From an uncultured Bacteroidales bacterium (GTDB taxonomy: Bacteria; Bacteroidota; Bacteroidia; Bacteroidales; WCHB1-69), in contig ONCM01000024.1 in assembly GCA_900316305.1 (NCBI GenBank), positions 1 through 60,865 on the forward strand: DNA of 60,865 bases. Reading direction: 5' to 3'. The notes beneath the pieces were generated by a model. The model did not search any database. It was not told where the DNA came from and worked only from the letters and a program-made list of their open reading frames with translations. This document shows, one piece after another, positions 1 through 60,865 of this stretch; within the stretch, counting starts at the first letter, position 1; every line of letters begins with the position of its first letter. The translations under genes and the position numbers were made by a program.

Positions 1-780
1 CACGGCGGTGACACGAGACACGATCTACAGTCACGTCTCCGTACAGCAGGTGCAGGACAACCGCGTCACGGTTGATAACTACACTTTCGAGAATGTCACA
101 GGCCTCGGCAGCTATACCGCACGCGACACGCTCACTGCCGCGAACGGGTGTGACAGTATCGTGGTCGTCACCCTTATCGTCACCGAGGACGCGCACTACT
201 ACGACACCATCTGTCCGCAGGTGGAACAGTACGCCTTCGCTCCCTTCGACACGGTCTTCCTCTCCGGAACCGTCTCCGGCGAGTACGTCCACCACGGCAG
301 CAAGGTCATTGACGGTCATACCGTCGATACAACAGCCTTCCTTCACCTCACCGTCCTGCCCGCTTACGACATTCCCGACACCGTGAGCTGGTGTCTCTAT
401 GGTGAATCCGAGACCATGCCCTATCCCAACGATCCGCGCATAACCCTCTCCGCCGAGACTAACGACGGGACCTTCACCATATCCGCAACTTCCTCAAACA
501 CAGCGATCACCATCGAGGAAGGCACCGCTGTCGGCGACTTTCTCCTCCGCATGACCACCGTTCACGGCTGCGACAGCATCGTCCGCCTGCACGTTCGAAC
601 CACGGCGGTGACACGAGATACGTTATATAGTCACGTCTCCGTACAGCAGGTGCAGGACAACCGCGTCACCGTTGACAACCACACTTTCGAGAATGTCACC
701 GGCCTCGGCAGCTATACCGCCCGCGACACGCTGACCGCCGCGAATGGGTGCGACAGTATCGTGGTCGTAGAACTGATCGT
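1..780. repeat. Intragenic direct repeat, two copies 600 bp apart
   Basis: Bases 1-about 180 and 601-about 780 are near-identical and exactly 600 bp apart. They encode the same roughly 60-residue module (TAVTRDT...SHVSVQQVQD...NGCDSIVVV). Most differences are third-position changes, so the duplication is not brand new, or it is under protein-level selection. Confidence 0.9.
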
Positions 781-1630
781 AAACGGTTGCTCGGTGGATT
801 TCACGATCAGCTGTCCGCCAGATATTTACGACACTTTGGCATTTGGGGATTGCGCGATGACCATCTATCCTGAAGAAATCGGCACTCCCACGATCCAATG
901 CGATCAGGAATGGCCATTCTTTATCCGTAATGATATGCCCGAATCCTCAGTATTTCTGCAAGGCGACAACATAATCACCTGGATAGCAACCGACTCGATA
1001 TGCGGTTTCAGCGACACTTGCGAACAACACGTCTTTATCGCATATCCCCAATGCCCAGATGCCATCGACTGCGAAGGGAATATCTACGCAGGCATCCGCA
1101 TCGGCTGCGACTGCTGGACCCAGCGCAACCTCGAATCCACCAAGTACAGCGACTGCACCGACATTCCAGATGTTATGGGATACGCCAGTTTGCTGCACCC
1201 CGATACCGCCAACAACATCGCTATTTTCGGACGGTTATACACCTTCGAAGCGGCTGTGCACGACAGCGCCGACAATGGGCATGGTCACATCCAAGGCATC
1301 TGTCCCGAAGGTTGGTACCTGCCCACGCCAGAAAAATATGAAAGTCTGAACGAATACGGTACCGAAGCACTACGCTCCCCTCTTTACTGGATTATCGGTG
1401 CCGGCAACAACAGCACCGGATTCAGCGCACTCCCGGCCGGCTACTATAACGGAGAGAAAAGTCGCTATGAAGGGCTACTGAGCGAAACGTATTTCTGGTC
1501 ATCACAAGGAGTTGGCACGCACACGATGCGAACGCCCAGCTTTATCGCCTACTACTGCGACCAAGTGCTGCTCCAAGATTTGAATGGAGGCTTGGGATAT
1601 AGCGTAAGATGCATTAAAGAAAGAGAGTGA
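2..1630 (+). CDS. FISUMP-domain surface protein, 5' truncated by window edge
   Basis: The reading frame is open to the window edge, and the first possible start (GTG at 8) lies inside a repeat whose second copy is internal, so the true start is upstream. The visible 542 residues hold two copies of a module rich in Thr, Asp and Val (residues about 1-60 and 200-260) separated by an Ig-like stretch. An HYR-like segment follows, then a C-terminal FISUMP domain from about residue 350. FISUMP marks are EGNIYAGIRIG, DCWTQRNL, GICPEGWYLPT, STGFSALPAG and the terminal SVRCIKERE. FISUMP proteins are a Bacteroidota/Fibrobacter paralogous family of unknown function, presumed exported. The protein is likely a surface adhesin or decoration protein; ligand and anchoring are unknown. 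Confidence 0.85.
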   Translation, partial: TAVTRDTIYSHVSVQQVQDNRVTVDNYTFENVTGLGSYTARDTLTAANGCDSIVVVTLIVTEDAHYYDTICPQVEQYAFAPFDTVFLSGTVSGEYVHHGSKVIDGHTVDTTAFLHLTVLPAYDIPDTVSWCLYGESETMPYPNDPRITLSAETNDGTFTISATSSNTAITIEEGTAVGDFLLRMTTVHGCDSIVRLHVRTTAVTRDTLYSHVSVQQVQDNRVTVDNHTFENVTGLGSYTARDTLTAANGCDSIVVVELIVNGCSVDFTISCPPDIYDTLAFGDCAMTIYPEEIGTPTIQCDQEWPFFIRNDMPESSVFLQGDNIITWIATDSICGFSDTCEQHVFIAYPQCPDAIDCEGNIYAGIRIGCDCWTQRNLESTKYSDCTDIPDVMGYASLLHPDTANNIAIFGRLYTFEAAVHDSADNGHGHIQGICPEGWYLPTPEKYESLNEYGTEALRSPLYWIIGAGNNSTGFSALPAGYYNGEKSRYEGLLSETYFWSSQGVGTHTMRTPSFIAYYCDQVLLQDLNGGLGYSVRCIKERE

Positions 1631-1656
1631 TTTTGGGAAGCATTTACTTTTCACGT

Positions 1657-1697
1657 ACAACCAGTGTGGCAGTCTTCAATGCGCCGGCACTGGTTGT
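1657..1697. terminator. Hairpin between convergent genes
   Basis: ACAACCAGTG and CACTGGTTGT form a 10-bp stem around a loop of about 21 bases, midway between the convergent FISUMP gene and the lipoprotein gene. The T-tract is weak on both sides, so it is a possible bidirectional terminator only. Confidence 0.5.
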
Positions 1698-1706
1698 GCT
1701 GTATAT

Positions 1707-2285
1707 TTAACGTCCTAATTCCAACGTTTGTTCCAATTCCGCCTCCGATTTCCCCAGCAAGGTCAGATATTGTTGGAACACCGGGGTGAGGGAGTCGTTG
1801 GGGTAGCGGTTGATGAAATCGCGGTATTCGGATTCGGCGCTGCGCCAGTCACCGAGGATATCGTCATAGACGATGGCACGCTGCCAGTAACAGAGTCGCG
1901 CCTGATCGAGATCGGGGTACTGTTCCTGGAACTGGTTGAAAATGGCGAGCGCCCGTTTGGCGTTGCGCGCGCGTGCCTCCACGTTGCCTGTCCTGTCTGC
2001 GGATTTCGCCAGGATCATGCTGCCCACGCCGGCACGGTAGAGCATGCTCGGAGCGAGCGTGTCCTGCGGGTGCGCCTCCGCGAAGGCCGTCGCTCGCACG
2101 ATGAAATCGTTGAACGCGGTTGTGTCGATGCGTCCGCACACGGCGTAAATCGAGTCGGAATAATGGTACGCCGCCATCATCGAATCCGCCTCCTGCTGCG
2201 TGCGCTTCTGTTCGGCACGCTGGCCGTTATGGCACGCGGCTAATAACAATCCTGCTAATATAATCGTGAATAATCGTTTCATCAT
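1707..2285 (-). CDS. TPR-like lipoprotein, hypothetical
   Basis: 192 residues. The N terminus MMKRLFTIILAGLLLAAC is a lipoprotein signal with lipobox LAAC, so Cys17-18 would be lipidated and the protein held in the periplasm or outer membrane. The rest is mostly helical and resembles a short array of tetratricopeptide repeats, with phrases such as ALAIFNQFQEQYPDLDQA and SEYRDFINRYPNDSLTP. This pattern is typical of BamD/YfiO-like and CpoB-like proteins, but the protein is shorter than BamD (about 240-280 residues). It lies 32 bp behind def and probably belongs to the ruvX-def operon. Starts at 2285 and 2282 (MM) are equally possible. Function not recognised beyond a TPR scaffold. Confidence 0.8.
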   Translation of the reverse strand: MMKRLFTIILAGLLLAACHNGQRAEQKRTQQEADSMMAAYHYSDSIYAVCGRIDTTAFNDFIVRATAFAEAHPQDTLAPSMLYRAGVGSMILAKSADRTGNVEARARNAKRALAIFNQFQEQYPDLDQARLCYWQRAIVYDDILGDWRSAESEYRDFINRYPNDSLTPVFQQYLTLLGKSEAELEQTLELGR

Positions 2286-2289
2286 CCTT

Positions 2290-2317
2290 CAATAACCAAT
2301 AACCTATAACCAATAAC
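2290..2317. repeat. Heptamer array CAATAAC/CTATAAC (4 units)
   Basis: Four perfect 7-bp units (CAATAAC, CAATAAC, CTATAAC, CAATAAC) fill the gap between def and the lipoprotein gene and abut the def stop codon (TAG, 2318-2320 on the minus strand). It is one of seven 7-bp-period arrays in this window. Confidence 0.8.
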
Positions 2318-2866
2318 CTATTTTTTGGTTTTGTATGCGGGGTGGACTTTGCCGCTAGCGATGTCGTTGAGCTGGCGTTTGAGCACCATCTTCTTGATTT
2401 GGGAGAGGTTGTCGGTGAAGACCTTGCCTTCGAGGTGGTCGTATTCGTGCTGGATGATGCGGGCCAGGACGCCGTTGATGTCGCAGTCATGGTATTCGCC
2501 CTTCTCGTCGTAGTAGGTGATGTGGATGTCGGACTTGCGGATGACGTCCTCGTTGATTTTCGGGAGACTGAGGCAGCCTTCGGCGAAGGGAACATCGTCG
2601 CCGAAACGCTCGGTGATGGTGGGGTTGATGAAGGCGCCCTTGAACGGCTCGTGATCGGGATAGACCTCTTTGTAGGGGGCTGAGTCAACCACGAACACGC
2701 GCACGGACTTGCCCACCTGCGGGGCGGCCAAACCCACGCCTTCGGCATGGTACATGGTTTCGAAAAGGTCGTTGACGAACGTCTTCAGCGATTCGTCCTT
2801 CAGGTCGATTTCCGTGGCGGTCTTGCGCAGCACGGGGTTTCCATATAATACAATAGGTAATATCAT
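2318..2866 (-). CDS. def: Peptide deformylase
   Basis: 182 residues, the usual length. The enzyme removes the N-formyl group from nascent proteins in the cytoplasm. All three family motifs are present: GVGLAAPQVG (residues 43-52), EGCLSLP (96-102, metal ligand Cys98) and QHEYDHLEG (139-147, ligands His140 and His144, catalytic Glu141). Its start codon overlaps the stop of the upstream ruvX gene by four bases (ATGA, 2863-2866), which indicates one transcript and probable translational coupling. Identification is secure. Confidence 0.97.
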   Translation of the reverse strand: MILPIVLYGNPVLRKTATEIDLKDESLKTFVNDLFETMYHAEGVGLAAPQVGKSVRVFVVDSAPYKEVYPDHEPFKGAFINPTITERFGDDVPFAEGCLSLPKINEDVIRKSDIHITYYDEKGEYHDCDINGVLARIIQHEYDHLEGKVFTDNLSQIKKMVLKRQLNDIASGKVHPAYKTKK

Positions 2867-3315
2867 TGTTCTGAATTTCTTAAATTAATCATATCTTGTT
2901 GTTCCAGCCAGGATTGCAGAATGATGGCCGCACTCATCTTATCCACTAACGACTTGTCGCGCCGGTCCTTCTTCTTCAGCCCGATATCGATCATGGTCTG
3001 GAAGGCGATGCGGGAGGTGAACCGCTCGTCCATGCGGGCGATCTCGGTGCCGGGAGAGATCTTCGGCAGCTCTTTGCGCAGTCGGTTCACGAACGGCTCG
3101 ATGTAGCGGCACGACTCCGACGGGGTGTTATCCAGCTGTTTCGCCTCGCCGATGACGATAACATCGACCTTCTCGCGGTTGAGGTAATCCTTGAGGAAGT
3201 CGAACGCCTGCGCCACGGGGATGGTCTCCAGGGCGTGCGCACAGATGCGCAGTTCGTCGGTGACGGCGAACCCCACGCGTTTTTGTCCGTAATCGATGGC
3301 CATTACTCTACCCAT
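2863..3315 (-). CDS. ruvX: Putative pre-16S rRNA nuclease / Holliday junction resolvase-like (YqgF/RuvX)
   Basis: About 150 residues from the start MGRVMAIDYG at 3315, which fits the YqgF family (about 140-150). An ORF extension to 3372 is unlikely because it would run through the -7 promoter element at 3336-3343. An RNase H-like fold is indicated by MAIDYGQKRVGFAVTD (catalytic Asp8), by VIVIGEAKQLDNTPSE and by MDERFTSRIA. A C-terminal Asp lies in KMSAAIILQSWLEQQ or the preceding RDKSLVDK. In other bacteria the family trims the 5' end of 16S rRNA, and a junction-resolving role has also been proposed. It is the first gene of the ruvX-def-lipoprotein operon, divergent from dnaK. Confidence 0.92.
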   Translation of the reverse strand: MGRVMAIDYGQKRVGFAVTDELRICAHALETIPVAQAFDFLKDYLNREKVDVIVIGEAKQLDNTPSESCRYIEPFVNRLRKELPKISPGTEIARMDERFTSRIAFQTMIDIGLKKKDRRDKSLVDKMSAAIILQSWLEQQDMINLRNSEQ

Positions 3316-3335
3316 TATCTGGAATTTTCGGGGCG

Positions 3336-3343
3336 CAAAAATA
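3336..3343 (-). promoter_or_regulatory. -7 promoter element (TATTTTTG) for ruvX operon
   Basis: On the minus strand TATTTTTG matches the Bacteroidota primary-sigma -7 consensus TAnnTTTG. Transcription would start near 3329, giving a short leader before the start at 3315 (or 3303). No clear -33 TTTG was found at standard spacing. Confidence 0.6.
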
Positions 3344-3353
3344 CGAATTTTCC

Positions 3354-3390
3354 CTGACATACATTGTGACAAAATGTCAGTGATTTGTCA
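3354..3390. promoter_or_regulatory. Two interleaved inverted repeats (candidate activator/operator site)
   Basis: CTGACAT (3354-3360) pairs with ATGTCAG (3374-3380), and TGACAAA (3367-3373) pairs with TTTGTCA (3384-3390). The two dyads interlock and contain a perfect 13-bp palindrome at 3367-3379. The site lies between the divergent ruvX and dnaK promoters, centred about 65 bp upstream of the start expected from the sigma-54 site. It could bind a dimeric enhancer-binding protein or a repressor; the protein is unknown. It does not resemble the CIRCE element. Confidence 0.55.
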
Positions 3391-3413
3391 TTGGTATTCA
3401 AGGGTTTGTTTTT

Positions 3414-3429
3414 TGGCACAGTTGTTGCA
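3414..3429 (+). promoter_or_regulatory. Sigma-54 (RpoN)-type promoter upstream of dnaK
   Basis: TGGCAC-A-GTTG-TTGCA matches the sigma-54 consensus TGGCAC(G/A)NNNNTTGC(A/T) at every fixed base. The invariant GG (3415-3416) and GC (3427-3428) have the required 12-bp register. Transcription would start near 3440, leaving a leader of about 60 bases before dnaK. No convincing TAnnTTTG element competes with it. Confidence 0.6.
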
Positions 3430-3500
3430 ATGATGAAGGGCGTTCAATTATGAACTGTGTAATGATCCAAAAAAGAAGTAAAAATTAAAATCATACAAAA

Positions 3501-5432
3501 ATGGGAAAAATAATAGGAATTGACTTAGGAACTACGAATTCATGTGTTGCGGTGATGGAAGGCAATGAGCCTGTCGTCATCCCCAACAGCGAAGGCAGAA
3601 GAACCACGCCGTCCATCGTGGCGTTCGTGGGCGACAATGAAAGAAAGGTCGGTGACCCTGCAAAGCGTCAGGCTATCACCAACCCCACCAAGACCATCTT
3701 CTCCATCAAGAGATTCATGGGCGAAACGTACGATCGCGTGACCAACGAGATCAGCCGCGTGCCCTACATCGTGGAACGCTCCTCCAACAACATGCCGAAA
3801 GTGAAGATCGACGATCGTTCTTACACGGCACAGGAAATCTCCGCCATGATTCTGCAAAAGATGAAAAAAACGGCTGAAGATTATCTCGGTCAGGAAGTGA
3901 CGGAAGCCGTCATCACGGTGCCTGCTTACTTCAGCGACTCCCAGCGTCAGGCCACCAAGGAAGCTGGCGAAATCGCAGGCTTGAATGTGAAACGTATCAT
4001 CAACGAGCCTACCGCAGCCGCTCTGGCTTACGGTCTGGACAAGAAGAAAGCCGACTCTAAAGTGGCAGTCTTCGACCTCGGTGGCGGTACCTTCGATATC
4101 TCCATCCTGGAACTCGGTGACGGTGTCTTCGAGGTGAAATCCACCAACGGCGACACGCACCTCGGCGGCGACGACTTCGACCACAAGATCATCGACTGGT
4201 TGGCCAACGAGTTCATGAAGGACTACAACGTTGACCTCCGTAAGGATGCCATGGCGCTGCAACGTCTGAAAGAGGCTGCTGAAAAAGCTAAGATCGAGCT
4301 CTCCAGCTCCAACTCCACGGAAATCAACCTGCCCTACATCATGCCGATCGACGGTGTTCCGCAACACTTGGTACGCACGCTCACCCGTGCCCAGTTCGAG
4401 CAACTCTGCGACGACCTGATCCGCAAGACCATCGAACCCTGTAAGAAGGCTTTGGCCGATGCCGGCTACAAGACCTCAGACATTGACGAGGTGATCCTCG
4501 TGGGTGGCTCCACCCGTATCCCCGCCATCCAGAAAGTGGTGGAAGACTTCTTCGGCAAAGTGCCCTCCAAGGGCGTCAACCCCGACGAAGTGGTGGCTAT
4601 CGGCGCCTGCATCCAAGGCGGTGTGCTGAGCGGCGACGTGAAAGACATCCTCTTGCTGGATGTGACCCCGCTGTCACTCGGTCTGGAGACCCTCGGCGGT
4701 GTGATGACCAAGCTCATCGACGCTAACACCACCATCCCGACCAAGAAGTCACAGGTGTTCACCACCGCAGCCGACAACCAGACCTCTGTGGAGATCCACG
4801 TGCTGCAAGGCGAGCGTCCCATGGCGGCTCAAAACAAGAGCATCGGTCGTTTCCACTTGGACGGCATCCCGGCAGCTATGCGCGGCATCCCGCAAATCGA
4901 AGTCACCTTCGACATCGACTCCAACGGTATCTTGAACGTGACGGCTCACGACAAGGCTTCCGGCAAGGAGCAGAAAATCAGAATCGAGGCTTCCTCCGGT
5001 TTGAGCGACGACGAAATCAAGCGCATGAAGGCTGAAGCTGAGGCCAACGCCGACGCCGACAAGAAGGCCAAAGAGGAGATCGACAAACTGAACAACGCTG
5101 ACTCTCTGGTGTTCAACACCGAGAAACAGCTCAAGGAGTTCGGTGACAAGATCCCCGCTGACGACAAGGCCAAGATCGAAGCTGCAGCTGCTAAGCTGAA
5201 GACCGCTCACGACAACAAGGACTTCGCCACCATCGACAGCGCAACGGCCGAGTTGCAAAGCGCTTGGAACGAAGCTTCGCAGAAGATGTACGCTGCACAG
5301 GGCGGTGCCCAACAGCCCGGTGCCGACTTCAACGGCGGCTTCAACCAACAAGCCGGTCCGCAAGGCCCGCAAGGCGGCAACGGCGGCAACGACTCAGAAG
5401 TACAAGATGTGGACTTCGAGGAGGTGAAATAA
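3501..5432 (+). CDS. dnaK: Chaperone protein DnaK (Hsp70)
   Basis: 643 residues, full length. It is an ATP-driven chaperone working with DnaJ and GrpE in the cytoplasm. The N-terminal signature [16 protein letters not shown] is at residues 5-20. Further marks are the phosphate-2 motif [14 protein letters not shown] (about 190-203), [18 protein letters not shown] (about 335-352), the linker [19 protein letters not shown] (about 380-398) and the C-terminal [11 protein letters not shown] tail. The substrate-binding domain and a Gly/Gln-rich tail follow as usual. dnaJ and grpE are not next to it; the gene stands alone between a divergent ruvX promoter and its own terminator. The upstream site looks sigma-54 dependent, which is unusual for dnaK. 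Confidence 0.99.
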
Positions 5433-5448
5433 TCACGAACAACCAACC

Positions 5449-5479
<31 letters not shown>

Positions 5480-5485
5480 TCCCCT

Positions 5486-5524
5486 AAACCGGGTGTTGAT
5501 GAGGAATCAGCACCCGGTTTTTTT
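5486..5524 (+). terminator. Rho-independent terminator of dnaK
   Basis: AACCGGGTGTTGAT pairs with ATCAGCACCCGGTT and is followed by a run of seven T. Nearly the same sequence recurs at 7164-7202. Confidence 0.9.
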
Positions 5525-5645
5525 ATGTCCGTATCTCACGGAACAGTTTGTGAAATCAAGCAGTTCAGCGGTACGGTATAGCCACTGGTCGCCCCGCGTT
5601 AAAGGAGTTTTTGCAAGTTGTCGGTAATCCGTATTAAAAAAATGT

Positions 5646-5653
5646 TATTTTTG
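5646..5653 (+). promoter_or_regulatory. -7 promoter element (TATTTTTG) for the acyltransferase gene
   Basis: Matches TAnnTTTG and lies 48 bp upstream of the ATG at 5702. The stretch 5525-5645 before it holds no gene that I can see. Confidence 0.55.
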
Positions 5654-5701
5654 TTGCCATTTTCTGTAAACATTAAAATTTGTTAATTAATCATAGAGGA
5701 A

Positions 5702-7075
5702 ATGGCTAAACGTCCTGGTTTTCGCTTATTTAAACATTATGTGCGTCTCCTTCTTGATCATGTCATGTTTCGCAAAAAATATGTCATTGGTGAGGAAAAT
5801 GTGCCCAAATTAGGGGATCATTGCGTGATTCCCGCCAACCACCAGAATGCGGCAATAGACCCTGTTGCGATGATAATCAATATGGACAACCGTACCCATG
5901 CATACGCAATGGCAATGGGCGGCGTCTTCACTTGGTCCCCGATAATTAACAAATTTTGGGATTGGTTAGGCATGCTGCCAGCCTTTCGCATGGACTTTGA
6001 GGGCATTGACGAGGCCATAGCGCGCACCAAATACGTGGTGGATTTTGCGGCGGAGAAGATTACGGAAGGGGAAAGCGTGATTATTTTCCCGGAGACCAAT
6101 CACCATGTGGAGCACTGGATGCGCGTATGGGTGGTCGGATATTTGGAAATCGCCTTTCGTGCGGCTGAAAAGATGAACTTCGAGAAGGATGTGAAAATTG
6201 TGCCGATGGCCCATCACTATTCGTCCTATTACGGCGTGCAGGGCAGCTATTTGTTGCACTACGCAGAGCCAATCTCATTACAGCCTTATTATGAGCAATA
6301 TAAGCAGAAACCTAGAACGGCTATCCGTCAATTGAATCCCATCATACGTGAAAAGGTGAAGGAGATGATGCTCTACACTGATGATTTAGAACATCATAAC
6401 CTTTACGATTTCATCCGCAAGTCGAATGTGGGTGAGGAACATGCCAAGGAGATGGGCAAGAATCCGGACGTGCTTCCTGAGCGCCTCGAAAGCGACCAGA
6501 AACTCTGGGCTGAACTGGAGGCCGGCGTGGCCGTCAATCCCAAGATAGCCGATGACCTGACAGAAACCATGAAAGAGATTCAGAGCACCGAGAAAAAGAT
6601 GCTCATCCATGAGCATGGTGGCGAAAAGAAACGTCAAAGCGTTATTAGATTGGTGCTGAGTGCGTTGGCTCAATTGGCGCTGCTGCCTCTCTGGTTATTC
6701 TCACTTATCCCGTCTGCCATCATGTATTTCATACCGCCGATGTTCATGCCCGGCAAAGAGGATCCCTACTACAAAGTCTATACCCAATCCATGCAATTCA
6801 TTCTCACCATTGTCCTCCTTTTCCCGATTTTCTCCATCACTACATTGCTCGTCATGGGGCTGAATTGGGGCTGGTGGTGGCAGGCGGTGCTTTGGATCGC
6901 ACTGTGGTTCCCGCTTGGCATTTTTGCATGGTACGATGGTTTGTGGATGCGGAGCACATGGGAGCAGATTTCCATGCGCATCCATCGCCAAAAAGGGGAA
7001 AAGCTGCGCGCGCTCTACAACCGTTTCTATGAAATGGTGAATAAGCTGAGAAAAAGTGGTGCTATCTCCCAGTAG
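5702..7075 (+). CDS. PlsC-like lysophospholipid/glycerolipid acyltransferase with C-terminal membrane region
   Basis: 457 residues. The N-terminal half is a PlsC-type acyltransferase domain. The acceptor-binding motif NHQNAAIDP (residues about 41-49) has H-x5-D spacing, as in the Gpt2/Sct1-like branch rather than the usual H-x4-D. It is followed by MLPAFRMDFEG (about 95-105) and the FPE motif in VIIFPETNHH (about 128-137). The C-terminal third holds two strong hydrophobic pairs (about 315-345 and 360-410) that would anchor it in the inner membrane. It probably acylates a glycerophosphate-type lipid during phospholipid synthesis; the exact substrate cannot be read from sequence. It is monocistronic with its own promoter, and behind it lies a copied dnaK tail and terminator. 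Confidence 0.85.
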   Translation: MAKRPGFRLFKHYVRLLLDHVMFRKKYVIGEENVPKLGDHCVIPANHQNAAIDPVAMIINMDNRTHAYAMAMGGVFTWSPIINKFWDWLGMLPAFRMDFEGIDEAIARTKYVVDFAAEKITEGESVIIFPETNHHVEHWMRVWVVGYLEIAFRAAEKMNFEKDVKIVPMAHHYSSYYGVQGSYLLHYAEPISLQPYYEQYKQKPRTAIRQLNPIIREKVKEMMLYTDDLEHHNLYDFIRKSNVGEEHAKEMGKNPDVLPERLESDQKLWAELEAGVAVNPKIADDLTETMKEIQSTEKKMLIHEHGGEKKRQSVIRLVLSALAQLALLPLWLFSLIPSAIMYFIPPMFMPGKEDPYYKVYTQSMQFILTIVLLFPIFSITTLLVMGLNWGWWWQAVLWIALWFPLGIFAWYDGLWMRSTWEQISMRIHRQKGEKLRALYNRFYEMVNKLRKSGAISQ

Positions 7076-7127
7076 AATTCTGTGGCCGTATAGTTTTTGA
7101 GGAAGTGAAATAATTACGAACAACCCC

Positions 7128-7157
7128 TGTAGAGACGTGCCATGGCGCGTCTCTACA
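7128..7157. repeat. Intergenic palindrome, family member 2
   Basis: TGTAGAGACG and CGTCTCTACA flank the core TGCCATGGCG. Apart from one unpaired base on each side the 30 bp are a perfect inverted repeat. It sits inside the duplicated dnaK tail, where dnaK itself carries family member 1. Confidence 0.8.
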
Positions 7158-7163
7158 ATACCC

Positions 7164-7202
7164 AAACCGGGTGCTGATTCATCATCAGCACCCGGTTTTT
7201 TA
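7164..7202. terminator. Terminator between convergent genes
   Basis: AACCGGGTGCTGAT and ATCAGCACCCGGTT form the stem, with six T downstream on the plus strand. It ends the acyltransferase transcript and may also serve the minus-strand FISUMP gene ending at 7259. It is nearly identical to the dnaK terminator. Confidence 0.88.
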
Positions 7203-7258
7203 TTCGTTAAATTCGCCGTTAGGTTATACGGTTCCGTCGTCTCACCCGTCGTTAATCT

Positions 7259-9625
7259 CTAATTGTCTTTTACACAGCGTACGGAGAACCCCGATGCTCC
7301 CGATTCGCCGCTGTAAGCACTTATTTGTGCACTTTCGCCATACAAGGATTGCGTGTTCATGCCGTTGCTGCTCGGCGTCGCACTCCAGAAGCAGGCACAG
7401 CTGCCAAAATCAGCCATCTTGTTCCGATAAATGCCGGCGGGGAGTGCGCCAAATCCCGAAGTGTTGTTATTTCCCTGGTTCTGCCCGACACAGCAGACAT
7501 TTCCACTCACCATCACCGGTGCCCAACCCGAAGCGGAAGCCAAAGATTTCGCTATGTTCTTAGATTCTGCGCCGCACAAACAGGCTGGTTGAGTGGCCAG
7601 AAAAGTTGTAAGCACGTCCCAATCGTCATTGGTGGGCAGATGCCAGCCATCCGGACAGATGCCCTGCACGGTGTTGTTCAGGGCGTTGAGAGCTGTGCTG
7701 CGATTGGTGGCCGCCGCCCAGTTATAAAGCAATCCGTATGTGGCAAAGGTTGTGGAATCGTTGTTCGGGAAGTAGCAGAAAGGGATTTCGTAGCTCGATG
7801 TGTCACTGAGGGTTACGAACGACCCATCAGCAAAATGGACGGCGCGCATATTCTCCTTCATCCAACATTGATTGCCAATTAAGACGGTGCCGTACTGGTT
7901 GCCGTCAACGTCCTGCACTGAGGTCGGACATTCGGGAGCCTTAGGAGCCGCCTTTTCGCTCACCGGTTGTGACGGTTGAGTGTCCGGCTGTGCCGTAGTC
8001 TGTACCAGAATAGGCAGCGGTGCAAGCTGTTGAGGCTCAGACTGTTGAACTGCCGGCTGTTGAGGAGTTGGCTGCTGCGGTGCAGGTTGCTGAGGAGCGG
8101 GTTGTTGAGGAACAGACTGTTGAAGAACAGGCTGCTGAGGAACAGGCTGCTGAGGAACAGGCTGCTGAGGAACAGGCTGCTGAGGAACAGGCTGCTGAGG
8201 AACAGGTTGCTGAGGAACAGGTTGCTGAGGAACAGGCTGTTGAGGCATCGGTTGTGGATACGCGGGCTGCGGATTCTGGGACTGTTGGTATTGAGGTTGC
8301 GGATATGTAGGTTGTGGATAAACTGGTTGTTGGTACATCGGTTGCGGATATGTAGGTTGCGGACAAACCGGTTGTTGGTACATCGGCTGCGGATATGCAG
8401 GTTGCGGACAAAGCGGTTGTTGGTACATCGGCTGCGGATATACAGGTTGCAGATAGACTGGCTGTTGGTACATCGGTTGCGGGTTGGCCGGTTCCGTAGA
8501 GGTAGGCTTGGCAACTGGCAAGGTCACGGAAACGGTGTTGCCGTACAAGACGGTGGAAGCGTTGCGGGCGTATGCGCGGAAATAGTAGGTCGTACTGGGT
8601 TTCAGTCCGCTGATAAAGGTGGTGAAGTAACCCACGCCCGAGCCACCGACGGTGTATGCGCCCTCGATGGTAGGATTAGGATAGGTGCTCCAGCATACGC
8701 CACGCTCGGACACCGGCTCTGCACATTCAGCACTCACCTGGCCGCAGACGGCGACCCATTCGTCGGAAATCTGAGTGATGGGCAAGGTGGTGACATCCTG
8801 AGCCGTGTGGGTATGGACAGCCGTTTCAGTCTGATGCGACTTCGGTGCTGCTGGCGCTGCAGGTGCTGCAGGCGCTACCGGTGCTGCCGGTTCCGCAGGA
8901 GGTGTGCTCACGACATAGGTCGGGACGTGTGCTGAGCTGTTGAAACGCGTTTCGTATTCGTCACGATATTTGTAAGGAATGCAGATGCCAAGTCCGGCTT
9001 TGGCTCCGAACGTGATGCGCGTCTTGTCCACGGGATAGTCGGATAACTTGATACCATGTAAGTTATAGCCACCCACCACTTCAGCAGAAATTACAAATCC
9101 GCCAAAGTGGAACATCAGTCCGGCGGTGGCGGCAGGACCCTGCGAGATGCTGTTGGGGGTGTGCGCCCACTGTCCGTAAACCGTCTCATTGTTGAAAGAA
9201 CGGTACATATATCCCAGTCCGATGTGCAGCGACATCGGCCGCCAATAGCGCAACGTGATACCCGCAAGGGCCTCGAAGTAGGAGCTGCTGGTTTTATCCG
9301 GAATGATGTCTTCAGGGGCGCAGGTCACGAAGGTGCCTTTGAAGTTGAAATTCGTCATCGCGCTCACAAACCAGCCCACATTGCGCATGGTGCCCAGTTT
9401 GAGGCCGAAGGCCGGCACTTGCGGGTTGAAAAACTGGTCGGGACGGTAACCGCCCAAATATTCGGCGTTGATCGTGAGGAAAGAGGACGAAGGAATCGTC
9501 TTGTATCCCGGAATCTTCTTGATTTCACTGTTTTTCTGGGCGAAAAGTGAACCGTTGAAAAGAAACATTGTCGCCGTGATGAAAGCCATCAGGGTGAACA
9601 TAGACGAAAAGGTATATTTCTTCAT
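7259..9625 (-). CDS. Outer-membrane-protein-like FISUMP protein with Pro/Gln repeats
   Basis: About 788 residues from MKKYTFSS at 9625 (an MM start at 9628 is possible; longer ORF extensions lack a signal peptide). A signal peptide ends near SLFAQ. Residues about 25-235 look like a small porin-like beta-barrel, with alternating aromatic and Gly-rich strands such as LTINAEYLGGYRPDQFF. An Ala/Pro linker and a fibronectin-III-like segment follow (about 285-370, ending in LKPSTTYYFRAYARNAST). Next comes a long low-complexity region of 15-residue YPQPMYQQP units and then 5-residue PQQPV units (about 385-535). A C-terminal FISUMP domain (about 570-788) carries QCWMKENMRA, GICPDGWHLPT and SVRCVKDN. 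It is likely an outer-membrane protein that projects a FISUMP head on a Pro-rich stalk. Repeat number is likely to vary between strains. Confidence 0.85.
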   Translation of the reverse strand: MKKYTFSSMFTLMAFITATMFLFNGSLFAQKNSEIKKIPGYKTIPSSSFLTINAEYLGGYRPDQFFNPQVPAFGLKLGTMRNVGWFVSAMTNFNFKGTFVTCAPEDIIPDKTSSSYFEALAGITLRYWRPMSLHIGLGYMYRSFNNETVYGQWAHTPNSISQGPAATAGLMFHFGGFVISAEVVGGYNLHGIKLSDYPVDKTRITFGAKAGLGICIPYKYRDEYETRFNSSAHVPTYVVSTPPAEPAAPVAPAAPAAPAAPKSHQTETAVHTHTAQDVTTLPITQISDEWVAVCGQVSAECAEPVSERGVCWSTYPNPTIEGAYTVGGSGVGYFTTFISGLKPSTTYYFRAYARNASTVLYGNTVSVTLPVAKPTSTEPANPQPMYQQPVYLQPVYPQPMYQQPLCPQPAYPQPMYQQPVCPQPTYPQPMYQQPVYPQPTYPQPQYQQSQNPQPAYPQPMPQQPVPQQPVPQQPVPQQPVPQQPVPQQPVPQQPVPQQPVLQQSVPQQPAPQQPAPQQPTPQQPAVQQSEPQQLAPLPILVQTTAQPDTQPSQPVSEKAAPKAPECPTSVQDVDGNQYGTVLIGNQCWMKENMRAVHFADGSFVTLSDTSSYEIPFCYFPNNDSTTFATYGLLYNWAAATNRSTALNALNNTVQGICPDGWHLPTNDDWDVLTTFLATQPACLCGAESKNIAKSLASASGWAPVMVSGNVCCVGQNQGNNNTSGFGALPAGIYRNKMADFGSCACFWSATPSSNGMNTQSLYGESAQISAYSGESGASGFSVRCVKDN
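8131..8235. repeat. 15-bp tandem repeat coding PQQPV (7 units)
   Basis: Five identical units of GCTGCTGAGGAACAG (8131-8205) and two with one C-to-T change (8206-8235), with degenerate copies on both sides from about 8050. The DNA is more uniform than the protein needs, which suggests recent slippage expansion. Confidence 0.9.
8280..8480. repeat. 45-bp tandem repeat coding YPQPMYQQPVCPQPT-like units
   Basis: About four copies of a 45-bp unit, for example those starting near 8325 and 8370. They encode 15-residue Pro/Gln/Tyr units with an occasional Cys, lying N-terminal to the PQQPV array in the same protein. Confidence 0.85.
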
Positions 9626-9649
9626 CATGCTTTTATTTTTAAGAAGCGG

Positions 9650-9657
9650 CAAAGATA
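9650..9657 (-). promoter_or_regulatory. -7 promoter element (TATCTTTG) for the porin-like FISUMP gene
   Basis: On the minus strand TATCTTTG matches TAnnTTTG, 25 bp upstream of the start at 9625. The same octamer precedes three other minus-strand genes here. Confidence 0.6.
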
Positions 9658-9719
9658 GTATTTTTTTACGTTGATTTTTGATCAATACCAAAAGCTACTA
9701 GCCAATTAAAAAAATAATG

Positions 9720-9727
9720 TAATTTTG
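9720..9727 (+). promoter_or_regulatory. -7 promoter element (TAATTTTG) for the L,D-transpeptidase gene
   Basis: Matches TAnnTTTG, 23 bp upstream of the start at 9750 in the divergent intergenic region. Confidence 0.6.
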
Positions 9728-9749
9728 CCCCGTTTTTCTATAGCGTGAA

Positions 9750-11411
9750 ATGTTCCATAGCTCGAAAAAGATAATAGCCTTCTGTCTGGCCCTGATTTTC
9801 ATCGTGGCGTTGGTCGGGTGTAAGCGGAAAGAGGCGGTACAGCCCCAACCCCATTGGTTCAAGCACTACAAACATTATCACGAGAAAACCTATGAGCAGT
9901 ATATTGCAAAACAGCTTGACAACGAAAAAGATACCTTGCTGTTTGCGGTGGCAGTGCGCGATTTCTACCACCAGCGCCACACCCGTCCTTTTTGGACGCA
10001 GAAAGGACTGCAGGAGGCACTCACCGATTCGCTGCTCTCCCTCCTGAACCAAGCCTACCCGCTCCACGGCATCCCCAACGAATATTTCGGGTTGGACAGC
10101 CTCCGTCATCGTATCAGCCAACTGATGGACCATGAGGTTCCTGACAGCGATTCGCTCTACGCGCACCTCTACCGTCTGGAGCGCGAACTCACCCGCCAGT
10201 ACTTGCGTTACGCCTGCGCTCTGCAATACGGCGCGGTGAATCCCAAGGCGGTGCACGGCAACAAATGGTACTACGAAACCCTGGAGCCCGACTCCGCCTT
10301 TCTCAAGGCTACTCTTGACAATATCCACCGTTTTTCCGATTATCTGTCGGAATTATACCCGCAATCGTCTGATTACAAATCTCTTCAACAAGAATGGGCA
10401 CAACTTTTGAACGAGCCGGACTCGACGGAAGTGGCCGATTCGACGGCGTTTCCGCTGCAGTACCGTCGCGACGCTGTCGTCGCCAATCTGGAGCGGCTGC
10501 GTTGGAAATCCACCCACCAGAAATCGGACGACACGCTCTACATCGCCGTCAACATCCCCGACTACACCCTCTGCCTCATGCAGCACGACTCCCTGGTGAT
10601 GCGCAACCGCATCTGTTGCGGCAAAACGCAGAGCCCCGAAAACGTGCCTGCTCGCCACAAAAATGGGTTGATTGTTCCCTTCAAGTCCGAAACCCCGCTC
10701 CTATTCAGTAAGATACGGACGGTGGTGCTCAACCCCGAATGGAACATCCCCTACGACATCATCAAAAACGAATACTATCACAAACTCGTCCGCAGCAACA
10801 CCGCCGTGGTCAACCGCGAGCACCTCTACATCCGCGACGCGCGCAATAACCAATATGTGGTGCCTGACTCCATCAACTGGAGCAAGGTGAGCCGCAACTA
10901 CATTCCCTACCGGCTTTACCAGACCTCCGGACGCTATAACGCCTTGGGACTCTTCAAGTTCGTGTTTGCCAACTCCGAGTCGGTCTATCTCCACGACACC
11001 AACAACAAGGGTGCTTTCAAGCGGCGCAAGCGGGCGTTGAGCCACGGGTGTGTGCGCGTGCAGCACCCCGACAGCGTGGCCGAGTGGATCTATGCCGTCA
11101 ACGGCTTCGACACCAACTACATCGAGCAGCTCCACATCCTCCTCGGCGCCGAACCCACCACCGAAAAGGGCGAGGAGTTTCTAGAGAAAAAGCACGAGAA
11201 AGATTCCATCCACTATGCCGGACTCAGCGACTACGACCGCCAATTTTATCGCGCGTTGCGCCCCACATCTGTCGCCCTCAAGAAGCCCATCCCGCTCTTC
11301 ATCGAATACTACACCTGCTTCGTGGGCGACGACGGCACTGTGCAGTACCGCGACGATGTCTATTACAAAGACGGCAACATTTTGTATTTATTGAAGCATC
11401 CGCAGCGGTGA
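9750..11411 (+). CDS. L,D-transpeptidase (YkuD/YcbB-type) lipoprotein
   Basis: 553 residues. The N terminus MFHSSKKIIAFCLALIFIVALVGC is a lipoprotein signal with lipobox LVGC (Cys24). Residues about 40-230 resemble the helical scaffold of YcbB-like enzymes (FYHQRHTRPFWTQKGLQEAL, YGAVNPKAVHGNKWYY). The YkuD catalytic domain begins at about residue 265 (DDTLYIAVNIPDYTLCLM) and contains the active-site motif SHGCVRV at about 430-436, with catalytic Cys433 preceded by His431. Such enzymes make 3-3 crosslinks in peptidoglycan or attach proteins to it, using a tetrapeptide donor, in the periplasm. It has its own promoter and is followed by prs after about 160 bp with no gene. Assignment to the family is secure; the exact reaction is inferred. 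Confidence 0.93.
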   Translation: MFHSSKKIIAFCLALIFIVALVGCKRKEAVQPQPHWFKHYKHYHEKTYEQYIAKQLDNEKDTLLFAVAVRDFYHQRHTRPFWTQKGLQEALTDSLLSLLNQAYPLHGIPNEYFGLDSLRHRISQLMDHEVPDSDSLYAHLYRLERELTRQYLRYACALQYGAVNPKAVHGNKWYYETLEPDSAFLKATLDNIHRFSDYLSELYPQSSDYKSLQQEWAQLLNEPDSTEVADSTAFPLQYRRDAVVANLERLRWKSTHQKSDDTLYIAVNIPDYTLCLMQHDSLVMRNRICCGKTQSPENVPARHKNGLIVPFKSETPLLFSKIRTVVLNPEWNIPYDIIKNEYYHKLVRSNTAVVNREHLYIRDARNNQYVVPDSINWSKVSRNYIPYRLYQTSGRYNALGLFKFVFANSESVYLHDTNNKGAFKRRKRALSHGCVRVQHPDSVAEWIYAVNGFDTNYIEQLHILLGAEPTTEKGEEFLEKKHEKDSIHYAGLSDYDRQFYRALRPTSVALKKPIPLFIEYYTCFVGDDGTVQYRDDVYYKDGNILYLLKHPQR

Positions 11412-11521
11412 ACTGTAGCGCTGATTAGCAGTAGCGCTGTCCTTCGACCGAAACCTCTTGCCTATTCCCTACTGTTAATAACTAATAATATCTTTTTCTC
11501 TCAAAATCCACAGAAAGTGAC

Positions 11522-11529
11522 TACTTTTG
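11522..11529 (+). promoter_or_regulatory. -7 promoter element (TACTTTTG) for prs
   Basis: Matches TAnnTTTG, 44 bp upstream of the ATG at 11574. Confidence 0.6.
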
Positions 11530-11573
11530 CTTATCGAAAATGTAAAATTTAAAACATTAAATATCAAGCAAAT

Positions 11574-12506
11574 ATGAGTCACGATTACGTATTGGTTGCC
11601 GGTCGGTCGAATCCGGAGCTGGCGAAAAAGATTGCCGACTGTCTTCACAAGCCCCTCCTTTCAGTTGACATTCTCCAATTCAAGGACGGGGAAATCCAGG
11701 TCTATTACAACGAGAGCATCCGCGGACGCGATGTCTTCATCATCCAGCCGACCTTCTCCCCGGCAGACAACATCATCGAGCTGCTGATCGCCATCGACGC
11801 TGCCAAGCGCGCATCGGCACGCAGCATCATCGCCGTGGTCCCCTACTTCGGCTATGCCCGTCAGGACCGCAAGGACAAGCCCCGTACCTCCATCGGTGCC
11901 AAGCTGATGTGCAACCTGCTCACCACTGCCGGTGTGAGCCGCGTCATCACCATGGACCTGCACGCCGACCAAATCCAAGGTTTCTTCGAAGTGCCTGTGG
12001 ATCACCTGTTTGCCTCCAACGTCTTCATCCCGTTAGTGAAGAACAGCGGTTGGGAGAACATCAGCATCGCATCGCCTGACACGGGCGGTACGAAGCGTGC
12101 CTCCACGTATGCGAAGGCCCTCAACTGCGAGCTGGCTATCGGCTACAAGCAGCGCGAGAAGCAGAACGAGGTGGCCTCCCTGCAGATCATCGGCGACGTG
12201 AAGGGCAAGAACGTGATTCTGGTTGACGATATCATCGACACCGCCGGCACGCTTTGCAAGGCTGCCGCCCGCATCAAGGAGATGGGTGCCCTCAGCGTCC
12301 GCGCCATGTGCGCCCACGGCCTCTTCTCCGGCGACGCCCTCGAAAAGATCGAGAACTCCGTGCTCGACGAGGTCCTCGTCACCGACACCATCCCGTTGAA
12401 GCGCCCCTGCGCCAAAGTGAAGGTTGTCTCCGTGGCCAAACTGCTGTCCGAAATCATCCTAAGCGTCGAGGACAACACGTCCATCTCGTCGCATTATTAC
12501 GTATAA
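11574..12506 (+). CDS. prs: Ribose-phosphate pyrophosphokinase
   Basis: 310 residues, standard length. The cytoplasmic enzyme makes PRPP from ribose 5-phosphate and ATP for purine, pyrimidine, His, Trp and NAD synthesis. Visible marks are the flexible loop FGYARQDRKDKPRTSIGAK (about 98-116), the metal-binding MDLHADQIQGFF (about 124-135) and the PRPP loop VDDIIDTAGTLCKAA (about 216-230). It is a single gene with a bidirectional terminator behind it. Identification is secure. Confidence 0.98.
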   Translation: MSHDYVLVAGRSNPELAKKIADCLHKPLLSVDILQFKDGEIQVYYNESIRGRDVFIIQPTFSPADNIIELLIAIDAAKRASARSIIAVVPYFGYARQDRKDKPRTSIGAKLMCNLLTTAGVSRVITMDLHADQIQGFFEVPVDHLFASNVFIPLVKNSGWENISIASPDTGGTKRASTYAKALNCELAIGYKQREKQNEVASLQIIGDVKGKNVILVDDIIDTAGTLCKAAARIKEMGALSVRAMCAHGLFSGDALEKIENSVLDEVLVTDTIPLKRPCAKVKVVSVAKLLSEIILSVEDNTSISSHYYV

Positions 12507-12509
12507 CCG

Positions 12510-12541
12510 TTGTAGAGACGTGGTGCACCGCGTCTCTACAA
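12510..12541. repeat. Intergenic palindrome, family member 3
   Basis: TTGTAGAGACG and CGTCTCTACAA flank a TGGTGCACCG core; one mismatched pair interrupts an otherwise complete 32-bp inverted repeat. It lies immediately behind prs and before the terminator. Confidence 0.8.
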
Positions 12542-12577
12542 AAAAAATCCCCTCTCGCGTGAGAGGGGATTTTTTTA
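12541..12577. terminator. Bidirectional terminator between prs and the glycan cluster
   Basis: AAATCCCCTCTC-GCGT-GAGAGGGGATTT with A- and T-runs on both sides. It would stop transcripts from prs (plus) and from the glycan operon (minus). Confidence 0.92.
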
Positions 12578-12589
12578 TTGCCTCAGGGG

Positions 12590-13390
12590 TTATACCCCCT
12601 TCACATGATATTTGCGAAACAAATTATTGAATAGAATCTTGAACAGGTCGGCGTTGCCAGACCATTTGCTGATTTTGGTCGGAACCTTCTCCCCTTTGGG
12701 ATAGATGCGGGAAACGGGAATCTCGCACCCCTTCAAACCAAGTTGGTTGGCACGCACGGAGAGGTATGCGAGCAGCTCATATCCAGCAAAAACATCACGC
12801 AACGGCTGTACGTCAGGATGTTCCAAATATCGGCGGGAATACGCCCGGTATGCGTTGGTCGTGTCGGTGTACCAATGGCCCGCCGTGAACGAGATGATTG
12901 GGGCGTGGATGAAACGCACCGCCAGCCATCGGGCCATCGGAGTGTTCTCCGCATGACCACCCTTCACAAATCGTGAGCCCTGAACCAAGTCGTAACCCTC
13001 CTCCAGCTTAGCGATGAACGCAGGGACATCCTCTATACTATCCTTGTCATTCCCATCAATGGTAATAAAACCTTTGTAGCCACGGTCCAGCGCCCATGAA
13101 AAACCCATCCGCAACTGGGCACCCTGCTTCCCAGAATCCTGCTTGACCAAAAGCGTGTTCACGCCCAATTGCTGCAGCCGCTCATGTTCCGTGCACCCAT
13201 CCGTAGAGCCGCCATCGCAAATCACAATATCGGCATAGTCCGAAATTTGGGCATCTTGGGCCCGTTCCAACTCGTGGATAATGCGATTCCCCTCATTAAT
13301 GATGGGTATCAACACACAGTACTCCCGCTGTTTGGGCAGGAACTCAAAACTTTCGTAAGAGGGAACACCCGACGCTCTATCGTATTTCAT
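12590..13390 (-). CDS. Family 2 glycosyltransferase (soluble)
   Basis: About 266 residues from MKYDRASGV at 13390; a start at 13417 would add nine residues and deepen the overlap with the gene before it. The GT-A fold is shown by VLIPIINEGNRI (about 24-35), IVICDGGSTDG (about 55-65), the DxD-type metal site ITIDGNDKDSIED (about 106-118), VQGSRF and DTTNAYRAYSRRYL. The last is typical of GT2 enzymes acting on polyprenyl-phosphate or nucleotide-sugar substrates. No membrane segment is evident. It is the last gene of the seven-gene glycan operon and overlaps the preceding isomerase gene by 14 bp. It probably transfers a sugar during synthesis of the surface glycan made by this operon; donor and acceptor are unknown. 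Confidence 0.88.
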   Translation of the reverse strand: MKYDRASGVPSYESFEFLPKQREYCVLIPIINEGNRIIHELERAQDAQISDYADIVICDGGSTDGCTEHERLQQLGVNTLLVKQDSGKQGAQLRMGFSWALDRGYKGFITIDGNDKDSIEDVPAFIAKLEEGYDLVQGSRFVKGGHAENTPMARWLAVRFIHAPIISFTAGHWYTDTTNAYRAYSRRYLEHPDVQPLRDVFAGYELLAYLSVRANQLGLKGCEIPVSRIYPKGEKVPTKISKWSGNADLFKILFNNLFRKYHVKGV

Positions 13391-14180
13391 CTCTTGTATT
13401 TTTAATATACCCGACAATCTCTTTCACCTTGGACAGGTCTCCTTTGTTTCCCATCTCTATGCTGACAAAACGATTATAACCGATTGATTGAAGGATTTCA
13501 AACAATTGCAGGTGTAATTCCCGCTTTTCAATCAGATTGAGACCCGGCTCACTGACATGGACATGGTTGATGTATTCGGGAATCTGTCTCAAGTAATTGA
13601 TATCCTCCTCATTATAGATCACCGTACCCAGATCTACGTTCACCTTCACCCCTCTGGAACCGCATCGGCAGGCCAATTCTACGGCCTGCTCCGTATAGTT
13701 GATAAAACGAGTGTTGTATATCGTTGGATTCGCCTCTATGGCAATTGTAGTGTGGTGTTCCAGCGCATAGTCACCGATCTCTTTGAAAAACTCAATGGCC
13801 GTCGCATAATTACCAAGAACATCATCTGTGTCCCGGTTGCGCGGATTCCCGAACACCAGATTCCGACAACCTATCACTTCGGCAAAATCGACCGCCTTCT
13901 TAGTATAATCCACCAACACGCGCCGTTCCTCTTTCGTTCCGAAAATTTTTTCCTGATGTCCATACCAAATGGACTGCATGGAAGGCACCTCTAGACCATA
14001 TTTTGTGTTCAATTCTTCCGCCCAAACCTTAGCTTCCGCCAGCTTGTCGTAGGGTGCTTCGGGGAATATGCGGGTTGGCGCTATCTCCAATCCTTGAAAG
14101 CCTGAATCTTGCAGAAACTGACCCATTTCCGCATCCTGCTCCATTCCCCATGCGATATTGGATATTGACAATTTAATCAT
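13377..14180 (-). CDS. Sugar phosphate isomerase/epimerase-like TIM-barrel protein
   Basis: 267 residues, typical of the xylose-isomerase-like TIM-barrel family (AP endonuclease 2 superfamily). Beta-strand ends carry likely metal ligands: SISNIAWG at the N terminus, GLEIAPTR (about 34-41), NLVFGNPRNR (about 106-115), TIAIEANPTIYN (about 142-153), VKVNVDLGTV (about 174-183), NHVHVSEPG and FVSIEMGNKG. The family includes isomerases and epimerases of free or phosphorylated sugars and inosose-type dehydratases, so the substrate cannot be assigned. It overlaps the upstream epimerase gene by 8 bp and the downstream glycosyltransferase by 14 bp. A role in making an unusual sugar for this glycan operon is inferred from context. 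Confidence 0.85.
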   Translation of the reverse strand: MIKLSISNIAWGMEQDAEMGQFLQDSGFQGLEIAPTRIFPEAPYDKLAEAKVWAEELNTKYGLEVPSMQSIWYGHQEKIFGTKEERRVLVDYTKKAVDFAEVIGCRNLVFGNPRNRDTDDVLGNYATAIEFFKEIGDYALEHHTTIAIEANPTIYNTRFINYTEQAVELACRCGSRGVKVNVDLGTVIYNEEDINYLRQIPEYINHVHVSEPGLNLIEKRELHLQLFEILQSIGYNRFVSIEMGNKGDLSKVKEIVGYIKNTRDEIR

Positions 14181-15099
14181 GACTCAACTGTTCAGTTATG
14201 AAATGTTTAATATCCTCCAAAAGTTCTTGTTTAGAATAGAGATAGCCGTCTTTCCCACCAAACACCTCCGCATACATACTCTTCAGATGCTGGACAGGAT
14301 AAGAGGCGCTACACTCATTAAAAAAGGGTTTCTGATAGATATATTCGAAAAGCTCCGATGATTTTATCGGTTCGGATGCAATGGTCAGCAGCCGGACTCC
14401 ATTATCTATAGCCTTGCATATAACATTCCAAAGATTGGCCAAGTTGAAGTACTGGTATTCGCTCCGACTGTCGGTGAAATTCAGCGCACTGAAACCAGCT
14501 TGTTCAAAAAAGTGCCTCAACAGTGCTTTTTCCTCCTTGCTTTCCGCCACACATTTGTAGAAACCGTCGCCCCTGTCCTGATAAAGATACGCCAGCTCGC
14601 TATTTTGGAAAAGCTGCTCATACTTCTCAGTTTTCAATAACGCCGGAATATAATGGATCATATCGAAAATGAAATTCTTCTTGATCCCTTGACCAAACAA
14701 AGCGGGCAGGCGGACAATCAGATAATAAGCACAGTTCTCCTCCACCCACTTTTCAAGGAGCCGACGATTTCGCCCGTATGCAGTGCCCGCGTTTTCATTC
14801 AACGGGGTACGTTCATCCCCTTCAAAAACGGGATAAACACTGATAGTGGAAATCAGAACCAATTTCTTCGGGTTAATTCTCTTAATGTTCTCAATTGCCT
14901 CCTGTATATTCTCCAAATCCTTTTCCGGAAAATGGTTGGCGGTGAACATCTCCGCCCGGATGCCGGCATACACCAGCAAATCGGGGGCAGTTCCAAAAGC
15001 ATCAGCAATATTCTTACTGTTGTATTGGGCGTCAAAAGGATGGGACAAGCATAAATTCTGCCCCACAAAGCCCGTATATCCTACAATTGCGCTCGTCAT
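14173..15099 (-). CDS. NAD-dependent epimerase/dehydratase family protein
   Basis: 308 residues. The Rossmann glycine motif GYTGFVGQ lies at residues 7-14 (family form GxxGxxG). Further short-chain-reductase features are KLVLISTISVYPVF (about 95-108, with the catalytic Ser/Thr region) and a Tyr-containing TAYGRNRRLLEKW (about 125-137), which places Tyr and Lys/Arg near the usual YxxxK site. The Lys is replaced by Arg (YGRNR), so catalysis may be altered or the motif lies elsewhere. It probably modifies a nucleotide- or lipid-linked sugar. It follows the GtrB-like gene with a 1-bp gap and overlaps the isomerase gene by 8 bp. Confidence 0.85.
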   Translation of the reverse strand: MTSAIVGYTGFVGQNLCLSHPFDAQYNSKNIADAFGTAPDLLVYAGIRAEMFTANHFPEKDLENIQEAIENIKRINPKKLVLISTISVYPVFEGDERTPLNENAGTAYGRNRRLLEKWVEENCAYYLIVRLPALFGQGIKKNFIFDMIHYIPALLKTEKYEQLFQNSELAYLYQDRGDGFYKCVAESKEEKALLRHFFEQAGFSALNFTDSRSEYQYFNLANLWNVICKAIDNGVRLLTIASEPIKSSELFEYIYQKPFFNECSASYPVQHLKSMYAEVFGGKDGYLYSKQELLEDIKHFITEQLSHD

Positions 15100-15100
15100 T

Positions 15101-16039
15101 CTATTGCAGTTTTTCTATGGATTCGAACAGATAATCTTTTTTCTTGAAATTCAGCCTTACCAGCGTCTGCAGGTAGCGGATAATCATGGCAAGGATGATA
15201 AACAGTCCGCTAAAGCCGAACGACATGAAGAAGATGATGGTAGTCCATCCTTCAATAGGCGTTTTCATCAGCCGGAAAATGATGGCGTAGAGACCAAAAG
15301 AGGCAGAGACCACAAACATGAAGATGGCCAATGCCATAGTAGCCTTGAACGGAACATCCGTATAGAGGAATAGCGTTTCGAGCGCCACCAGCCACGAATT
15401 GTTATAGCGCGTTCTCTTCACGTCGGTCGTAGGCTCATACTTGATGGTGTCAACCGCCAACCCGCAGTTCGCGTAAGACGCTTTCCGGTAGGGAATGCTC
15501 TGCGTGATGGAATGCACCCTGTTAATCGCCCGGCGCGACAGAACACGGAAGGACTCCGGACCAATGGGATGCTGCAAATGGGCATGACGATTGAACAGGT
15601 GATAATAGCGACCGGCAATCCATTTGGGGCTTCTGTCGCAACGCGCACTGACAATGTCATATCCGGTCAAAGAATGGCGGTAAATCTTCATTAACAAGGA
15701 CATCTCATAATCTTCATCCAAAGAATCGAATTCGAAAACAAAATCCCCTATGGTCAGGTTCAAGCCGGCATTCATGGAAGCCTCCAGTCCCTGCCGGAAA
15801 CTCATATTCAGCAGCGTAATCGTATGTTCATGCTCGCCTTGGTTGACCGCATGGGCATACTCCTTCACACGCTTGGAACTGTCATCGGTGGAGGCATCAT
15901 TGACCACCACAATCTCATATTTGAGAAAATTGGCATTCAGCGTCTCGTCCAGCCGTTGGATAAAACCGCCTATCTTATCGGCCTTGTTGCAGCAATAGAC
16001 CACTGCGGACACAAAATTCTTTTCTTTATTCTGTTCCAT
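15101..16039 (-). CDS. GtrB/DPM1-like family 2 glycosyltransferase with two C-terminal membrane segments
   Basis: About 312 residues from MEQNKEKNF at 16039 (an upstream ATG at 16054 gives 317). The GT-A domain carries FVSAVVYCCNKADKIGGFI (about 7-25), IVVVNDASTDDSS (about 44-56), the DxD-like FEFDSLDED (about 105-113) and HPIGPESFRVLSRRA. Two hydrophobic helices (about 222-248 and 262-290) close the protein. This architecture is that of GtrB and related polyprenyl-phosphate sugar transferases, which load a sugar from a nucleotide donor onto undecaprenyl phosphate at the inner membrane face. GtrA- and GT-C-like genes lie in the same operon, completing a three-part decoration system. It overlaps the FAD protein gene by 14 bp. 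Confidence 0.88.
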   Translation of the reverse strand: MEQNKEKNFVSAVVYCCNKADKIGGFIQRLDETLNANFLKYEIVVVNDASTDDSSKRVKEYAHAVNQGEHEHTITLLNMSFRQGLEASMNAGLNLTIGDFVFEFDSLDEDYEMSLLMKIYRHSLTGYDIVSARCDRSPKWIAGRYYHLFNRHAHLQHPIGPESFRVLSRRAINRVHSITQSIPYRKASYANCGLAVDTIKYEPTTDVKRTRYNNSWLVALETLFLYTDVPFKATMALAIFMFVVSASFGLYAIIFRLMKTPIEGWTTIIFFMSFGFSGLFIILAMIIRYLQTLVRLNFKKKDYLFESIEKLQ

Positions 16040-17162
16040 AATCCAGTATTTCATTTAAATCATAAACAGTGTTGATCTTCCCCGAAAGCACACTGACAAA
16101 AGTAGGCTGTGTTGTAAAGGTTTTGATTACGGTAGGCCTGCTGTCGTCAATCTCAGAAGCCAAAAGAATAGGTTTCATAGAGAACAACGTGTGGTCGAAC
16201 TCAAAGGTCAGGTCGTCACGCATATATTTTCGGGCCAGATTGCTCATATATGGCCATGCGCTCTCTGGTCTGGCCGGGCAATCGTCGCAATTTCCCAGCT
16301 GTAGGGGCGAACAGAAGCCGTTGCTCCTTTCCATGCAATTGAAGTGCGGCAAAGACTCTTTGCAAGCCTTGTGGGGCGTGAACGTGACCGCCGTCAAAGA
16401 ATGGTAACCCGTCCTTCCAAACGGCATGATGGAAAAGAACGGCCCGTCCATGACCGTAAGTCCAGTATCCTTCAACTTGTCATTGACATTGCACAAAATA
16501 ATCTCACAAAGTTCATACTTGATCTTGAAATGCTCAAAACCAAGCATGTTTTGTATCTGGTTAACCGACGCGTAGGTGGCATTCAACACAAACGCCGACT
16601 TTGCCTTTGTCCCGTCGGCAAGTGCTATCACGTACTCATTGCCGTTGTTTTCAATGCTTTGGATTCTAGCGCCATACTGCACCTTCACATTGGGCAGCTC
16701 CGCAAGCTTCTCCAGAAAATATTTCTTCAGAATCTGGGCATCGTAGGTATATTCCTCCGTCAGGAACGCACCGTCACAATATCCGTCCTTAAAGTATTTC
16801 TTCGTACTGACCTCCTCGCAACGTATGCCTGCCGCTTCGCAGAACTTCCTGAACTGGTTGGCGTCACTCCAAGAGAACTCCGAGCTGGTGGCATACACTT
16901 GGTCGAACTTTGTCAGCAGAGTGAAGCCATAGTCATCGTTAAACCGCTTGAAATACCGGGCAGACTTGATGGCTGTGCTATAGGAACGAGGATAGTGATA
17001 ACCATTGTGGACCCGTGCCTGGTTGATGAAGGTGGCGCGTTTGAAAGCGGCATCATCATACTCCAGCACCAGAATCTTATCCCCAGCAGCCCCTCTATAC
17101 TGCGCTGAATACAGGCCGTACAGTCCTGCACCAATAATAATTTTGTCAAAGGTCTGTATCAT
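16026..17162 (-). CDS. FAD-dependent oxidoreductase (DAO-like)
   Basis: 378 residues. The dinucleotide-binding motif IIIGAGLYGLYSAQ (GxGxxG at 11-16) is followed by LVLEYDD, the acidic end of beta-2 that binds FAD ribose, and by RVHNGYHYPRS, typical of DAO-family amine or sugar oxidases. The C terminus ends in LSGKINTVYDLNEIL, resembling the second FAD contact of the family. A Cys cluster (GFCSPLQLGNCDDCPARPE, about 275-293) is notable and might bind metal or form disulfides. The gene overlaps gtrA-like by 4 bp (ATGA) and the GtrB-like gene by 14 bp. It may oxidise a sugar or amino sugar for the glycan. A UDP-galactopyranose-mutase-like role cannot be excluded, but the signature is weak. Confidence 0.85.
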   Translation of the reverse strand: MIQTFDKIIIGAGLYGLYSAQYRGAAGDKILVLEYDDAAFKRATFINQARVHNGYHYPRSYSTAIKSARYFKRFNDDYGFTLLTKFDQVYATSSEFSWSDANQFRKFCEAAGIRCEEVSTKKYFKDGYCDGAFLTEEYTYDAQILKKYFLEKLAELPNVKVQYGARIQSIENNGNEYVIALADGTKAKSAFVLNATYASVNQIQNMLGFEHFKIKYELCEIILCNVNDKLKDTGLTVMDGPFFSIMPFGRTGYHSLTAVTFTPHKACKESLPHFNCMERSNGFCSPLQLGNCDDCPARPESAWPYMSNLARKYMRDDLTFEFDHTLFSMKPILLASEIDDSRPTVIKTFTTQPTFVSVLSGKINTVYDLNEILDYGTE

Positions 17163-17569
17163 TTGAGCTTTTTTACGATGAACTTGATAATAATGAAATT
17201 GGTTATGACACTGATCAGCAATGTCGGTATATACGCTATCTTGTCACTGATTCCCAACAGATTTACAAAACAATACATCAGCCCCATCCTGACCACAAAC
17301 AGATTGAAGAGATGGGCGGCCACAATTCCTACGGCGTTCTTGGTATTGGGTTTGCTTTTGAATGTCCAGTAAATCGTCAGGAAATAGTTGGCAATCAGAC
17401 TCAACAGGTAACCCGCAACCAACGCAACCTGATAAGGTGCAAAAAGACGCACCGTATAAAAAATGGCGGAATCCAGTGCCGTACAAAGGACACCCACGAT
17501 GCAAAAGCGAATGAGTTCTTTTACTGCATCTCTGTTCAACCATTCTTTTATGCGACCCATCGGCAACAA
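17159..17569 (-). CDS. GtrA-like membrane protein (putative lipid-linked sugar flippase)
   Basis: About 136 residues (MGRIKEW at 17560 is an alternative start). Four hydrophobic helices span about 17-40, 43-65, 78-105 and 112-133. The family pattern is clear in ELIRFCIVGVLCTALDSAIFYTV at the N terminus, NYFLTIYWTFK in the middle and FIIIKFIVKKL at the end. GtrA proteins are thought to flip undecaprenyl-phosphate-linked sugar across the inner membrane after GtrB has loaded it. Its neighbours fit: a GtrB-like enzyme two genes downstream and a GT-C enzyme immediately upstream (12 bp gap). Its stop overlaps the FAD-protein start by 4 bp. Confidence 0.92.
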   Translation of the reverse strand: MLPMGRIKEWLNRDAVKELIRFCIVGVLCTALDSAIFYTVRLFAPYQVALVAGYLLSLIANYFLTIYWTFKSKPNTKNAVGIVAAHLFNLFVVRMGLMYCFVNLLGISDKIAYIPTLLISVITNFIIIKFIVKKLK

Positions 17570-17581
17570 TCCGGTTTCTTA

Positions 17582-19531
17582 TCAGTCTGCTTGATACATA
17601 ATGCCGTTTCGCCACAGGCCTGACATGATAGCCTTTCCGTCCACATCATACAACACGCCGTGACCGTTGGGCATATTGTTAGAAAACGTCCCTTTGAAAG
17701 TACGACCGTCCTGCATTTTCAGCGTACCTTCGCCTTCACGAACACCATCTTTCATTTCGCCCTTGTATCCCCATTCGTCATTGAACTCGAAAATGAAGGT
17801 CGGGTTAATTCTCCTCAAAGTATCCACTTGTCCGAACCGCTTCACTTCCTTGAACTTCTCAGGATACTTCATCACGCATGGATACAAGGTGAGGTACGCA
17901 TGACGGAACCAAGAATCAATAATCACATAATTGATATTGTTGCGACACAACATATTATAGATGGTGTCAGGATCTGCATAGTGAGGGAAACTGCTAGATG
18001 GATGGTAATGAGAGAACATATAGAAAAGTTCCGGCTTGCGGTTGACGACTCTTGCGTTCTCCGGCAGACTGTCACCACAGAACTTAGCTGCACTCAGGAA
18101 GTTCACCGAATTGATATCTCCGGTGGACAGCCACGATTTGATTCTGGCAGTTTTCCTGAAATCCGATTGGGCCTCTGTATATTTGGGTGCCATCAGTCCG
18201 AGCGTAAGAATCAGCAGCAAGATACCTTGTGCCAAGAAAGGAGGATGGGACAGCTTGAATGCTTTATACGCCCAAGCCACAATCGCAACCAAACCGGCCA
18301 AAGACAGGAATATGAAGAACGGCATCACAGGCACTATATATCGCGTTCCACCATACTGTTCGGGGAACAGAATCAGTACCCCAACCGTCAAGGCCACATA
18401 AAACAACATGAGCAAACGCCCTTGATTCAGATAGAGACATCCGCAGATCATCACAGCTATGAGCAACAGTCCCAACGCTAATTCTTTACCGGTGACATCC
18501 TGATCACCATAGACAGGTGCCTTCATACATGTAGCCTCAGGAATCCATCGGGCAATAAAATGGGAAGTATTGCTTTTGATACGAATCTTCCAATCTGCCA
18601 CCCCTTCCATGGTTTCATTGTTCGTCTTCGACATGAAAAGCTTCTGGTAATCGTCGGCAACCAGATTCAAATGACGGTTACGGGCATCCCAAGAGAGCTT
18701 GGCCGTACCGACAGCCAACAGAGTCACCAGACAGAGCGTCGCAGCTTTGAGAAAAGTCAACTTGTGAGAAAGGGCAACGGCCTCTTCAGACTGCTTGTCA
18801 GCTTTGCGCCAACGCACCAGCTCGTAAATGGCGATAATGCCCAACCAACCTATCAACGCTAAAATCAGGGAGAGCCCCATCGTACGGACAAAATAGGTGT
18901 ATGCTATGATCAATCCATAAATGACGATAGTCACCGGAAGCATCCAACGCCGCTTCTCCCCTATCTTATTCCTCAATATCAGCAAGGCAAGAAGGATGGC
19001 CAACAAGGAGAGGAAAATATACAGGGACTCGCTCATCATAATGGTGGCGAACCGCAACAATTCCTTGTGAAGCGACATCAGCAACGACGAACAGAAAGCC
19101 AAAATGGAATTTCGCGTCGTGAGGAAGACCACAAAAAACATCAACATCACATTCATCCACATCAGGAAGCCGTTAGCTTTCTTGACCGTCTGCACATTAT
19201 CCGGAAACACCTTGATAACCTTGGAAACAAACCACGGATAACCAGGCGGGAAATGGGAATGCGGCGTCTTATTAAAACCCATAATGTTGGTATAGCCCTC
19301 ACCCTGACTCAGAGCCTGTCCCAACGAATAATAGTAGATATTATCCCCGTTTAGGTCAATTTTTCTATCATAGAGGGAGGCATAATTGTGGTTATATACG
19401 AATGAGACAATGACCAACATTACGCCAATCACCCATTTGTTACGGAAAAATTGGTCCAGTTTCTGCCAAATATCAACTTTAGAGGCGGCCGGATTGTTCT
19501 GCACCTTGTTCACCTTGCTTTTTGACTTCAT
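17582..19531 (-). CDS. Multi-pass GT-C-type membrane glycosyltransferase with C-terminal MORN repeats
   Basis: 649 residues. After a basic cytoplasmic start (about 1-30), roughly ten hydrophobic helices extend to about residue 440. The first periplasmic loop contains an acidic motif DLNGDNIYYYSLGQALS (about 58-74) and SHFPPGYPWF (about 92-101), as in GT39/ArnT-like enzymes that use lipid-linked sugars. A soluble domain follows (about 450-575). The last 70 residues form MORN repeats: YKGEMKDGVREGEGTLKM, FKGTFSNNMPNGHGVLYD and a partial third (SGLWRNGIMYQ). MORN units on a GT-C enzyme are uncommon. It is the first gene of the operon, with a -7 element about 100 bp upstream. It would transfer the flipped sugar to a surface polysaccharide, lipid or protein; the acceptor is unknown. 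Confidence 0.86.
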   Translation of the reverse strand: MKSKSKVNKVQNNPAASKVDIWQKLDQFFRNKWVIGVMLVIVSFVYNHNYASLYDRKIDLNGDNIYYYSLGQALSQGEGYTNIMGFNKTPHSHFPPGYPWFVSKVIKVFPDNVQTVKKANGFLMWMNVMLMFFVVFLTTRNSILAFCSSLLMSLHKELLRFATIMMSESLYIFLSLLAILLALLILRNKIGEKRRWMLPVTIVIYGLIIAYTYFVRTMGLSLILALIGWLGIIAIYELVRWRKADKQSEEAVALSHKLTFLKAATLCLVTLLAVGTAKLSWDARNRHLNLVADDYQKLFMSKTNNETMEGVADWKIRIKSNTSHFIARWIPEATCMKAPVYGDQDVTGKELALGLLLIAVMICGCLYLNQGRLLMLFYVALTVGVLILFPEQYGGTRYIVPVMPFFIFLSLAGLVAIVAWAYKAFKLSHPPFLAQGILLLILTLGLMAPKYTEAQSDFRKTARIKSWLSTGDINSVNFLSAAKFCGDSLPENARVVNRKPELFYMFSHYHPSSSFPHYADPDTIYNMLCRNNINYVIIDSWFRHAYLTLYPCVMKYPEKFKEVKRFGQVDTLRRINPTFIFEFNDEWGYKGEMKDGVREGEGTLKMQDGRTFKGTFSNNMPNGHGVLYDVDGKAIMSGLWRNGIMYQAD

Positions 19532-19630
19532 AATACTACTAAATTCCTAAAACTGTATGTAAAAAAACGTTATAAAATTATCCAATCAATAGACACTCCG
19601 CAACAGCTCTCGCTGCTGCAAAACAATCTG

Positions 19631-19638
19631 CAAAGATA
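19631..19638 (-). promoter_or_regulatory. -7 promoter element (TATCTTTG) for the glycan operon
   Basis: Matches TAnnTTTG on the minus strand, about 100 bp upstream of the first gene. The leader between it and 19531 shows no ORF. Confidence 0.6.
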
Positions 19639-19664
19639 CAATTATTTTGAATCGGAAAGCGCAT

Positions 19665-19701
19665 AAAAAAAGCACTCGCAAATCGCTTTGCAAGTGCCTT
19701 T
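19665..19701 (-). terminator. Terminator of the tRNA transcript
   Basis: On the minus strand GCACTTGCAAA-GCGA-TTTGCGAGTGC (one G-T pair) is followed by seven T, four bases beyond tRNA-Arg. Confidence 0.9.
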
Positions 19702-19705
19702 TACG

Positions 19706-19779
19706 TGATTCCGCTGCGACTCGAACGCAGAACCTGCTGCTTAGAAGGCAGCTGCTCTATCCAGTTGAGCTACGGAACC
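19706..19779 (-). tRNA. tRNA-Arg (anticodon TCT)
   Basis: Minus-strand cloverleaf of 74 bases. The acceptor stem is GGTTCCG/CGGAATC (one G-T pair), the anticodon stem GCTGC/GCAGC encloses loop CTTCTAA, and the T-arm is CTGCG-TTCGAGT-CGCAG. CCA is not encoded. It reads AGA codons. Confidence 0.96.
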
Positions 19780-19794
19780 GTAGGCTTAGCCCAG

Positions 19795-19869
19795 TCGGGA
19801 TAGCCTGATTCGAACAGGCGACCTCCTGCTCCCAAAGCAGGCGCGATAACCGGACTACGCTATATCCCG
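19795..19869 (-). tRNA. tRNA-Pro (anticodon TGG)
   Basis: Minus-strand cloverleaf of 75 bases. The acceptor stem CGGGATA/TATCCCG is perfect, the anticodon stem CCTGC/GCAGG encloses loop TTTGGGA, and the T-arm is GCCTG-TTCGAAT-CAGGC. It lies 15 bases upstream of tRNA-Arg and is probably co-transcribed with it. Confidence 0.96.
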
Positions 19870-19880
19870 TTTTCCGGCTG

Positions 19881-19888
19881 CAAAAGTA
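19881..19888 (-). promoter_or_regulatory. -7 promoter element (TACTTTTG) for the tRNA pair
   Basis: Matches TAnnTTTG on the minus strand, 12 bp upstream of tRNA-Pro. The AT-rich stretch 19890-20029 beyond it holds no gene that I can see. Confidence 0.6.
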
Positions 19889-20029
19889 CACTTTTTTTGC
19901 TATCCCACACTTATCTCAAATCAATTTTATAATATTGATAGTCAGACGATTAATTCAAACTTTTACTATTTAACACTTTCAACAAGTCAGTTTTTCGCAA
20001 ATATCCACCCAATTTTTCGCAATCCCCAA

Positions 20030-20064
20030 ACTGCTAACTACTAACTGCTAACTACTAACTATTG
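20030..20064. repeat. Heptamer array ACTGCTA/ACTACTA (5 units)
   Basis: ACTGCTA, ACTACTA, ACTGCTA, ACTACTA and ACTATTG in register, followed by GCCTATT and GCCTTTT, which run across the recF stop codon (20073). Period is exactly 7 bp. Confidence 0.8.
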
Positions 20065-20072
20065 TCTTTTGC

Positions 20073-21164
20073 CTATTGCCTTTTAATCTCGAAGATTTCG
20101 TGCGCAATCTCGTGTTCTCCTAATATCGCCTTCACCCGCGTTTCATCGGTGTCGGAGATGAAAACCTGCCCGAAATGCTCTTGACCCACCATATTCAACA
20201 GCTCCGTGATGCGCGAACGGTCCAGCTTGTCGAAGATGTCGTCCAACAGCAAAATCGGCTTGCGCTTGTTGTATGCGAAGGCGTAGTCGAACTGCGAGAG
20301 CCGCAACGCTAACGAAAACGACTTCTGCTGCCCCTGCGACCCGAAATGCTTCACCGGATGACCGTCAATGGTGAAGTCGTAGTCGTCCTTGTGCACCCCA
20401 AAAGTGGTGTAACCGCACTTCGAATCCGCCGGGAAACTCTTCGCCAACCCCTCGTCATAGCGGATTTCCAGCAGCTCCGACTCGTAACGGATATCCACCT
20501 CTTCCCTACCCTGCGTCAGCTGCTGGTAATGCTTCAGAAACATTGGACGGATGTCCTCAATGAACTGCCGCCGACGCTGAAAGATCTGCATTCCGTCTTC
20601 CATCATCTGGAAATCAATCACTTGCAGCAACGAAAAGTCCGAATGTCGGGTCTCCATCTGCTGACGGAGCACCGCATTGCGCTGCTGCAACAACTTCTTG
20701 TAATGAATCAGATGCTGGAGGTAAATCTTGTCGAACTGCGAGATGATCTTGTCGAAGAACTTGCGCCGCACCTCGTTGCCGTCGTTGATGATGTCGCTGT
20801 CGTAGGGCGACACCATCACCACCGGGAACAAACCCACGTGGTCGCTGAGCCGGTCATACTCCTTCTTGTTGGCCTTCAACGACTTGGCGCCGTTCTTATA
20901 GACGCAACTCACCTGCGTGGTGTTCCCCGACTCCTCGTCCGCAAAATCACCATGCAGCGCGAAGAAGTCCGTCCCCAACCGCACCGAACTGACATCCTTC
21001 GCCGAAAAACAGCTCTTCCCGAACGACAGGTAATGGATGGCGTCTAGCAAGTTGGTCTTCCCGCTGCCGTTCGCCCCCACCACGCCGTTCACGTTGTCGT
21101 TAAACGAGAACGAGGCCTCGGTGTAGGATTTGAAATTGGTGAGATGTATGTCCTTGAGGTACAT
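20073..21164 (-). CDS. recF: DNA replication and repair protein RecF
   Basis: 363 residues, normal length. It is an SMC-like ATPase that loads RecA at gaps together with RecO and RecR. The N-terminal MYLKDIHLTNFKSY is followed by Walker A GANGSGKTN (residues about 31-39), the ABC signature FGSQGQQKSFSLALRLSQ (about 275-292) and Walker B PILLLDDIFDKLD (about 305-317). The start at 21164 agrees with family N termini. No dnaA, dnaN or gyrB is nearby, so there is no sign of the origin-linked gene order of other phyla. It lies behind the metallopeptidase on the same strand. Confidence 0.96.
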   Translation of the reverse strand: MYLKDIHLTNFKSYTEASFSFNDNVNGVVGANGSGKTNLLDAIHYLSFGKSCFSAKDVSSVRLGTDFFALHGDFADEESGNTTQVSCVYKNGAKSLKANKKEYDRLSDHVGLFPVVMVSPYDSDIINDGNEVRRKFFDKIISQFDKIYLQHLIHYKKLLQQRNAVLRQQMETRHSDFSLLQVIDFQMMEDGMQIFQRRRQFIEDIRPMFLKHYQQLTQGREEVDIRYESELLEIRYDEGLAKSFPADSKCGYTTFGVHKDDYDFTIDGHPVKHFGSQGQQKSFSLALRLSQFDYAFAYNKRKPILLLDDIFDKLDRSRITELLNMVGQEHFGQVFISDTDETRVKAILGEHEIAHEIFEIKRQ

Positions 21165-21175
21165 TTTTTCAAAAC

Positions 21176-21209
21176 GTTGTAGAGACGCGCCCGGGCACGT
21201 CTCTACAAC
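21176..21209. repeat. Intergenic palindrome, family member 4
   Basis: GTTGTAGAGACG and CGTCTCTACAAC flank core CGCCCGGGCA. The 34 bp are a perfect inverted repeat apart from one mismatched pair. It is followed directly by a heptamer array. Confidence 0.85.
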
Positions 21210-21235
21210 TGCTAACTACTAACTACTAACTATTT
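21208..21235. repeat. Heptamer array ACTGCTA/ACTACTA (4 units)
   Basis: ACTGCTA, ACTACTA, ACTACTA and ACTATTT in register. The last unit overlaps the stop codon of the metallopeptidase gene (TAG at 21230-21232, minus strand). Same heptamers as at 20030. Confidence 0.8.
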
Positions 21236-22876
21236 CAGTCCTAAGACATCGAGTCCCTGATTGAACCGAATGTCTCTCGGGATCCCCGACTTGTTGATAC
21301 GGTCGAGGTCTTTCTGCAGGTCGGCCTTGATGGTGCCGTTGTCCTTGCTGTACTGCTGGGCGAACTCGAAGTTGCCTTCTGCCTGGGTCTTGAGGATCAG
21401 GGCAATCCAACCTTCCATGGCCTTACGAGCCTTGTCGTAGTTGATGTGGTAGGTACCGTTGCCGTTGCGGGTGAAGGCACCGTTCTCAAACAAGTAGTTG
21501 TAGCACATCATGTTGGCGATACCGTGAGCCTCGGAAGCACCGAAACGCACGCTACGCAGCAAACCGACGATGTAGGTGGTGATGGCGTCCTCAACGGAAA
21601 TATCGGTGATTTCGCCCTTGTCAATGAGGTTGAGCACGAGGTTCAAGCCCACGATGTCAGCTTTGGCCTCCTCCCAGCTGGAGTTCTCGGTCTGCATGGC
21701 CTCATCCACGCTGCCTTTGCCGTTGATGGTCTGCTTCACACCCAATCCGTGTGCCACCTCATGGAAGGTGACGTTCCAGAAGAAGGCGTCGAAGGTGATG
21801 TGGTTCTGCTCGGACGGTTCGATAATGATTTCGCCGATGGGCTTCATGATCTTGTCGAACTTGGCCTGCATGGCGTTGCGCAGCTGGAAGCGGCGGGAGC
21901 CCTTCTTAGCCTGCACATTGTCGTCATTAGGCAGGTTGATGGCGATGGTCTTGCCGGCCGCGTTGCAGTCGCCGCCGTAGAAAACTACATCGTAGAGGTT
22001 CATGTCGCAAGTGGTGCCAGGCACGTAAGCCTTATAGGCAGGATCGCACGGAAGCTCGCGTTGCAATTGCGGCAACATCTTCACGAATTTGTCGAGCTTG
22101 GTGCTGGCATCGACATCCTTCACCAACACGAAAGCCTCCCAGGAGGTCTTTACGGAATTCAGACCGTCGTCGTAATTCTCGATAGGACCGAATACGAAGT
22201 CGATATTGGAATCTTTCAGATCCATCCATGCCATGTCGCTGGGGAAATAGTTGTTGTTCTGCAGGGATTTCTTGCGCTCCACGAGGTATTTCTTCATCGT
22301 CGGGTTGTCAGCAATCTCAATGGCCTTGTCCAACAACGCGCACACGCGATCGAGTTTCTCCTTGTAAGCCTCATAGTAGCCGACGGTGATCAGCTTGCCG
22401 TTCGCGTCACGTCTGAGGACGGTGTAGTGGGAAGCCTTCAACGGGTCATCGTAAGCGTCATATTCCGCTTTCGTGATGTCCTGGGGATAGTAGTTGGCCA
22501 TCGGAGGACGCTCACCGTAGCCCGGCACGAAGGGTTTCTCGGCATCGAGGCGATCCCACGGACCGTAGTTGATCATCGCATAATCCTTCATCCAAGGATC
22601 GGAAATGGTATCCAAGATGGACTTGTCACCGAAAGTCTGCTCCCAGAAAAGGTCATCCATAATCTGGCCGATTTCGAAGAAAATGGGCAGCAGCTGTCGC
22701 TCACTGTCGGTCAGTTTGGAAAGATCAGCCTTGAGGTCGAAGTAGGCATACTCCTCCACTTTCTGCTGAAGTTCGCTCTTAGAATCCTCGGCGGGGGTCT
22801 CCGTCTTTTTGTTTTTGCATGAAGCAAACAGGGCGATGCAGGCAAGCATTACCATAAATGTGGAAATTTTTTTCAT
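21230..22876 (-). CDS. M49-like (dipeptidyl-peptidase III-related) zinc metallopeptidase, lipoprotein
   Basis: About 548 residues from MKKISTFMV at 22876; the longer ORF start lacks the signal. The lipobox LFASC (Cys near 19) predicts a lipid-anchored envelope protein. The zinc motif FHEVAHGLGVK (about 370-380) gives two His ligands and the catalytic Glu in HExxHG form. The third ligand is likely the Glu in NSSWEEAKADIVGLN (about 397-411). Classical M49 enzymes carry HExxxGH with one more residue; the HExxHG form is known from related plant Nudix-fused and bacterial proteins. It may remove dipeptides from peptides imported into the periplasm. It is expressed from a -7 element embedded in a hairpin (22905-22955). 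Peptidase activity is inferred only. Confidence 0.85.
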   Translation of the reverse strand: MKKISTFMVMLACIALFASCKNKKTETPAEDSKSELQQKVEEYAYFDLKADLSKLTDSERQLLPIFFEIGQIMDDLFWEQTFGDKSILDTISDPWMKDYAMINYGPWDRLDAEKPFVPGYGERPPMANYYPQDITKAEYDAYDDPLKASHYTVLRRDANGKLITVGYYEAYKEKLDRVCALLDKAIEIADNPTMKKYLVERKKSLQNNNYFPSDMAWMDLKDSNIDFVFGPIENYDDGLNSVKTSWEAFVLVKDVDASTKLDKFVKMLPQLQRELPCDPAYKAYVPGTTCDMNLYDVVFYGGDCNAAGKTIAINLPNDDNVQAKKGSRRFQLRNAMQAKFDKIMKPIGEIIIEPSEQNHITFDAFFWNVTFHEVAHGLGVKQTINGKGSVDEAMQTENSSWEEAKADIVGLNLVLNLIDKGEITDISVEDAITTYIVGLLRSVRFGASEAHGIANMMCYNYLFENGAFTRNGNGTYHINYDKARKAMEGWIALILKTQAEGNFEFAQQYSKDNGTIKADLQKDLDRINKSGIPRDIRFNQGLDVLGLK

Positions 22877-22904
22877 ATAAAAGGATTTAAAATTAAACTC
22901 AAAA

Positions 22905-22955
22905 AACACGAGGGCAAAGATACAATATTTTTTTATGTATCTTCACCCTCGTGTT
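22905..22955 (-). terminator. Hairpin overlapping a promoter upstream of the metallopeptidase
   Basis: AACACGAGGG (22905-22914) pairs with CCCTCGTGTT (22946-22955), and AAGATAC (22917-22923) pairs with GTATCTT (22937-22943). On the minus strand the stem is followed by six T, so it can end the transcript of the DUF5618-like gene. The -7 element TATCTTTG (22915-22922) lies in the same arm. Confidence 0.7.
22915..22922 (-). promoter_or_regulatory. -7 promoter element (TATCTTTG) for the metallopeptidase gene
   Basis: Matches TAnnTTTG on the minus strand, about 39 bp upstream of the start at 22876, and forms part of the hairpin at 22905-22955. Confidence 0.55.
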
Positions 22956-22992
22956 ATTCACAATTTATCAACCGATTGTAAGTACCGCTATT

Positions 22993-23013
22993 GTTGACCG
23001 TTGACCTTTGACG
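22993..23013. repeat. Heptamer array GTTGACC (3 units)
   Basis: GTTGACC, GTTGACC, TTTGACG. The first unit is the reverse complement of GGTCAAC, the unit of the array at 33003. It lies in the 214-bp gap between the metallopeptidase start and the DUF5618-like stop; no gene is seen there. Confidence 0.6.
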
Positions 23014-23090
23014 TGGTTTGCCCAAATCCATCATTCATCATTCCGCACTGCCATAATCGCTGTTGTGGACGCAGCGGACTGACGCAACGT

Positions 23091-23492
23091 TCACGCGCAA
23101 ACCACCTTTGGCATCAGCGACGCGCAGTGGTCAATAATGACGTTGGCATATTCAAAGCCTCTGTCACAGACTTTCTTGTCCTTTGTGCCGTCGTAACCCA
23201 TGGTAAGATGCATAAGGCCATAACCTATATTCATGGAATTCAGCAGCTTTTTATCGCGTTTGGCAACAGCAGCTTTGTACTTGTCTATTGACGGGCGGCC
23301 CTTACCCTTGCGTATACCCAATGCCGCATCCAGCGCGATCAGGCATCCTTTCCAAAGGATGTCTCCTGCCGTTTTGATGTACTTGCTATCGGTATAGCTC
23401 TTCAGCTCAGGGTCATAATCTGCCTTCTTGATGACCTCTCTGGCATTCGCCACATATCTTCGGGCTTCTTCTATCGGATTGTTTTTCTCCAT
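23091..23492 (-). CDS. Small DUF5618-like protein
   Basis: 133 residues with no signal peptide or membrane segment, so probably cytoplasmic. It is rich in charged helices, for example NPIEEARRYVANAREVIKKA at the start and ALDAALGIRKGKGRPSIDKYKAAV in the middle. It ends in a conserved-looking NIGYGLMHLTMGYDG segment and a Cys-containing tail. I believe it belongs to the Bacteroidota family DUF5618 (HEPN-like helical bundles), but this rests on memory of the pattern. Function unknown. It has its own -7 element 47 bp upstream and sits alone between a giant surface gene and the metallopeptidase. Confidence 0.75.
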   Translation of the reverse strand: MEKNNPIEEARRYVANAREVIKKADYDPELKSYTDSKYIKTAGDILWKGCLIALDAALGIRKGKGRPSIDKYKAAVAKRDKKLLNSMNIGYGLMHLTMGYDGTKDKKVCDRGFEYANVIIDHCASLMPKVVCA

Positions 23493-23538
23493 ATTATTTT
23501 TGTTTTAAGGGTTAGAGATATAATAAAATTCAACGGCG

Positions 23539-23546
23539 CAAAGATA
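23539..23546 (-). promoter_or_regulatory. -7 promoter element (TATCTTTG) for the DUF5618-like gene
   Basis: Matches TAnnTTTG. An ATTGG sequence about 18 bp further upstream may act as the -33 element. Confidence 0.6.
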
Positions 23547-23647
23547 CACTTTTTCCGATTCTCGCCAATAATAAAATTAGAATATTTTTTCAGCGCGTTA
23601 TTTAACAATTAACTGTTAAATTTAATAATCACGTGATCCGCCCCGTT

Positions 23648-23676
23648 GTAGAGCCGCCATATTATGACGGCTCTAC
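23648..23676. repeat. Intergenic palindrome, family member 5
   Basis: GTAGAGCCG and CGGCTCTAC flank a CAT-ATT-ATG core with one unpaired position per side. The stem is diverged from members 2-4 (CCG for ACG), but paired bases have changed together. Confidence 0.75.
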
Positions 23677-23731
23677 GATGTTTTCACATAAATTCCCACA
23701 AATCAACCACAAATTATCACAAATCATGGTT

Positions 23732-23773
23732 ATTCATAATTCATAATTCAGCATTCATCATTCTACATTCTAC
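23732..23773. repeat. Heptamer array ATTCATA/ATTCTAC (6 units)
   Basis: ATTCATA, ATTCATA, ATTCAGC, ATTCATC, ATTCTAC and ATTCTAC in register, just beyond the terminator of the giant FISUMP gene. It is related to the array at 34450. Confidence 0.8.
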
Positions 23774-23776
23774 ATT

Positions 23777-23814
23777 AAAAAAGGGGCCCGTCGCACAACG
23801 GAACGGAACCCCTT
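23777..23814 (-). terminator. Terminator of the giant FISUMP gene
   Basis: On the minus strand AAGGGG...CCCCTT with an inner CCGT/ACGG stem is followed by six T, about 30 bp beyond the stop at 23846. Confidence 0.85.
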
Positions 23815-23845
23815 TCGGTATGATTATAATGCAATAAGCGCAAGC

Positions 23846-26800
23846 TTAGTCGCGGACGCAACGGATGGGAGCTGCGGCAGACCAGATGTTACCTGTTTCG
23901 CCATGAATAGTATAAGTTCCACCATAGTCACTATACCAGTAGAATAATGTACCGCTTTTATCGGTACCATTATTATATAGTGTTGAAGTCCAAAAATAAG
24001 CACGAACCCCAAAAAAGTCTCCCGTAAGAGTATTATTCGTTCGAAAATAATAAACGCCCGCCGGCAATGCACTGAACCCAGAAGCATTAAGGTATGGATA
24101 ATCAGCATTTTTGGGATATGGTAAATTTGTATTACTATTTACCGTAGCATGTGTCCAATAGTCTTCTGACGATAATATTCCCGCAACTTGTCCATTGTTG
24201 TAATTAGGGTCATAATAACCATCCACAAATGTTTTCATCGTGTTCCATTCTGTTAATGAAGGAACATGCCACCCTTTTGGACAAATACCCTGAAGACCTT
24301 CTGTTTGTGCAGGATTTTCAGTAATGTTCATTGCAGCACCCCAATTATAATAGAGTCCATATGTAGATATGTTGTTGTCGTCTAGTTTAGGCGCCCAACA
24401 ACGTTGGTTTGGTATTGACAAAATTTCTTTAGTTGGCATAGTATAAAGAAGCTGTAATTGGGAATGACTACCACTACTATACCTTCGGGCTCGCATATTC
24501 TCTTTCAGCCAGCATTGAGTACCGATTTGGACAACTTCATACCAATTGCCCTCCCAGTCACTAACAGAATCCAAGACAATAATATTGCCATTATTATAAG
24601 AATGACCTTTTTCAATTTCTTGGTTATTAATATTCTTCTCTGTATGCAAAGAATCGTGTGAAGTTGTAATATTCGTATCTGATCCAGTGAGGGCACAAGA
24701 GAATTTACGATTGATCGTTGGCGTTTCTTGTCCACCGCCGCTTGATTCTGCCTTTGTGGTCACTTTCCACGGACCATAAGTGGTGGTCGTGTAGGCATTG
24801 CTCAGCTTGACAATGACACAATAGGAAGTGCTTGCAGTAAGATTCTCAATGGTTTGAGTGGTATAGCTAACATTTGCCAAATCAACTTCTGTGGGACAAG
24901 TACTGATATCGTTAGAGCACTCTTCGTTATTTTGTTTTAGCACATAACACACTTGCAGTGTGGTGGCATTCGTGATTTGTGTCGCATTCACCTTAAAACT
25001 ATTACTGGTAACATCTGCTGTATCCACTTGTGCTGAAGGCACGGGCGTCAGCGTTTGCGCAGAAACAATGGTTGAATTCGTTGACCCACCAGCATTGGTG
25101 GCCGTCACCTGAACATAATACGTCGTGTTGGGAGTCAATCCCATAAAGTTGTGAGATGTTTCGGTCACAGCCTCACTACAATATGCACCACTCATGTCAT
25201 TATTTGTCGAGTAACAATACGTATAAGAGGCGATTGTTCCTGAGAAGTGCGGTGTCACCGTCATACTATTCGCGGTAATGCCTGAGATCTCAGGGACTGA
25301 CGTTTGTACCGGGAGGGCATTCACTGTTACATTTGTATCTATGCTGCAATTATCCTCCGAATAAACAGTAATCTTATAGGTTCCATCTATAGTATATGTA
25401 TAAGGATTAGTTTCAGTGCCATGTTGAGAATCATTTTCAAACCACGAAATCGTATTTACATGCTGCAAACTTCCCAACGTGACCGTGCGGCCGGCTTTGC
25501 TCACCGTGAACGACGGAGCAGCTTTGTGAGTCACCGTTGTGCTGACAGATGCGTTGGCAGAATTGTAGCCTGACGGGGTCGCCGTGCAGGAAACCGTGTA
25601 GTGGCCTGGGATTGAGTAAGTCATTTCGAATGACGGAGTTTGTGTATTCTGCTGAATGGCCGTGAAACCAACCGCATCCTCACTCGTCACGCTCCATGCG
25701 TAACTATTGCATACAACTGGTTCGTTGTCTAAGGTAAGCGTGGCTGTATAGCTCACATTTTGAGAATTTTCAGGACAGAATGAAACATCTTCATTATTTG
25801 GATCAATGGATATGGTTGGGGTTGGAAGGACAGCCGGCTCGGTACGCACACAACGGACGGAAATGTAATACAACGATGTAGGAACAGACTCTTTCATAGT
25901 TCCCGCTTCGTCAAATTTCATCGTCCATGCCACACCACCTTCATCGGAGCACCAGAAAGAAGCATACTCTCCAAGATGGTAATCCACACTAGAATATGAT
26001 GATATATTTCTATTGCCTGCAGGCAGGACTCTGAACCCGTATGTGTTTTGGGCATTATTGCCGGGCGACGATGTAACATCGCTACTTGTCCAATCGCATA
26101 CCCCAGCAAGAAGTCCGGCATGATTACCGACATAATTGGTAGAGCTATGGCTGATTGTTGAACCACTGACCACACTTTCCATCTGTTCCCATTCAGCGAG
26201 CGACGGCAGGTGCCATCCGGTCGGACATGAACTTAGCGCACTTTCCCTTTTATACAAACGTCCAAATTTAGAACGATAGTAGGTGTTGTTGTATCTAGGA
26301 TCCTGCCAACCGCCTGAGCTTGTATTATTTGTGCGCAAATTCTCCGCCATCCAGCACTGACTGCCAATCTGAACAACCGAATACCAATTAGTTTCATTGA
26401 TGGCATTGTCTTTTACTCGCAGTAACTTATCACCATTATATTCTTCATTGGCTTGGTCAACAGTTTGCACATGGCAGTAGGTACTTGGAGTTGTACCCAA
26501 ATCACCAGAAGCCGTTGCTTTACAACCAGCAGAACTTACGACCTTGATGCTATAAGTAGATTCGTTATCATCATACTTGTGATTCAAGAGAGGGGTATTA
26601 GTAGCCACGGGGTCTCCCGTTCCACTTGGCGTCCAGTGGATGGTGGCGACATTAGACAGCTCACCCACCGTCAACCATTTTCCATCCACACAGGTGCTAA
26701 ACGCAGGTGCCTCATTCGCTGTGATGGTCGTCGTAGTCGTTTTGCCAAGAGACCCGCCTCCTACAAGCGAGGCAGTGCAGGAAACCGTATAAGTACCTGT

Positions 26801-29800
26801 TGCATTGTAGGTAACCTCAAATGAATTTGAACTGCCTGAACTTTGTGCTGGGGCAAAACCTCCTACATTGTCACTCGTCACCTCCCAAGAATATTCGCTA
26901 GCTGTTGCACCATCCACCGTCGCCGTGTAGGTCACCTTAGTGCTACTATCCGGACAAAAAGCGGTGTTGTTTGAGGAAGTAAGGACCACCGACACTTGAA
27001 TTCCCACTGATTGCGTCAACAAACAGCCGCTTGCACTGTAAGCCGTAATCTGGTAGGTGCCGGCCGCACCGTATGTGTGAGTAGCAGAAGTTTGATTAAC
27101 CGAGAGGTTATCAGTAGTGGTGTTAGCATGGTTGTTGTCCCAAACAATCTGATTCGTGTTGGTTATGTTGTTCAACGTCACCGTAAACCCGGAGGGGTCT
27201 TGGATGGTGAATGACGGGGCAACTTTGAGTCTGACCAACATCATCACTGAATTAGTGGCAGAATCTCCTGGAGTGTTGGAATTAGCCTTAGCCACACAAG
27301 AAACCTTGTAATTAGCAGAATCACTGTATGTAATGGTCACTTGATACGAATGGTTCTCCAATGTTGTAGTCGTATTGGTTTTGGTATTTGTTACGCTCCA
27401 GGTGTATGAATAATCCGTTGTCTTCGTCTCACCATTCACGACAACCGCGGCAGTGTACGTTACGTCTTCGGATGTTCCAGGGCATAACAACAAGCTCGTA
27501 GCGGAAGGTGTCACAGACAGTGTCGGATAGGTTGTCAATGCCATTTCATCGCGCAAACAACGAACAGACACAGCAGACCTATGGTCTACATTTATTGTTA
27601 CCCCCGAAGCCAAACTTATGTAATTATGACGAGAATTCCACCACAAAACATAAGCTTCCCCAGAATTATTAGGATTATAGGTGGAGGACCAATAATAAGC
27701 ATAGGTGTGCTTGTCGTACCAATTTGGCAAACCTCCAGTCAACCAACCAGTGGGTACGGAACTGAAACCGGAAGCATTCCGTTCAGGATAGTCGTAGTCA
27801 TAAGGAGAGCCTTCTTCCACGGTCAACGGATAACTATGATCATCAATCTGCCAAGTACAGCCAGAGGACAGTTTTCCAGCAAGAGTTCCTGCCTGAACGG
27901 TATGATTTTCATAAGGAAAGACCACTTCACTTCCATTCACCACAGTAGCCATCGTTTCCCATTCTTCCTTGCTTGGCAAATGCCAGCCTTTAGGACAAAT
28001 GCCCTGATTCGTTGTCCCATGCTTGGCGGCTTTCCAGTTATAATAATAGCCCCAACTTGACAAATAGTCCATTCCTAAAGCGGGGGCATATCTATAGGCT
28101 ATATTCCCCATATCATCATACTGATGATTACTATTATTTGGTATTGGTTGTGATAGCGGTATTTCTTCTACTTCGTCACTGTAGTGTGTGGTGCGAAGGT
28201 TTTTCGCCATCCAACACTGACTACCAATTTGCACAACAGGGTAAATGTTGCCGTCTTGGTCCGCCACATGGGTAACTTTGCCCTCGGAATCAATGGTCTC
28301 CAAACCGCCAGTGCCAGGCGAAGCGGAACTAGTGCCAGTATATTCGGTAGGATCGGTGTGTGCAGAAGACACCGAACATGGATAGAGTGCAGCCTCACCC
28401 ATGGCTACTTTATGTTTATAGGAACATCCATCCTGGGAAACTTCGATTTCGTAGGCGCCAGGATTGCTGTATGTGTGTGTGGAATTCTCACTAACACTAT
28501 TTCCGATGTGTCCGTCATTCCAATCGATAAAATCTGGATTACCTGTTACGCTCGTCACGGTCACTGTCGAGTCAGTTTCACAAGTGGCAATGGTCGGGGT
28601 CGTGCAATTCTGTACCGTTATAGTAGTGTCAGCAGTCAATTGAACGGTAGGATTAGCTTGCAGTGTAGCTGTACAAGTCACTTTATAAGAAGCAGACACG
28701 CTATAGTTTATCGTACAGATTCGTTCATCAGAGTTCTCGGGCGTAGGGCCATCGGGTACAGACCAAGAGAAATCGTATTTATCCAAATCAGCATCATCGA
28801 TATTTGCAGTGTAAGTCACTATTGTGGGGTTGCCATCACACAAACACACTGGGGAAGCCGGAGAGATGGTAATGTCAATCGTCAGTGGCAGCGTTTTTCC
28901 TGACGCGACATCGGAGATTGCTGTGCCGCTGTTGTGGTAAGCCTTCGCTGTCACGTAGTAAACCGTGTTGGGTTTGAGACCTGTGAAGGTATATTCGTTG
29001 GTCGTGCTGATTGTCTGACAAGTAGAATCGCTCATGGAGGCGCTCTCAGAAATGCAGATCTCGTAAGAAGTGACGGTCAGATTCGGGTCGTTCATCGTGG
29101 CGGTAGCCTTCAAGGAAGTTCTCGTTATCTCACTCAAGGAAACACTTACGGCGGAGGTCGGTTGGTTCATCGCCGCAAGCTCATCTTCCAGCTTCTTGAT
29201 TCTGTTGCTCAAGCTGTCGAACACCGCGAGCAGGTCGCAGATGTTGACGGCATCCTGCGTACATGTGGAAGAGGTCGGAGGATTCTTGATGTCGAACTTG
29301 CTGGGCACGGTGATAGTGGTGTTCTCACTGGTGAAATCATGCGTACCCGTAAAAGTATTGCCGTTCACTTTTGCGTATTGACTGGCATCTGTTAGTTGAG
29401 CCACTGAGGTCGGCACCGCCGGTATGTCAATACTGCTTGGGGTCTTCTGATTGGCGGTGAAGGTCACCGGTGTGTTGTCACCGTAAGTGATGGTCAGCGT
29501 ACCGTTGCCGATGCTGTCGTGAATCTCCTTTCTCACTTGTGCGGAGTCCAAATAGCGGCTCAGGGAATCCTTCAACGCGAGACGGATTTTGCTGGCGGTG
29601 TCAATCAAGCGAGCCGAAAGGACAGAATCTGCATTATGGAATAAGATGCTGTCGTTAGTGATGCGAACATTTAGCAAAGAATCCGATTTCTGGAGATTGG
29701 AGATGATGTCGCATTTCTCAATGCTGTCACAAATATGCGTGAGCAACGTGTCCATTCGTTTCGACAACGCCACACTGTCGTTGTGGATACGAACCTTAAG

Positions 29801-31495
29801 GGCAGAGTCGGAATTCATCAGGTTGGTGATGTTTGTCGTATTATTCGTGATATTTGTCGTGTTATTTGTGATATTCGTCGTGTTGTTCGTGACACTATCC
29901 TGGAGGTTGGTAAGAACATCGCAATTTTTAATGCTGTCGCAAAGACCATCAATGGTGAGGTAATTTTTCAGTGTGTCATTCGTCGCATAGTTCCCTAACA
30001 AGCTGTCAATTTGGTCGCTGGTGGTGTAATGGCTCAACGTGTCATTGATCTTATTCTTATTGTAATAATTGTTAGCCAAATTGGTGCTGTCGCTCAGGAT
30101 GCGGGCTAACAGAATCGAGTCCGCTTGGTGAGACAAGATACTGTCGTTTAGGATATGAGCTAAAAGAACAGAGTCTGTTTTGTAAAATATGACGCTGTCG
30201 TTAATTATACGCGTCGAAAGAACTGAGTCCGCATTGTGGAGGTTAGTGATGACCTCACATTTCTTAATACTGTCGCAAAGGCCGTCGATGGTGAGATAAT
30301 TCTTCAGTGTGTCCTTCGTTGCATAGTCCCCCAACATACTGTTAACATCGTCAGTGGTGGTGTAATGGCTCAACGTGTCGTTGATTTTGTCCTTGGTGTA
30401 GTAATTGTTGGCCAAATTGGTGCTGTCGCTCAAAATGCGGGCTAACAGAATCGAGTCCACTTGGTGAGACAAAATACTGTCGTTTAGGATGTGAGCTAAA
30501 AGAACGGAGTCTGTTTTGTAGAACAAGACGCTGTCGTTAATTATACGCGTCGAAAGAACCGAGTCCGCCTTGTAGGACAGGATGCTGTCCCTGGTGATGC
30601 GAACACTCAACAGCGAGTCCGCATTTTGGAGGTCGGTAATGACCTCACATTGTTCGATGCTGTCGCACAGATGCGTGAGCATGGTGTCCAAGCGCTTCGA
30701 CAAAGCTATGCTGTCTTTGGCGAAACGGGCTTTTAACACGGAGTCCGCAGCCTGAAGCTGGGTGATGTTGTTCGTGATATTCGAAATGTTCGTCGTGTTG
30801 TTCGTGATATTTGTCGTATTGTTCGTGATGTTCGTCGAACAGGAGTCAATCAGTCCTTTGAGGTAGGCACTGTCACTGTGGATCTTTCCAAGCAAGGCGG
30901 TGCTGTCGAGGGCGATGCGGGCTCCTAACAGGGAGTCCGTGTGCTGAAGGTTTGTGATGATATCACATTTCGCAATGCTGTCGCAAAGACCGTTAATGGT
31001 GAGATAATCCCCTAACGTGTCGTTCAGTTGCTCTTGCGTCACATAGTCGTCGTTGCCGTAGTCGTGGGTGGTCAGGTAGTTTTGCAGGAAGACGGTGTCC
31101 ACCTCGTCGGCGAAAAAAGCGTGCGGCATCGCAGTCACCGGGGTGTTCTGCGTCACCGTGTTTCCGTCGGGCAGCGTGAAAACGCTCTGGATGGTGGCGT
31201 CCTTCCACACCACATCCGCCATCGTGCCCAAAGTGGGCGTGCCTTCACCTACCCACAGCCACAACAGGCCGTTTTGGTTGGTGGGCACCGAGGGGTGCGT
31301 CTCCCTGTACTGGGGTGCGTTGTCGGCGTTCAGAATGGTGATCTCCACTGAGAGGTTTTGGTTGACCACCAATTCATTGGCGGCATTCCTCACCACCGCC
31401 TGATAACTCAATTTCTTCATGCTTGTTTGCGCGAACAGACTGTTCAGCACCATAGCAAACATCAAAATTGTTAAAATGTATATTTTTTTGTTCAT
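23846..31495 (-). CDS. Giant surface protein with coiled-coil-like stalk, Ig/PKD-like repeats and three FISUMP domains
   Basis: About 2,549 residues from MNKKIYILTILMFAMVLNSLFAQ at 31495, a signal peptide; a longer ORF start at 31519 lacks one. After a conserved N-terminal domain (KKLSYQAVVRNAANELV, about 30-150) comes a stalk of repeated DSVLSTRIINDS-like and NNTTNITNNTTNI-like units (about 170-680), reminiscent of trimeric phage-fibre or autotransporter stalks. Then come an FnIII-like segment (about 790-880) and Ig/PKD-like modules that each begin with a CPG or CPE/CPD motif (about 880-1070, 1330-1680, 1895-2300). FISUMP domains lie at about 1075-1320, 1695-1885 and 2305-2549. The last ends in APIRCVRD at the C terminus. 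It lies 45 bp behind another FISUMP gene and is probably co-transcribed. The role is likely adhesion. GC content looks lower than in neighbours. Confidence 0.87.
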   Translation of the reverse strand: MNKKIYILTILMFAMVLNSLFAQTSMKKLSYQAVVRNAANELVVNQNLSVEITILNADNAPQYRETHPSVPTNQNGLLWLWVGEGTPTLGTMADVVWKDATIQSVFTLPDGNTVTQNTPVTAMPHAFFADEVDTVFLQNYLTTHDYGNDDYVTQEQLNDTLGDYLTINGLCDSIAKCDIITNLQHTDSLLGARIALDSTALLGKIHSDSAYLKGLIDSCSTNITNNTTNITNNTTNISNITNNITQLQAADSVLKARFAKDSIALSKRLDTMLTHLCDSIEQCEVITDLQNADSLLSVRITRDSILSYKADSVLSTRIINDSVLFYKTDSVLLAHILNDSILSHQVDSILLARILSDSTNLANNYYTKDKINDTLSHYTTTDDVNSMLGDYATKDTLKNYLTIDGLCDSIKKCEVITNLHNADSVLSTRIINDSVIFYKTDSVLLAHILNDSILSHQADSILLARILSDSTNLANNYYNKNKINDTLSHYTTSDQIDSLLGNYATNDTLKNYLTIDGLCDSIKNCDVLTNLQDSVTNNTTNITNNTTNITNNTTNITNLMNSDSALKVRIHNDSVALSKRMDTLLTHICDSIEKCDIISNLQKSDSLLNVRITNDSILFHNADSVLSARLIDTASKIRLALKDSLSRYLDSAQVRKEIHDSIGNGTLTITYGDNTPVTFTANQKTPSSIDIPAVPTSVAQLTDASQYAKVNGNTFTGTHDFTSENTTITVPSKFDIKNPPTSSTCTQDAVNICDLLAVFDSLSNRIKKLEDELAAMNQPTSAVSVSLSEITRTSLKATATMNDPNLTVTSYEICISESASMSDSTCQTISTTNEYTFTGLKPNTVYYVTAKAYHNSGTAISDVASGKTLPLTIDITISPASPVCLCDGNPTIVTYTANIDDADLDKYDFSWSVPDGPTPENSDERICTINYSVSASYKVTCTATLQANPTVQLTADTTITVQNCTTPTIATCETDSTVTVTSVTGNPDFIDWNDGHIGNSVSENSTHTYSNPGAYEIEVSQDGCSYKHKVAMGEAALYPCSVSSAHTDPTEYTGTSSASPGTGGLETIDSEGKVTHVADQDGNIYPVVQIGSQCWMAKNLRTTHYSDEVEEIPLSQPIPNNSNHQYDDMGNIAYRYAPALGMDYLSSWGYYYNWKAAKHGTTNQGICPKGWHLPSKEEWETMATVVNGSEVVFPYENHTVQAGTLAGKLSSGCTWQIDDHSYPLTVEEGSPYDYDYPERNASGFSSVPTGWLTGGLPNWYDKHTYAYYWSSTYNPNNSGEAYVLWWNSRHNYISLASGVTINVDHRSAVSVRCLRDEMALTTYPTLSVTPSATSLLLCPGTSEDVTYTAAVVVNGETKTTDYSYTWSVTNTKTNTTTTLENHSYQVTITYSDSANYKVSCVAKANSNTPGDSATNSVMMLVRLKVAPSFTIQDPSGFTVTLNNITNTNQIVWDNNHANTTTDNLSVNQTSATHTYGAAGTYQITAYSASGCLLTQSVGIQVSVVLTSSNNTAFCPDSSTKVTYTATVDGATASEYSWEVTSDNVGGFAPAQSSGSSNSFEVTYNATGTYTVSCTASLVGGGSLGKTTTTTITANEAPAFSTCVDGKWLTVGELSNVATIHWTPSGTGDPVATNTPLLNHKYDDNESTYSIKVVSSAGCKATASGDLGTTPSTYCHVQTVDQANEEYNGDKLLRVKDNAINETNWYSVVQIGSQCWMAENLRTNNTSSGGWQDPRYNNTYYRSKFGRLYKRESALSSCPTGWHLPSLAEWEQMESVVSGSTISHSSTNYVGNHAGLLAGVCDWTSSDVTSSPGNNAQNTYGFRVLPAGNRNISSYSSVDYHLGEYASFWCSDEGGVAWTMKFDEAGTMKESVPTSLYYISVRCVRTEPAVLPTPTISIDPNNEDVSFCPENSQNVSYTATLTLDNEPVVCNSYAWSVTSEDAVGFTAIQQNTQTPSFEMTYSIPGHYTVSCTATPSGYNSANASVSTTVTHKAAPSFTVSKAGRTVTLGSLQHVNTISWFENDSQHGTETNPYTYTIDGTYKITVYSEDNCSIDTNVTVNALPVQTSVPEISGITANSMTVTPHFSGTIASYTYCYSTNNDMSGAYCSEAVTETSHNFMGLTPNTTYYVQVTATNAGGSTNSTIVSAQTLTPVPSAQVDTADVTSNSFKVNATQITNATTLQVCYVLKQNNEECSNDISTCPTEVDLANVSYTTQTIENLTASTSYCVIVKLSNAYTTTTYGPWKVTTKAESSGGGQETPTINRKFSCALTGSDTNITTSHDSLHTEKNINNQEIEKGHSYNNGNIIVLDSVSDWEGNWYEVVQIGTQCWLKENMRARRYSSGSHSQLQLLYTMPTKEILSIPNQRCWAPKLDDNNISTYGLYYNWGAAMNITENPAQTEGLQGICPKGWHVPSLTEWNTMKTFVDGYYDPNYNNGQVAGILSSEDYWTHATVNSNTNLPYPKNADYPYLNASGFSALPAGVYYFRTNNTLTGDFFGVRAYFWTSTLYNNGTDKSGTLFYWYSDYGGTYTIHGETGNIWSAAAPIRCVRD
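29900..30570. repeat. 336-bp tandem duplication in the stalk region
   Basis: The segment around 29934-30270 is repeated 336 bp further on (30270-30606) at high identity; CTGTCGC at 29934 recurs at 30270 and GTTAATTATACGCG at 30200 recurs at 30536. Each copy encodes 112 residues of stalk. Shorter internal repeats of 6 and 18-36 residues are nested inside. Confidence 0.85.
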
Positions 31496-31540
31496 GATAA
31501 ATGTTTTTCCGTTTTTCAAGCAGAGGCTTGCGCTGCCTGC

Positions 31541-32665
31541 CTATTGTTCGTGATTTTTGACACAGCGCACACTCAATGCGTCGTTCGCGTTGTTCGTTAC
31601 AAGTTGAGGAGTGTCGCAGTAATAGACGATTTGGAATGAGGATGAGCACAGGGCATCAGAGGTGCCGTTTTCACAAGGGACCACCGTCCACCAGCCTGTC
31701 TCCGTACCAAGACCCTCGAAACGGTTTGCGGTTGAGTTGAACTTGCCCGCCGGCAGTGCCGTGAAGCCTGTGCTGTTGGTGTTGCCGTTGGGTATCGTCC
31801 ACAGCGTGGTGGCGCGCAAATCCTCCGCGGGGATAGCATCCAGGGCGGTGCGCTCCAGCAGGGTGGGGATGTGCCAGCCCTCCGGACAGATGCCTTGCAC
31901 GAAGCCGTGAGCATCGGCAATGGGTGATGTGCTGCTGCCCTCGTCAGTGCCTACTGCGGAGAACCAGGTGTATAAGCGACCGTAAGTGGCTAAGTTGGTA
32001 TTTACGTCGGGATAGAGTATGCTGTTGTAAATCAATGCTTTACTGATGTCGGTGTGGTCGGAGTAGTGTGTGGGCATCAGGTTCGACTGCGTCCAGCAGA
32101 AATTCGAGAGCACCACAGTGTTGTACAAGTTCTCGTCGATGTCCATCACGGTATAGGGACAGAGGTCAGCGTAAAGGTGTACCAAGCTGTCGCAGCCTTT
32201 TACACTCAGCAGTTCCATGTCGTTCATGCCTTCGTGGATACCGTCGGGCAGCTCGCCGTGGTAGGTGATGTAAACAGAGGTTTCGTATGTCGGAAAGATA
32301 TTGAGCATCAGGTGCTTGCGGAGGTCGTAGTTGTACTGGTGACCTGCCACCACATACATATCGGCGGTGTGCTCGCCCAGTGCTATCGGGGCGCTGAAGT
32401 GGAATCCGTGACCGTCGTAGTCGTGGTTTTCACAGCCCTCCTCAACAAAGAGGCTGTCCACCACCTGCGCTTGCGACACGCCCGCGGCCACCTCGTAGCC
32501 GTTCTGAGCAGTCTGCTGCGCGAAGAGTTGTCCCACCGAAACCCAGATGTTGTTCTCTGTGTTGCCGCCCATGGCAATCGTGTTTACCGTCACAGGTACC
32601 TGTGCGCGCACAAGCCCGACAGCAAAAAGAAAAATCAACGATATAATGCTTCTTTTGATTTTCAT
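31541..32665 (-). CDS. FISUMP-domain surface protein
   Basis: About 374 residues from MKIKRSIISLIFLFAVGLVRAQ at 32665, a signal peptide; the longer ORF start at 32719 adds an implausible hydrophobic leader. The N-terminal half starts with VTVNTIAMGGNTENNIWVSVGQLF, like the N-terminal module of other Bacteroidota surface proteins. It also contains a DTICP-type cell-surface repeat (SVYITYHGELPDGI, KGCDSLVHL). The C-terminal FISUMP domain (about 165-374) shows FCWTQSNLMPTHYSD, GICPEGWHIPT and SVRCVKNHEQ. It is the first gene of a probable two-gene unit with the giant FISUMP gene. Its short leader carries a hairpin (32703-32733). Function unknown. Confidence 0.87.
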   Translation of the reverse strand: MKIKRSIISLIFLFAVGLVRAQVPVTVNTIAMGGNTENNIWVSVGQLFAQQTAQNGYEVAAGVSQAQVVDSLFVEEGCENHDYDGHGFHFSAPIALGEHTADMYVVAGHQYNYDLRKHLMLNIFPTYETSVYITYHGELPDGIHEGMNDMELLSVKGCDSLVHLYADLCPYTVMDIDENLYNTVVLSNFCWTQSNLMPTHYSDHTDISKALIYNSILYPDVNTNLATYGRLYTWFSAVGTDEGSSTSPIADAHGFVQGICPEGWHIPTLLERTALDAIPAEDLRATTLWTIPNGNTNSTGFTALPAGKFNSTANRFEGLGTETGWWTVVPCENGTSDALCSSSFQIVYYCDTPQLVTNNANDALSVRCVKNHEQ

Positions 32666-32702
32666 AGGATTATATGATAGAAACATTAGGAAAAATGTTA
32701 AA

Positions 32703-32733
32703 AACCCCAGCAAATCCACAAATTTGCTGGGGA
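32703..32733 (-). promoter_or_regulatory. 5'-leader hairpin of the FISUMP gene pair
   Basis: CCCCAGCAAAT (32705-32715) and ATTTGCTGGGG (32722-32732) form a perfect 11-bp stem followed on the minus strand by TTTTT. It starts where transcription from the -7 element at 32738 would begin, so it would be the first thing in the transcript. It is either a terminator-like attenuator or a 5' stabilising stem. Confidence 0.6.
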
Positions 32734-32737
32734 GGGG

Positions 32738-32745
32738 CGAAAGTA
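32738..32745 (-). promoter_or_regulatory. -7 promoter element (TACTTTCG), one mismatch, for the FISUMP gene pair
   Basis: Differs from TAnnTTTG in one base. It lies 73 bp upstream of the start at 32665 and directly before the leader hairpin. Confidence 0.4.
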
Positions 32746-32875
32746 TTGATATTCAATCGATTATAAACATTAAGAAATCTAAACATCTTCGATTTTTTTG
32801 GGGCAACAAATGTAATAAATATTCATTATATTACACGCTTTTTTGAATATATATAATTTTACATAGAATGCTGAA

Positions 32876-32997
32876 AGCAGGAATATCTTTTTTGGTCTGA
32901 TACGGTGCTGACCATACAGGCGAAAACGGCATACTGGATGTGCAGGCCGTCCACAACGAAACACCCTCGGGAAAATCCCGGGGGTGTTTCGTTTTTT
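32876..32997 (+). ncRNA. Candidate small RNA
   Basis: The 386-bp gap 32666-33051 has no convincing gene, yet it ends with a strong plus-strand terminator and no plus-strand gene lies within 20 kb upstream. A possible promoter is TTTG at 32842-32845 with TAGAATGC 18 bp later. The predicted transcript of about 120 bases can pair ACGGC with GCCGT and GGTC with GACC. It matches no RNA family I can name (SRP, 6S, RNase P and tmRNA signatures are absent). Confidence 0.3.
32957..32997 (+). terminator. Strong terminator-type hairpin
   Basis: CGAAACACCCTCGGGA pairs with TCCCGGGGGTGTTTCG (16 bp, one G-T pair) around a 3-base loop, followed by TTTTTT on the plus strand. The minus-strand side has no T-run, so it fits a plus-strand transcript best. 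It could also help end the DUF4230 transcript. Confidence 0.8.
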
Positions 32998-33002
32998 CAA
33001 CA

Positions 33003-33054
33003 GTCAACGTCAATAGTCAACGGTCAACAGTAAATGGTCAACGGTCAATGGTCA
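33003..33054. repeat. Heptamer array GTCAACG/GTCAATG (7 units)
   Basis: GTCAACG, a 6-base TCAATA, then GTCAACG, GTCAACA, GTAAATG, GTCAACG, GTCAATG and GTCAAAA. The array ends at the stop codon of the DUF4230 gene (TGA, 33052-33054 on the minus strand). Confidence 0.8.
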
Positions 33055-33642
33055 AAACACCGCCACCTTCCCGCATTGTTTCAAAAAATCGCGGATGGTT
33101 TCCTTCGCCTTCTCCTCGGCTTTGCGATGGTTCTCGGGCGTGTCATAGCGGGCCTTGATCTTGCGTTCCACGCGCTGAATCAACGGTTTGGAGTCGTACT
33201 GCACGGCGCTCTCCTCGCTCTCGCTGTCCGACTTGAACCACGTGGAGACCGTCGATTGGGTGAACTCCACAGCGGGCAGACAGACGCGCACAGTGTCCGT
33301 ACCTTCCACCGGCTGGTATTGCACCTTGTCCATATCCATGGTCATGCTCACCTTCTGCCGCAACACCTGCACGCAGTCGTGCTTTTTCTTGAGAATTCCG
33401 TTGTCCTTGCCCAGCACCGAGCTGCCGATGCCGCTGCCCCAGAAGGACTCTTTGGCGTAATCCTCCGTCTCGGTGGAATAGAGGTAGAGAATCCCGATGG
33501 GACGGGTGGCCTCGATTACCGCAGGAGTGTCCTTGAGGGTAAGTTCTTCCGTGTCAGCACTGTGTCTGATTCTGCTGACGAGCGCCACTGCTGCTACGAG
33601 CAGGATGACGATGATAGCGGTTACTATAGTTCTTTTATTCAT
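33052..33642 (-). CDS. DUF4230-like membrane-anchored protein (second copy)
   Basis: About 196 residues from MNKRTIVTAIIVILLVAAVAL at 33642. One N-terminal membrane helix (about 5-23) is followed by an extracytoplasmic domain. Phrases such as AVIEATRPIGILYLYSTETED and DTVRVCLPAVEF match the general plan of DUF4230. It follows another DUF4230 protein by 167 bp on the same strand, and the two look like diverged tandem paralogs. The function of the family is unknown. The C-terminal half is rich in charged residues (KPLIQRVERKIKARYDTPEN). The gap between the two genes holds only a small hairpin (33661-33691) and GC-rich palindromic bits. Confidence 0.78.
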   Translation of the reverse strand: MNKRTIVTAIIVILLVAAVALVSRIRHSADTEELTLKDTPAVIEATRPIGILYLYSTETEDYAKESFWGSGIGSSVLGKDNGILKKKHDCVQVLRQKVSMTMDMDKVQYQPVEGTDTVRVCLPAVEFTQSTVSTWFKSDSESEESAVQYDSKPLIQRVERKIKARYDTPENHRKAEEKAKETIRDFLKQCGKVAVF

Positions 33643-33809
33643 ATCTGTTATTTGTTTGCTCCCCACACTGCGGCTTCGCCTTATGTGGGGTTAATTGCGC
33701 TTCGCGCGTTTTGCCTCTCCGAGACTGCTTAAGGATTATATTTCGTATCAACGCAACTCCATTCCGGCCTCCTATCGTCGGCCGGAATCTCCGACTCGCG
33801 AGAGCTTTA

Positions 33810-34421
33810 CTATTTCGTTTTAAACACCGGATGCAGCCCCACTGCCTCCAACAGCGACGTGAACACCGCCTCAGTGTTGTGCGTCAGCTCGGCGGACAGC
33901 TGCTTTTGGAAATCGAGATCGTGATTGACAACCTCATCAAAGGCCATGTTCTTGATCTTCTGGATGGTGGCCTCGCCCACCTCGTCGCGCAGACCGGTGG
34001 AGAGGGTGACGATTTCGTTCTGGTTGGTGACAGGGTTGAAGGACTTGTCAATGATCTTGGCTTTGGGAAGCCGGATTTCCAACGTATCCTCCCCCACAAA
34101 CTGCAAATCAGACTCTTTCAGCTCTGTCAGGTCGATACCGTAGCGGATGGTCACATCCACAGGGACCACGCAGACGCGCTTCCCGAGTTTCCATTTCGCA
34201 GGGTTCAGCGAAGCAATCTGCGTATCCGAGTCATAAATCGCCATCTTCCGGATGGTCACCTCCGTAGTGGCTATCTGCGACTGCTCCTGCATCATGCCCA
34301 AAATCTCGCTCTTCTCCGGCAACTTCTTCTCCTCCGGCCTCTTCACCGGCCAAACAATCACCGCCACCAGCACCGCCACACTCGCCGCCAACATAACCCA
34401 ATATTTCATTCTTCTATTCAT
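33810..34421 (-). CDS. DUF4230 membrane-anchored protein (first copy)
   Basis: About 203 residues from MNRRMKYWVMLAASVAVLVAVIVW at 34421; the ORF could start seven residues earlier. One N-terminal membrane helix (about 6-24) precedes a domain with the DUF4230 pattern: EQSQIATTEVTIRKMAIYD, then VPVDVTIRYGIDLTELKESDL and EIRLPKAKIIDKSFNP. The family is common in Bacteroidota and uncharacterised. It heads the pair of DUF4230 genes. Upstream lie the heptamer array 34450-34539 and the terminator of the giant MBG gene. Confidence 0.85.
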   Translation of the reverse strand: MNRRMKYWVMLAASVAVLVAVIVWPVKRPEEKKLPEKSEILGMMQEQSQIATTEVTIRKMAIYDSDTQIASLNPAKWKLGKRVCVVPVDVTIRYGIDLTELKESDLQFVGEDTLEIRLPKAKIIDKSFNPVTNQNEIVTLSTGLRDEVGEATIQKIKNMAFDEVVNHDLDFQKQLSAELTHNTEAVFTSLLEAVGLHPVFKTK

Positions 34422-34449
34422 ATTACCTGATATATTATTCATAATTCAT

Positions 34450-34539
34450 CATTCTACATTCTTCATTCTACATTCTTCATTCTACATTCTTCATTCTACA
34501 TTCTTCATTCTTCATTCTACATTCTTCATTCTTCATTCC
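34450..34539. repeat. Heptamer array CATTCTA/CATTCTT (about 13 units)
   Basis: 90 bp of nearly perfect alternating CATTCTA and CATTCTT, the longest 7-bp array in the window. It lies between the terminator of the giant MBG gene and the first DUF4230 gene, about 30 bp upstream of the latter's start, so it may lie in its promoter or leader region. Confidence 0.9.
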
Positions 34540-34569
34540 AAAAAAGGGACGCCCTCTTAGACATCCCTT
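34540..34569 (-). terminator. Terminator of the giant MBG-repeat gene
   Basis: On the minus strand AAGGGA...TCCCTT with six T following, about 30 bp behind the stop at 34598. Confidence 0.8.
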
Positions 34570-34597
34570 CGTTTCATTCGTTTAAAAATCTCTCACC

Positions 34598-37500
34598 CTA
34601 CTGTCCGTCATACACCTTCCGGACACACCGCACGCTTCTCCGGTCGGTCTTATTGGCCTCCACAAAGGTCATCGCGTTACAGTAGTAGCTGATATTCGCA
34701 CTGGTGGCCGTCACACCGCCAGCGTTGAAGTCGCTGGTCCAAGCCCAGTAATCCGACAGGATGCCTTCGTAGCGGTTGGTTGCGCTGTTGAAGAAACCGC
34801 CGCCACGGGCGTTGAAACCGCTGTTCGGCAGGGTGCCGCCGTTGCCGGGTACCCAGTAGCCCTCACCGGCATCCTTCAGCAACATGGCATCGCCGACAAA
34901 CAGCTGGAGTTCGGAGTAGTCAGCCTCCGTGGGCACTGCCCAACCCGCCGGACAGATACCCTGCACGAACGGTTGTCCGTTATCGCCGGTGAAGGTCTGC
35001 GGGGCGGCAGTACTGTTCTCCGGCACGCCTACCGCGGAGTTCCACGTGTAGAGGTAGCCGAACTTATGGAGGTTGTTCGTATCGTCCATGAAAGTATGGT
35101 AGTTGGCAATCGGATTGCCAGCCGCATCGGTTTCGTTACGCAGGTTTTCGGTCATCCAACACTGTTGGCCGATACGTTTGGCGTCGTAGAAGTGGTTGTG
35201 GTAGGTAACACCGACACACTGTGAGTAAGCCACCACGACCGTCTGGTAGCAGGAATCCATCGCGGTGTGGCAAGTGTCGTAAAGAATCCACTTGATGGTG
35301 TGCGTGCCGACGGCCAACGGATTGTGCTCGTCAAGATCGTTGGAGACGGAGGCAACACCTGCGTCCAGCAGGTCGTGAGAGGGCATGCCGAGCAGCGATT
35401 GCGGCACCAGCGTGTCGTAAGTGCCCTCTCCCAAGGTGATGTTGAGCGTTTCAGGACTGGTAAGGCCTGCGTTCGCGGCGGTCACCTTGATCAGGCCATC
35501 CACCGTTGAGATGTTGTAACAGTAGGTGACATCCACCCCGTCGTCTTTGTGAAGAATCGTGACCGAGGTGATGTGGTTGGCGCTCTCGCCCACGCAAGTC
35601 TGTGCACCGCTGCGCGTGATGATCAGCGTGTCGGAGGGTGCGATGGAGGTGCCGTCGGTCAGGGTGTAGTCGCTCTCCGTCAGTGTCAGCGGGTTGCCGT
35701 CATACACCTTCTCCGCGCTGGAGGCGGTGATTTCGAGCGGACGTTTCGTGATGGTAAGCGTCACATCGAACCGCGGTCTGTAATTGGCCATGCTGTTTCC
35801 GGCCGCGTATTCTTCTGTTGCGCCATGGACGATGTTGAAGTCGTGCTGACTGGCTACTCCCGTGGTGGCCATGAACATGTTGTCGTTACAGTGGTAAGTG
35901 CCGATCGTGTAACCTTCCGAGATGACGTAACCGCTCTTGAGAGTGTCACGGTCAGCGAGCGTTGAGATGTCGATGTTCTCGTAATCCACCCTCAGGGAGT
36001 CGCCGTTGTACATCATGGTGGCATGTTCACTGGGGACTGTGATGGTGATCGGCCGCTTGGTAATCACCAGTTTACCGATTTCATACTGGATGTCGAACTG
36101 AGCTGTCACATCGTTGCCATGCTCGTCCAAGACCGTCGTATCGCCATGAATCGTGTTCGGGTAGGTGCCGGCATCGAAACCCGACACGTTGGCGGTGAGC
36201 CCCGTTACGGTATAAGGATGTCCATCCTCCGTGGTGAAGGTCAGCGTCACAAAGTCGGAGGCGGTGTGCTTCAGACCGTCATAGAAGATCGGAAGTCCAG
36301 TGGCAACGGGATTGGAGTTGGAGACGACTGTGATTGGATAGCGCAAAGAGTCAGGACGTTCGTCCACGTGCAACGTGCCGTACGATTTGGTAATTATGTA
36401 ATTGTCAGCCAAAGTGCCTGGATTCAAAGTGTAGTCGAACACATTGGGCGCAGAGCCCGGCAGCAGCTGTCCGCCGGTCACCAGATAAGTGGCTCCTTCT
36501 CCGTTCACGAAGCCGTCGCCGGTCACCTTCACGCTGTCATACCTCAAAGTATCACCGTTATAGATCCGTGTGGAGTCCATGGAGGTCAAGTGCACATCGC
36601 GCTTGGTGATGGTCAGCGTGGCCGTGTCAGTCGTCGTGTAGGTGGCGATGGAGGCTTCCACCAGATAGGTCAAACTACCCGCATTGGTGATGCTGGGGAG
36701 GTCCGTGGTGTAGTCGCTCCAGGTGTCGCCGTTCTTGACCTTGTAGAGGATGGAAGGCTGGGATTCGTTCGATTCAAACGTGAAGGAGGCTTGCAGTGCC
36801 ATGCCGTCGTAGGTCTTGGTGGAATCTTTGGCGGTCACGGTCAATGGCGCCGGGTCGATTTTCAGTTTGCCCTTCTTCATTAAGGTAAGTGTGTAGTTCG
36901 AGGTGACATCATTGGTCTCGCCCGACATCACTTGGAAGTTGCTGCCATAGTTGCCGTTGTCATACGGGACAGTGGATACCATGATACCGCTTGACGCCGT
37001 GTAGCCAATGGTTGCGGTTTGGCCGTTCACCACATTGTTGAACGTGGATGCGGTGTGGCCGTACTGAAGGCTGCCGTTATAATTAACGGTCGTGTCGGCC
37101 ACGCTCACCGTGACAGGGCGTTTCTGGATTGTCAATCGGCCTTCCAGTTTGCTGACATTGAACTGCTCCGTCACATCATGGTTGTGGGCATCCGTCACCT
37201 TCGCGGTTCCGCTGATGGCGTTCGGCAGGTCGCACACCTCCGAATGGCTCGGGTCGCTTGTCGTCAAGCCACTTACCGTGAAGGTGTTGTTGTTGAATGT
37301 GAAGGATAGCGTTTGGAAGCCTGATGCGCTCTTCACCGAGCCATCATACACATTGCCATAGCTGCTGTTCGACTGAACCGTGATCGGGAATTTTTGGGTG
37401 CGGTTGCGGATGGTCAGGTTACCCGGGGTTCGTGTCGAGAGAATATAGTTCGAAGTGACATCCGTCGTTCCTGCCATCACGGTGAAGTTGTCGTCATAGC

Positions 37501-40411
37501 TGCTGTTGTCGTACGGGGTTTCCGATGGCAACAGGCCGTTTGCCGCCGTGTAGCCGATAGTCGCGGTCTGGCCTGCCACCACGTTTTCGAATGTGCAGGT
37601 GGTGTTGCCGTTCTGCAGAGCGCCGTTGTATTCGACTGTTTTGTTCGCAACGCTCACGGTCACGGTTCTCGGGGTAATTTTCAGTGTGCCATTGGTCGTA
37701 TTCACCACGAATTGGGATGTCACGTCGTTGCCGGCAACGTCTTTCACTACCGCAGTGCCACTGATGGCATTCGTCAATTCGCACACATTCGCGCTGCTGG
37801 GATTGCTTGTCGTCAACCCACTCACCGTGTAGTTGTGGCCTGCAACGTTGAAATTCAGGGTTACAAAGCCCGTCGCGCTCTTTGTTGTGCCGTCATAGAT
37901 GTTGCCGGTATTGCTGTTCGCCACCACGGTGATCTCGTACTTGTCGGTACGGTCGGTGATAGTCAGCTTGCCTGCGGTCTGCGTTCCCAAGGTGTAGTTG
38001 GCGGTCACATCGTTGTTGGAGGTGTCCACCACTTTGAAGCTGTTGGAGGTGTAGTTGCCGTTGTCGTAAGTGTTCACCAGCGTGCCGTGCGACGGAGCGT
38101 AGGAGATTGTCGCTGTCTGGCCATCCAGCACGTTCTCAAAAGTGTATGCGGTATTACCGCCTTGGATGCTGCCGTTATACTCAACGGTCTTGTCTTCAAC
38201 ACTCACCGTCACGGTTCTCGTCGTGATGGCCAGGGTTCCGGCTTTCGGCGTGATAACGTAGTTCGCCGTCACGTCTTCCGTGCCATGCATCACCTTGTAA
38301 CCGGAAGCAACCGGGTTGTTGCCCGTTGCCGTCTGCGCCACATTCGTTACGCTACCCGTGGCGGTTGCCACCAACGAGTCGCCTGTCAGCAAGCTTCCGC
38401 TCGTCACCGTGACTGCGCTGTTGCTGTGTGCAGTGCCGTCGTACGTCCATGATTGGCTTGCCGCTGTGATGGTGATGGGCACTGAGGCGTGTGCCATCGT
38501 CAGTTGACCGTTTGCCGTGGTCACTTTGTAGTTGCCGAGCGTACCAGCCGTGAACTGGTAGCTTGTCAGTTCGTTCGTCACCGGGCTTTCGCTCGGGAAC
38601 GTGATGCTGCCCGTCACCACCGCGGTGATGGAGTCGTTGCCGACCAAACCATTCACGTCATACTCTGGCCAGCTATGGGTTGAACCCGCATATACGAATG
38701 CTTTGTTCTGGGCTTTCACCGTCACCGCCTTCGGGTTGATGATCAATGTTCCCGATTCTGTGGTGACCACGTAGTTTGCTGTCACGTCCTGATAGCCGTG
38801 CTTCACCATGTATCCTTCCGCAATTGGGTTGTTGCCCGTATGAGTGTCAGCCACGTTCGTCACGCTGCCCGTGGCCTTCGCCACCAGCTTGTCGCCACTA
38901 AACAAGCCGCCACCGTAGGTCCACTCACCACTTGCCGCTGTGAGGGTAATGGCCACGGAGGCATTCGTCATCATCAGATTGCCATTCGCAGTCGTCACAC
39001 TGTAATTATTGGCGTCACCCACTATGAATGAGTAGCTTGCCAATGTATTGGTCACCGGACTCTGGCCCGGGAAGGTGATGCTGCCCGTCACCACTGCGCT
39101 GATGGCGTCGTTGCCGACCAAACCTTGCACAACATAGCCGCTGTCGCTTTGTGCTTTGCCGTCGTAGGTCAACTGTGGGCTATTCGCCGTCACCGTCACC
39201 TGTGTCGGGTTGATGGTCAACGTTCCGGCATTTGCTGTGATTACATAGTTTGACGTCACATCTTCCGTGCCGTGCATCACCTTGTAGCCCGCCGCAATCG
39301 GGTTGTTGCCGGTGGCTGTCTGTACCACGTTCGTCACGCTGCCCGTGGCTTTCGCCACCAGTGAGTCGCCTGCCAGCAGACTTCCGCTTGTCACCGTGAC
39401 GGTGCTGTCGGAGTGAGCTGTTCCATCGTAGGTCCACTCACCGCTTGCCGCTGTGATGGTGATGACTCTGGTTGCCGTTGTCATCATCAGCGAACCGTCC
39501 ACTGTCGTCACGTTGTAGTTGCCGGACGTGCCATGTGTGAATTCGTAGCTCGTTAGCTTGTTCGTCACCGGACTCTCGCTTGGGAACGTAATGGCACCCG
39601 TCACCACTGCGCTGATGGAGTCGTTGCCGACTAAACCCACCACATCATAACCGCTGTTGCTATGCGGTAAGCCGTCGTAGGTGAACTCTTGGCTCTTCGC
39701 TCTCACTGTCACCGCCTTCGGGTTGATAGTCAATGTTCCCGTGTCGGTGGTGACCACGTAGTTTGCTGTCACGTTTTGCGTGCCATGCTTAATCATAAAT
39801 GTGGCAACCTGGTTGTTGCAAGTATCAGATACGTTCGTTACGCTGCCCGTCGTGGTTGCCACCAGCTCGTCGCCAGTCAACAGACTGCCGTTTGTCAACG
39901 TGACTACATTGGCGGTGTGTGCGCTTCCATCGTAGGTCCACTCACCACTTGCCGCCTTGAGGGTGATGGCCACAGCGGCGTTTGTCATCTTCAGCTCACC
40001 GTTCACCTTCGTTACGCTGTAATTGTTGGCGTCGCCCGTTATGAATGAGTAGCTTTCCAATGTGTTGGTCACCGGACTTTGGCCTGGGAAGGTAATGATG
40101 CCCGTCACCACCGCTCTGATGGAGTCGTTGCCGAGCAAACCTTGCACAACATAGCCGCTGTCGCTTTGTGCTTTGCCGTCGTAGGTTAACTGTGGACTAT
40201 TCGCCGTCACCGTCACCGGTGCCGGGTTGATGGTCAATGTTCCGGATTTGGTTGTGATGGCGTAGTTCGCCGTCACATCTTCCGTGCCGTGCATAATTTT
40301 GAAACCATCTGCAATCGGGTTGTTGCCCGTGGCTGTCTGCATCACGTTGGTCACGCTGCCCGTGGCCTTCGCCACCAACGAGTCGCCGGCCAACAGGCTA
40401 CCACTCGTCAC
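34598..40411 (-). CDS. Giant MBG-repeat FISUMP adhesin-like protein, C-terminal part
   Basis: 1,937 codons with no signal peptide and no promoter; the first residues (MTSGSLLAGDSLVAKATG) lie inside a repeat. It is the continuation of the ORF 40838-54031 and lies in the same frame, separated by a short out-of-frame segment. The N-terminal third holds MBG units of about 170 residues, one truncated (WTYGGGLFSGDK near 38905). Then come more divergent YDG/MBG domains, recognised by NGTLKITPRTVTV and KPRPITIT-like phrases followed by YNG or YDG, and a KVKNGDTWSDYTTD module. The C-terminal FISUMP domain (about 1735-1937) shows RIGQQCWMTENLRNETDAAG, GICPAGWAVPT and SVRCVRKVYDGQ. MBG domains are all-beta modules of bacterial surface proteins. 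Likely an exported stalk with a FISUMP tip. Confidence 0.85.
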   Translation of the reverse strand: MTSGSLLAGDSLVAKATGSVTNVMQTATGNNPIADGFKIMHGTEDVTANYAITTKSGTLTINPAPVTVTANSPQLTYDGKAQSDSGYVVQGLLGNDSIRAVVTGIITFPGQSPVTNTLESYSFITGDANNYSVTKVNGELKMTNAAVAITLKAASGEWTYDGSAHTANVVTLTNGSLLTGDELVATTTGSVTNVSDTCNNQVATFMIKHGTQNVTANYVVTTDTGTLTINPKAVTVRAKSQEFTYDGLPHSNSGYDVVGLVGNDSISAVVTGAITFPSESPVTNKLTSYEFTHGTSGNYNVTTVDGSLMMTTATRVITITAASGEWTYDGTAHSDSTVTVTSGSLLAGDSLVAKATGSVTNVVQTATGNNPIAAGYKVMHGTEDVTSNYVITANAGTLTINPTQVTVTANSPQLTYDGKAQSDSGYVVQGLVGNDAISAVVTGSITFPGQSPVTNTLASYSFIVGDANNYSVTTANGNLMMTNASVAITLTAASGEWTYGGGLFSGDKLVAKATGSVTNVADTHTGNNPIAEGYMVKHGYQDVTANYVVTTESGTLIINPKAVTVKAQNKAFVYAGSTHSWPEYDVNGLVGNDSITAVVTGSITFPSESPVTNELTSYQFTAGTLGNYKVTTANGQLTMAHASVPITITAASQSWTYDGTAHSNSAVTVTSGSLLTGDSLVATATGSVTNVAQTATGNNPVASGYKVMHGTEDVTANYVITPKAGTLAITTRTVTVSVEDKTVEYNGSIQGGNTAYTFENVLDGQTATISYAPSHGTLVNTYDNGNYTSNSFKVVDTSNNDVTANYTLGTQTAGKLTITDRTDKYEITVVANSNTGNIYDGTTKSATGFVTLNFNVAGHNYTVSGLTTSNPSSANVCELTNAISGTAVVKDVAGNDVTSQFVVNTTNGTLKITPRTVTVSVANKTVEYNGALQNGNTTCTFENVVAGQTATIGYTAANGLLPSETPYDNSSYDDNFTVMAGTTDVTSNYILSTRTPGNLTIRNRTQKFPITVQSNSSYGNVYDGSVKSASGFQTLSFTFNNNTFTVSGLTTSDPSHSEVCDLPNAISGTAKVTDAHNHDVTEQFNVSKLEGRLTIQKRPVTVSVADTTVNYNGSLQYGHTASTFNNVVNGQTATIGYTASSGIMVSTVPYDNGNYGSNFQVMSGETNDVTSNYTLTLMKKGKLKIDPAPLTVTAKDSTKTYDGMALQASFTFESNESQPSILYKVKNGDTWSDYTTDLPSITNAGSLTYLVEASIATYTTTDTATLTITKRDVHLTSMDSTRIYNGDTLRYDSVKVTGDGFVNGEGATYLVTGGQLLPGSAPNVFDYTLNPGTLADNYIITKSYGTLHVDERPDSLRYPITVVSNSNPVATGLPIFYDGLKHTASDFVTLTFTTEDGHPYTVTGLTANVSGFDAGTYPNTIHGDTTVLDEHGNDVTAQFDIQYEIGKLVITKRPITITVPSEHATMMYNGDSLRVDYENIDISTLADRDTLKSGYVISEGYTIGTYHCNDNMFMATTGVASQHDFNIVHGATEEYAAGNSMANYRPRFDVTLTITKRPLEITASSAEKVYDGNPLTLTESDYTLTDGTSIAPSDTLIITRSGAQTCVGESANHITSVTILHKDDGVDVTYCYNISTVDGLIKVTAANAGLTSPETLNITLGEGTYDTLVPQSLLGMPSHDLLDAGVASVSNDLDEHNPLAVGTHTIKWILYDTCHTAMDSCYQTVVVAYSQCVGVTYHNHFYDAKRIGQQCWMTENLRNETDAAGNPIANYHTFMDDTNNLHKFGYLYTWNSAVGVPENSTAAPQTFTGDNGQPFVQGICPAGWAVPTEADYSELQLFVGDAMLLKDAGEGYWVPGNGGTLPNSGFNARGGGFFNSATNRYEGILSDYWAWTSDFNAGGVTATSANISYYCNAMTFVEANKTDRRSVRCVRKVYDGQ

Positions 40412-43400
40412 CGTGACTGCGCTGTCGGCGTGTGCAGTGCCGTCGCGCCGTCCACTGTCGTCACAGTGTAGTTGCCGGGGGTGCCGGTTATGAACTCGTA
40501 GCTCGTCAGCTTGTTCGTCACCGTGCCTTGGGTTGGGAAGGTGATGCTGCCCGTCACCACCGCGCTGATGGAATCGTTGCCGACCAGACCGTCCACGTCG
40601 TACTTAGGCCAGCTTTGTGTTTCACCTGTATAGACGAATTCCTTGTCTTGGGCGGTCACTGTCACCGTCTTCGGGTTGATGGTCAACGTTCCCGCTTGGG
40701 TGGTAATCACGTAGTTTGCTGTCACGTCCTGATAGCCGTGCTTCACCATGTATTCTTCCGCAATTGGGTTGTTGCCCGTATGAGTGTCAGCCACGTTCGT
40801 CACGCTGCCCGTGGCCTTCGCCACCAGCTTGTCGCCACTAAACAAGCCGCCACGTCCATGCTTGGCTTGCCGCCGTGATGGTGATGGCCGCTGAGGCGTG
40901 CGTCATCGTCAGCTCGCCGTTTATCTTCGTCACACTGTAATTCTCGGCGTCACCCACCACGAATGCGTAGCCGGTCAATGTATTGGTCACCGTTTGGCTT
41001 GGGAACGTGATGGTACCCGTCACCACCGCACTGATCGAGTCGTTACCGACCAAACCTTCCACGTCATATTTTGGCCAGCTCTGTGCTTCACCCGTATAGG
41101 TAAACACCGTGTCCTGAGCGGTCACCGTCACCTGTGCCGGGTTGATGGTCAATGTTCCAGCTTGGGTCGTGATTGCATATTTCGCCGTCACGTCTTCATC
41201 GCCGCGCATCACCTTGTAACCTGGAACAATCAGGTTGTTTCCTTGCGCATTGTCAGCCACATTGGTCACGCTGCCCGTGGCCTTCGCCACCAACGAGTCG
41301 CCGGCCAACAGGCTACCACTCGTCACCGTGACTGCGCTGTCGGCGTGTGCAGTGCCGTCGTTGCCGAGTGTGCCGGTTATGAACTCGTAGCTCGTCAGCT
41401 TGTTCGTCACCGTGCCTTGGCTTGGGAACGTGATGGTACCCGTCACCACCGCACTGATCGAGTCGTTACCGACCAAACCTTCCACGTCATATTTTGGCCA
41501 GCTCTGTGCCTCACCTGTGTAAGCGAATGTCTTATCTTGCGCCTTGACCGTCACTGGTTTCGGGTTGATGGTCAACGTTCCGGCTACGGGGGTAATCACG
41601 TAGTTCTCCGTCACGTCTTGATAGTTGTGCATTACCTTGTATCCTTCCGCAATTGGGTTGTTGTCCGTATGAGTGTCAGCCACGTTCGTCACGCTGCCTG
41701 CCGCGGTCGCCACCAATTCGTCGCCGGTTAACAGGTTGCCGCTCGTCACTGTGACTGTGCTGTTGGTGTGGGCGTTCCCATCGTACGTCCATGACTGGCT
41801 TGCCGCCGTGATGGTAATGGGCACCGAGGCTTTCGTCATCGTCAGCTTGCCGTTCTTTGTTATCACGCTGTAGTTGCCGGGCGTGCCCGTCGTGAATGTG
41901 TAGCTCGTTAATGTATTCGTCACTGTGTCCTCGCTTGGGAACTTGATGCTGCCCGTCACCACCGCGGTGATAGCATCGTCGCCGACAAGGCCGATCACTT
42001 CGTAACCGCTGTTGCTGTGGGCGTTGCCGTCGTAGGTAAACTCTTCACTCTTCGCCGTCACCGTCACCGGCTGCGGGTTGATGGTCAGCTTTCCGGCTTC
42101 AGCCACAATCGCGTAGTTCTCCGTCACGTCTTCCGTGCCATGCATCACCTTGTAACCTGAAGCAATCGGGTTGTTGCCCACTGCAGTCTCTGAGACATTG
42201 GTCACGCTGCCCGTCGCATTCGCTACTAGTGCATCGCCTGGCAACAGACTACCGCTCGTCACCGTGACCGCGGTGTTGCTGTGTGCACTTCCGTCGTAGG
42301 TCCACGCATCGCTTGCAGCCGTGATGGTGATGGGCACCGAGGCTTTCGTCATCGTCAGCTGGCCGTTTGCCGTGGTCACTTTGTAGTTGCCGGGCGTACC
42401 AGCCGTGAACTGGTAGCTCGTTAACACGTTCGTCACCGGGCTTTCGTTCGGGAACGTGATGCTGCCCGTCACCACTGCGCTGATGGCATCGTTGCCGACC
42501 AGACCGTCCACGTCATATTCAGGCCAACTCTGTGCTTCACCCGTATAGAAGAATGACTCGTTCTGTGCCGTTACCGTCACCGGCCTCGGGTTGATGGTCA
42601 GCTTTCCGGCTACGGCAGTGATCACGTAGTTCGCCGACACGTCTTGCGTGCCGTGCATGATCTTGTAGCCATCCGCAATCGGATTGTTGCCCTCCGCATT
42701 GTCAGCTACGTTTGTCACGCTGCCCGTGGCCTGTGCTTCCAAATAGTCGTCGGTCAACAGGTTGCCGCTCGTCAAGGTCACAGTCGTGTTATGGTGCGCA
42801 ACACCGTCGTAGGTCCACTCTTCACTAGCCGCAGTGATGGTGATGGTCACCGAGGCTTTCGTCATCGTCAGCTGGCCGTCTGTTGTTGTCACGATGTAGT
42901 TGTCGGAAGTTCCCGTCTTGAATGAGTAGCTTTTCACCTCGTTCGGCACCGTATCACCCAGGAACTTGATGCTGCCCTCTACCACCGCTTTGATGGAGTC
43001 GTTGCCAACCAGACCGATCACGTCATATTCAGGCCAGCTCTGAGCTTCACCCGTATAGGTAAACTCCTTGTCCTGTGCTTTCACTGTCACCGCTTTCTTG
43101 TTGATGGTCAACGTTCCAGCCACGGGGGTTATGGTATAGTTCGCCGTCACATCGACCGTATCGTGCATAATCTTGTAGCCTGCCGCAATTGGGTTGTTGC
43201 CTGTGGCATTGTCGGCCACATTGGTCACGCTGCCCGTTGCGGTTGCCACCAGTGCATCGCCGGCCAAAAGCGTACCACTCGTCACCGTGACCGCGGTGTT
43301 GCTGTGTGCACTTCCGTCGTAGGTCCACTCACCACTTGCCGCTGTGATGGTGATGGCCCTATCTGCCGTTGCCATGGTCAGCTGGCCGTTAGCTGTCGTC

Positions 43401-45130
43401 ACGCTGTAGTTGCCGGGTGTGCCGGTTGTGAACTGGTAACTCGTCAGCTTGTTCGTCACCGGGTTCTGGGTTGGGAAGGTGATGCTGCCCGTCACCACTG
43501 CGCTGATGGCGTCGTTGCCGACTAAGCCCACCACATCATAGCCACTGTTGCTGTGGGCGGTACCGTCGTAGGTAAACTCTTCGCTCTTCGCCGTCACCGT
43601 CACTGGCTTCGGATTGATGGTCAACGTTCCGGCCACGGGGGTGATCACGTAGTTCTCCGTCACGTCTTGATAGTTGTGTTTTACCTTGTAGCCATCCTCA
43701 ATAGTGTTGTTGCCCGTGTTAGTCTCCGCTACGTTTGTTACGTGGCCCGCTGCGGTCGCTACCAATTGGTCACCCTCGAACAGTGTTCCTTCCGTCACGG
43801 TCACTATCGTATCCTTGTGCCCAATACCGTCGTACGTCCATGACTGGCTTGCCGCCGTGATGGTGATGGGCACCGAGGCTTTTGTCATCGTCAGCTGGCC
43901 GTTTACCTTCGTCACGCTATAGTTGCCGGCCGTACCGGATGTAAATTCGTAGCTCGACAGCACATTCGTCACTGGGCTTTCGCTCACGAACTTGATACTG
44001 CCCGTCACCACCGCGTTGATTGCGTCGTTGCCGACAAGGCCGATCACTTCGTAGCCGCTGTTGCTGTGGGCGTTGCCGTCGTAGGTAAACTCTTCGCTAT
44101 TTGCCGTCACCGTCACCGGTGTCGGGTTGATGGTCAACGTTCCGGCATTCGCTGTGATTACATAGTTTGCCGTCACATCCACCGTGCCGTGCATGATCTT
44201 GTAGCCCTCCGCAATCGGGTTGTTACCCACTGCAGTCTCCGAGACATTCTTCACACTATCCGTCGTAGTCGCCACCAGCGAGTCGCCGGGGAATAGCGTG
44301 CCACTCGTCACCTTTACCGTGTCGTTGCTGTGGGCGGAGCCGTCGTAGGTCCATGCTTGGCTGGCTGCTGTGATGGTGATTTCCTTATCCGCAACTGCCA
44401 TTGTCAGCTCACCGTCCACTGTCGTCACGGTGTAGTTGTCAGCCGTGCCGCTTGTGAACTCGTAGCTTGTCAGCTCGTTCGTCACCGGGCTCTCGTTCGG
44501 GAACGTGATGCTGCCCGTCACCACCGCGGTGATTGCATCGCTGCCGATCAGACCGTCCACGTCATATTCCGGCCAGCTCTGTGCTTCACCCGTATAGACG
44601 AAAGCATTGTCCTGCGCCGTCACCGTTACCGCTCTCGGATTGATGGTCAGCTTTCCGGCTACAGTCGTTATCGTGTAGTTCGCCGTCACGTCTTCCTCGC
44701 CGTGCATAATCTTGTAGCCCGTCGCAATCGGGTTGTTGCCCTCCTGTGTATCAGACACATTCGTTACGCTACCCGTCGCAGTCGCCACCAATTCGTCACC
44801 TTCAAACAACGTTCCTTCCGTTACTGCCACGGTCGTATTCTGGTGTGCGTCACCATCGTATGTCCACTCATCGCTGGCCGCCGTAATGGTAATGGCCACT
44901 TCGGCATTCGTCATCGTCAGCTGTCCATTTACTTTCGTAACAGTATAGTTGTCTGCTATGCCTGTAGTAAATGTGCAGTCTCCTACGGTATTTGTCACCG
45001 GGCTCTCGCTCGGGAAGGTGATGCTGCCCGTCACCACCGCGCTGATCGCGTCGTCGCCGACCAAGCCCACCACGTCATATCCGTCATTGCTGTGTGCCGT
45101 TCCATCGTAAGTAAATTCCTCGCTCTTGGC
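38220..45130 (-). repeat. 510-bp MBG super-repeat array (about 13 units)
   Basis: The unit is about 170 residues: one half begins ITITAASxxWTYDG and ends GTLTINP, the other begins VTVTAxxxEFTYDG and ends NGQLTM. Successive WTYDG sites fall near 44850, 44340, 43840, 43320, 42810, 42300 and 41790. Irregular spacing follows at 41355, 40850, 40440, 39940, 39430, 38905 and 38450. Four units, all between 41.4 and 38.9 kb, have lost 15-35 residues at the same place in the unit. Confidence 0.9.
40408..40845 (-). CDS. Out-of-frame middle fragment of the giant MBG gene
   Basis: About 145 codons in a different frame from both neighbours. They encode a normal MBG unit from FSGDKLVAKATGSVTNVADT to NYTVTTVDGA before running into meaningless residues. 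At the 5' junction (about 40850) the sequence TGGAC-GTGGCGGC lacks five bases compared with the paralogous site near 38905 (TGGACCTACGGTGGCGGC). At the 3' junction (about 40438) GTGGACGGC is fused to GACGGCACTGCA, removing the end of one repeat and the start of the next. The two shifts cancel, so the frame after 40430 equals that before 40850. It is a piece of one gene, not a gene of its own. Confidence 0.75.
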   Translation of the reverse strand: MFSGDKLVAKATGSVTNVADTHTGNNPIAEEYMVKHGYQDVTANYVITTQAGTLTINPKTVTVTAQDKEFVYTGETQSWPKYDVDGLVGNDSISAVVTGSITFPTQGTVTNKLTSYEFITGTPGNYTVTTVDGATALHTPTAQSR

Positions 45131-48100
45131 GGTCACGGTTACCTGTTTCGGGGTGATGGTCAGCGTCGCCGTGTCGCTTACCGTGCAATTGCAATTGTCT
45201 GAGATGACTTCCACCAAATAGGTCAGCGAGCCTGCATGGGTGATGCTGGGGATGTCGGTCGTGTAGTCGCTCCAGGTGTCGCCGTTCTTGACCTTGTACC
45301 GAACCGTCGGGGTGGTGCCGGACGGTGTGCAAACGAAGGTCGCCGGAAGGGCCTCTCCATCGAAAACTTTGGTGGAGTCCTTGGCCTTCACGGACAATTC
45401 GCACCATCGGTAGGTCACGCGCACCGTGTCGGCATTCTGCCCGCATTGGTTCTGATAGGTTGCCGTCCATGTGAGGGAGCGCTCGATGCCGCTTGTGTCT
45501 CTACGGGTCAGGGATACCTTGGCATCCGGCTTGCTGTTGTCCTCCACGGTGAAACTGTCCACCGTCATGATCGGGATTGAGGCCGGGTTGCAGCCGAGAA
45601 GTCTGTCCGCTGTGTCATTCTTTGCCGTGATTTTCGGCTTGGTTGCCACGATCACCGTCGCGCTGTCACGCAAAGTCCATCCACAGAATTTCACGGTAGC
45701 ATAGTATGTTTGGGTTGTATCCGGGCTGACCTCCATTGTGTCGGCTAAGCGATTGGTGGAAGCGACAGCGTTATTATTATTCCAAGAAATACTCAAATCG
45801 AAGTCGCGGACGGGGCGGATGTGATGTAAGTTAGCTGGATTTGTTCCACGATTGGACCTGAACTTTCCATCAGGGAATTGCATACGACCAAAGTCGTTGG
45901 CCTTCTTGGTACCTGTACTTGACCAATAACCATTGTTGTCACCCCCTTCAAAATTTGGCAGCTTGCCTCCATTGTTCTCCACCGTGTTTTTGATGACAGG
46001 GAAGAGGGCGTACCATAGCCGCAACTGCATCATATCGGGAATATACCAACCATCATCGAGATTATATTGTGTGCTGTTCTTTAGCGCTGTTGCAGCACGA
46101 GAATTATGTGCGAGTAAGAATTTGGTATTATCCATTCCATGAGGGACATTCAATTCCGTTTTTCCGAATCCTGTGTAATAGTTGGGTTCAAGATCCTTTC
46201 CACCATCATCAGGCCACGGGACAATAAAATTTGTTAAACTTTGTGTGACCGTATTATCCTGCAACATATACCTACCAGAATCTGGTTTCATGTCAGAATT
46301 GTTAAGGTCATGCAATGCGGCAGCCCATCCTTTATAAGGATTGTTAGGATCCACATAGCAGATCACACCTTTAGAACCACCTTTAAAACTGATTAGATCA
46401 CCTACTTTGCAACCCACATTCATTTGTGAGACAGAAGAATGGTAGGAAAAAACGGCGCGAACGTTTTTTTCAGATGTTTTATTGGTGTTGGAATACTGAC
46501 CTGTCTGATTCACAAATTCGGCTTGACTATTGTTATAATCCGTCGAAGACCAGTAGCCAAGGTTAAGGCTCCCTGAAACATAATCCACTAAGGGTATGGT
46601 AGCCGAATATGCGGAGAGTTTCTGCAATGTTTTGTTAACTTGTATCCGTTGGGCAAAATACATGCTCAGTTCTCCTGCGGCAGGCAGATACCAGCCAAAA
46701 TGTACGCTATCTGTTCCAGACTTCGTAAGAGGATTATAGTGATAACAGTAATTCGCTGCCGGAGCGTTAGTGTTTTTAGCCGCCGCAGTTGCAATCATGT
46801 TTGCCGTATTGCTATACCCATTTATATCGTAAGCGGCCTTCAAATGCGAGCTATTATTGTTGGCATTTCCGTCAGTAACATTATTGTTGTTGTTATACGC
46901 CCATTGGCAGGTACCCGAAACGGCATCCACCAATGCCAACGCTTTACCGCGGCTGTTATCGTTAGGGTCCACGTAGAAGACCACGCCGATGGGGGTGAGG
47001 GCGTCCGCAGTGGCTCGTGCCAAGAAAGTGTCCGGACGGAGCACCAAGGTGTCGTAAACGTTCGTTGTCGAAGTGGGCTTCAAACACAGCACATCGCCCA
47101 CGGCCGGCAACACAGGACGGTCCACATTGACGATAAGATTGACGGTGCCGCCTTCGCAAATCGCGGTGTCGGTTTTGCTCGTGTGCAATACGGTGATATT
47201 CGCTCTGTCAATGCTACAGGAATGACCAATATTATTGTCTTCGCTTTCCACGGTTGTGGATTCGGTGTGGGTGATACCCTCCCATTCGAACGAATTCAAC
47301 ACGAGGCTGTCTCTCTCTTGAACAGGCATGCCTTCAGGAATCTTCACCTCTATCTTCGTTCTGGCACTATGGTTACAAGCATCCGTTACTGTAATGGTTA
47401 TGCTGTCTGTGCTCGTGATTATGTTGCCAACATTTGCGCTCGGATAGAATATGCTTGTCGACAAGTCTTCTGTCCGTGTGCAATTACCTGAAATGTCCAC
47501 CAGAGTGTCAAGGGCTTGCTCATTTGGTATGAAGTATTGGCAATAAGCATTGGGTGAGAGAGTTATGGATTCTGTCTTCGGGGAGATGGTCGGGGGCACG
47601 TTTCTCATCAAAATCGAGTCGGAAACTGTCTTTTGGCACCCGCTGCTGTCTTCGAGAATCAGCGTGACGGGGTAGGAAATGGTTTTGCAGTTTTCCGGTA
47701 CCAGCATTGTGAGTGTAGGCGTAGCTAAATGCTCGGTTCCGTTAAAAGCGGCATCTTTACCAGTTGTCCAATAGTAAGTGTATTCCGGTTTCTGGATTTC
47801 GTCGGTGATGTTCGCCTGCAATTGTTGCACGTTATCCTCGGGACAGATGGGGGAGGGCAACACAAGCTCTACAGAGGGTCTCGGATTTCGTGTCACTATT
47901 TGTGATCCGGTGCTGATACAGCCTTCAAGGGAGGTTACCGTTACCGAATAGGTTCCCGGTTCAACCACCGTCAGATAGGATTTGGTGTAGGGCAAAATGC
48001 CGTTGGAATTCGCCCAAGTGTATGATTTTGCATTTGATTGTGCATTTTGCTTCACGCGAAGAGTGGTGCTCTTGCCTTCACAAAACACGGTGTCGCCGGA

Positions 48101-51100
48101 GATGGAAACCGTTCCTTCCGTAAAGGGTGAGATCTCAATAGAGACACTGTCTTTGGTGACACCGCAAGAGGGATCCTGGCTGGAAGCGGTTAAATAATAT
48201 TTGAAAACACCTGCTTGCGTGGGGGTTCCTGAAATGACATAGCCATTGTTTTCGGAGTGGAAGGTTACCCCGGCGGGCAAGTCGCCGGAAGTCACAAGGT
48301 TGTCGGTATAGAGAAGCGTAATGTAAACATTGGAGATGGAAGCGCCAAAACAGGTGGTTTGGTTTTGGTTCGTGACCGTTAGTTCGGCACTGGGTTTCAC
48401 GGTGACGGAGGTTTCGCCGGTGGCCAGACAACCGTTTTCGACCACAGTGGCCGTAAGGGTGTAAGGGTCGTGGGTAGTGGCCGTGAAGGTGGTGACCGTG
48501 TCGTAGATGAACTCTCCTGTTGACGGGGTCGCGCTCCATGTGATGACGGAGGCACTGCTTGTTCCGGTCGTGGCGGCGGTGACGCGGGTCGTGTCGCCAA
48601 GACAGAACTCGGGCTTTTCAGCCGTCGGGGTCACCGTCGGGCGCGCCGGGATGGTCACGGTGGTGATCACAGTGGCGGTGTCACCGCATTTGTCCGCGGC
48701 GGTCAACGTGATGGTGACCACCGAATCCTTGTCAATCTGTCGGATGTGGTCGGTGGCGGAAGGCGTTTGCGTGACCGTCACCAAAGAGGGATCGCAGTCG
48801 GTGAGTTCGTACCCGATGGCAGGGATCCGATACTGGCAAGCGCCGATTGGGGTGGGGTCGGGAACGGATGTGATCGCGATCTCAGGCGCCTGCTTGTCCA
48901 CATGATAGACGAAATCCCAGTATTTTTCCTCGCCGTCGCAGTCTTCGTATTCGTAAATGTAGGTGACGGTTCCGTCGCAGGAGAGATCGACAGGATCCAC
49001 AAGCGTGTCATATATTATGGGTTTCAGCGTGTCTCCGCAACCATCCTTGACAACAGGCATAATGCTTGGCTCAATAGTGTGCGGCGCCACCGCGTCCTTC
49101 ACACAATGAACGGTGGAGTCTTTACGCTCAGGCCCTTCCCAATCTTTGATGCGTACTTTGAAGTTCTTGACCGCATTCACATGGCACTCGGTTACATCAG
49201 CATAATAGACTTCCACGGAGAAGTCGCCTCGGCAGGTGTCGGGCATCGTCAACTGCTGTATAACAGTCGGACTATGCCCTGTCTCTGTCGAAGATATAGT
49301 ATCCCCTTTGAATATCCAATTAAGTTTATACGAATCTTTGTTATAGATATTTTCGTTCACACTCGCAGTGACATCCAATGAAGTTCCACTACATAAAGTG
49401 TCTGTAAGGGAGGAAAGATTGATTGTAAATGGCCCGAGTTCGGCTGAAGATACATTAATTGTCGTCGGGACGTCTCCCAGCTCGCAGTTTCCAAGAATGG
49501 CATGGATGGTATAGGAGACGGGTGAGCCGTCGTTGTTGCTAATGGTACACAAGATGTACTCTTGCGGGTCGTTGGTGTTCGCCGTGTCCGGAATAACAAC
49601 CGCGTCCGGACTCTTAGTCGGGGCATCCCACAGGTATCTCACATCGTCGTTTGTGCTGGGCTTGATGACGAACGGGGAGCCGCTGCACACGGTCTCGATA
49701 GGATTGTCCCATGGAACTTCCACGGGATTGAGAAACACAGCCGTGTCCTTATACACCACACATTGGGAGCCGGTGACAACCTCCACGCGATAAGGCCCGT
49801 GAACAATGTGGTGGGCGACGATATGTGTTCCCGAACTGACATGCTGCCAAACGGTGTCGACAGTGCCGTAAGGAGTGTCCGTGGTGTCGAGTTCTATCAC
49901 GCTATAGGTGTAGTTAGGCATGCTGACGCCGTCGAGCCGAATTCCGATGCTGCCAGGACTGAGACAGGTCGCGCTGTCGGGGGAAACCACCAGATTATGG
50001 CTCTCTTCCACCCATTTGGCATAGAGGTCGAAGATTTTACCATTTTCCGAAGTAAGGTTGAGTATCTCCTCTTGGTTTTCGTAAACCACTTCCCCATCCG
50101 GACTCATCGCCCATCCTAAGAATTTGTGGCATTTGTACAAATAACCGATTTTGGAAAGATTCTTTCTCTCATCATACTTGAAGACCTGGTCTTCCATAGT
50201 TCCAGTGACAATAGGGTCATCGGTGTTTTGATGGAAACGGATGGTATATTGAATGGGTTCCCAAACGGCATAGAAATAGTCGTAGGGGGTCACTTCGTCG
50301 GCTCCGACGCCGTAGGCACGGTAGAATTCGAGGCTGTCGGGGGCAAGGGTGGTGTAGTCTTTGGAGTAGTATCGTCCGTCTTCCGGATTGTACCAGAGAC
50401 TGTTGACCGTGATGTTGTCGCCCAGCAGCCTGTCTTCAAAAGTGGATTCCTGGCCGCTGCCTTCGGGACCGTATCCCTTTTTGTGCCAGCCCTTGTAGAT
50501 GTAACCCTCGCGTTCGCCGACCTCATTGGGATAGGGGATGGTCACCATCATGTTGATGGTCAGCGTGTCGGACATGTCGTAGCGTACCGTGTCCCCGTCA
50601 GGTTTTCCCCAGTTGCGATACCAGACGATAAACGTGCGGTTGTCCTCGAAGGACTCTAACTCCGCACGCAGTTGATAGACGTAAACCGCGCTGTCTCCCG
50701 TTTGTTTCCGCCAGGTGTAGGGCAGGTGCAGTGTGTAAGGTCCTCCGGGGTAAACGAAGACGGGTTTTCCGTCGGCATCCAGACTGTCCACAAATCGTCC
50801 TTTGGTGGGGTTCCAGTTCTGCAGCACCCAATAAGCGAAAATCTTGTTGTGGAAAGCCGAGGTCGCGGCAGGTCCCGCCACCATCTTCGATTTGTCCAGA
50901 TAGAGGTTGGTGTCCGGCTTGGGCATGGAGGAGGCTTCGCAACTGTCGCAGACATATTGCACTTTCACGCCTTCGGCGCCATCCAATTTATGTCTCCATC
51001 GAGCATACAAATCCAATTTCTTGGTGATCCAGAAACGATCGACAGTATCTTTATTACTAATGATGTCTCCGTTGTTGTTAATCACAATGGTGTCGCTATT

Positions 51101-54031
51101 GTAGGCCACATAAGGATAAGTGTCAGGATTATGAACGACTCCCCATTTGTCCATGTTGTCTGTCATATCCACATTCTTGACATAGGGGGTGGTGACGGTC
51201 TGCTCGGTGAGGGTGGAGACTTCCGCGAAATAGCGATTCTGATAAGTGGAATCGAGATACCAACCGCCGAACTCATACAGGTCGCGTTGGCCAGTGGGGG
51301 CGCTGACCTTGTCGCCGTAGCTGATACGGAAGTTCATGGCTTGGGAGGCATTACCCCAGTTCAAACTCGGATCTGTGCCAGCCTGCGGGTGCAGGAAAAC
51401 GCGGTACTGTATCTGGCGCCACCGGGCATACACCACAAGGTTGCCCATAGGCATCTTATCAAACTCGTATCTTCTGGAGCAAGCTTCGTCCATATACCAA
51501 CCGTCGAACACAAACCCCTCCTCTGTTAGAGGGAGTGTCGGCTCATAGGAGTTGAGGGTATCAATGTTTGCACCGTATTTTACGCCTGTCATAATGCGCA
51601 AAGGGGTGTTGCTGCTGTTGTTTTGCAACTCGTCTCCGTTGCCGTCCATATAAACTCCGTCTCTGAACGTGATGCTGTAGGCATTGCGACGGTAGTGATA
51701 GTTTAGTACGTAAGCAGAATCCTTGTTTTGTCCGTGATATTTGTAATTGAGTCCGTCAGAAGCGCTTTTATCATAGGTGTATCCTTCAAATGAAGGTCCC
51801 TTGTCCATCAGGAATGTATAGTTGTTTTCCCCGGCTCTCGTGAAAAAGGTGTCCGAGGGAGTGTCGGAATAAGATCCGTCGGCATTGGCAAGATAGTAAT
51901 AAAAAGTCGCATCGCAATAGGTTGGTGCATATCTGGCCAACAGCAGATTGGCCGTGGAATCGTCCAGACGGCCCAATATTTGTTCATCCATGATATTCAC
52001 CTCCCCTTTCAAGGTGTTTCCGCCAGTGCCATTGCCCGTCCCGCTCGTTCCGCCAACAAAAGCCTTTGCCGTGGACATCAAAAACCAGCTGATAAAATTG
52101 CTCCCTGAGACGGTGATGTTTTCATGCGTCGGCCATCGATTTCTGATGTTCTCTCCATAATAGGCGGTTATCGTGTCGTAGTAGTAGCGATAGGAACCCG
52201 AAACATCATAAAAGTGGGGTGTGCTGCCGAAAAGTTTGGGGATCCCGGAAAGGGAAACAATGTTGCCGGAGCTCCAGTTTCCCAAAAAATCAGGTGCTTC
52301 CGGATTTAGGGACTTGCCTATGCTGGTCCCTTTATAATCCCCGTTTCCGTTGGCGTTTGTCCGTACCACATAGAGTCTCAGATTGTATTTCATGCGGTCG
52401 AAATAGATGTTGACCACTGCTTTGCCGTCGGTGGTCACCGCCTGGTCCACGATGGGGTTTACGGAGGAGATCGTGAAGCCGGTGTAGGGGTCCGACTCTT
52501 GACCGTTGGGGACCGATTTGATGCCACCCAGCGTATCCCCGCCCACGATCACATAGTCCAAATCGCCTTCCTTTCCTGTGACGATGGCCTGGTTTTTGAT
52601 GGAGTAGCCCACCTTGCCTTCGAGTGAGAAGGATTCCGCGAAGTCATAGCCGTTTCGAGCCACATTCTGCCGCCAAACGATAATCGTATAGAAAGCCCGC
52701 TCTTTGGTCACCCATTTGGCGTGGATAATGGTGTCTTGATTGAGATAGCCTTTGAACACAAAGGGAGTGTCGAAAGTGGGGTCGGCGTACCAACCGCCGA
52801 AGTTATAGCCGTATCGGGTAGGGTAGTCGGGCTCGGCTTCCGACAACGTGTCGCCTGCGATGCCGACATCATTCGATTTAAGGAATTTCGGGGCGGTGTA
52901 GGAGGCGCCTTTGCCGTTCTCGTTGAATACCAGCCAATAGCCGTAGGCCAGCTCCTCCATGAAGGTGATGTCCCCTTTGATTTTGATGGAGGTTCCGTTG
53001 GGGTAGATGTCGTCCTGCAGTTTTCCTTCCACAACGTTTGAGTCGCCCTCTATGAGGAGCCAGCCTTGGAAATTCGCATTGGCAGCGGTCGGGATGTACG
53101 ATTCGTTGACGATGTAGTCTTGCTCGGGATTGTCGTTGCGGAGGTAGAGCACCTCGTCAACGCCTATGACGACATTGGGGTTGCGCAGGCTTCGGTAGTT
53201 GATGGTATGGGCTTTCAGCAGCACCGAGTAGAACATCATGGTGTCGCCAAGGTCTCCACTGATCTCATCGCCGTTTTTGAGGCGGTCGTAAACGAGCTCG
53301 CGCACCACGTCAATGGTCATACGGCTTTCGGGGTCGGCCGTGTAATCCGGGGTCCGGGACCATCCGAAGAAATTCACTCCATCCGGAATGTAGCCGGGGT
53401 TGGGCGGATAGACGAGCCGGGACATGAATTTGCCGTTGTAGATGGTGTCGGCGCGTTTCACCAGCATGCAGAGGGTGTCGTATAGCAGGGAGTCGGGGGA
53501 GGAGTAAGCGTCGTTATGCCGTGTTTTGACGAAGGCGACCACCATGCGGTTCTTGCCGTTTGGGGTGCCGATCACATAGACGGAGAAGTGTTTGGCTGGG
53601 AAGGTGACGGTGTTGTTCGCGGAGACTACAGTGGCCACAAATTCGCGGCCCTCTTCGGTTTCATGGAAGATGTCGAGTTTTTTGCCGTTGCCGAAGCTGG
53701 GGTCGGTGATGGTCACCTGGGCGGGTTGTCCGTAGGCGGGTTGCCACTCCTGGTTATGGCTGTCGGTGAGCGTAATGTCGTAAGCGGCAAGCATGGGATT
53801 GCCCTCCTCGTCCTCACGCTCCACAGATTCCACATGCATGCGAGCATTTGCAGGCATCCGACCAGACACCATGAAATCCACTGCGGCGCCGTCTTTGGAT
53901 ATGCTGCAGCTCTTTTGCTGGTTAGGGGGCAGCGTGACACAGTCCTGTGCCATCATGCGGTAATTCAGTCCTGTGATGAGCAGGAGAATGGTTCCCAATG
54001 TGGTAATGATTCTCTTTGTCGGTGTCTTCAA
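40838..54031 (-). CDS. Giant MBG-repeat adhesin-like protein, N-terminal part
   Basis: 4,397 codons. The signal peptide MKTPTKRIITTLGTILLLITG with an AQDC end sets the start at 54031, about 84 bp below a -7 element. Residues about 200-1340 contain InlB B-repeat-like (Listeria-Bacteroides) units such as GYNFGGWYADPTFDTPFVF and GFVFDGWYMDEACSRRYEF, ending in HAKW or YARW. HYR/PKD-like modules follow (about 1340-2300, e.g. DKQAPEIAI, CGDTATV). Two tandem DUF1566/FISUMP-like domains occupy about 2310-2750 (GWYLPAAGELSMYF...GYWSSTD and GWYIPDMMQLRLWY...GYWSSTG). The rest is the MBG array. The ORF ends by frameshift (AWTWRLV-stop) inside a repeat. With its two downstream pieces the gene would encode about 6,480 residues. 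Surface adhesin inferred; no T9SS C-terminal domain seen. Confidence 0.85.
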   Translation of the reverse strand: MKTPTKRIITTLGTILLLITGLNYRMMAQDCVTLPPNQQKSCSISKDGAAVDFMVSGRMPANARMHVESVEREDEEGNPMLAAYDITLTDSHNQEWQPAYGQPAQVTITDPSFGNGKKLDIFHETEEGREFVATVVSANNTVTFPAKHFSVYVIGTPNGKNRMVVAFVKTRHNDAYSSPDSLLYDTLCMLVKRADTIYNGKFMSRLVYPPNPGYIPDGVNFFGWSRTPDYTADPESRMTIDVVRELVYDRLKNGDEISGDLGDTMMFYSVLLKAHTINYRSLRNPNVVIGVDEVLYLRNDNPEQDYIVNESYIPTAANANFQGWLLIEGDSNVVEGKLQDDIYPNGTSIKIKGDITFMEELAYGYWLVFNENGKGASYTAPKFLKSNDVGIAGDTLSEAEPDYPTRYGYNFGGWYADPTFDTPFVFKGYLNQDTIIHAKWVTKERAFYTIIVWRQNVARNGYDFAESFSLEGKVGYSIKNQAIVTGKEGDLDYVIVGGDTLGGIKSVPNGQESDPYTGFTISSVNPIVDQAVTTDGKAVVNIYFDRMKYNLRLYVVRTNANGNGDYKGTSIGKSLNPEAPDFLGNWSSGNIVSLSGIPKLFGSTPHFYDVSGSYRYYYDTITAYYGENIRNRWPTHENITVSGSNFISWFLMSTAKAFVGGTSGTGNGTGGNTLKGEVNIMDEQILGRLDDSTANLLLARYAPTYCDATFYYYLANADGSYSDTPSDTFFTRAGENNYTFLMDKGPSFEGYTYDKSASDGLNYKYHGQNKDSAYVLNYHYRRNAYSITFRDGVYMDGNGDELQNNSSNTPLRIMTGVKYGANIDTLNSYEPTLPLTEEGFVFDGWYMDEACSRRYEFDKMPMGNLVVYARWRQIQYRVFLHPQAGTDPSLNWGNASQAMNFRISYGDKVSAPTGQRDLYEFGGWYLDSTYQNRYFAEVSTLTEQTVTTPYVKNVDMTDNMDKWGVVHNPDTYPYVAYNSDTIVINNNGDIISNKDTVDRFWITKKLDLYARWRHKLDGAEGVKVQYVCDSCEASSMPKPDTNLYLDKSKMVAGPAATSAFHNKIFAYWVLQNWNPTKGRFVDSLDADGKPVFVYPGGPYTLHLPYTWRKQTGDSAVYVYQLRAELESFEDNRTFIVWYRNWGKPDGDTVRYDMSDTLTINMMVTIPYPNEVGEREGYIYKGWHKKGYGPEGSGQESTFEDRLLGDNITVNSLWYNPEDGRYYSKDYTTLAPDSLEFYRAYGVGADEVTPYDYFYAVWEPIQYTIRFHQNTDDPIVTGTMEDQVFKYDERKNLSKIGYLYKCHKFLGWAMSPDGEVVYENQEEILNLTSENGKIFDLYAKWVEESHNLVVSPDSATCLSPGSIGIRLDGVSMPNYTYSVIELDTTDTPYGTVDTVWQHVSSGTHIVAHHIVHGPYRVEVVTGSQCVVYKDTAVFLNPVEVPWDNPIETVCSGSPFVIKPSTNDDVRYLWDAPTKSPDAVVIPDTANTNDPQEYILCTISNNDGSPVSYTIHAILGNCELGDVPTTINVSSAELGPFTINLSSLTDTLCSGTSLDVTASVNENIYNKDSYKLNWIFKGDTISSTETGHSPTVIQQLTMPDTCRGDFSVEVYYADVTECHVNAVKNFKVRIKDWEGPERKDSTVHCVKDAVAPHTIEPSIMPVVKDGCGDTLKPIIYDTLVDPVDLSCDGTVTYIYEYEDCDGEEKYWDFVYHVDKQAPEIAITSVPDPTPIGACQYRIPAIGYELTDCDPSLVTVTQTPSATDHIRQIDKDSVVTITLTAADKCGDTATVITTVTIPARPTVTPTAEKPEFCLGDTTRVTAATTGTSSASVITWSATPSTGEFIYDTVTTFTATTHDPYTLTATVVENGCLATGETSVTVKPSAELTVTNQNQTTCFGASISNVYITLLYTDNLVTSGDLPAGVTFHSENNGYVISGTPTQAGVFKYYLTASSQDPSCGVTKDSVSIEISPFTEGTVSISGDTVFCEGKSTTLRVKQNAQSNAKSYTWANSNGILPYTKSYLTVVEPGTYSVTVTSLEGCISTGSQIVTRNPRPSVELVLPSPICPEDNVQQLQANITDEIQKPEYTYYWTTGKDAAFNGTEHLATPTLTMLVPENCKTISYPVTLILEDSSGCQKTVSDSILMRNVPPTISPKTESITLSPNAYCQYFIPNEQALDTLVDISGNCTRTEDLSTSIFYPSANVGNIITSTDSITITVTDACNHSARTKIEVKIPEGMPVQERDSLVLNSFEWEGITHTESTTVESEDNNIGHSCSIDRANITVLHTSKTDTAICEGGTVNLIVNVDRPVLPAVGDVLCLKPTSTTNVYDTLVLRPDTFLARATADALTPIGVVFYVDPNDNSRGKALALVDAVSGTCQWAYNNNNNVTDGNANNNSSHLKAAYDINGYSNTANMIATAAAKNTNAPAANYCYHYNPLTKSGTDSVHFGWYLPAAGELSMYFAQRIQVNKTLQKLSAYSATIPLVDYVSGSLNLGYWSSTDYNNSQAEFVNQTGQYSNTNKTSEKNVRAVFSYHSSVSQMNVGCKVGDLISFKGGSKGVICYVDPNNPYKGWAAALHDLNNSDMKPDSGRYMLQDNTVTQSLTNFIVPWPDDGGKDLEPNYYTGFGKTELNVPHGMDNTKFLLAHNSRAATALKNSTQYNLDDGWYIPDMMQLRLWYALFPVIKNTVENNGGKLPNFEGGDNNGYWSSTGTKKANDFGRMQFPDGKFRSNRGTNPANLHHIRPVRDFDLSISWNNNNAVASTNRLADTMEVSPDTTQTYYATVKFCGWTLRDSATVIVATKPKITAKNDTADRLLGCNPASIPIMTVDSFTVEDNSKPDAKVSLTRRDTSGIERSLTWTATYQNQCGQNADTVRVTYRWCELSVKAKDSTKVFDGEALPATFVCTPSGTTPTVRYKVKNGDTWSDYTTDIPSITHAGSLTYLVEVISDNCNCTVSDTATLTITPKQVTVTAKSEEFTYDGTAHSNDGYDVVGLVGDDAISAVVTGSITFPSESPVTNTVGDCTFTTGIADNYTVTKVNGQLTMTNAEVAITITAASDEWTYDGDAHQNTTVAVTEGTLFEGDELVATATGSVTNVSDTQEGNNPIATGYKIMHGEEDVTANYTITTVAGKLTINPRAVTVTAQDNAFVYTGEAQSWPEYDVDGLIGSDAITAVVTGSITFPNESPVTNELTSYEFTSGTADNYTVTTVDGELTMAVADKEITITAASQAWTYDGSAHSNDTVKVTSGTLFPGDSLVATTTDSVKNVSETAVGNNPIAEGYKIMHGTVDVTANYVITANAGTLTINPTPVTVTANSEEFTYDGNAHSNSGYEVIGLVGNDAINAVVTGSIKFVSESPVTNVLSSYEFTSGTAGNYSVTKVNGQLTMTKASVPITITAASQSWTYDGIGHKDTIVTVTEGTLFEGDQLVATAAGHVTNVAETNTGNNTIEDGYKVKHNYQDVTENYVITPVAGTLTINPKPVTVTAKSEEFTYDGTAHSNSGYDVVGLVGNDAISAVVTGSITFPTQNPVTNKLTSYQFTTGTPGNYSVTTANGQLTMATADRAITITAASGEWTYDGSAHSNTAVTVTSGTLLAGDALVATATGSVTNVADNATGNNPIAAGYKIMHDTVDVTANYTITPVAGTLTINKKAVTVKAQDKEFTYTGEAQSWPEYDVIGLVGNDSIKAVVEGSIKFLGDTVPNEVKSYSFKTGTSDNYIVTTTDGQLTMTKASVTITITAASEEWTYDGVAHHNTTVTLTSGNLLTDDYLEAQATGSVTNVADNAEGNNPIADGYKIMHGTQDVSANYVITAVAGKLTINPRPVTVTAQNESFFYTGEAQSWPEYDVDGLVGNDAISAVVTGSITFPNESPVTNVLTSYQFTAGTPGNYKVTTANGQLTMTKASVPITITAASDAWTYDGSAHSNTAVTVTSGSLLPGDALVANATGSVTNVSETAVGNNPIASGYKVMHGTEDVTENYAIVAEAGKLTINPQPVTVTAKSEEFTYDGNAHSNSGYEVIGLVGDDAITAVVTGSIKFPSEDTVTNTLTSYTFTTGTPGNYSVITKNGKLTMTKASVPITITAASQSWTYDGNAHTNSTVTVTSGNLLTGDELVATAAGSVTNVADTHTDNNPIAEGYKVMHNYQDVTENYVITPVAGTLTINPKPVTVKAQDKTFAYTGEAQSWPKYDVEGLVGNDSISAVVTGTITFPSQGTVTNKLTSYEFITGTLGNDGTAHADSAVTVTSGSLLAGDSLVAKATGSVTNVADNAQGNNLIVPGYKVMRGDEDVTAKYAITTQAGTLTINPAQVTVTAQDTVFTYTGEAQSWPKYDVEGLVGNDSISAVVTGTITFPSQTVTNTLTGYAFVVGDAENYSVTKINGELTMTHASAAITITAASQAWTWRLV

Positions 54032-54114
54032 ACGCCGTTTAATAACCTATATACAAATTTTTGACTATCAGCCTTTTAGCGGGAGTCAAAGTTGCCCCAA
54101 TATAATGGGTGCTG

Positions 54115-54122
54115 CAAAAGTA
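54115..54122 (-). promoter_or_regulatory. -7 promoter element (TACTTTTG) for the giant MBG gene
   Basis: Matches TAnnTTTG on the minus strand, 84 bp upstream of the start at 54031. The surrounding 54032-54262 holds no gene. Confidence 0.6.
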
Positions 54123-54262
54123 CAAATTTTTTTGTTAATATGTACATGGCTTTTTTTCTGATTTTTATGACATTTTAGGAGGGGCTCGGGTGGTTTTGCC
54201 TCCACCGAAAACGCAATGCACGGTCAAGGGGAGGGGACACCCTCTGTCTTCCGCTGGCACAC

Positions 54263-54298
54263 AAAAAAACACCCCCGGATTTTCCGGGGGTGTTTTTT
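54263..54298 (-). terminator. Terminator of the second giant FISUMP gene
   Basis: A perfect 16-bp stem AAAAAACACCCCCGGA / TCCGGGGGTGTTTTTT with a 4-base loop, about 35 bp behind the stop at 54333. A- and T-runs on both sides allow bidirectional use. Confidence 0.92.
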
Positions 54299-54332
54299 GT
54301 TTGGTAAATCGACAGTAGATCGTCAATCTCAT

Positions 54333-57300
54333 TTACGGGGCGACTTTCCGGATACAGCGCACGCCCTTCAAATCGCCTTTCGGGTTCTGTTGGAAGAGCC
54401 CGTCGCTGCAGTAGTACTGGAGGACGGCGTTGGCGGCGGTGCCGGCGGCGGTGCCGGTTTCGGGCATCCAGAAGTGGGCGCCGGTGAGGAGGTCTTCGTA
54501 ACGCTGTGACGTGCTGTTGAAGAAGCCGTTGGCGCGGGCGTTGAAGCCGCTGTTCGGCAACGTGCCGCCGAATTCAGGCAGCCAGTAGCCGTCGCCGGCA
54601 TCCTTCAGCAGGGTGGCGTCACCCACGGTTGCGAAGAGCATCGTGAAGTCATGCAGGTTGCCTACAGCCCAGCCGTCAGGACAGATGCCTTGCACGTAAG
54701 GCCGTCCGTTGTCACCGATAGAGTCGGCAGGAATGGCAGTGTCGTCGCCCTCGGGGACATTCATCGCGGAGTACCAAGAGTAGAGGTAGCCGAACTTTTG
54801 CAAATTCTCTTCGTCATCCTTGTATGCGTGGTAGTTGGCAATCGCATGGCCAGCCGCGGTGGTATCGTTGCGCAGGTTCTCGGTCATCCAGCACTGGGAA
54901 CCGATACGTTTGGCATCGTAGAAGTGACCGTGGTAGGTGACACCGATACAAGGAGTGTACACCACCTCTACCGTTTGGTTGCAGGTGGCCATCACGTTGC
55001 CGAGGTCGTCGGCAAGGGTCCAGACGATGGTGTGCGTGCCCACAGAGAGCGGGTTCTGACCGTCGAGGTTGCTGCTGATGACGATGTTGTCCACCATCGG
55101 ATCCAACGTTGCGCTGTCGGTGAACACCAACATGGTGTCGGCGTTGCCCTCTTTCAGCACAAGGTTGAGGTCAGCGGGACAATGGAAGTTTTGGTCGATG
55201 TTGTCGATAGTCAGGGTGACGTCGAAGTCGGGCGTGTAGTTGCCCAAACCGTGGTTGATGGCGAAGCCGCTCTTCACGGCGATGCCGTTCTCCGCGTAGG
55301 CGTTGAAGCTGCCTTCAGTACACGTGTAGGTGCCCACCACGTGGCTCTCGGTGGTGATGGTGCCGGTGATGGTGTCGGTTTCAGCCAGACCGGTGATGTG
55401 CAGCTGGTCGGCGGTCACCACAAACGGATGGCCGTTATAGGCACGGGCGGTGTCCAGCGACATCGAGAGGGTGGCTCTGTTGACCGTCAGCGTGCCGAAT
55501 TCTTTCTTGAGACCCTTGTAATGCTCGGGATTGTCCAGCACGCAGGTGAACTCGTTGGCGATGTCGCCCGCGTTGGTGAGGGTGCTCTCAGGATTGGGGG
55601 TGATGACGAGCTTGTCGTGGAAGTGGACGCTGAAGATCAGTCCGTTGGAGCCTTCGTCGGCAGGAATGGTGTCGTTGCCGAGGGTGACCACGTAGTTGTG
55701 GTTGGTGAGCGGGGTGCCGTCGTAGGGTTTGGAGGCGGAACCGGACATGACCTTCACGGTGTCTTGCATCAAACGGACGATGACGGTGGCCTCTGCTTGC
55801 TTCGGATAGCACACCGGGGACTGGTCGCTGATGGCGGTAAAGAGGAGCTTGTAGGTACCCGTGTCGGCAGGCGTTCCGGAGACTTCCAGCCCTTGAGCGG
55901 TTTCCTGGACCCCCAAACCGACATTCGCAAATGAGGTGGCCACGTTGTTGAGCGATATGGCGGAAGTAATATACTGGGAGTATTGGCTGGTGACGGTTAC
56001 GGGAGTGATGGGATCCTCAAGGACAATCGTCTGGAGCTCGGGCGTGACGGAAATCTCCGGTAGAGGATTGATGAAGATCACCTGCTTTTGCACGGAATCG
56101 TTGCCGCAAGCGTCGGTCACCGTCCAAGTTCTGGTGATCTGGCGTTTTCCACTCGGCAGGAGTTCGGGTTCGCTGTCGGAATAGTCGATGCTGAGCTGCG
56201 CCTCGGAATGGCAGTCTTCGGAGACATTCGACACATTGCCCGAGACTGTCGGGTCGATGTTGTACGAGCCGTCAGTATTGGGACAGATGGTGGCAGCCGC
56301 CGGCACGGTAAAGCTCGGTTTGTTGCGATCGCCACCGCTGACGCTCATCGTCGGGTCCGTATCCAACGCATTTTGACACCCGTCCTTAACAGTGTAGGTA
56401 CGGGTGATGGTCCACGCGCAGTCGTTGCCTATGGTGTCGTCCTTAAACGTCACGGTGACGATGCCGGAGCAATCCTCGTACAGCGACTGTATGTAGGACG
56501 CATCCTTCAAGCCGCTCTTGTCCGCATTGGCAAGGCAATTGTTCTGACCCGTGATGTCGTCAGGCCAGCTGCCCGTCAAAACAGGCGACGTCAGATCACC
56601 GCCGCTCTGAGGCAGATGGATGATGGTGTCGTTGGCCGGGCAACCGTCGCTGACGACGTAGTTGTAGGTGGTACTCCATCCGCAGTCATGGTCATTGATG
56701 ACAGTTTCGTCTATGAAGGATACGGTGACCGTGTTGCAGTCATCCTCAAACAGGGCTTTGATAATGTCTGTGGAGGGAGCTGCGGCCCGCTGACTGAAGC
56801 AGGCGTTCTGATTCTCGTTGGAAGGCAGGGTGTTGCCCGCTTTGAGATGCGGACGGTTCTGGTCGCTGCCGCTGACGCTCATGCTGGGCAGCGTGGTGCC
56901 GGAGGTGTAGTAGATGTTGCCGCACGCATCTTTCACGGTGTAGGCCTTGGTGACAGTCCAGGAACAGTTGTCGCCCGTGATGGTCAAGGCGCTGTCCACG
57001 GTGAACTCTCCGCATTCGGAGAAGAGGGCTTTGACTTGTGCGTTGGTGTAGAGCAGGTTCTGCAGAGTGTCGTTAAAACAGCTGTTCACATTTTCGATGT
57101 TGTCGGGCCAAGTGCCGGTCAATGCAGGTGCGGTATGGTCGCCGCCGCTGACGCTCATGCTGGGCAGTGTGTTATCGGGGGTGTGGTAAATGTTGCCACA
57201 AGCATCTTTCACGGTGTAGGTCTTGGTGATGGTCCATAAACAGTTGTTGACGGAGATGTCCAAGGTGCTATCCACGGTGAAGTTTCCGCATTCGGAGAAG

Positions 57301-60300
57301 AGGGCTTTCACCTGCGCGTTGGTGTAGAGCAGGTTCTGCAGGGTGTCGTCAAAGCAGCTGTTCACATTTTCAATATCATTGGGCCAGGTGCCGGTCAAGG
57401 CAGGTGCTGTACTGTCGCCGCCGCTGACGCTCATCGTTTTCGTCGTCGAAGCGCAACCGCCGGTAATCGAGATGTCGTAGGTGCGGATCCACGTCCATTC
57501 GCAATCGCTGGTCGCAGTGGCGTTGTCCTGCTCGGTCACGGTGATTTCACTGGCATTCGTGACGGGGTTGCAGTTCGCAAAGAGTGTCTGGATCTCGCTG
57601 GCATCTTTCAGACCAATCGTGTCCGCGTTGCCGAAACAGGTGTTCTGATTCGGGAGGTTTGCAGGCCAATTGGCGGGTTCCACGATATTGCGGCAGAGGA
57701 TGGTGAACAGTGCCGTGTCGTAGGTGACGGCATAGTTGCCCTGGGCGATGGCACCGGTGGGCGTGATGATGTATTGACCGACATCGTTGCCGGTTTCGCG
57801 GGAGATGGTGTAGCTCGGGATGAAATCGTCGTTTTCGAGTACGCCCGTGATTGTGACAGTGAGCGGCGGATCGGCCTCGCCATAGAACTTGGTCTTCGCA
57901 TCTGCGTTGACAAGTACGGATACAGGGGTGATGGTCAGCGTGCCGGTCGAGTCTGTCCGGATATTGGTGAAATAGGAGGTCACATCGTTGTTGTTCGCGT
58001 CGAAGATATGGAACGAGGTCACCGCATTCACGGCCTTCTCGCCCTCGCCGGGAACCACGTTCGTCACCGTGCCGTCGGCGGTGGCTGTCCAGGTGAGGAC
58101 TTCGGGAACGCCTGTCACGGTGAAGTCGTCGTGCTCATTCTTCGTCAGCGGCAAACCGTCATAAACCTTGCTTGCGCTGCCAGGGATAACCTTGATGAGG
58201 GTGTCATTTACCGTTACCGTCAGCGTCCCGGGGTAGTAGTCAATCAAATAGTTGGAGGTCTTGTCGATGGTGGTGTCGTTCGGGGCGGTGATTTTCGCAT
58301 TGCTGATACTGTTTGTGCTTGAACCCACATCAGTCTGGCTGCCGCTGAAGGACAAGCGTGAAATAACGTCTTCATGGACGAGGGCAGGTTTGTTATCGTT
58401 CGTCATACAGGTGTAGTTGTTCGAGGTCAGCGGGGTGCCGTCGTACTTCTTGGTGGCGTCGGTAGCGGTGATGACGATAGGTCTCGGTTCCACCCTGATG
58501 CTGAAGGTACTGCTATCGATGCTGCAGCCCCATCCTTGGTGGCTGGTGGCCGTAACGAGAAACTCGGCGTTAGTGACGGCGAATTCAGGATCGCCATACA
58601 CTCTGTCATATTCATTATTATTTTGGTCTTTTTTATGTTCTACAGAGCATCCGAGCGAGTCCAATCCGATGCCGTCCACACCCGTTATGGAAAGGTCGGA
58701 GTACTGATGATATATCCACACATCCGTGATAGGATTGCCGTAGATGATGGTTTGATAGGGTACGTTGATTTCAGTGATTTTCGGCAAAGGACGAACGTGG
58801 ATGGAGATCGAATCGTAGGTGGTGTTGCCGCAGGAGTCGGTCACGGTCCAGAGTTGCTTGTAGTGTCGCACCCCATTGTCAGATTCGCCCTGAGTTATTC
58901 TATACCCCCGAGGATGATAAAAATCAAAGCGGGAAGTGTCCATCGAGCTTTGGACACTGAAACTCCCCTGCAGTCTTGTGCAGTTGTCGTGCAGATTCGT
59001 AATCGTTATTTCGTCTGCGACACGGGTGACGGTGTTTTCGTAGTTGCCGTCGGGGTCAACGCACAGGGTTGTGTCATGGGGGACGATCTCGAAGGTAGGT
59101 CGTGTGGTGTCTTGGATGAACTGGGCGTGATAGAAGGTCTTCGCGTTGCCGTAGGGGTCGGCGACGGTGTAGGCCACCACCACGGTGTCGGCGCAACGGT
59201 CGCCGGTCTTGAGGGTCTTCGTCTTGCTCACCAGGCTGATGTCGTTGCCGGTACATTCGTCGCTGAGGCCGAAGAGGGTCGTCAATTCCTCTATGTCATG
59301 GATAGTACGGATGCTGTCGCAGAGGCACTGGGCAGAATCGGCCCATAGGGTGTTGTTTTTAACCTCGGGGTTGCTAGCCACAGGGGGCGTCTGGTCGCGG
59401 CCGGAGACCTCGATGGTATCGTAAATGGTATGGCCGCAGGCATCCGTCACCACATACGAACGGCGGATCGTCCATCCGTAGTGGTCGTCGCCGGTGTTGG
59501 TGTCCTTGTGGGTGATGGTCATTTGGCTGCAGTCGTTGTCTTTGGGGAAAAACAGGTCTTTGTTGAAACTGGCCAAGCAGGCATCCTGATATAATGTGCC
59601 GTCTATCCAAAGAGAGTTGATAGAGCGCACAGGAGCCGACTGGTCGCCGCCGCTCACGTAAATGACTCTGCTTGTCGAATCGCAAAAGTTGGGGTTGGAA
59701 ATCTTGACGGTATAGGTGCGTACCCACTTCCAATCGCAGTTGTTAGCCAATATCGTCGAATCCTTTGTGAGCACTTGGAAGGCATCGGGTTGCAACGTGT
59801 CGTTGTTGGCCAGTATCAGTTGCTTGATTATCAGTTTTTTGATACTGTCGATAGAAGGCAGCGCGTTGGTGTTGGATGGGGAATAGCATTCGTTCCAGTT
59901 CTCGATGTCGTCGGGCCAATTGGCAGTGTCAATTTTGTTCAAGAGATCGCGGCAGGAGATGGTGAGATCCCCCGAGTCGATGGTCACCGTATAGTTTTCG
60001 TTTAGCTCGGCGGTCAGTATGTCGGGGTGGTTACCCACGGTTTCTATGTTGGAACTCCTGAAATAGTGGATTACGAGGCTATCGCTGTTGACAAGTCCAG
60101 TGACTGTACCGGAGAAAACGGGGTCGGCGTCTCCGTAGGTTTTGCTGGTGTCATTGACGGTGATGGTGGCGGGGCGCGGGGTGATGGAGAGAGTGTCGAA
60201 AATCGTATAGACATTGTAGTGGCAGCTGTGGTCGATGCCGTTGGAGATGCTGTAGGTGAATTTGTTCTCGTATGTTCCGGCATTGACGGCGTTACTGTCG

Positions 60301-60865
60301 AACGTGACGCGCAGGGTGTCGCCGTTGGCGAGGATGGCGAAGCTGTCGGCGGGAAGGGTATCGGGTTCGAAGCCCTGCTCGGTCACCACATAGCGGTTGC
60401 CCGTGAGCGCTGTGCCGTCGTAGGTTTTACTTGCGTCACAACTCTTGATGGTCAACGCCACCGGGGCGACGGCGGTGAGAGTGATAGGCGACGTCTGACT
60501 GCAGGTTGAGTAGAGCGAATCGGTCACGGTCACTGAATAGTAGCCGGCCGGTATGTCGGTGAGAGCTGGTGTGTTGCCGATGCTGTCGTTGGAGTTGTCG
60601 TTGTACCTGTACCACGTGTATCGGAAGCCGTTGCCGTAGCCCCCTATCACCGATGGAAGCACTGCGCCGTCAGGGATCGTCTCGCAAGTGCTATTGATAA
60701 GTGTTGAGGTGATTGTGACAGGAGTGATGGTAAGGTCCAAGGCCGGTTTATTAGCGCAAGTATCACAGGTGTAGAATCCCGTTTCGTAATAATACTGATT
60801 GTTCTTGTTCCACTTGTAGATGCTGCTGCATGTGTGCACGGTCTCCACCGTGGCCTCTTTTGCGG
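54333..60865 (-). CDS. Giant SprB/MBG/FISUMP surface protein, 5' truncated by window edge
   Basis: At least 2,176 codons. The frame is open to the window edge and the first in-window start (GTG, 60848) is internal, so the start lies beyond 60865. Near the visible N terminus is a SprB-like repeat (GYGNGFRYTWYRYND...IPAGYYSVTVTD). MBG domains follow, with SKTYDGTALTGNRYVV and SKTYGDADPVFSGTVTG. Next is a long series of HYR-like units with repeated NWPDDIENWNECYSPSN or TGTWPNDIENVNSCF phrases and VKDACGN; two of these are a 276-bp tandem duplication (about 56.85-57.42 kb). The C-terminal FISUMP domain (about the last 205 residues) shows RIGSQCWMTENLRNDTTAAG, GICPDGWAVGN and GVRCIRKVAP. The FISUMP ends of this and the 34.6-kb gene are close paralogs. 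Surface protein of unknown ligand. Confidence 0.87.
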   Translation of the reverse strand, partial: AKEATVETVHTCSSIYKWNKNNQYYYETGFYTCDTCANKPALDLTITPVTITSTLINSTCETIPDGAVLPSVIGGYGNGFRYTWYRYNDNSNDSIGNTPALTDIPAGYYSVTVTDSLYSTCSQTSPITLTAVAPVALTIKSCDASKTYDGTALTGNRYVVTEQGFEPDTLPADSFAILANGDTLRVTFDSNAVNAGTYENKFTYSISNGIDHSCHYNVYTIFDTLSITPRPATITVNDTSKTYGDADPVFSGTVTGLVNSDSLVIHYFRSSNIETVGNHPDILTAELNENYTVTIDSGDLTISCRDLLNKIDTANWPDDIENWNECYSPSNTNALPSIDSIKKLIIKQLILANNDTLQPDAFQVLTKDSTILANNCDWKWVRTYTVKISNPNFCDSTSRVIYVSGGDQSAPVRSINSLWIDGTLYQDACLASFNKDLFFPKDNDCSQMTITHKDTNTGDDHYGWTIRRSYVVTDACGHTIYDTIEVSGRDQTPPVASNPEVKNNTLWADSAQCLCDSIRTIHDIEELTTLFGLSDECTGNDISLVSKTKTLKTGDRCADTVVVAYTVADPYGNAKTFYHAQFIQDTTRPTFEIVPHDTTLCVDPDGNYENTVTRVADEITITNLHDNCTRLQGSFSVQSSMDTSRFDFYHPRGYRITQGESDNGVRHYKQLWTVTDSCGNTTYDSISIHVRPLPKITEINVPYQTIIYGNPITDVWIYHQYSDLSITGVDGIGLDSLGCSVEHKKDQNNNEYDRVYGDPEFAVTNAEFLVTATSHQGWGCSIDSSTFSIRVEPRPIVITATDATKKYDGTPLTSNNYTCMTNDNKPALVHEDVISRLSFSGSQTDVGSSTNSISNAKITAPNDTTIDKTSNYLIDYYPGTLTVTVNDTLIKVIPGSASKVYDGLPLTKNEHDDFTVTGVPEVLTWTATADGTVTNVVPGEGEKAVNAVTSFHIFDANNNDVTSYFTNIRTDSTGTLTITPVSVLVNADAKTKFYGEADPPLTVTITGVLENDDFIPSYTISRETGNDVGQYIITPTGAIAQGNYAVTYDTALFTILCRNIVEPANWPANLPNQNTCFGNADTIGLKDASEIQTLFANCNPVTNASEITVTEQDNATATSDCEWTWIRTYDISITGGCASTTKTMSVSGGDSTAPALTGTWPNDIENVNSCFDDTLQNLLYTNAQVKALFSECGNFTVDSTLDISVNNCLWTITKTYTVKDACGNIYHTPDNTLPSMSVSGGDHTAPALTGTWPDNIENVNSCFNDTLQNLLYTNAQVKALFSECGEFTVDSALTITGDNCSWTVTKAYTVKDACGNIYYTSGTTLPSMSVSGSDQNRPHLKAGNTLPSNENQNACFSQRAAAPSTDIIKALFEDDCNTVTVSFIDETVINDHDCGWSTTYNYVVSDGCPANDTIIHLPQSGGDLTSPVLTGSWPDDITGQNNCLANADKSGLKDASYIQSLYEDCSGIVTVTFKDDTIGNDCAWTITRTYTVKDGCQNALDTDPTMSVSGGDRNKPSFTVPAAATICPNTDGSYNIDPTVSGNVSNVSEDCHSEAQLSIDYSDSEPELLPSGKRQITRTWTVTDACGNDSVQKQVIFINPLPEISVTPELQTIVLEDPITPVTVTSQYSQYITSAISLNNVATSFANVGLGVQETAQGLEVSGTPADTGTYKLLFTAISDQSPVCYPKQAEATVIVRLMQDTVKVMSGSASKPYDGTPLTNHNYVVTLGNDTIPADEGSNGLIFSVHFHDKLVITPNPESTLTNAGDIANEFTCVLDNPEHYKGLKKEFGTLTVNRATLSMSLDTARAYNGHPFVVTADQLHITGLAETDTITGTITTESHVVGTYTCTEGSFNAYAENGIAVKSGFAINHGLGNYTPDFDVTLTIDNIDQNFHCPADLNLVLKEGNADTMLVFTDSATLDPMVDNIVISSNLDGQNPLSVGTHTIVWTLADDLGNVMATCNQTVEVVYTPCIGVTYHGHFYDAKRIGSQCWMTENLRNDTTAAGHAIANYHAYKDDEENLQKFGYLYSWYSAMNVPEGDDTAIPADSIGDNGRPYVQGICPDGWAVGNLHDFTMLFATVGDATLLKDAGDGYWLPEFGGTLPNSGFNARANGFFNSTSQRYEDLLTGAHFWMPETGTAAGTAANAVLQYYCSDGLFQQNPKGDLKGVRCIRKVAP
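56850..57420. repeat. 276-bp tandem duplication in the HYR-like region
   Basis: The block with CAGCTG at 57079 recurs with CAGCTG at 57355, 276 bp apart, encoding two near-identical 92-residue units (TGTWPNDIENVNSCF to SMSVSGGD). Related but diverged units lie on both sides. Confidence 0.85.

Follow-up and report, generated by a model that had tools for sequence, protein, structure and literature searches.

A seven-gene operon in the window analysed here (60,865 nucleotides of an uncultured Bacteroidales bacterium; contig ONCM01000024.1) is probably a variant of the three-component glycosylation systems, in which, as judged from sequence comparisons, a cassette found across several phyla would oxidise, reshape, and re-reduce (in some relatives, aminate) a lipid-carried sugar before its flipping and attachment to the surface. 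All seven open reading frames (ORFs) lie on the minus strand (Table 1) and are transcribed in the order GT-C, GtrA, FAD enzyme, GtrB-like GT2, SDR, TIM barrel, and GT2; adjacent pairs overlap by 4, 29, 8, and 11 bases or sit 1 and 12 bases apart, in agreement with the initial annotation, which had described overlapping or nearly touching genes on one strand. The gene types named there (GtrA, FAD enzyme, two GT2 enzymes, SDR, and TIM barrel) match the Pfam assignments, with Glycos_transf_2 found in the two GT2 proteins at 3.2e-13 and 1.9e-8, and a terminator-like hairpin lies beside the operon, where a terminator had been expected. A -7 element had also been proposed: a box matching TAnnTTTG, which we take to be the Bacteroidota -7 motif, is present, but the window holds 29 such boxes against 24.5 expected, no more than chance, so that this one is backed by its position only, and the motif was dropped as evidence for an operon promoter.

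Table 1. Features of the operon and its flanks (window coordinates)
Feature	Position	Strand	Evidence or context
Terminator-like hairpin	12549..12568	both	between operon and prs
DPMS-like GT2, motif DGNxKD	12590..13387	-	profile match to DPMS 5MLZ, 2e-12
Putative TIM-barrel isomerase/epimerase, E149-D183-H208-E242	13377..14180	-	Pfam AP_endonuc_2, 3.8e-17
RmlD-like SDR with YxxxR	14173..15099	-	Pfam RmlD_sub_bind, 3.4e-9 (RmlD/Epimerase)
Degenerate GtrB with C-terminal TM part, FAD partner	15101..16054	-	profile match to GtrB 5EKP, 1.3e-35
FAD enzyme, DAO/GlpD-like fold	16026..17162	-	Pfam DAO, 5.8e-13
GtrA flippase, 136 aa	17159..17569	-	Pfam PF04138 (GtrA_DPMS_TM), 1.8e-16
Candidate GT-C-like transferase (multi-pass; 649 aa) with MORN repeats at the C-terminus	17582..19531	-	ORF, Pfam MORN
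TATCTTTG, candidate Bacteroidota -7 box	19638-19631	-	TAnnTTTG match

With the FAD protein, and not its GtrB-like neighbour, as bait, 90 loci were gathered; the set takes the best 80 of at least 547 confirmed relatives and leans to close ones, and it represents at most 89 distinct places, as L012 and L015 are very probably one. Short stretches of longer loci (L001 and L007–L010) were excluded from all locus tallies, L143–L146 lie outside the 90, and nine regions (H1–H5 and H8–H11) were read from the 12 plasmid records with a match, H6, H7, and H12 being left out. Genes were counted as beside each other when on the same strand and within 700 bases, a criterion affected by the calling of ORFs from the first start codon, which makes some too long. 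By this measure the GtrB-like protein is beside the FAD enzyme in 90/90 loci; FAD loci without such a neighbour are L095, L097–L100, and L146, and in one Bacteroidota genome (L142) the GtrB-like ORF is nearly 3 kb away. In an evenly drawn sample of 291 genomes, which overlaps the 90 loci by at least one genome (L152/L063), the FAD enzyme occurs in seven and the TIM barrel in six, the centre genome included; with the centre excluded, the counts are six and five, with both in four (hypergeometric 2.6e-7). The six sampled FAD loci besides that of the centre all hold the FAD/GtrB-like pair, plus SDR and TIM barrel (four) or DegT (two); the two FAD-only genomes read FAD–GtrB-like–GT2–DegT, and the TIM-only match is a 3.1-kb contig with an SDR beside the TIM barrel.

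The same gene set recurs in Bacteroidota, Bacillota, and Alphaproteobacteria; it is also carried by a Psychrobacter plasmid of 10.8 kb, on which the GtrB-like protein and a GT2 (GT2b) are fused. SDR and TIM barrel are fused in five loci. FAD, SDR, and TIM genes are still together in relatives of 23–26% identity (L098–L100), and in L146 FAD and SDR are adjacent with the TIM gene inverted behind an IS element. That these are chance neighbours, ordinary sugar-pathway genes that share no pathway, is thus very improbable: each of the gene families is common on its own, but the co-occurrence in the even sample, the recurrence of the set across these lineages, and the fusions all argue against it. 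The kept sample is mostly Bacillota, and the distribution is patchy over several phyla, which suggests horizontal transfer. One partial match in a phage collection and six relatives on IMG/VR contigs were found, and nothing shows phages as the usual carriers, so that a phage origin was set aside. As for a conserved seven-gene order, the gene set does recur across phyla, whereas its strict order varies, with two common arrangements of the same blocks, and one partner of the FAD enzyme can stand in for another. The set is uncommon close to this genome: within the family, the FAD enzyme was found in 5 of 104 genomes, the window's own included, and three of the five carry another partner set; in three genomes of the window's genus or family, whose FAD enzymes are 74–75% identical, an aldo/keto reductase and a GT2 replace the SDR, TIM barrel, and GT2.

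The gene at 15.1 kb had been taken for a normal GtrB, an assignment that did not hold. GtrB requires R122 and binds metal through its DxD motif; the window protein keeps the first Asp of this motif and has lost the second Asp and the equivalent of R122. The same pattern appears in nearly all of the 84 FAD neighbours, out of 90, taken into the residue tallies (L002–L006 and L083 being left out): 83 retain the first Asp and four the second, and the Arg is found in none (one gap), compared with 9/9 canonical neighbours. The nine controls were chosen for a DADLQ-like motif, so that the comparison is partly circular at D96 and Q98 but not at R122 and R125. Among 24 other proteins, one without the second Asp is by annotation the FAD neighbour of L002; of the remaining 23, the second Asp is present in 21 and falls in a gap in two. 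Proteobacterial hypothetical proteins match the GtrB-like family over only ~90 N-terminal columns. Because it lacks residues of the donor and acceptor sites on which GtrB depends, the FAD-adjacent protein is a probable pseudo-glycosyltransferase.

The lipid is more likely loaded by the DPMS-like GT2 at 12.6 kb, a putative polyprenyl-phosphate sugar synthase, than by the GtrB-like protein. This short protein without a recognised TM part starts at ATG, with an in-frame TTG upstream at 13417, and its motif is nearly invariant in the aligned sequences (D121, 64/64; N123, 63/64; K125, 63/64), although its activity is not assured, since it has DGN where DPMS has DAD. An intact-looking GT2 is encoded elsewhere in 83/90 loci, as judged for GT2b and canonical GtrB by a short motif anywhere in the fetched DNA and for GT2c by homology, only four proteins having been read for the motif; none was found in the other seven, of which L060 and L079 were not flagged as near an end. 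DPM2 and DPM3 are regulatory or scaffold subunits of DPM1, and the degenerate GtrB might likewise serve the DPMS-like GT2 and not the FAD enzyme, as the shortness of that GT2, its missing TM part, and the Psychrobacter fusion would permit. We regard this as improbable, because the degenerate protein accompanies the FAD enzyme in every one of the 90 loci, including those in which the other GT2 differs in kind (e.g. L030, L043, L056, and L087).

The FAD enzyme is proposed to be a ketone-making dehydrogenase. Its AF2 model (pLDDT, 91.6) was compared by Foldseek alone; the best match is GlpD (2r45), and the 50 matches listed are GlpD and DAO-type enzymes, without DprE1, which has a VAO-type fold. 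A ketone-handling partner is found in 85 of the 90 loci, namely an SDR (69), an aldo/keto reductase (8), a Gfo/Idh oxidoreductase (3), or a DegT aminotransferase alone (5); these families all act on carbonyls, and their exchange for one another points to the formation of a ketone by the FAD enzyme. No carbonyl partner was found in L031, L044, L050, L058, and L059, of which L031 and L050 lie at least 3 kb from either end of the fetched DNA. The Cys cluster that had been noted in this oxidoreductase was confirmed as a loop of four residues (C276, C284, C292, and C295), present in 85/96 aligned FAD sequences and missing from the five plasmid relatives L002–L006, from L072, and from the viral-contig relatives L096–L100. 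Its absence from these 11 rules it out as a core catalytic feature and leaves it a lineage trait; in the Bacillota/Bacteroidota branch the loop may hold a metal centre, perhaps Fe-S, as an electron exit.

In the TIM barrel, E149, D183, H208, and E242, presumably metal ligands, are invariant in 17/17 aligned sequences. The barrel is YcjR/tagatose-epimerase-like, with ketose 3-epimerases as its nearest relatives and YcjR, which acts as a 3-keto-glucoside 4-epimerase, close by: the structural neighbours of a fused relative include D-psicose 3-epimerases and YcjR (6wn6) among the 50 Foldseek matches listed, and the profile match to 6wn6 is at 1.1e-8. Those 50 matches, listed for the SDR–TIM fusion, are TIM-barrel proteins, so that for the SDR we relied on sequence profiles only; its closest match is RmlD (8g22; 1.6e-6), a 4-ketosugar reductase, and we propose a ketosugar reductase for it too. 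The annotated YxxxR in place of YxxxK is real, as Y108 and R112 are invariant in 16/16 aligned sequences and the YxxxK of classical SDRs is absent. The YcjQ–YcjR–YcjS enzymes other than the barrel are of the Gfo/Idh type, and a Gfo/Idh-type dehydrogenase is absent from the window operon by Pfam search of the seven proteins, such partners occurring in 3/90 relatives. The flippase annotated at 17.2 kb is upheld by its GtrA match, and in some other loci SMR/EamA-type proteins take this slot. The GT-C-like protein likely performs the final transfer; its sole Pfam match is the C-terminal MORN repeat, a relative (L136, 69% identical) matches PMT at 5e-4, below the PMT cut-off, and two genomes (G040 and G030) have 69–71% identical relatives at the same site.

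Taken together, we lean towards a Gtr-type operon in which a keto-sugar module remodels the donor sugar while it is on the lipid carrier. The DPMS-like GT2 would load a hexose onto polyprenyl phosphate, and the FAD enzyme, paired with the degenerate GtrB at the membrane, would oxidise one hydroxyl to a ketone; the degenerate GtrB would hold the lipid-linked sugar, since its fold and TM part are kept and its donor site is not. The TIM barrel would then epimerise or isomerise the carbon adjoining the ketone, and the RmlD-like SDR would reduce the ketone to give a rare epimer, a step that in relatives would fall to an aldo/keto reductase, a Gfo/Idh oxidoreductase, or a DegT aminotransferase (yielding an amino sugar). 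GtrA would flip the lipid-linked sugar, and the GT-C protein would add it to a surface acceptor. That the substrate is lipid-linked is suggested by the GtrB-like neighbour of the FAD enzyme, by the Gtr setting, and by a Pfam search of the seven proteins that found no nucleotidyltransferase. The initial proposal is supported in part: there is a Gtr-like operon with tailoring enzymes, and its gene set recurs in other phyla, but the role of GtrB better suits the 12.6-kb GT2.

RmlD-type reductases act on nucleotide sugars, and the FAD, TIM, and SDR enzymes could instead make an unusual sugar in the cytoplasm, free, phosphorylated, or nucleotide-bound, with the two GT2 proteins transferring this sugar and a second one to the lipid and the FAD-adjacent GtrB acting as an ordinary, perhaps metal-independent, glycosyltransferase. 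The closeness of the SDR to RmlD, the retention of the first DxD Asp, and the Psychrobacter fusion of two GT2 parts, as if both were transferases, speak for this arrangement, which we nevertheless consider unlikely: the seven genes include neither a nucleotidyltransferase nor a kinase, the GtrB-like proteins lack the Arg throughout and the second Asp in 80/84, and the intact-looking GT2 at most loci leaves no need for a second active synthase.

The operon, with remodelling on the lipid as the favoured reading, shares with the three-component systems (GtrA/GtrB/GT-C; O-antigen, LTA, and WTA glycosylation) a GtrA flippase, a putative lipid-loading GT2, and a candidate multi-pass GT-C, and differs in its degenerate GtrB-like gene, the added DPMS-like GT2, and three interleaved tailoring enzymes. 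We know of few sugars that are remodelled on a lipid carrier; the examples are DprE1/DprE2 and the pentose pathway described by Kelly et al. 2024. In the latter (Citrobacter youngae O1/O2; PMC11127046), a cytoplasmic SDR epimerase with YxxxK alters a lipid-linked, PRPP-derived ribose (a pentofuranose) before export by a MATE flippase and transfer by a GT-C enzyme, GT136; here the corresponding parts are FAD, TIM, and SDR enzymes, GtrA, and the DPMS-like GT2, and neither a polyprenyl phosphoribose synthase nor a MATE flippase has a Pfam match among the seven proteins. In mycobacterial DprE1/DprE2, the decaprenylphosphoryl ribose epimerase as outlined in the same text (PMC11127046), a flavoenzyme and its partner epimerise a polyprenyl-phosphate sugar, as is proposed here; the present SDR, by Pfam (RmlD/Epimerase) and RmlD profile, resembles that partner, with NAD(P)H dependence predicted, whereas the FAD enzyme has a DAO/GlpD-like fold unlike that of DprE1, and the operon has a TIM-barrel epimerase besides. 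E. coli YcjQ–YcjR–YcjS (PMC11543891) likewise combines a dehydrogenase, a TIM-barrel epimerase on a 3-keto sugar, and a second oxidoreductase, and belongs to a sugar import and metabolism cluster. The barrel here has the same type of E-D-H-E site and matches 6wn6 by structure and profile; the differences lie in the FAD enzyme, the RmlD-like SDR, and the glycosylation operon around them. The Actinoplanes gsf cluster (PMC13390465) is GtrA-dependent but contains a UDP-sugar dehydrogenase and further genes, and was rejected as a different set. No description of the seven-gene set was found in the open-access literature.

A broader and more tentative idea is a general membrane dehydrogenase for polyprenyl-phosphate sugars, composed of the FAD enzyme and a GtrB without catalytic activity. 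As a plug-in platform it would supply a lipid-linked keto-sugar to whichever partner the operon encodes: an epimerase and reductase would then yield rare epimers, and an aminotransferase amino sugars. In the anaerobic branch, electrons would leave through a metal cluster. If so, it would constitute an undescribed route by which surface sugars are diversified between lipid loading and flipping, and a pseudo-glycosyltransferase would have been recruited to present the substrate. Kelly et al. 2024 (PMC11127046) state that, to their knowledge, side-chain glycosylation systems of O-antigens include no other epimerase. If the model of on-lipid remodelling is correct, the cassette would be another way of altering a sugar on its lipid carrier, with different enzymes and probably for hexoses, and would explain the oxidoreductases in some Gtr-like operons. 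With the FAD enzyme and the degenerate GtrB as marker genes, glycans that contain rare or amino sugars may be sought, and the cassette offers a case, open to testing, in which a glycosyltransferase fold has been turned into a non-catalytic subunit.

ORF calling bore out the claim of a one-strand run of seven near-touching genes, with overlaps of 4, 29, 8, and 11 bases and gaps of 1 and 12 bases. Of the two elements said to bracket it, a hairpin terminator does end the run; the −7 box is well placed but shows no enrichment across the window. The operon is followed downstream by prs on the other strand, and tRNA-Arg, tRNA-Pro, and recF lie upstream. Pfam matches of the encoded proteins were GT2, AP_endonuc_2, RmlD/Epimerase, GT2, DAO, and GtrA, the first gene (GT-C candidate) having MORN as its sole match. 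MORN repeats are unusual for a GT-C, and are also present in the relative in L136, a stretch from the same genus.

Positions of the operon and other features in the window
Feature	Position	Strand	Basis
Operon, seven ORFs	12590-19531	-	ORF calling
tRNA-Arg/prs interval	12506-19705		
MORN repeats, C-terminal in the GT-C candidate	about 17600-17770		
Peptidase M49 family protein, upstream of recF	21230-22909		
Four very large ORFs (2557, 1937, 4397, and 2171 aa)	23846-60848	-	

In named genome contigs, 547 relatives of the FAD protein were confirmed, and the best 80 were retained; judged by title, most come from Clostridia and Bacilli, while Bacteroidales, Treponemataceae, Chloroflexota, and Myxococcales are represented by one MAG each. 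Adding five plasmid records, four family-genome stretches, and the window gave 90 loci (L012 and L015 very probably being one place), which were annotated by profiles. A GtrB-like protein, in its standard or a divergent proteobacterial form, lies beside FAD (same strand, within 700 bases) in 90/90 loci. The accompanying genes are SDR+TIM (64 loci), SDR+TIM+DegT (3), SDR only (2), AKR (6), AKR+TIM (2), DegT (5), Gfo/Idh (3), TIM only (1), or none (4); three of the five loci without a carbonyl partner lie within 3 kb of the end of the fetched DNA. TIM is present in 67/69 SDR loci versus 2/8 AKR loci. The gene set of the initial annotation recurs, but its order varies, two arrangements being common: SDR-TIM-GT2b-FAD-GTB and FAD-GTB-SDR-TIM-GT2b (GTB, the GtrB-like GT2; GT2b, the DPMS-like GT2). 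As an exception, the GtrB-like ORF of a Bacteroidota genome (L142) is nearly 3 kb away from FAD, and none was found beside FAD in the viral-contig relatives L095 and L097–L100 or on a Mesorhizobium plasmid (L146). In the most distant relatives (IMG/VR contigs L098, L099, and L100, and L146), FAD is accompanied by SDR and TIM but not flanked by a GtrB-like gene, an arrangement that may be the older form of the module.

The association also appeared when genomes were sampled without selection for FAD: an even draw of 291 from the class to which the Blautia genome G500 (locus L048) belongs had FAD in seven and the TIM family in six. After removal of G500, which had been picked for carrying the cassette, FAD was found in six, TIM in five, and both in four of 290 genomes (hypergeometric, 2.6e-7). 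GTB adjoins FAD in 6/6 non-centre FAD loci; two genomes have FAD without TIM (L147, L148), and in these FAD, GTB, a GT2c-type GT2, and DegT adjoin one another, whereas the TIM-alone match lies on a 3.1-kb contig with SDR adjoining TIM. Full-cassette loci L151 (at 14788, 6e-11) and L153 (at 2499, 2e-11) contain a second, weak FAD homologue.

Parts of the cassette are fused or exchanged. SDR and TIM form a single protein in five loci (L033, L035, L039, L052, and L077), as do GTB and GT2b on a 10.8-kb Psychrobacter plasmid (SDR-TIM-SMR-FAD-(GTB+GT2b)-membrane protein). The gene order on six alphaproteobacterial plasmids is SDR-TIM-(GT or hypothetical)-FAD-GtrA-GT2; next comes, in most of them, a large gene for a hypothetical membrane-type protein, and in one an exosortase. 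In Ruegeria conchae (L144, 8576-10228), exosortase xrtD follows the cassette in place of a GT-C candidate, and in Rhodobacter CZR27 (L145, 1111-2721) an exosortase is upstream. The GT2 after GtrA in Cereibacter and Rhodobacter is annotated at 812–823 aa, with no separate large membrane gene behind, and is probably a GT2/GT-C fusion, judging from length alone. The flippase slot holds GtrA in the window and the six plasmids and an SMR protein in Psychrobacter; one or both members of an EamA/SMR-type pair like that of L016 (11059-11728) occur in 12/90 loci. In the genus and family of the window, AKR+GT2 replaces SDR+TIM+GT2b in three FAD loci (L011, L012/L015, and L013). The Acetobacterium-type DegT variant (L087, 5308-7850) has a phosphorylase-superfamily gene and an IF-2B-family (MtnA-like) gene just upstream of GT2; ORF lengths are similar in L056, L071, L073, L086, and L147, and several loci of this variant have a second TIM-barrel family downstream.

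The FAD-adjacent GtrB-like profile matches GtrB structures (1.3e-35). In GtrB, according to PMC4728340, the DxD pair (D94, D96) binds metal, D157N kills activity, and changes at R122, R125, K132, A136, Y140, R200, L212, A216, and R290 also abolish it. Among 84 aligned FAD-adjacent proteins, the first Asp of DxD is kept in 83 and the second in 4, and Arg at the R122 equivalent is found in 0/84 (one gap) versus 9/9 canonical GtrB-like neighbours. The D157 equivalent, mostly Ser, Ala, or Thr, is a weak marker, since the nine canonical proteins vary there (Asn 4, Asp 3, Glu 2). The proteobacterial counterpart aligns to the family only in its N-terminal part, and none of six sequences has DxD at the family's position. 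A separate GT2 is encoded in 83/90 loci (GT2b, 66; GT2c, 11; canonical GtrB alone, 6); five loci that lack GT2b (L032, L039, L043, L052, and L072) encode a second GtrB of DADLQD or EADLQD type.

Matches listed for the predicted structure of the FAD protein (pLDDT 91.6) include GlpD (TM 0.73) and L-2-hydroxyglutarate dehydrogenase, both of which oxidise a secondary alcohol, as well as D-arginine dehydrogenase and the glycine and sarcosine oxidases. The protein's reported Cys cluster proved to be a four-Cys loop in 85/96 sequences, missing in L002–L006, L072, and L096–L100, and may be a metal site in anaerobes. E149, D183, H208, and E242 of the TIM barrel are kept in 17/17 sequences, and the matches listed for a fused SDR-TIM relative (pLDDT 92.8) include D-psicose and D-tagatose 3-epimerases, UlaE, xylose isomerases, and YcjR, titled 3-keto-D-glucoside 4-epimerase. 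Arg does occupy the catalytic Lys position in the SDR, giving the YxxxR noted initially; the SDR profile is nearest to dTDP-4-dehydrorhamnose reductase, a ketosugar reductase.

SDR, AKR, Gfo/Idh, and DegT proteins all act on a carbonyl, and their interchange around the constant FAD/GtrB-like pair is best explained by the pair making a keto-sugar. The presence of a GtrB-like partner and the absence of a nucleotidyltransferase among the seven genes suggest a lipid-linked substrate. The sugar would be loaded on the lipid, oxidised, epimerised, reduced, flipped, and finally transferred, an order proposed because the pair would make a ketone and the TIM barrel would require it. Remodelling of a sugar on its lipid is described in PMC11127046 for DprE1/DprE2 and for Citrobacter, where an SDR converts undP-ribose to undP-xylose. 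No description of the gene set appeared among the open-access papers listed, a scope outside which most subscription papers fall.

The prs/tRNA-Arg interval was compared in nine recF-side stretches from same-genus genomes (L133–L139 among them), three of which ended early or lacked prs. The distance from tRNA-Arg to prs is about 40 bases in G011 (L139), oriented as in the window, and about 160 bases in G031 and G041, with prs on the opposite strand relative to recF. G009 carries an unrelated 357-aa ORF at this site. In G040, GtrA lies there with a 520-aa amine-oxidase-like flavoprotein and a GT-C with 69% identity to that of the window, and G030 has at least the 520-aa protein together with a GT-C at 71% identity. 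The interval is polymorphic within the genus, being empty or occupied by the window cassette, another ORF, or GtrA with the amine-oxidase-like protein and GT-C; as G040 and G030 show against the window, the GT-C sits there with differing donor genes. The GtrA/520-aa protein/GT-C set in L136 has no GT2 of its own at the site. The rarity of FAD homologues, found in 5/104 family genomes and, at E 1e-60, 2/395 Bacteroidota genomes (the window's own included in both), suggests that the cassette was acquired. The first three giant ORFs contain Fib_succ_major, PKD, fn3, MBG, and List-Bact repeat domains in a domain scan; they encode giant surface or secreted proteins, which are possible targets of glycosylation.
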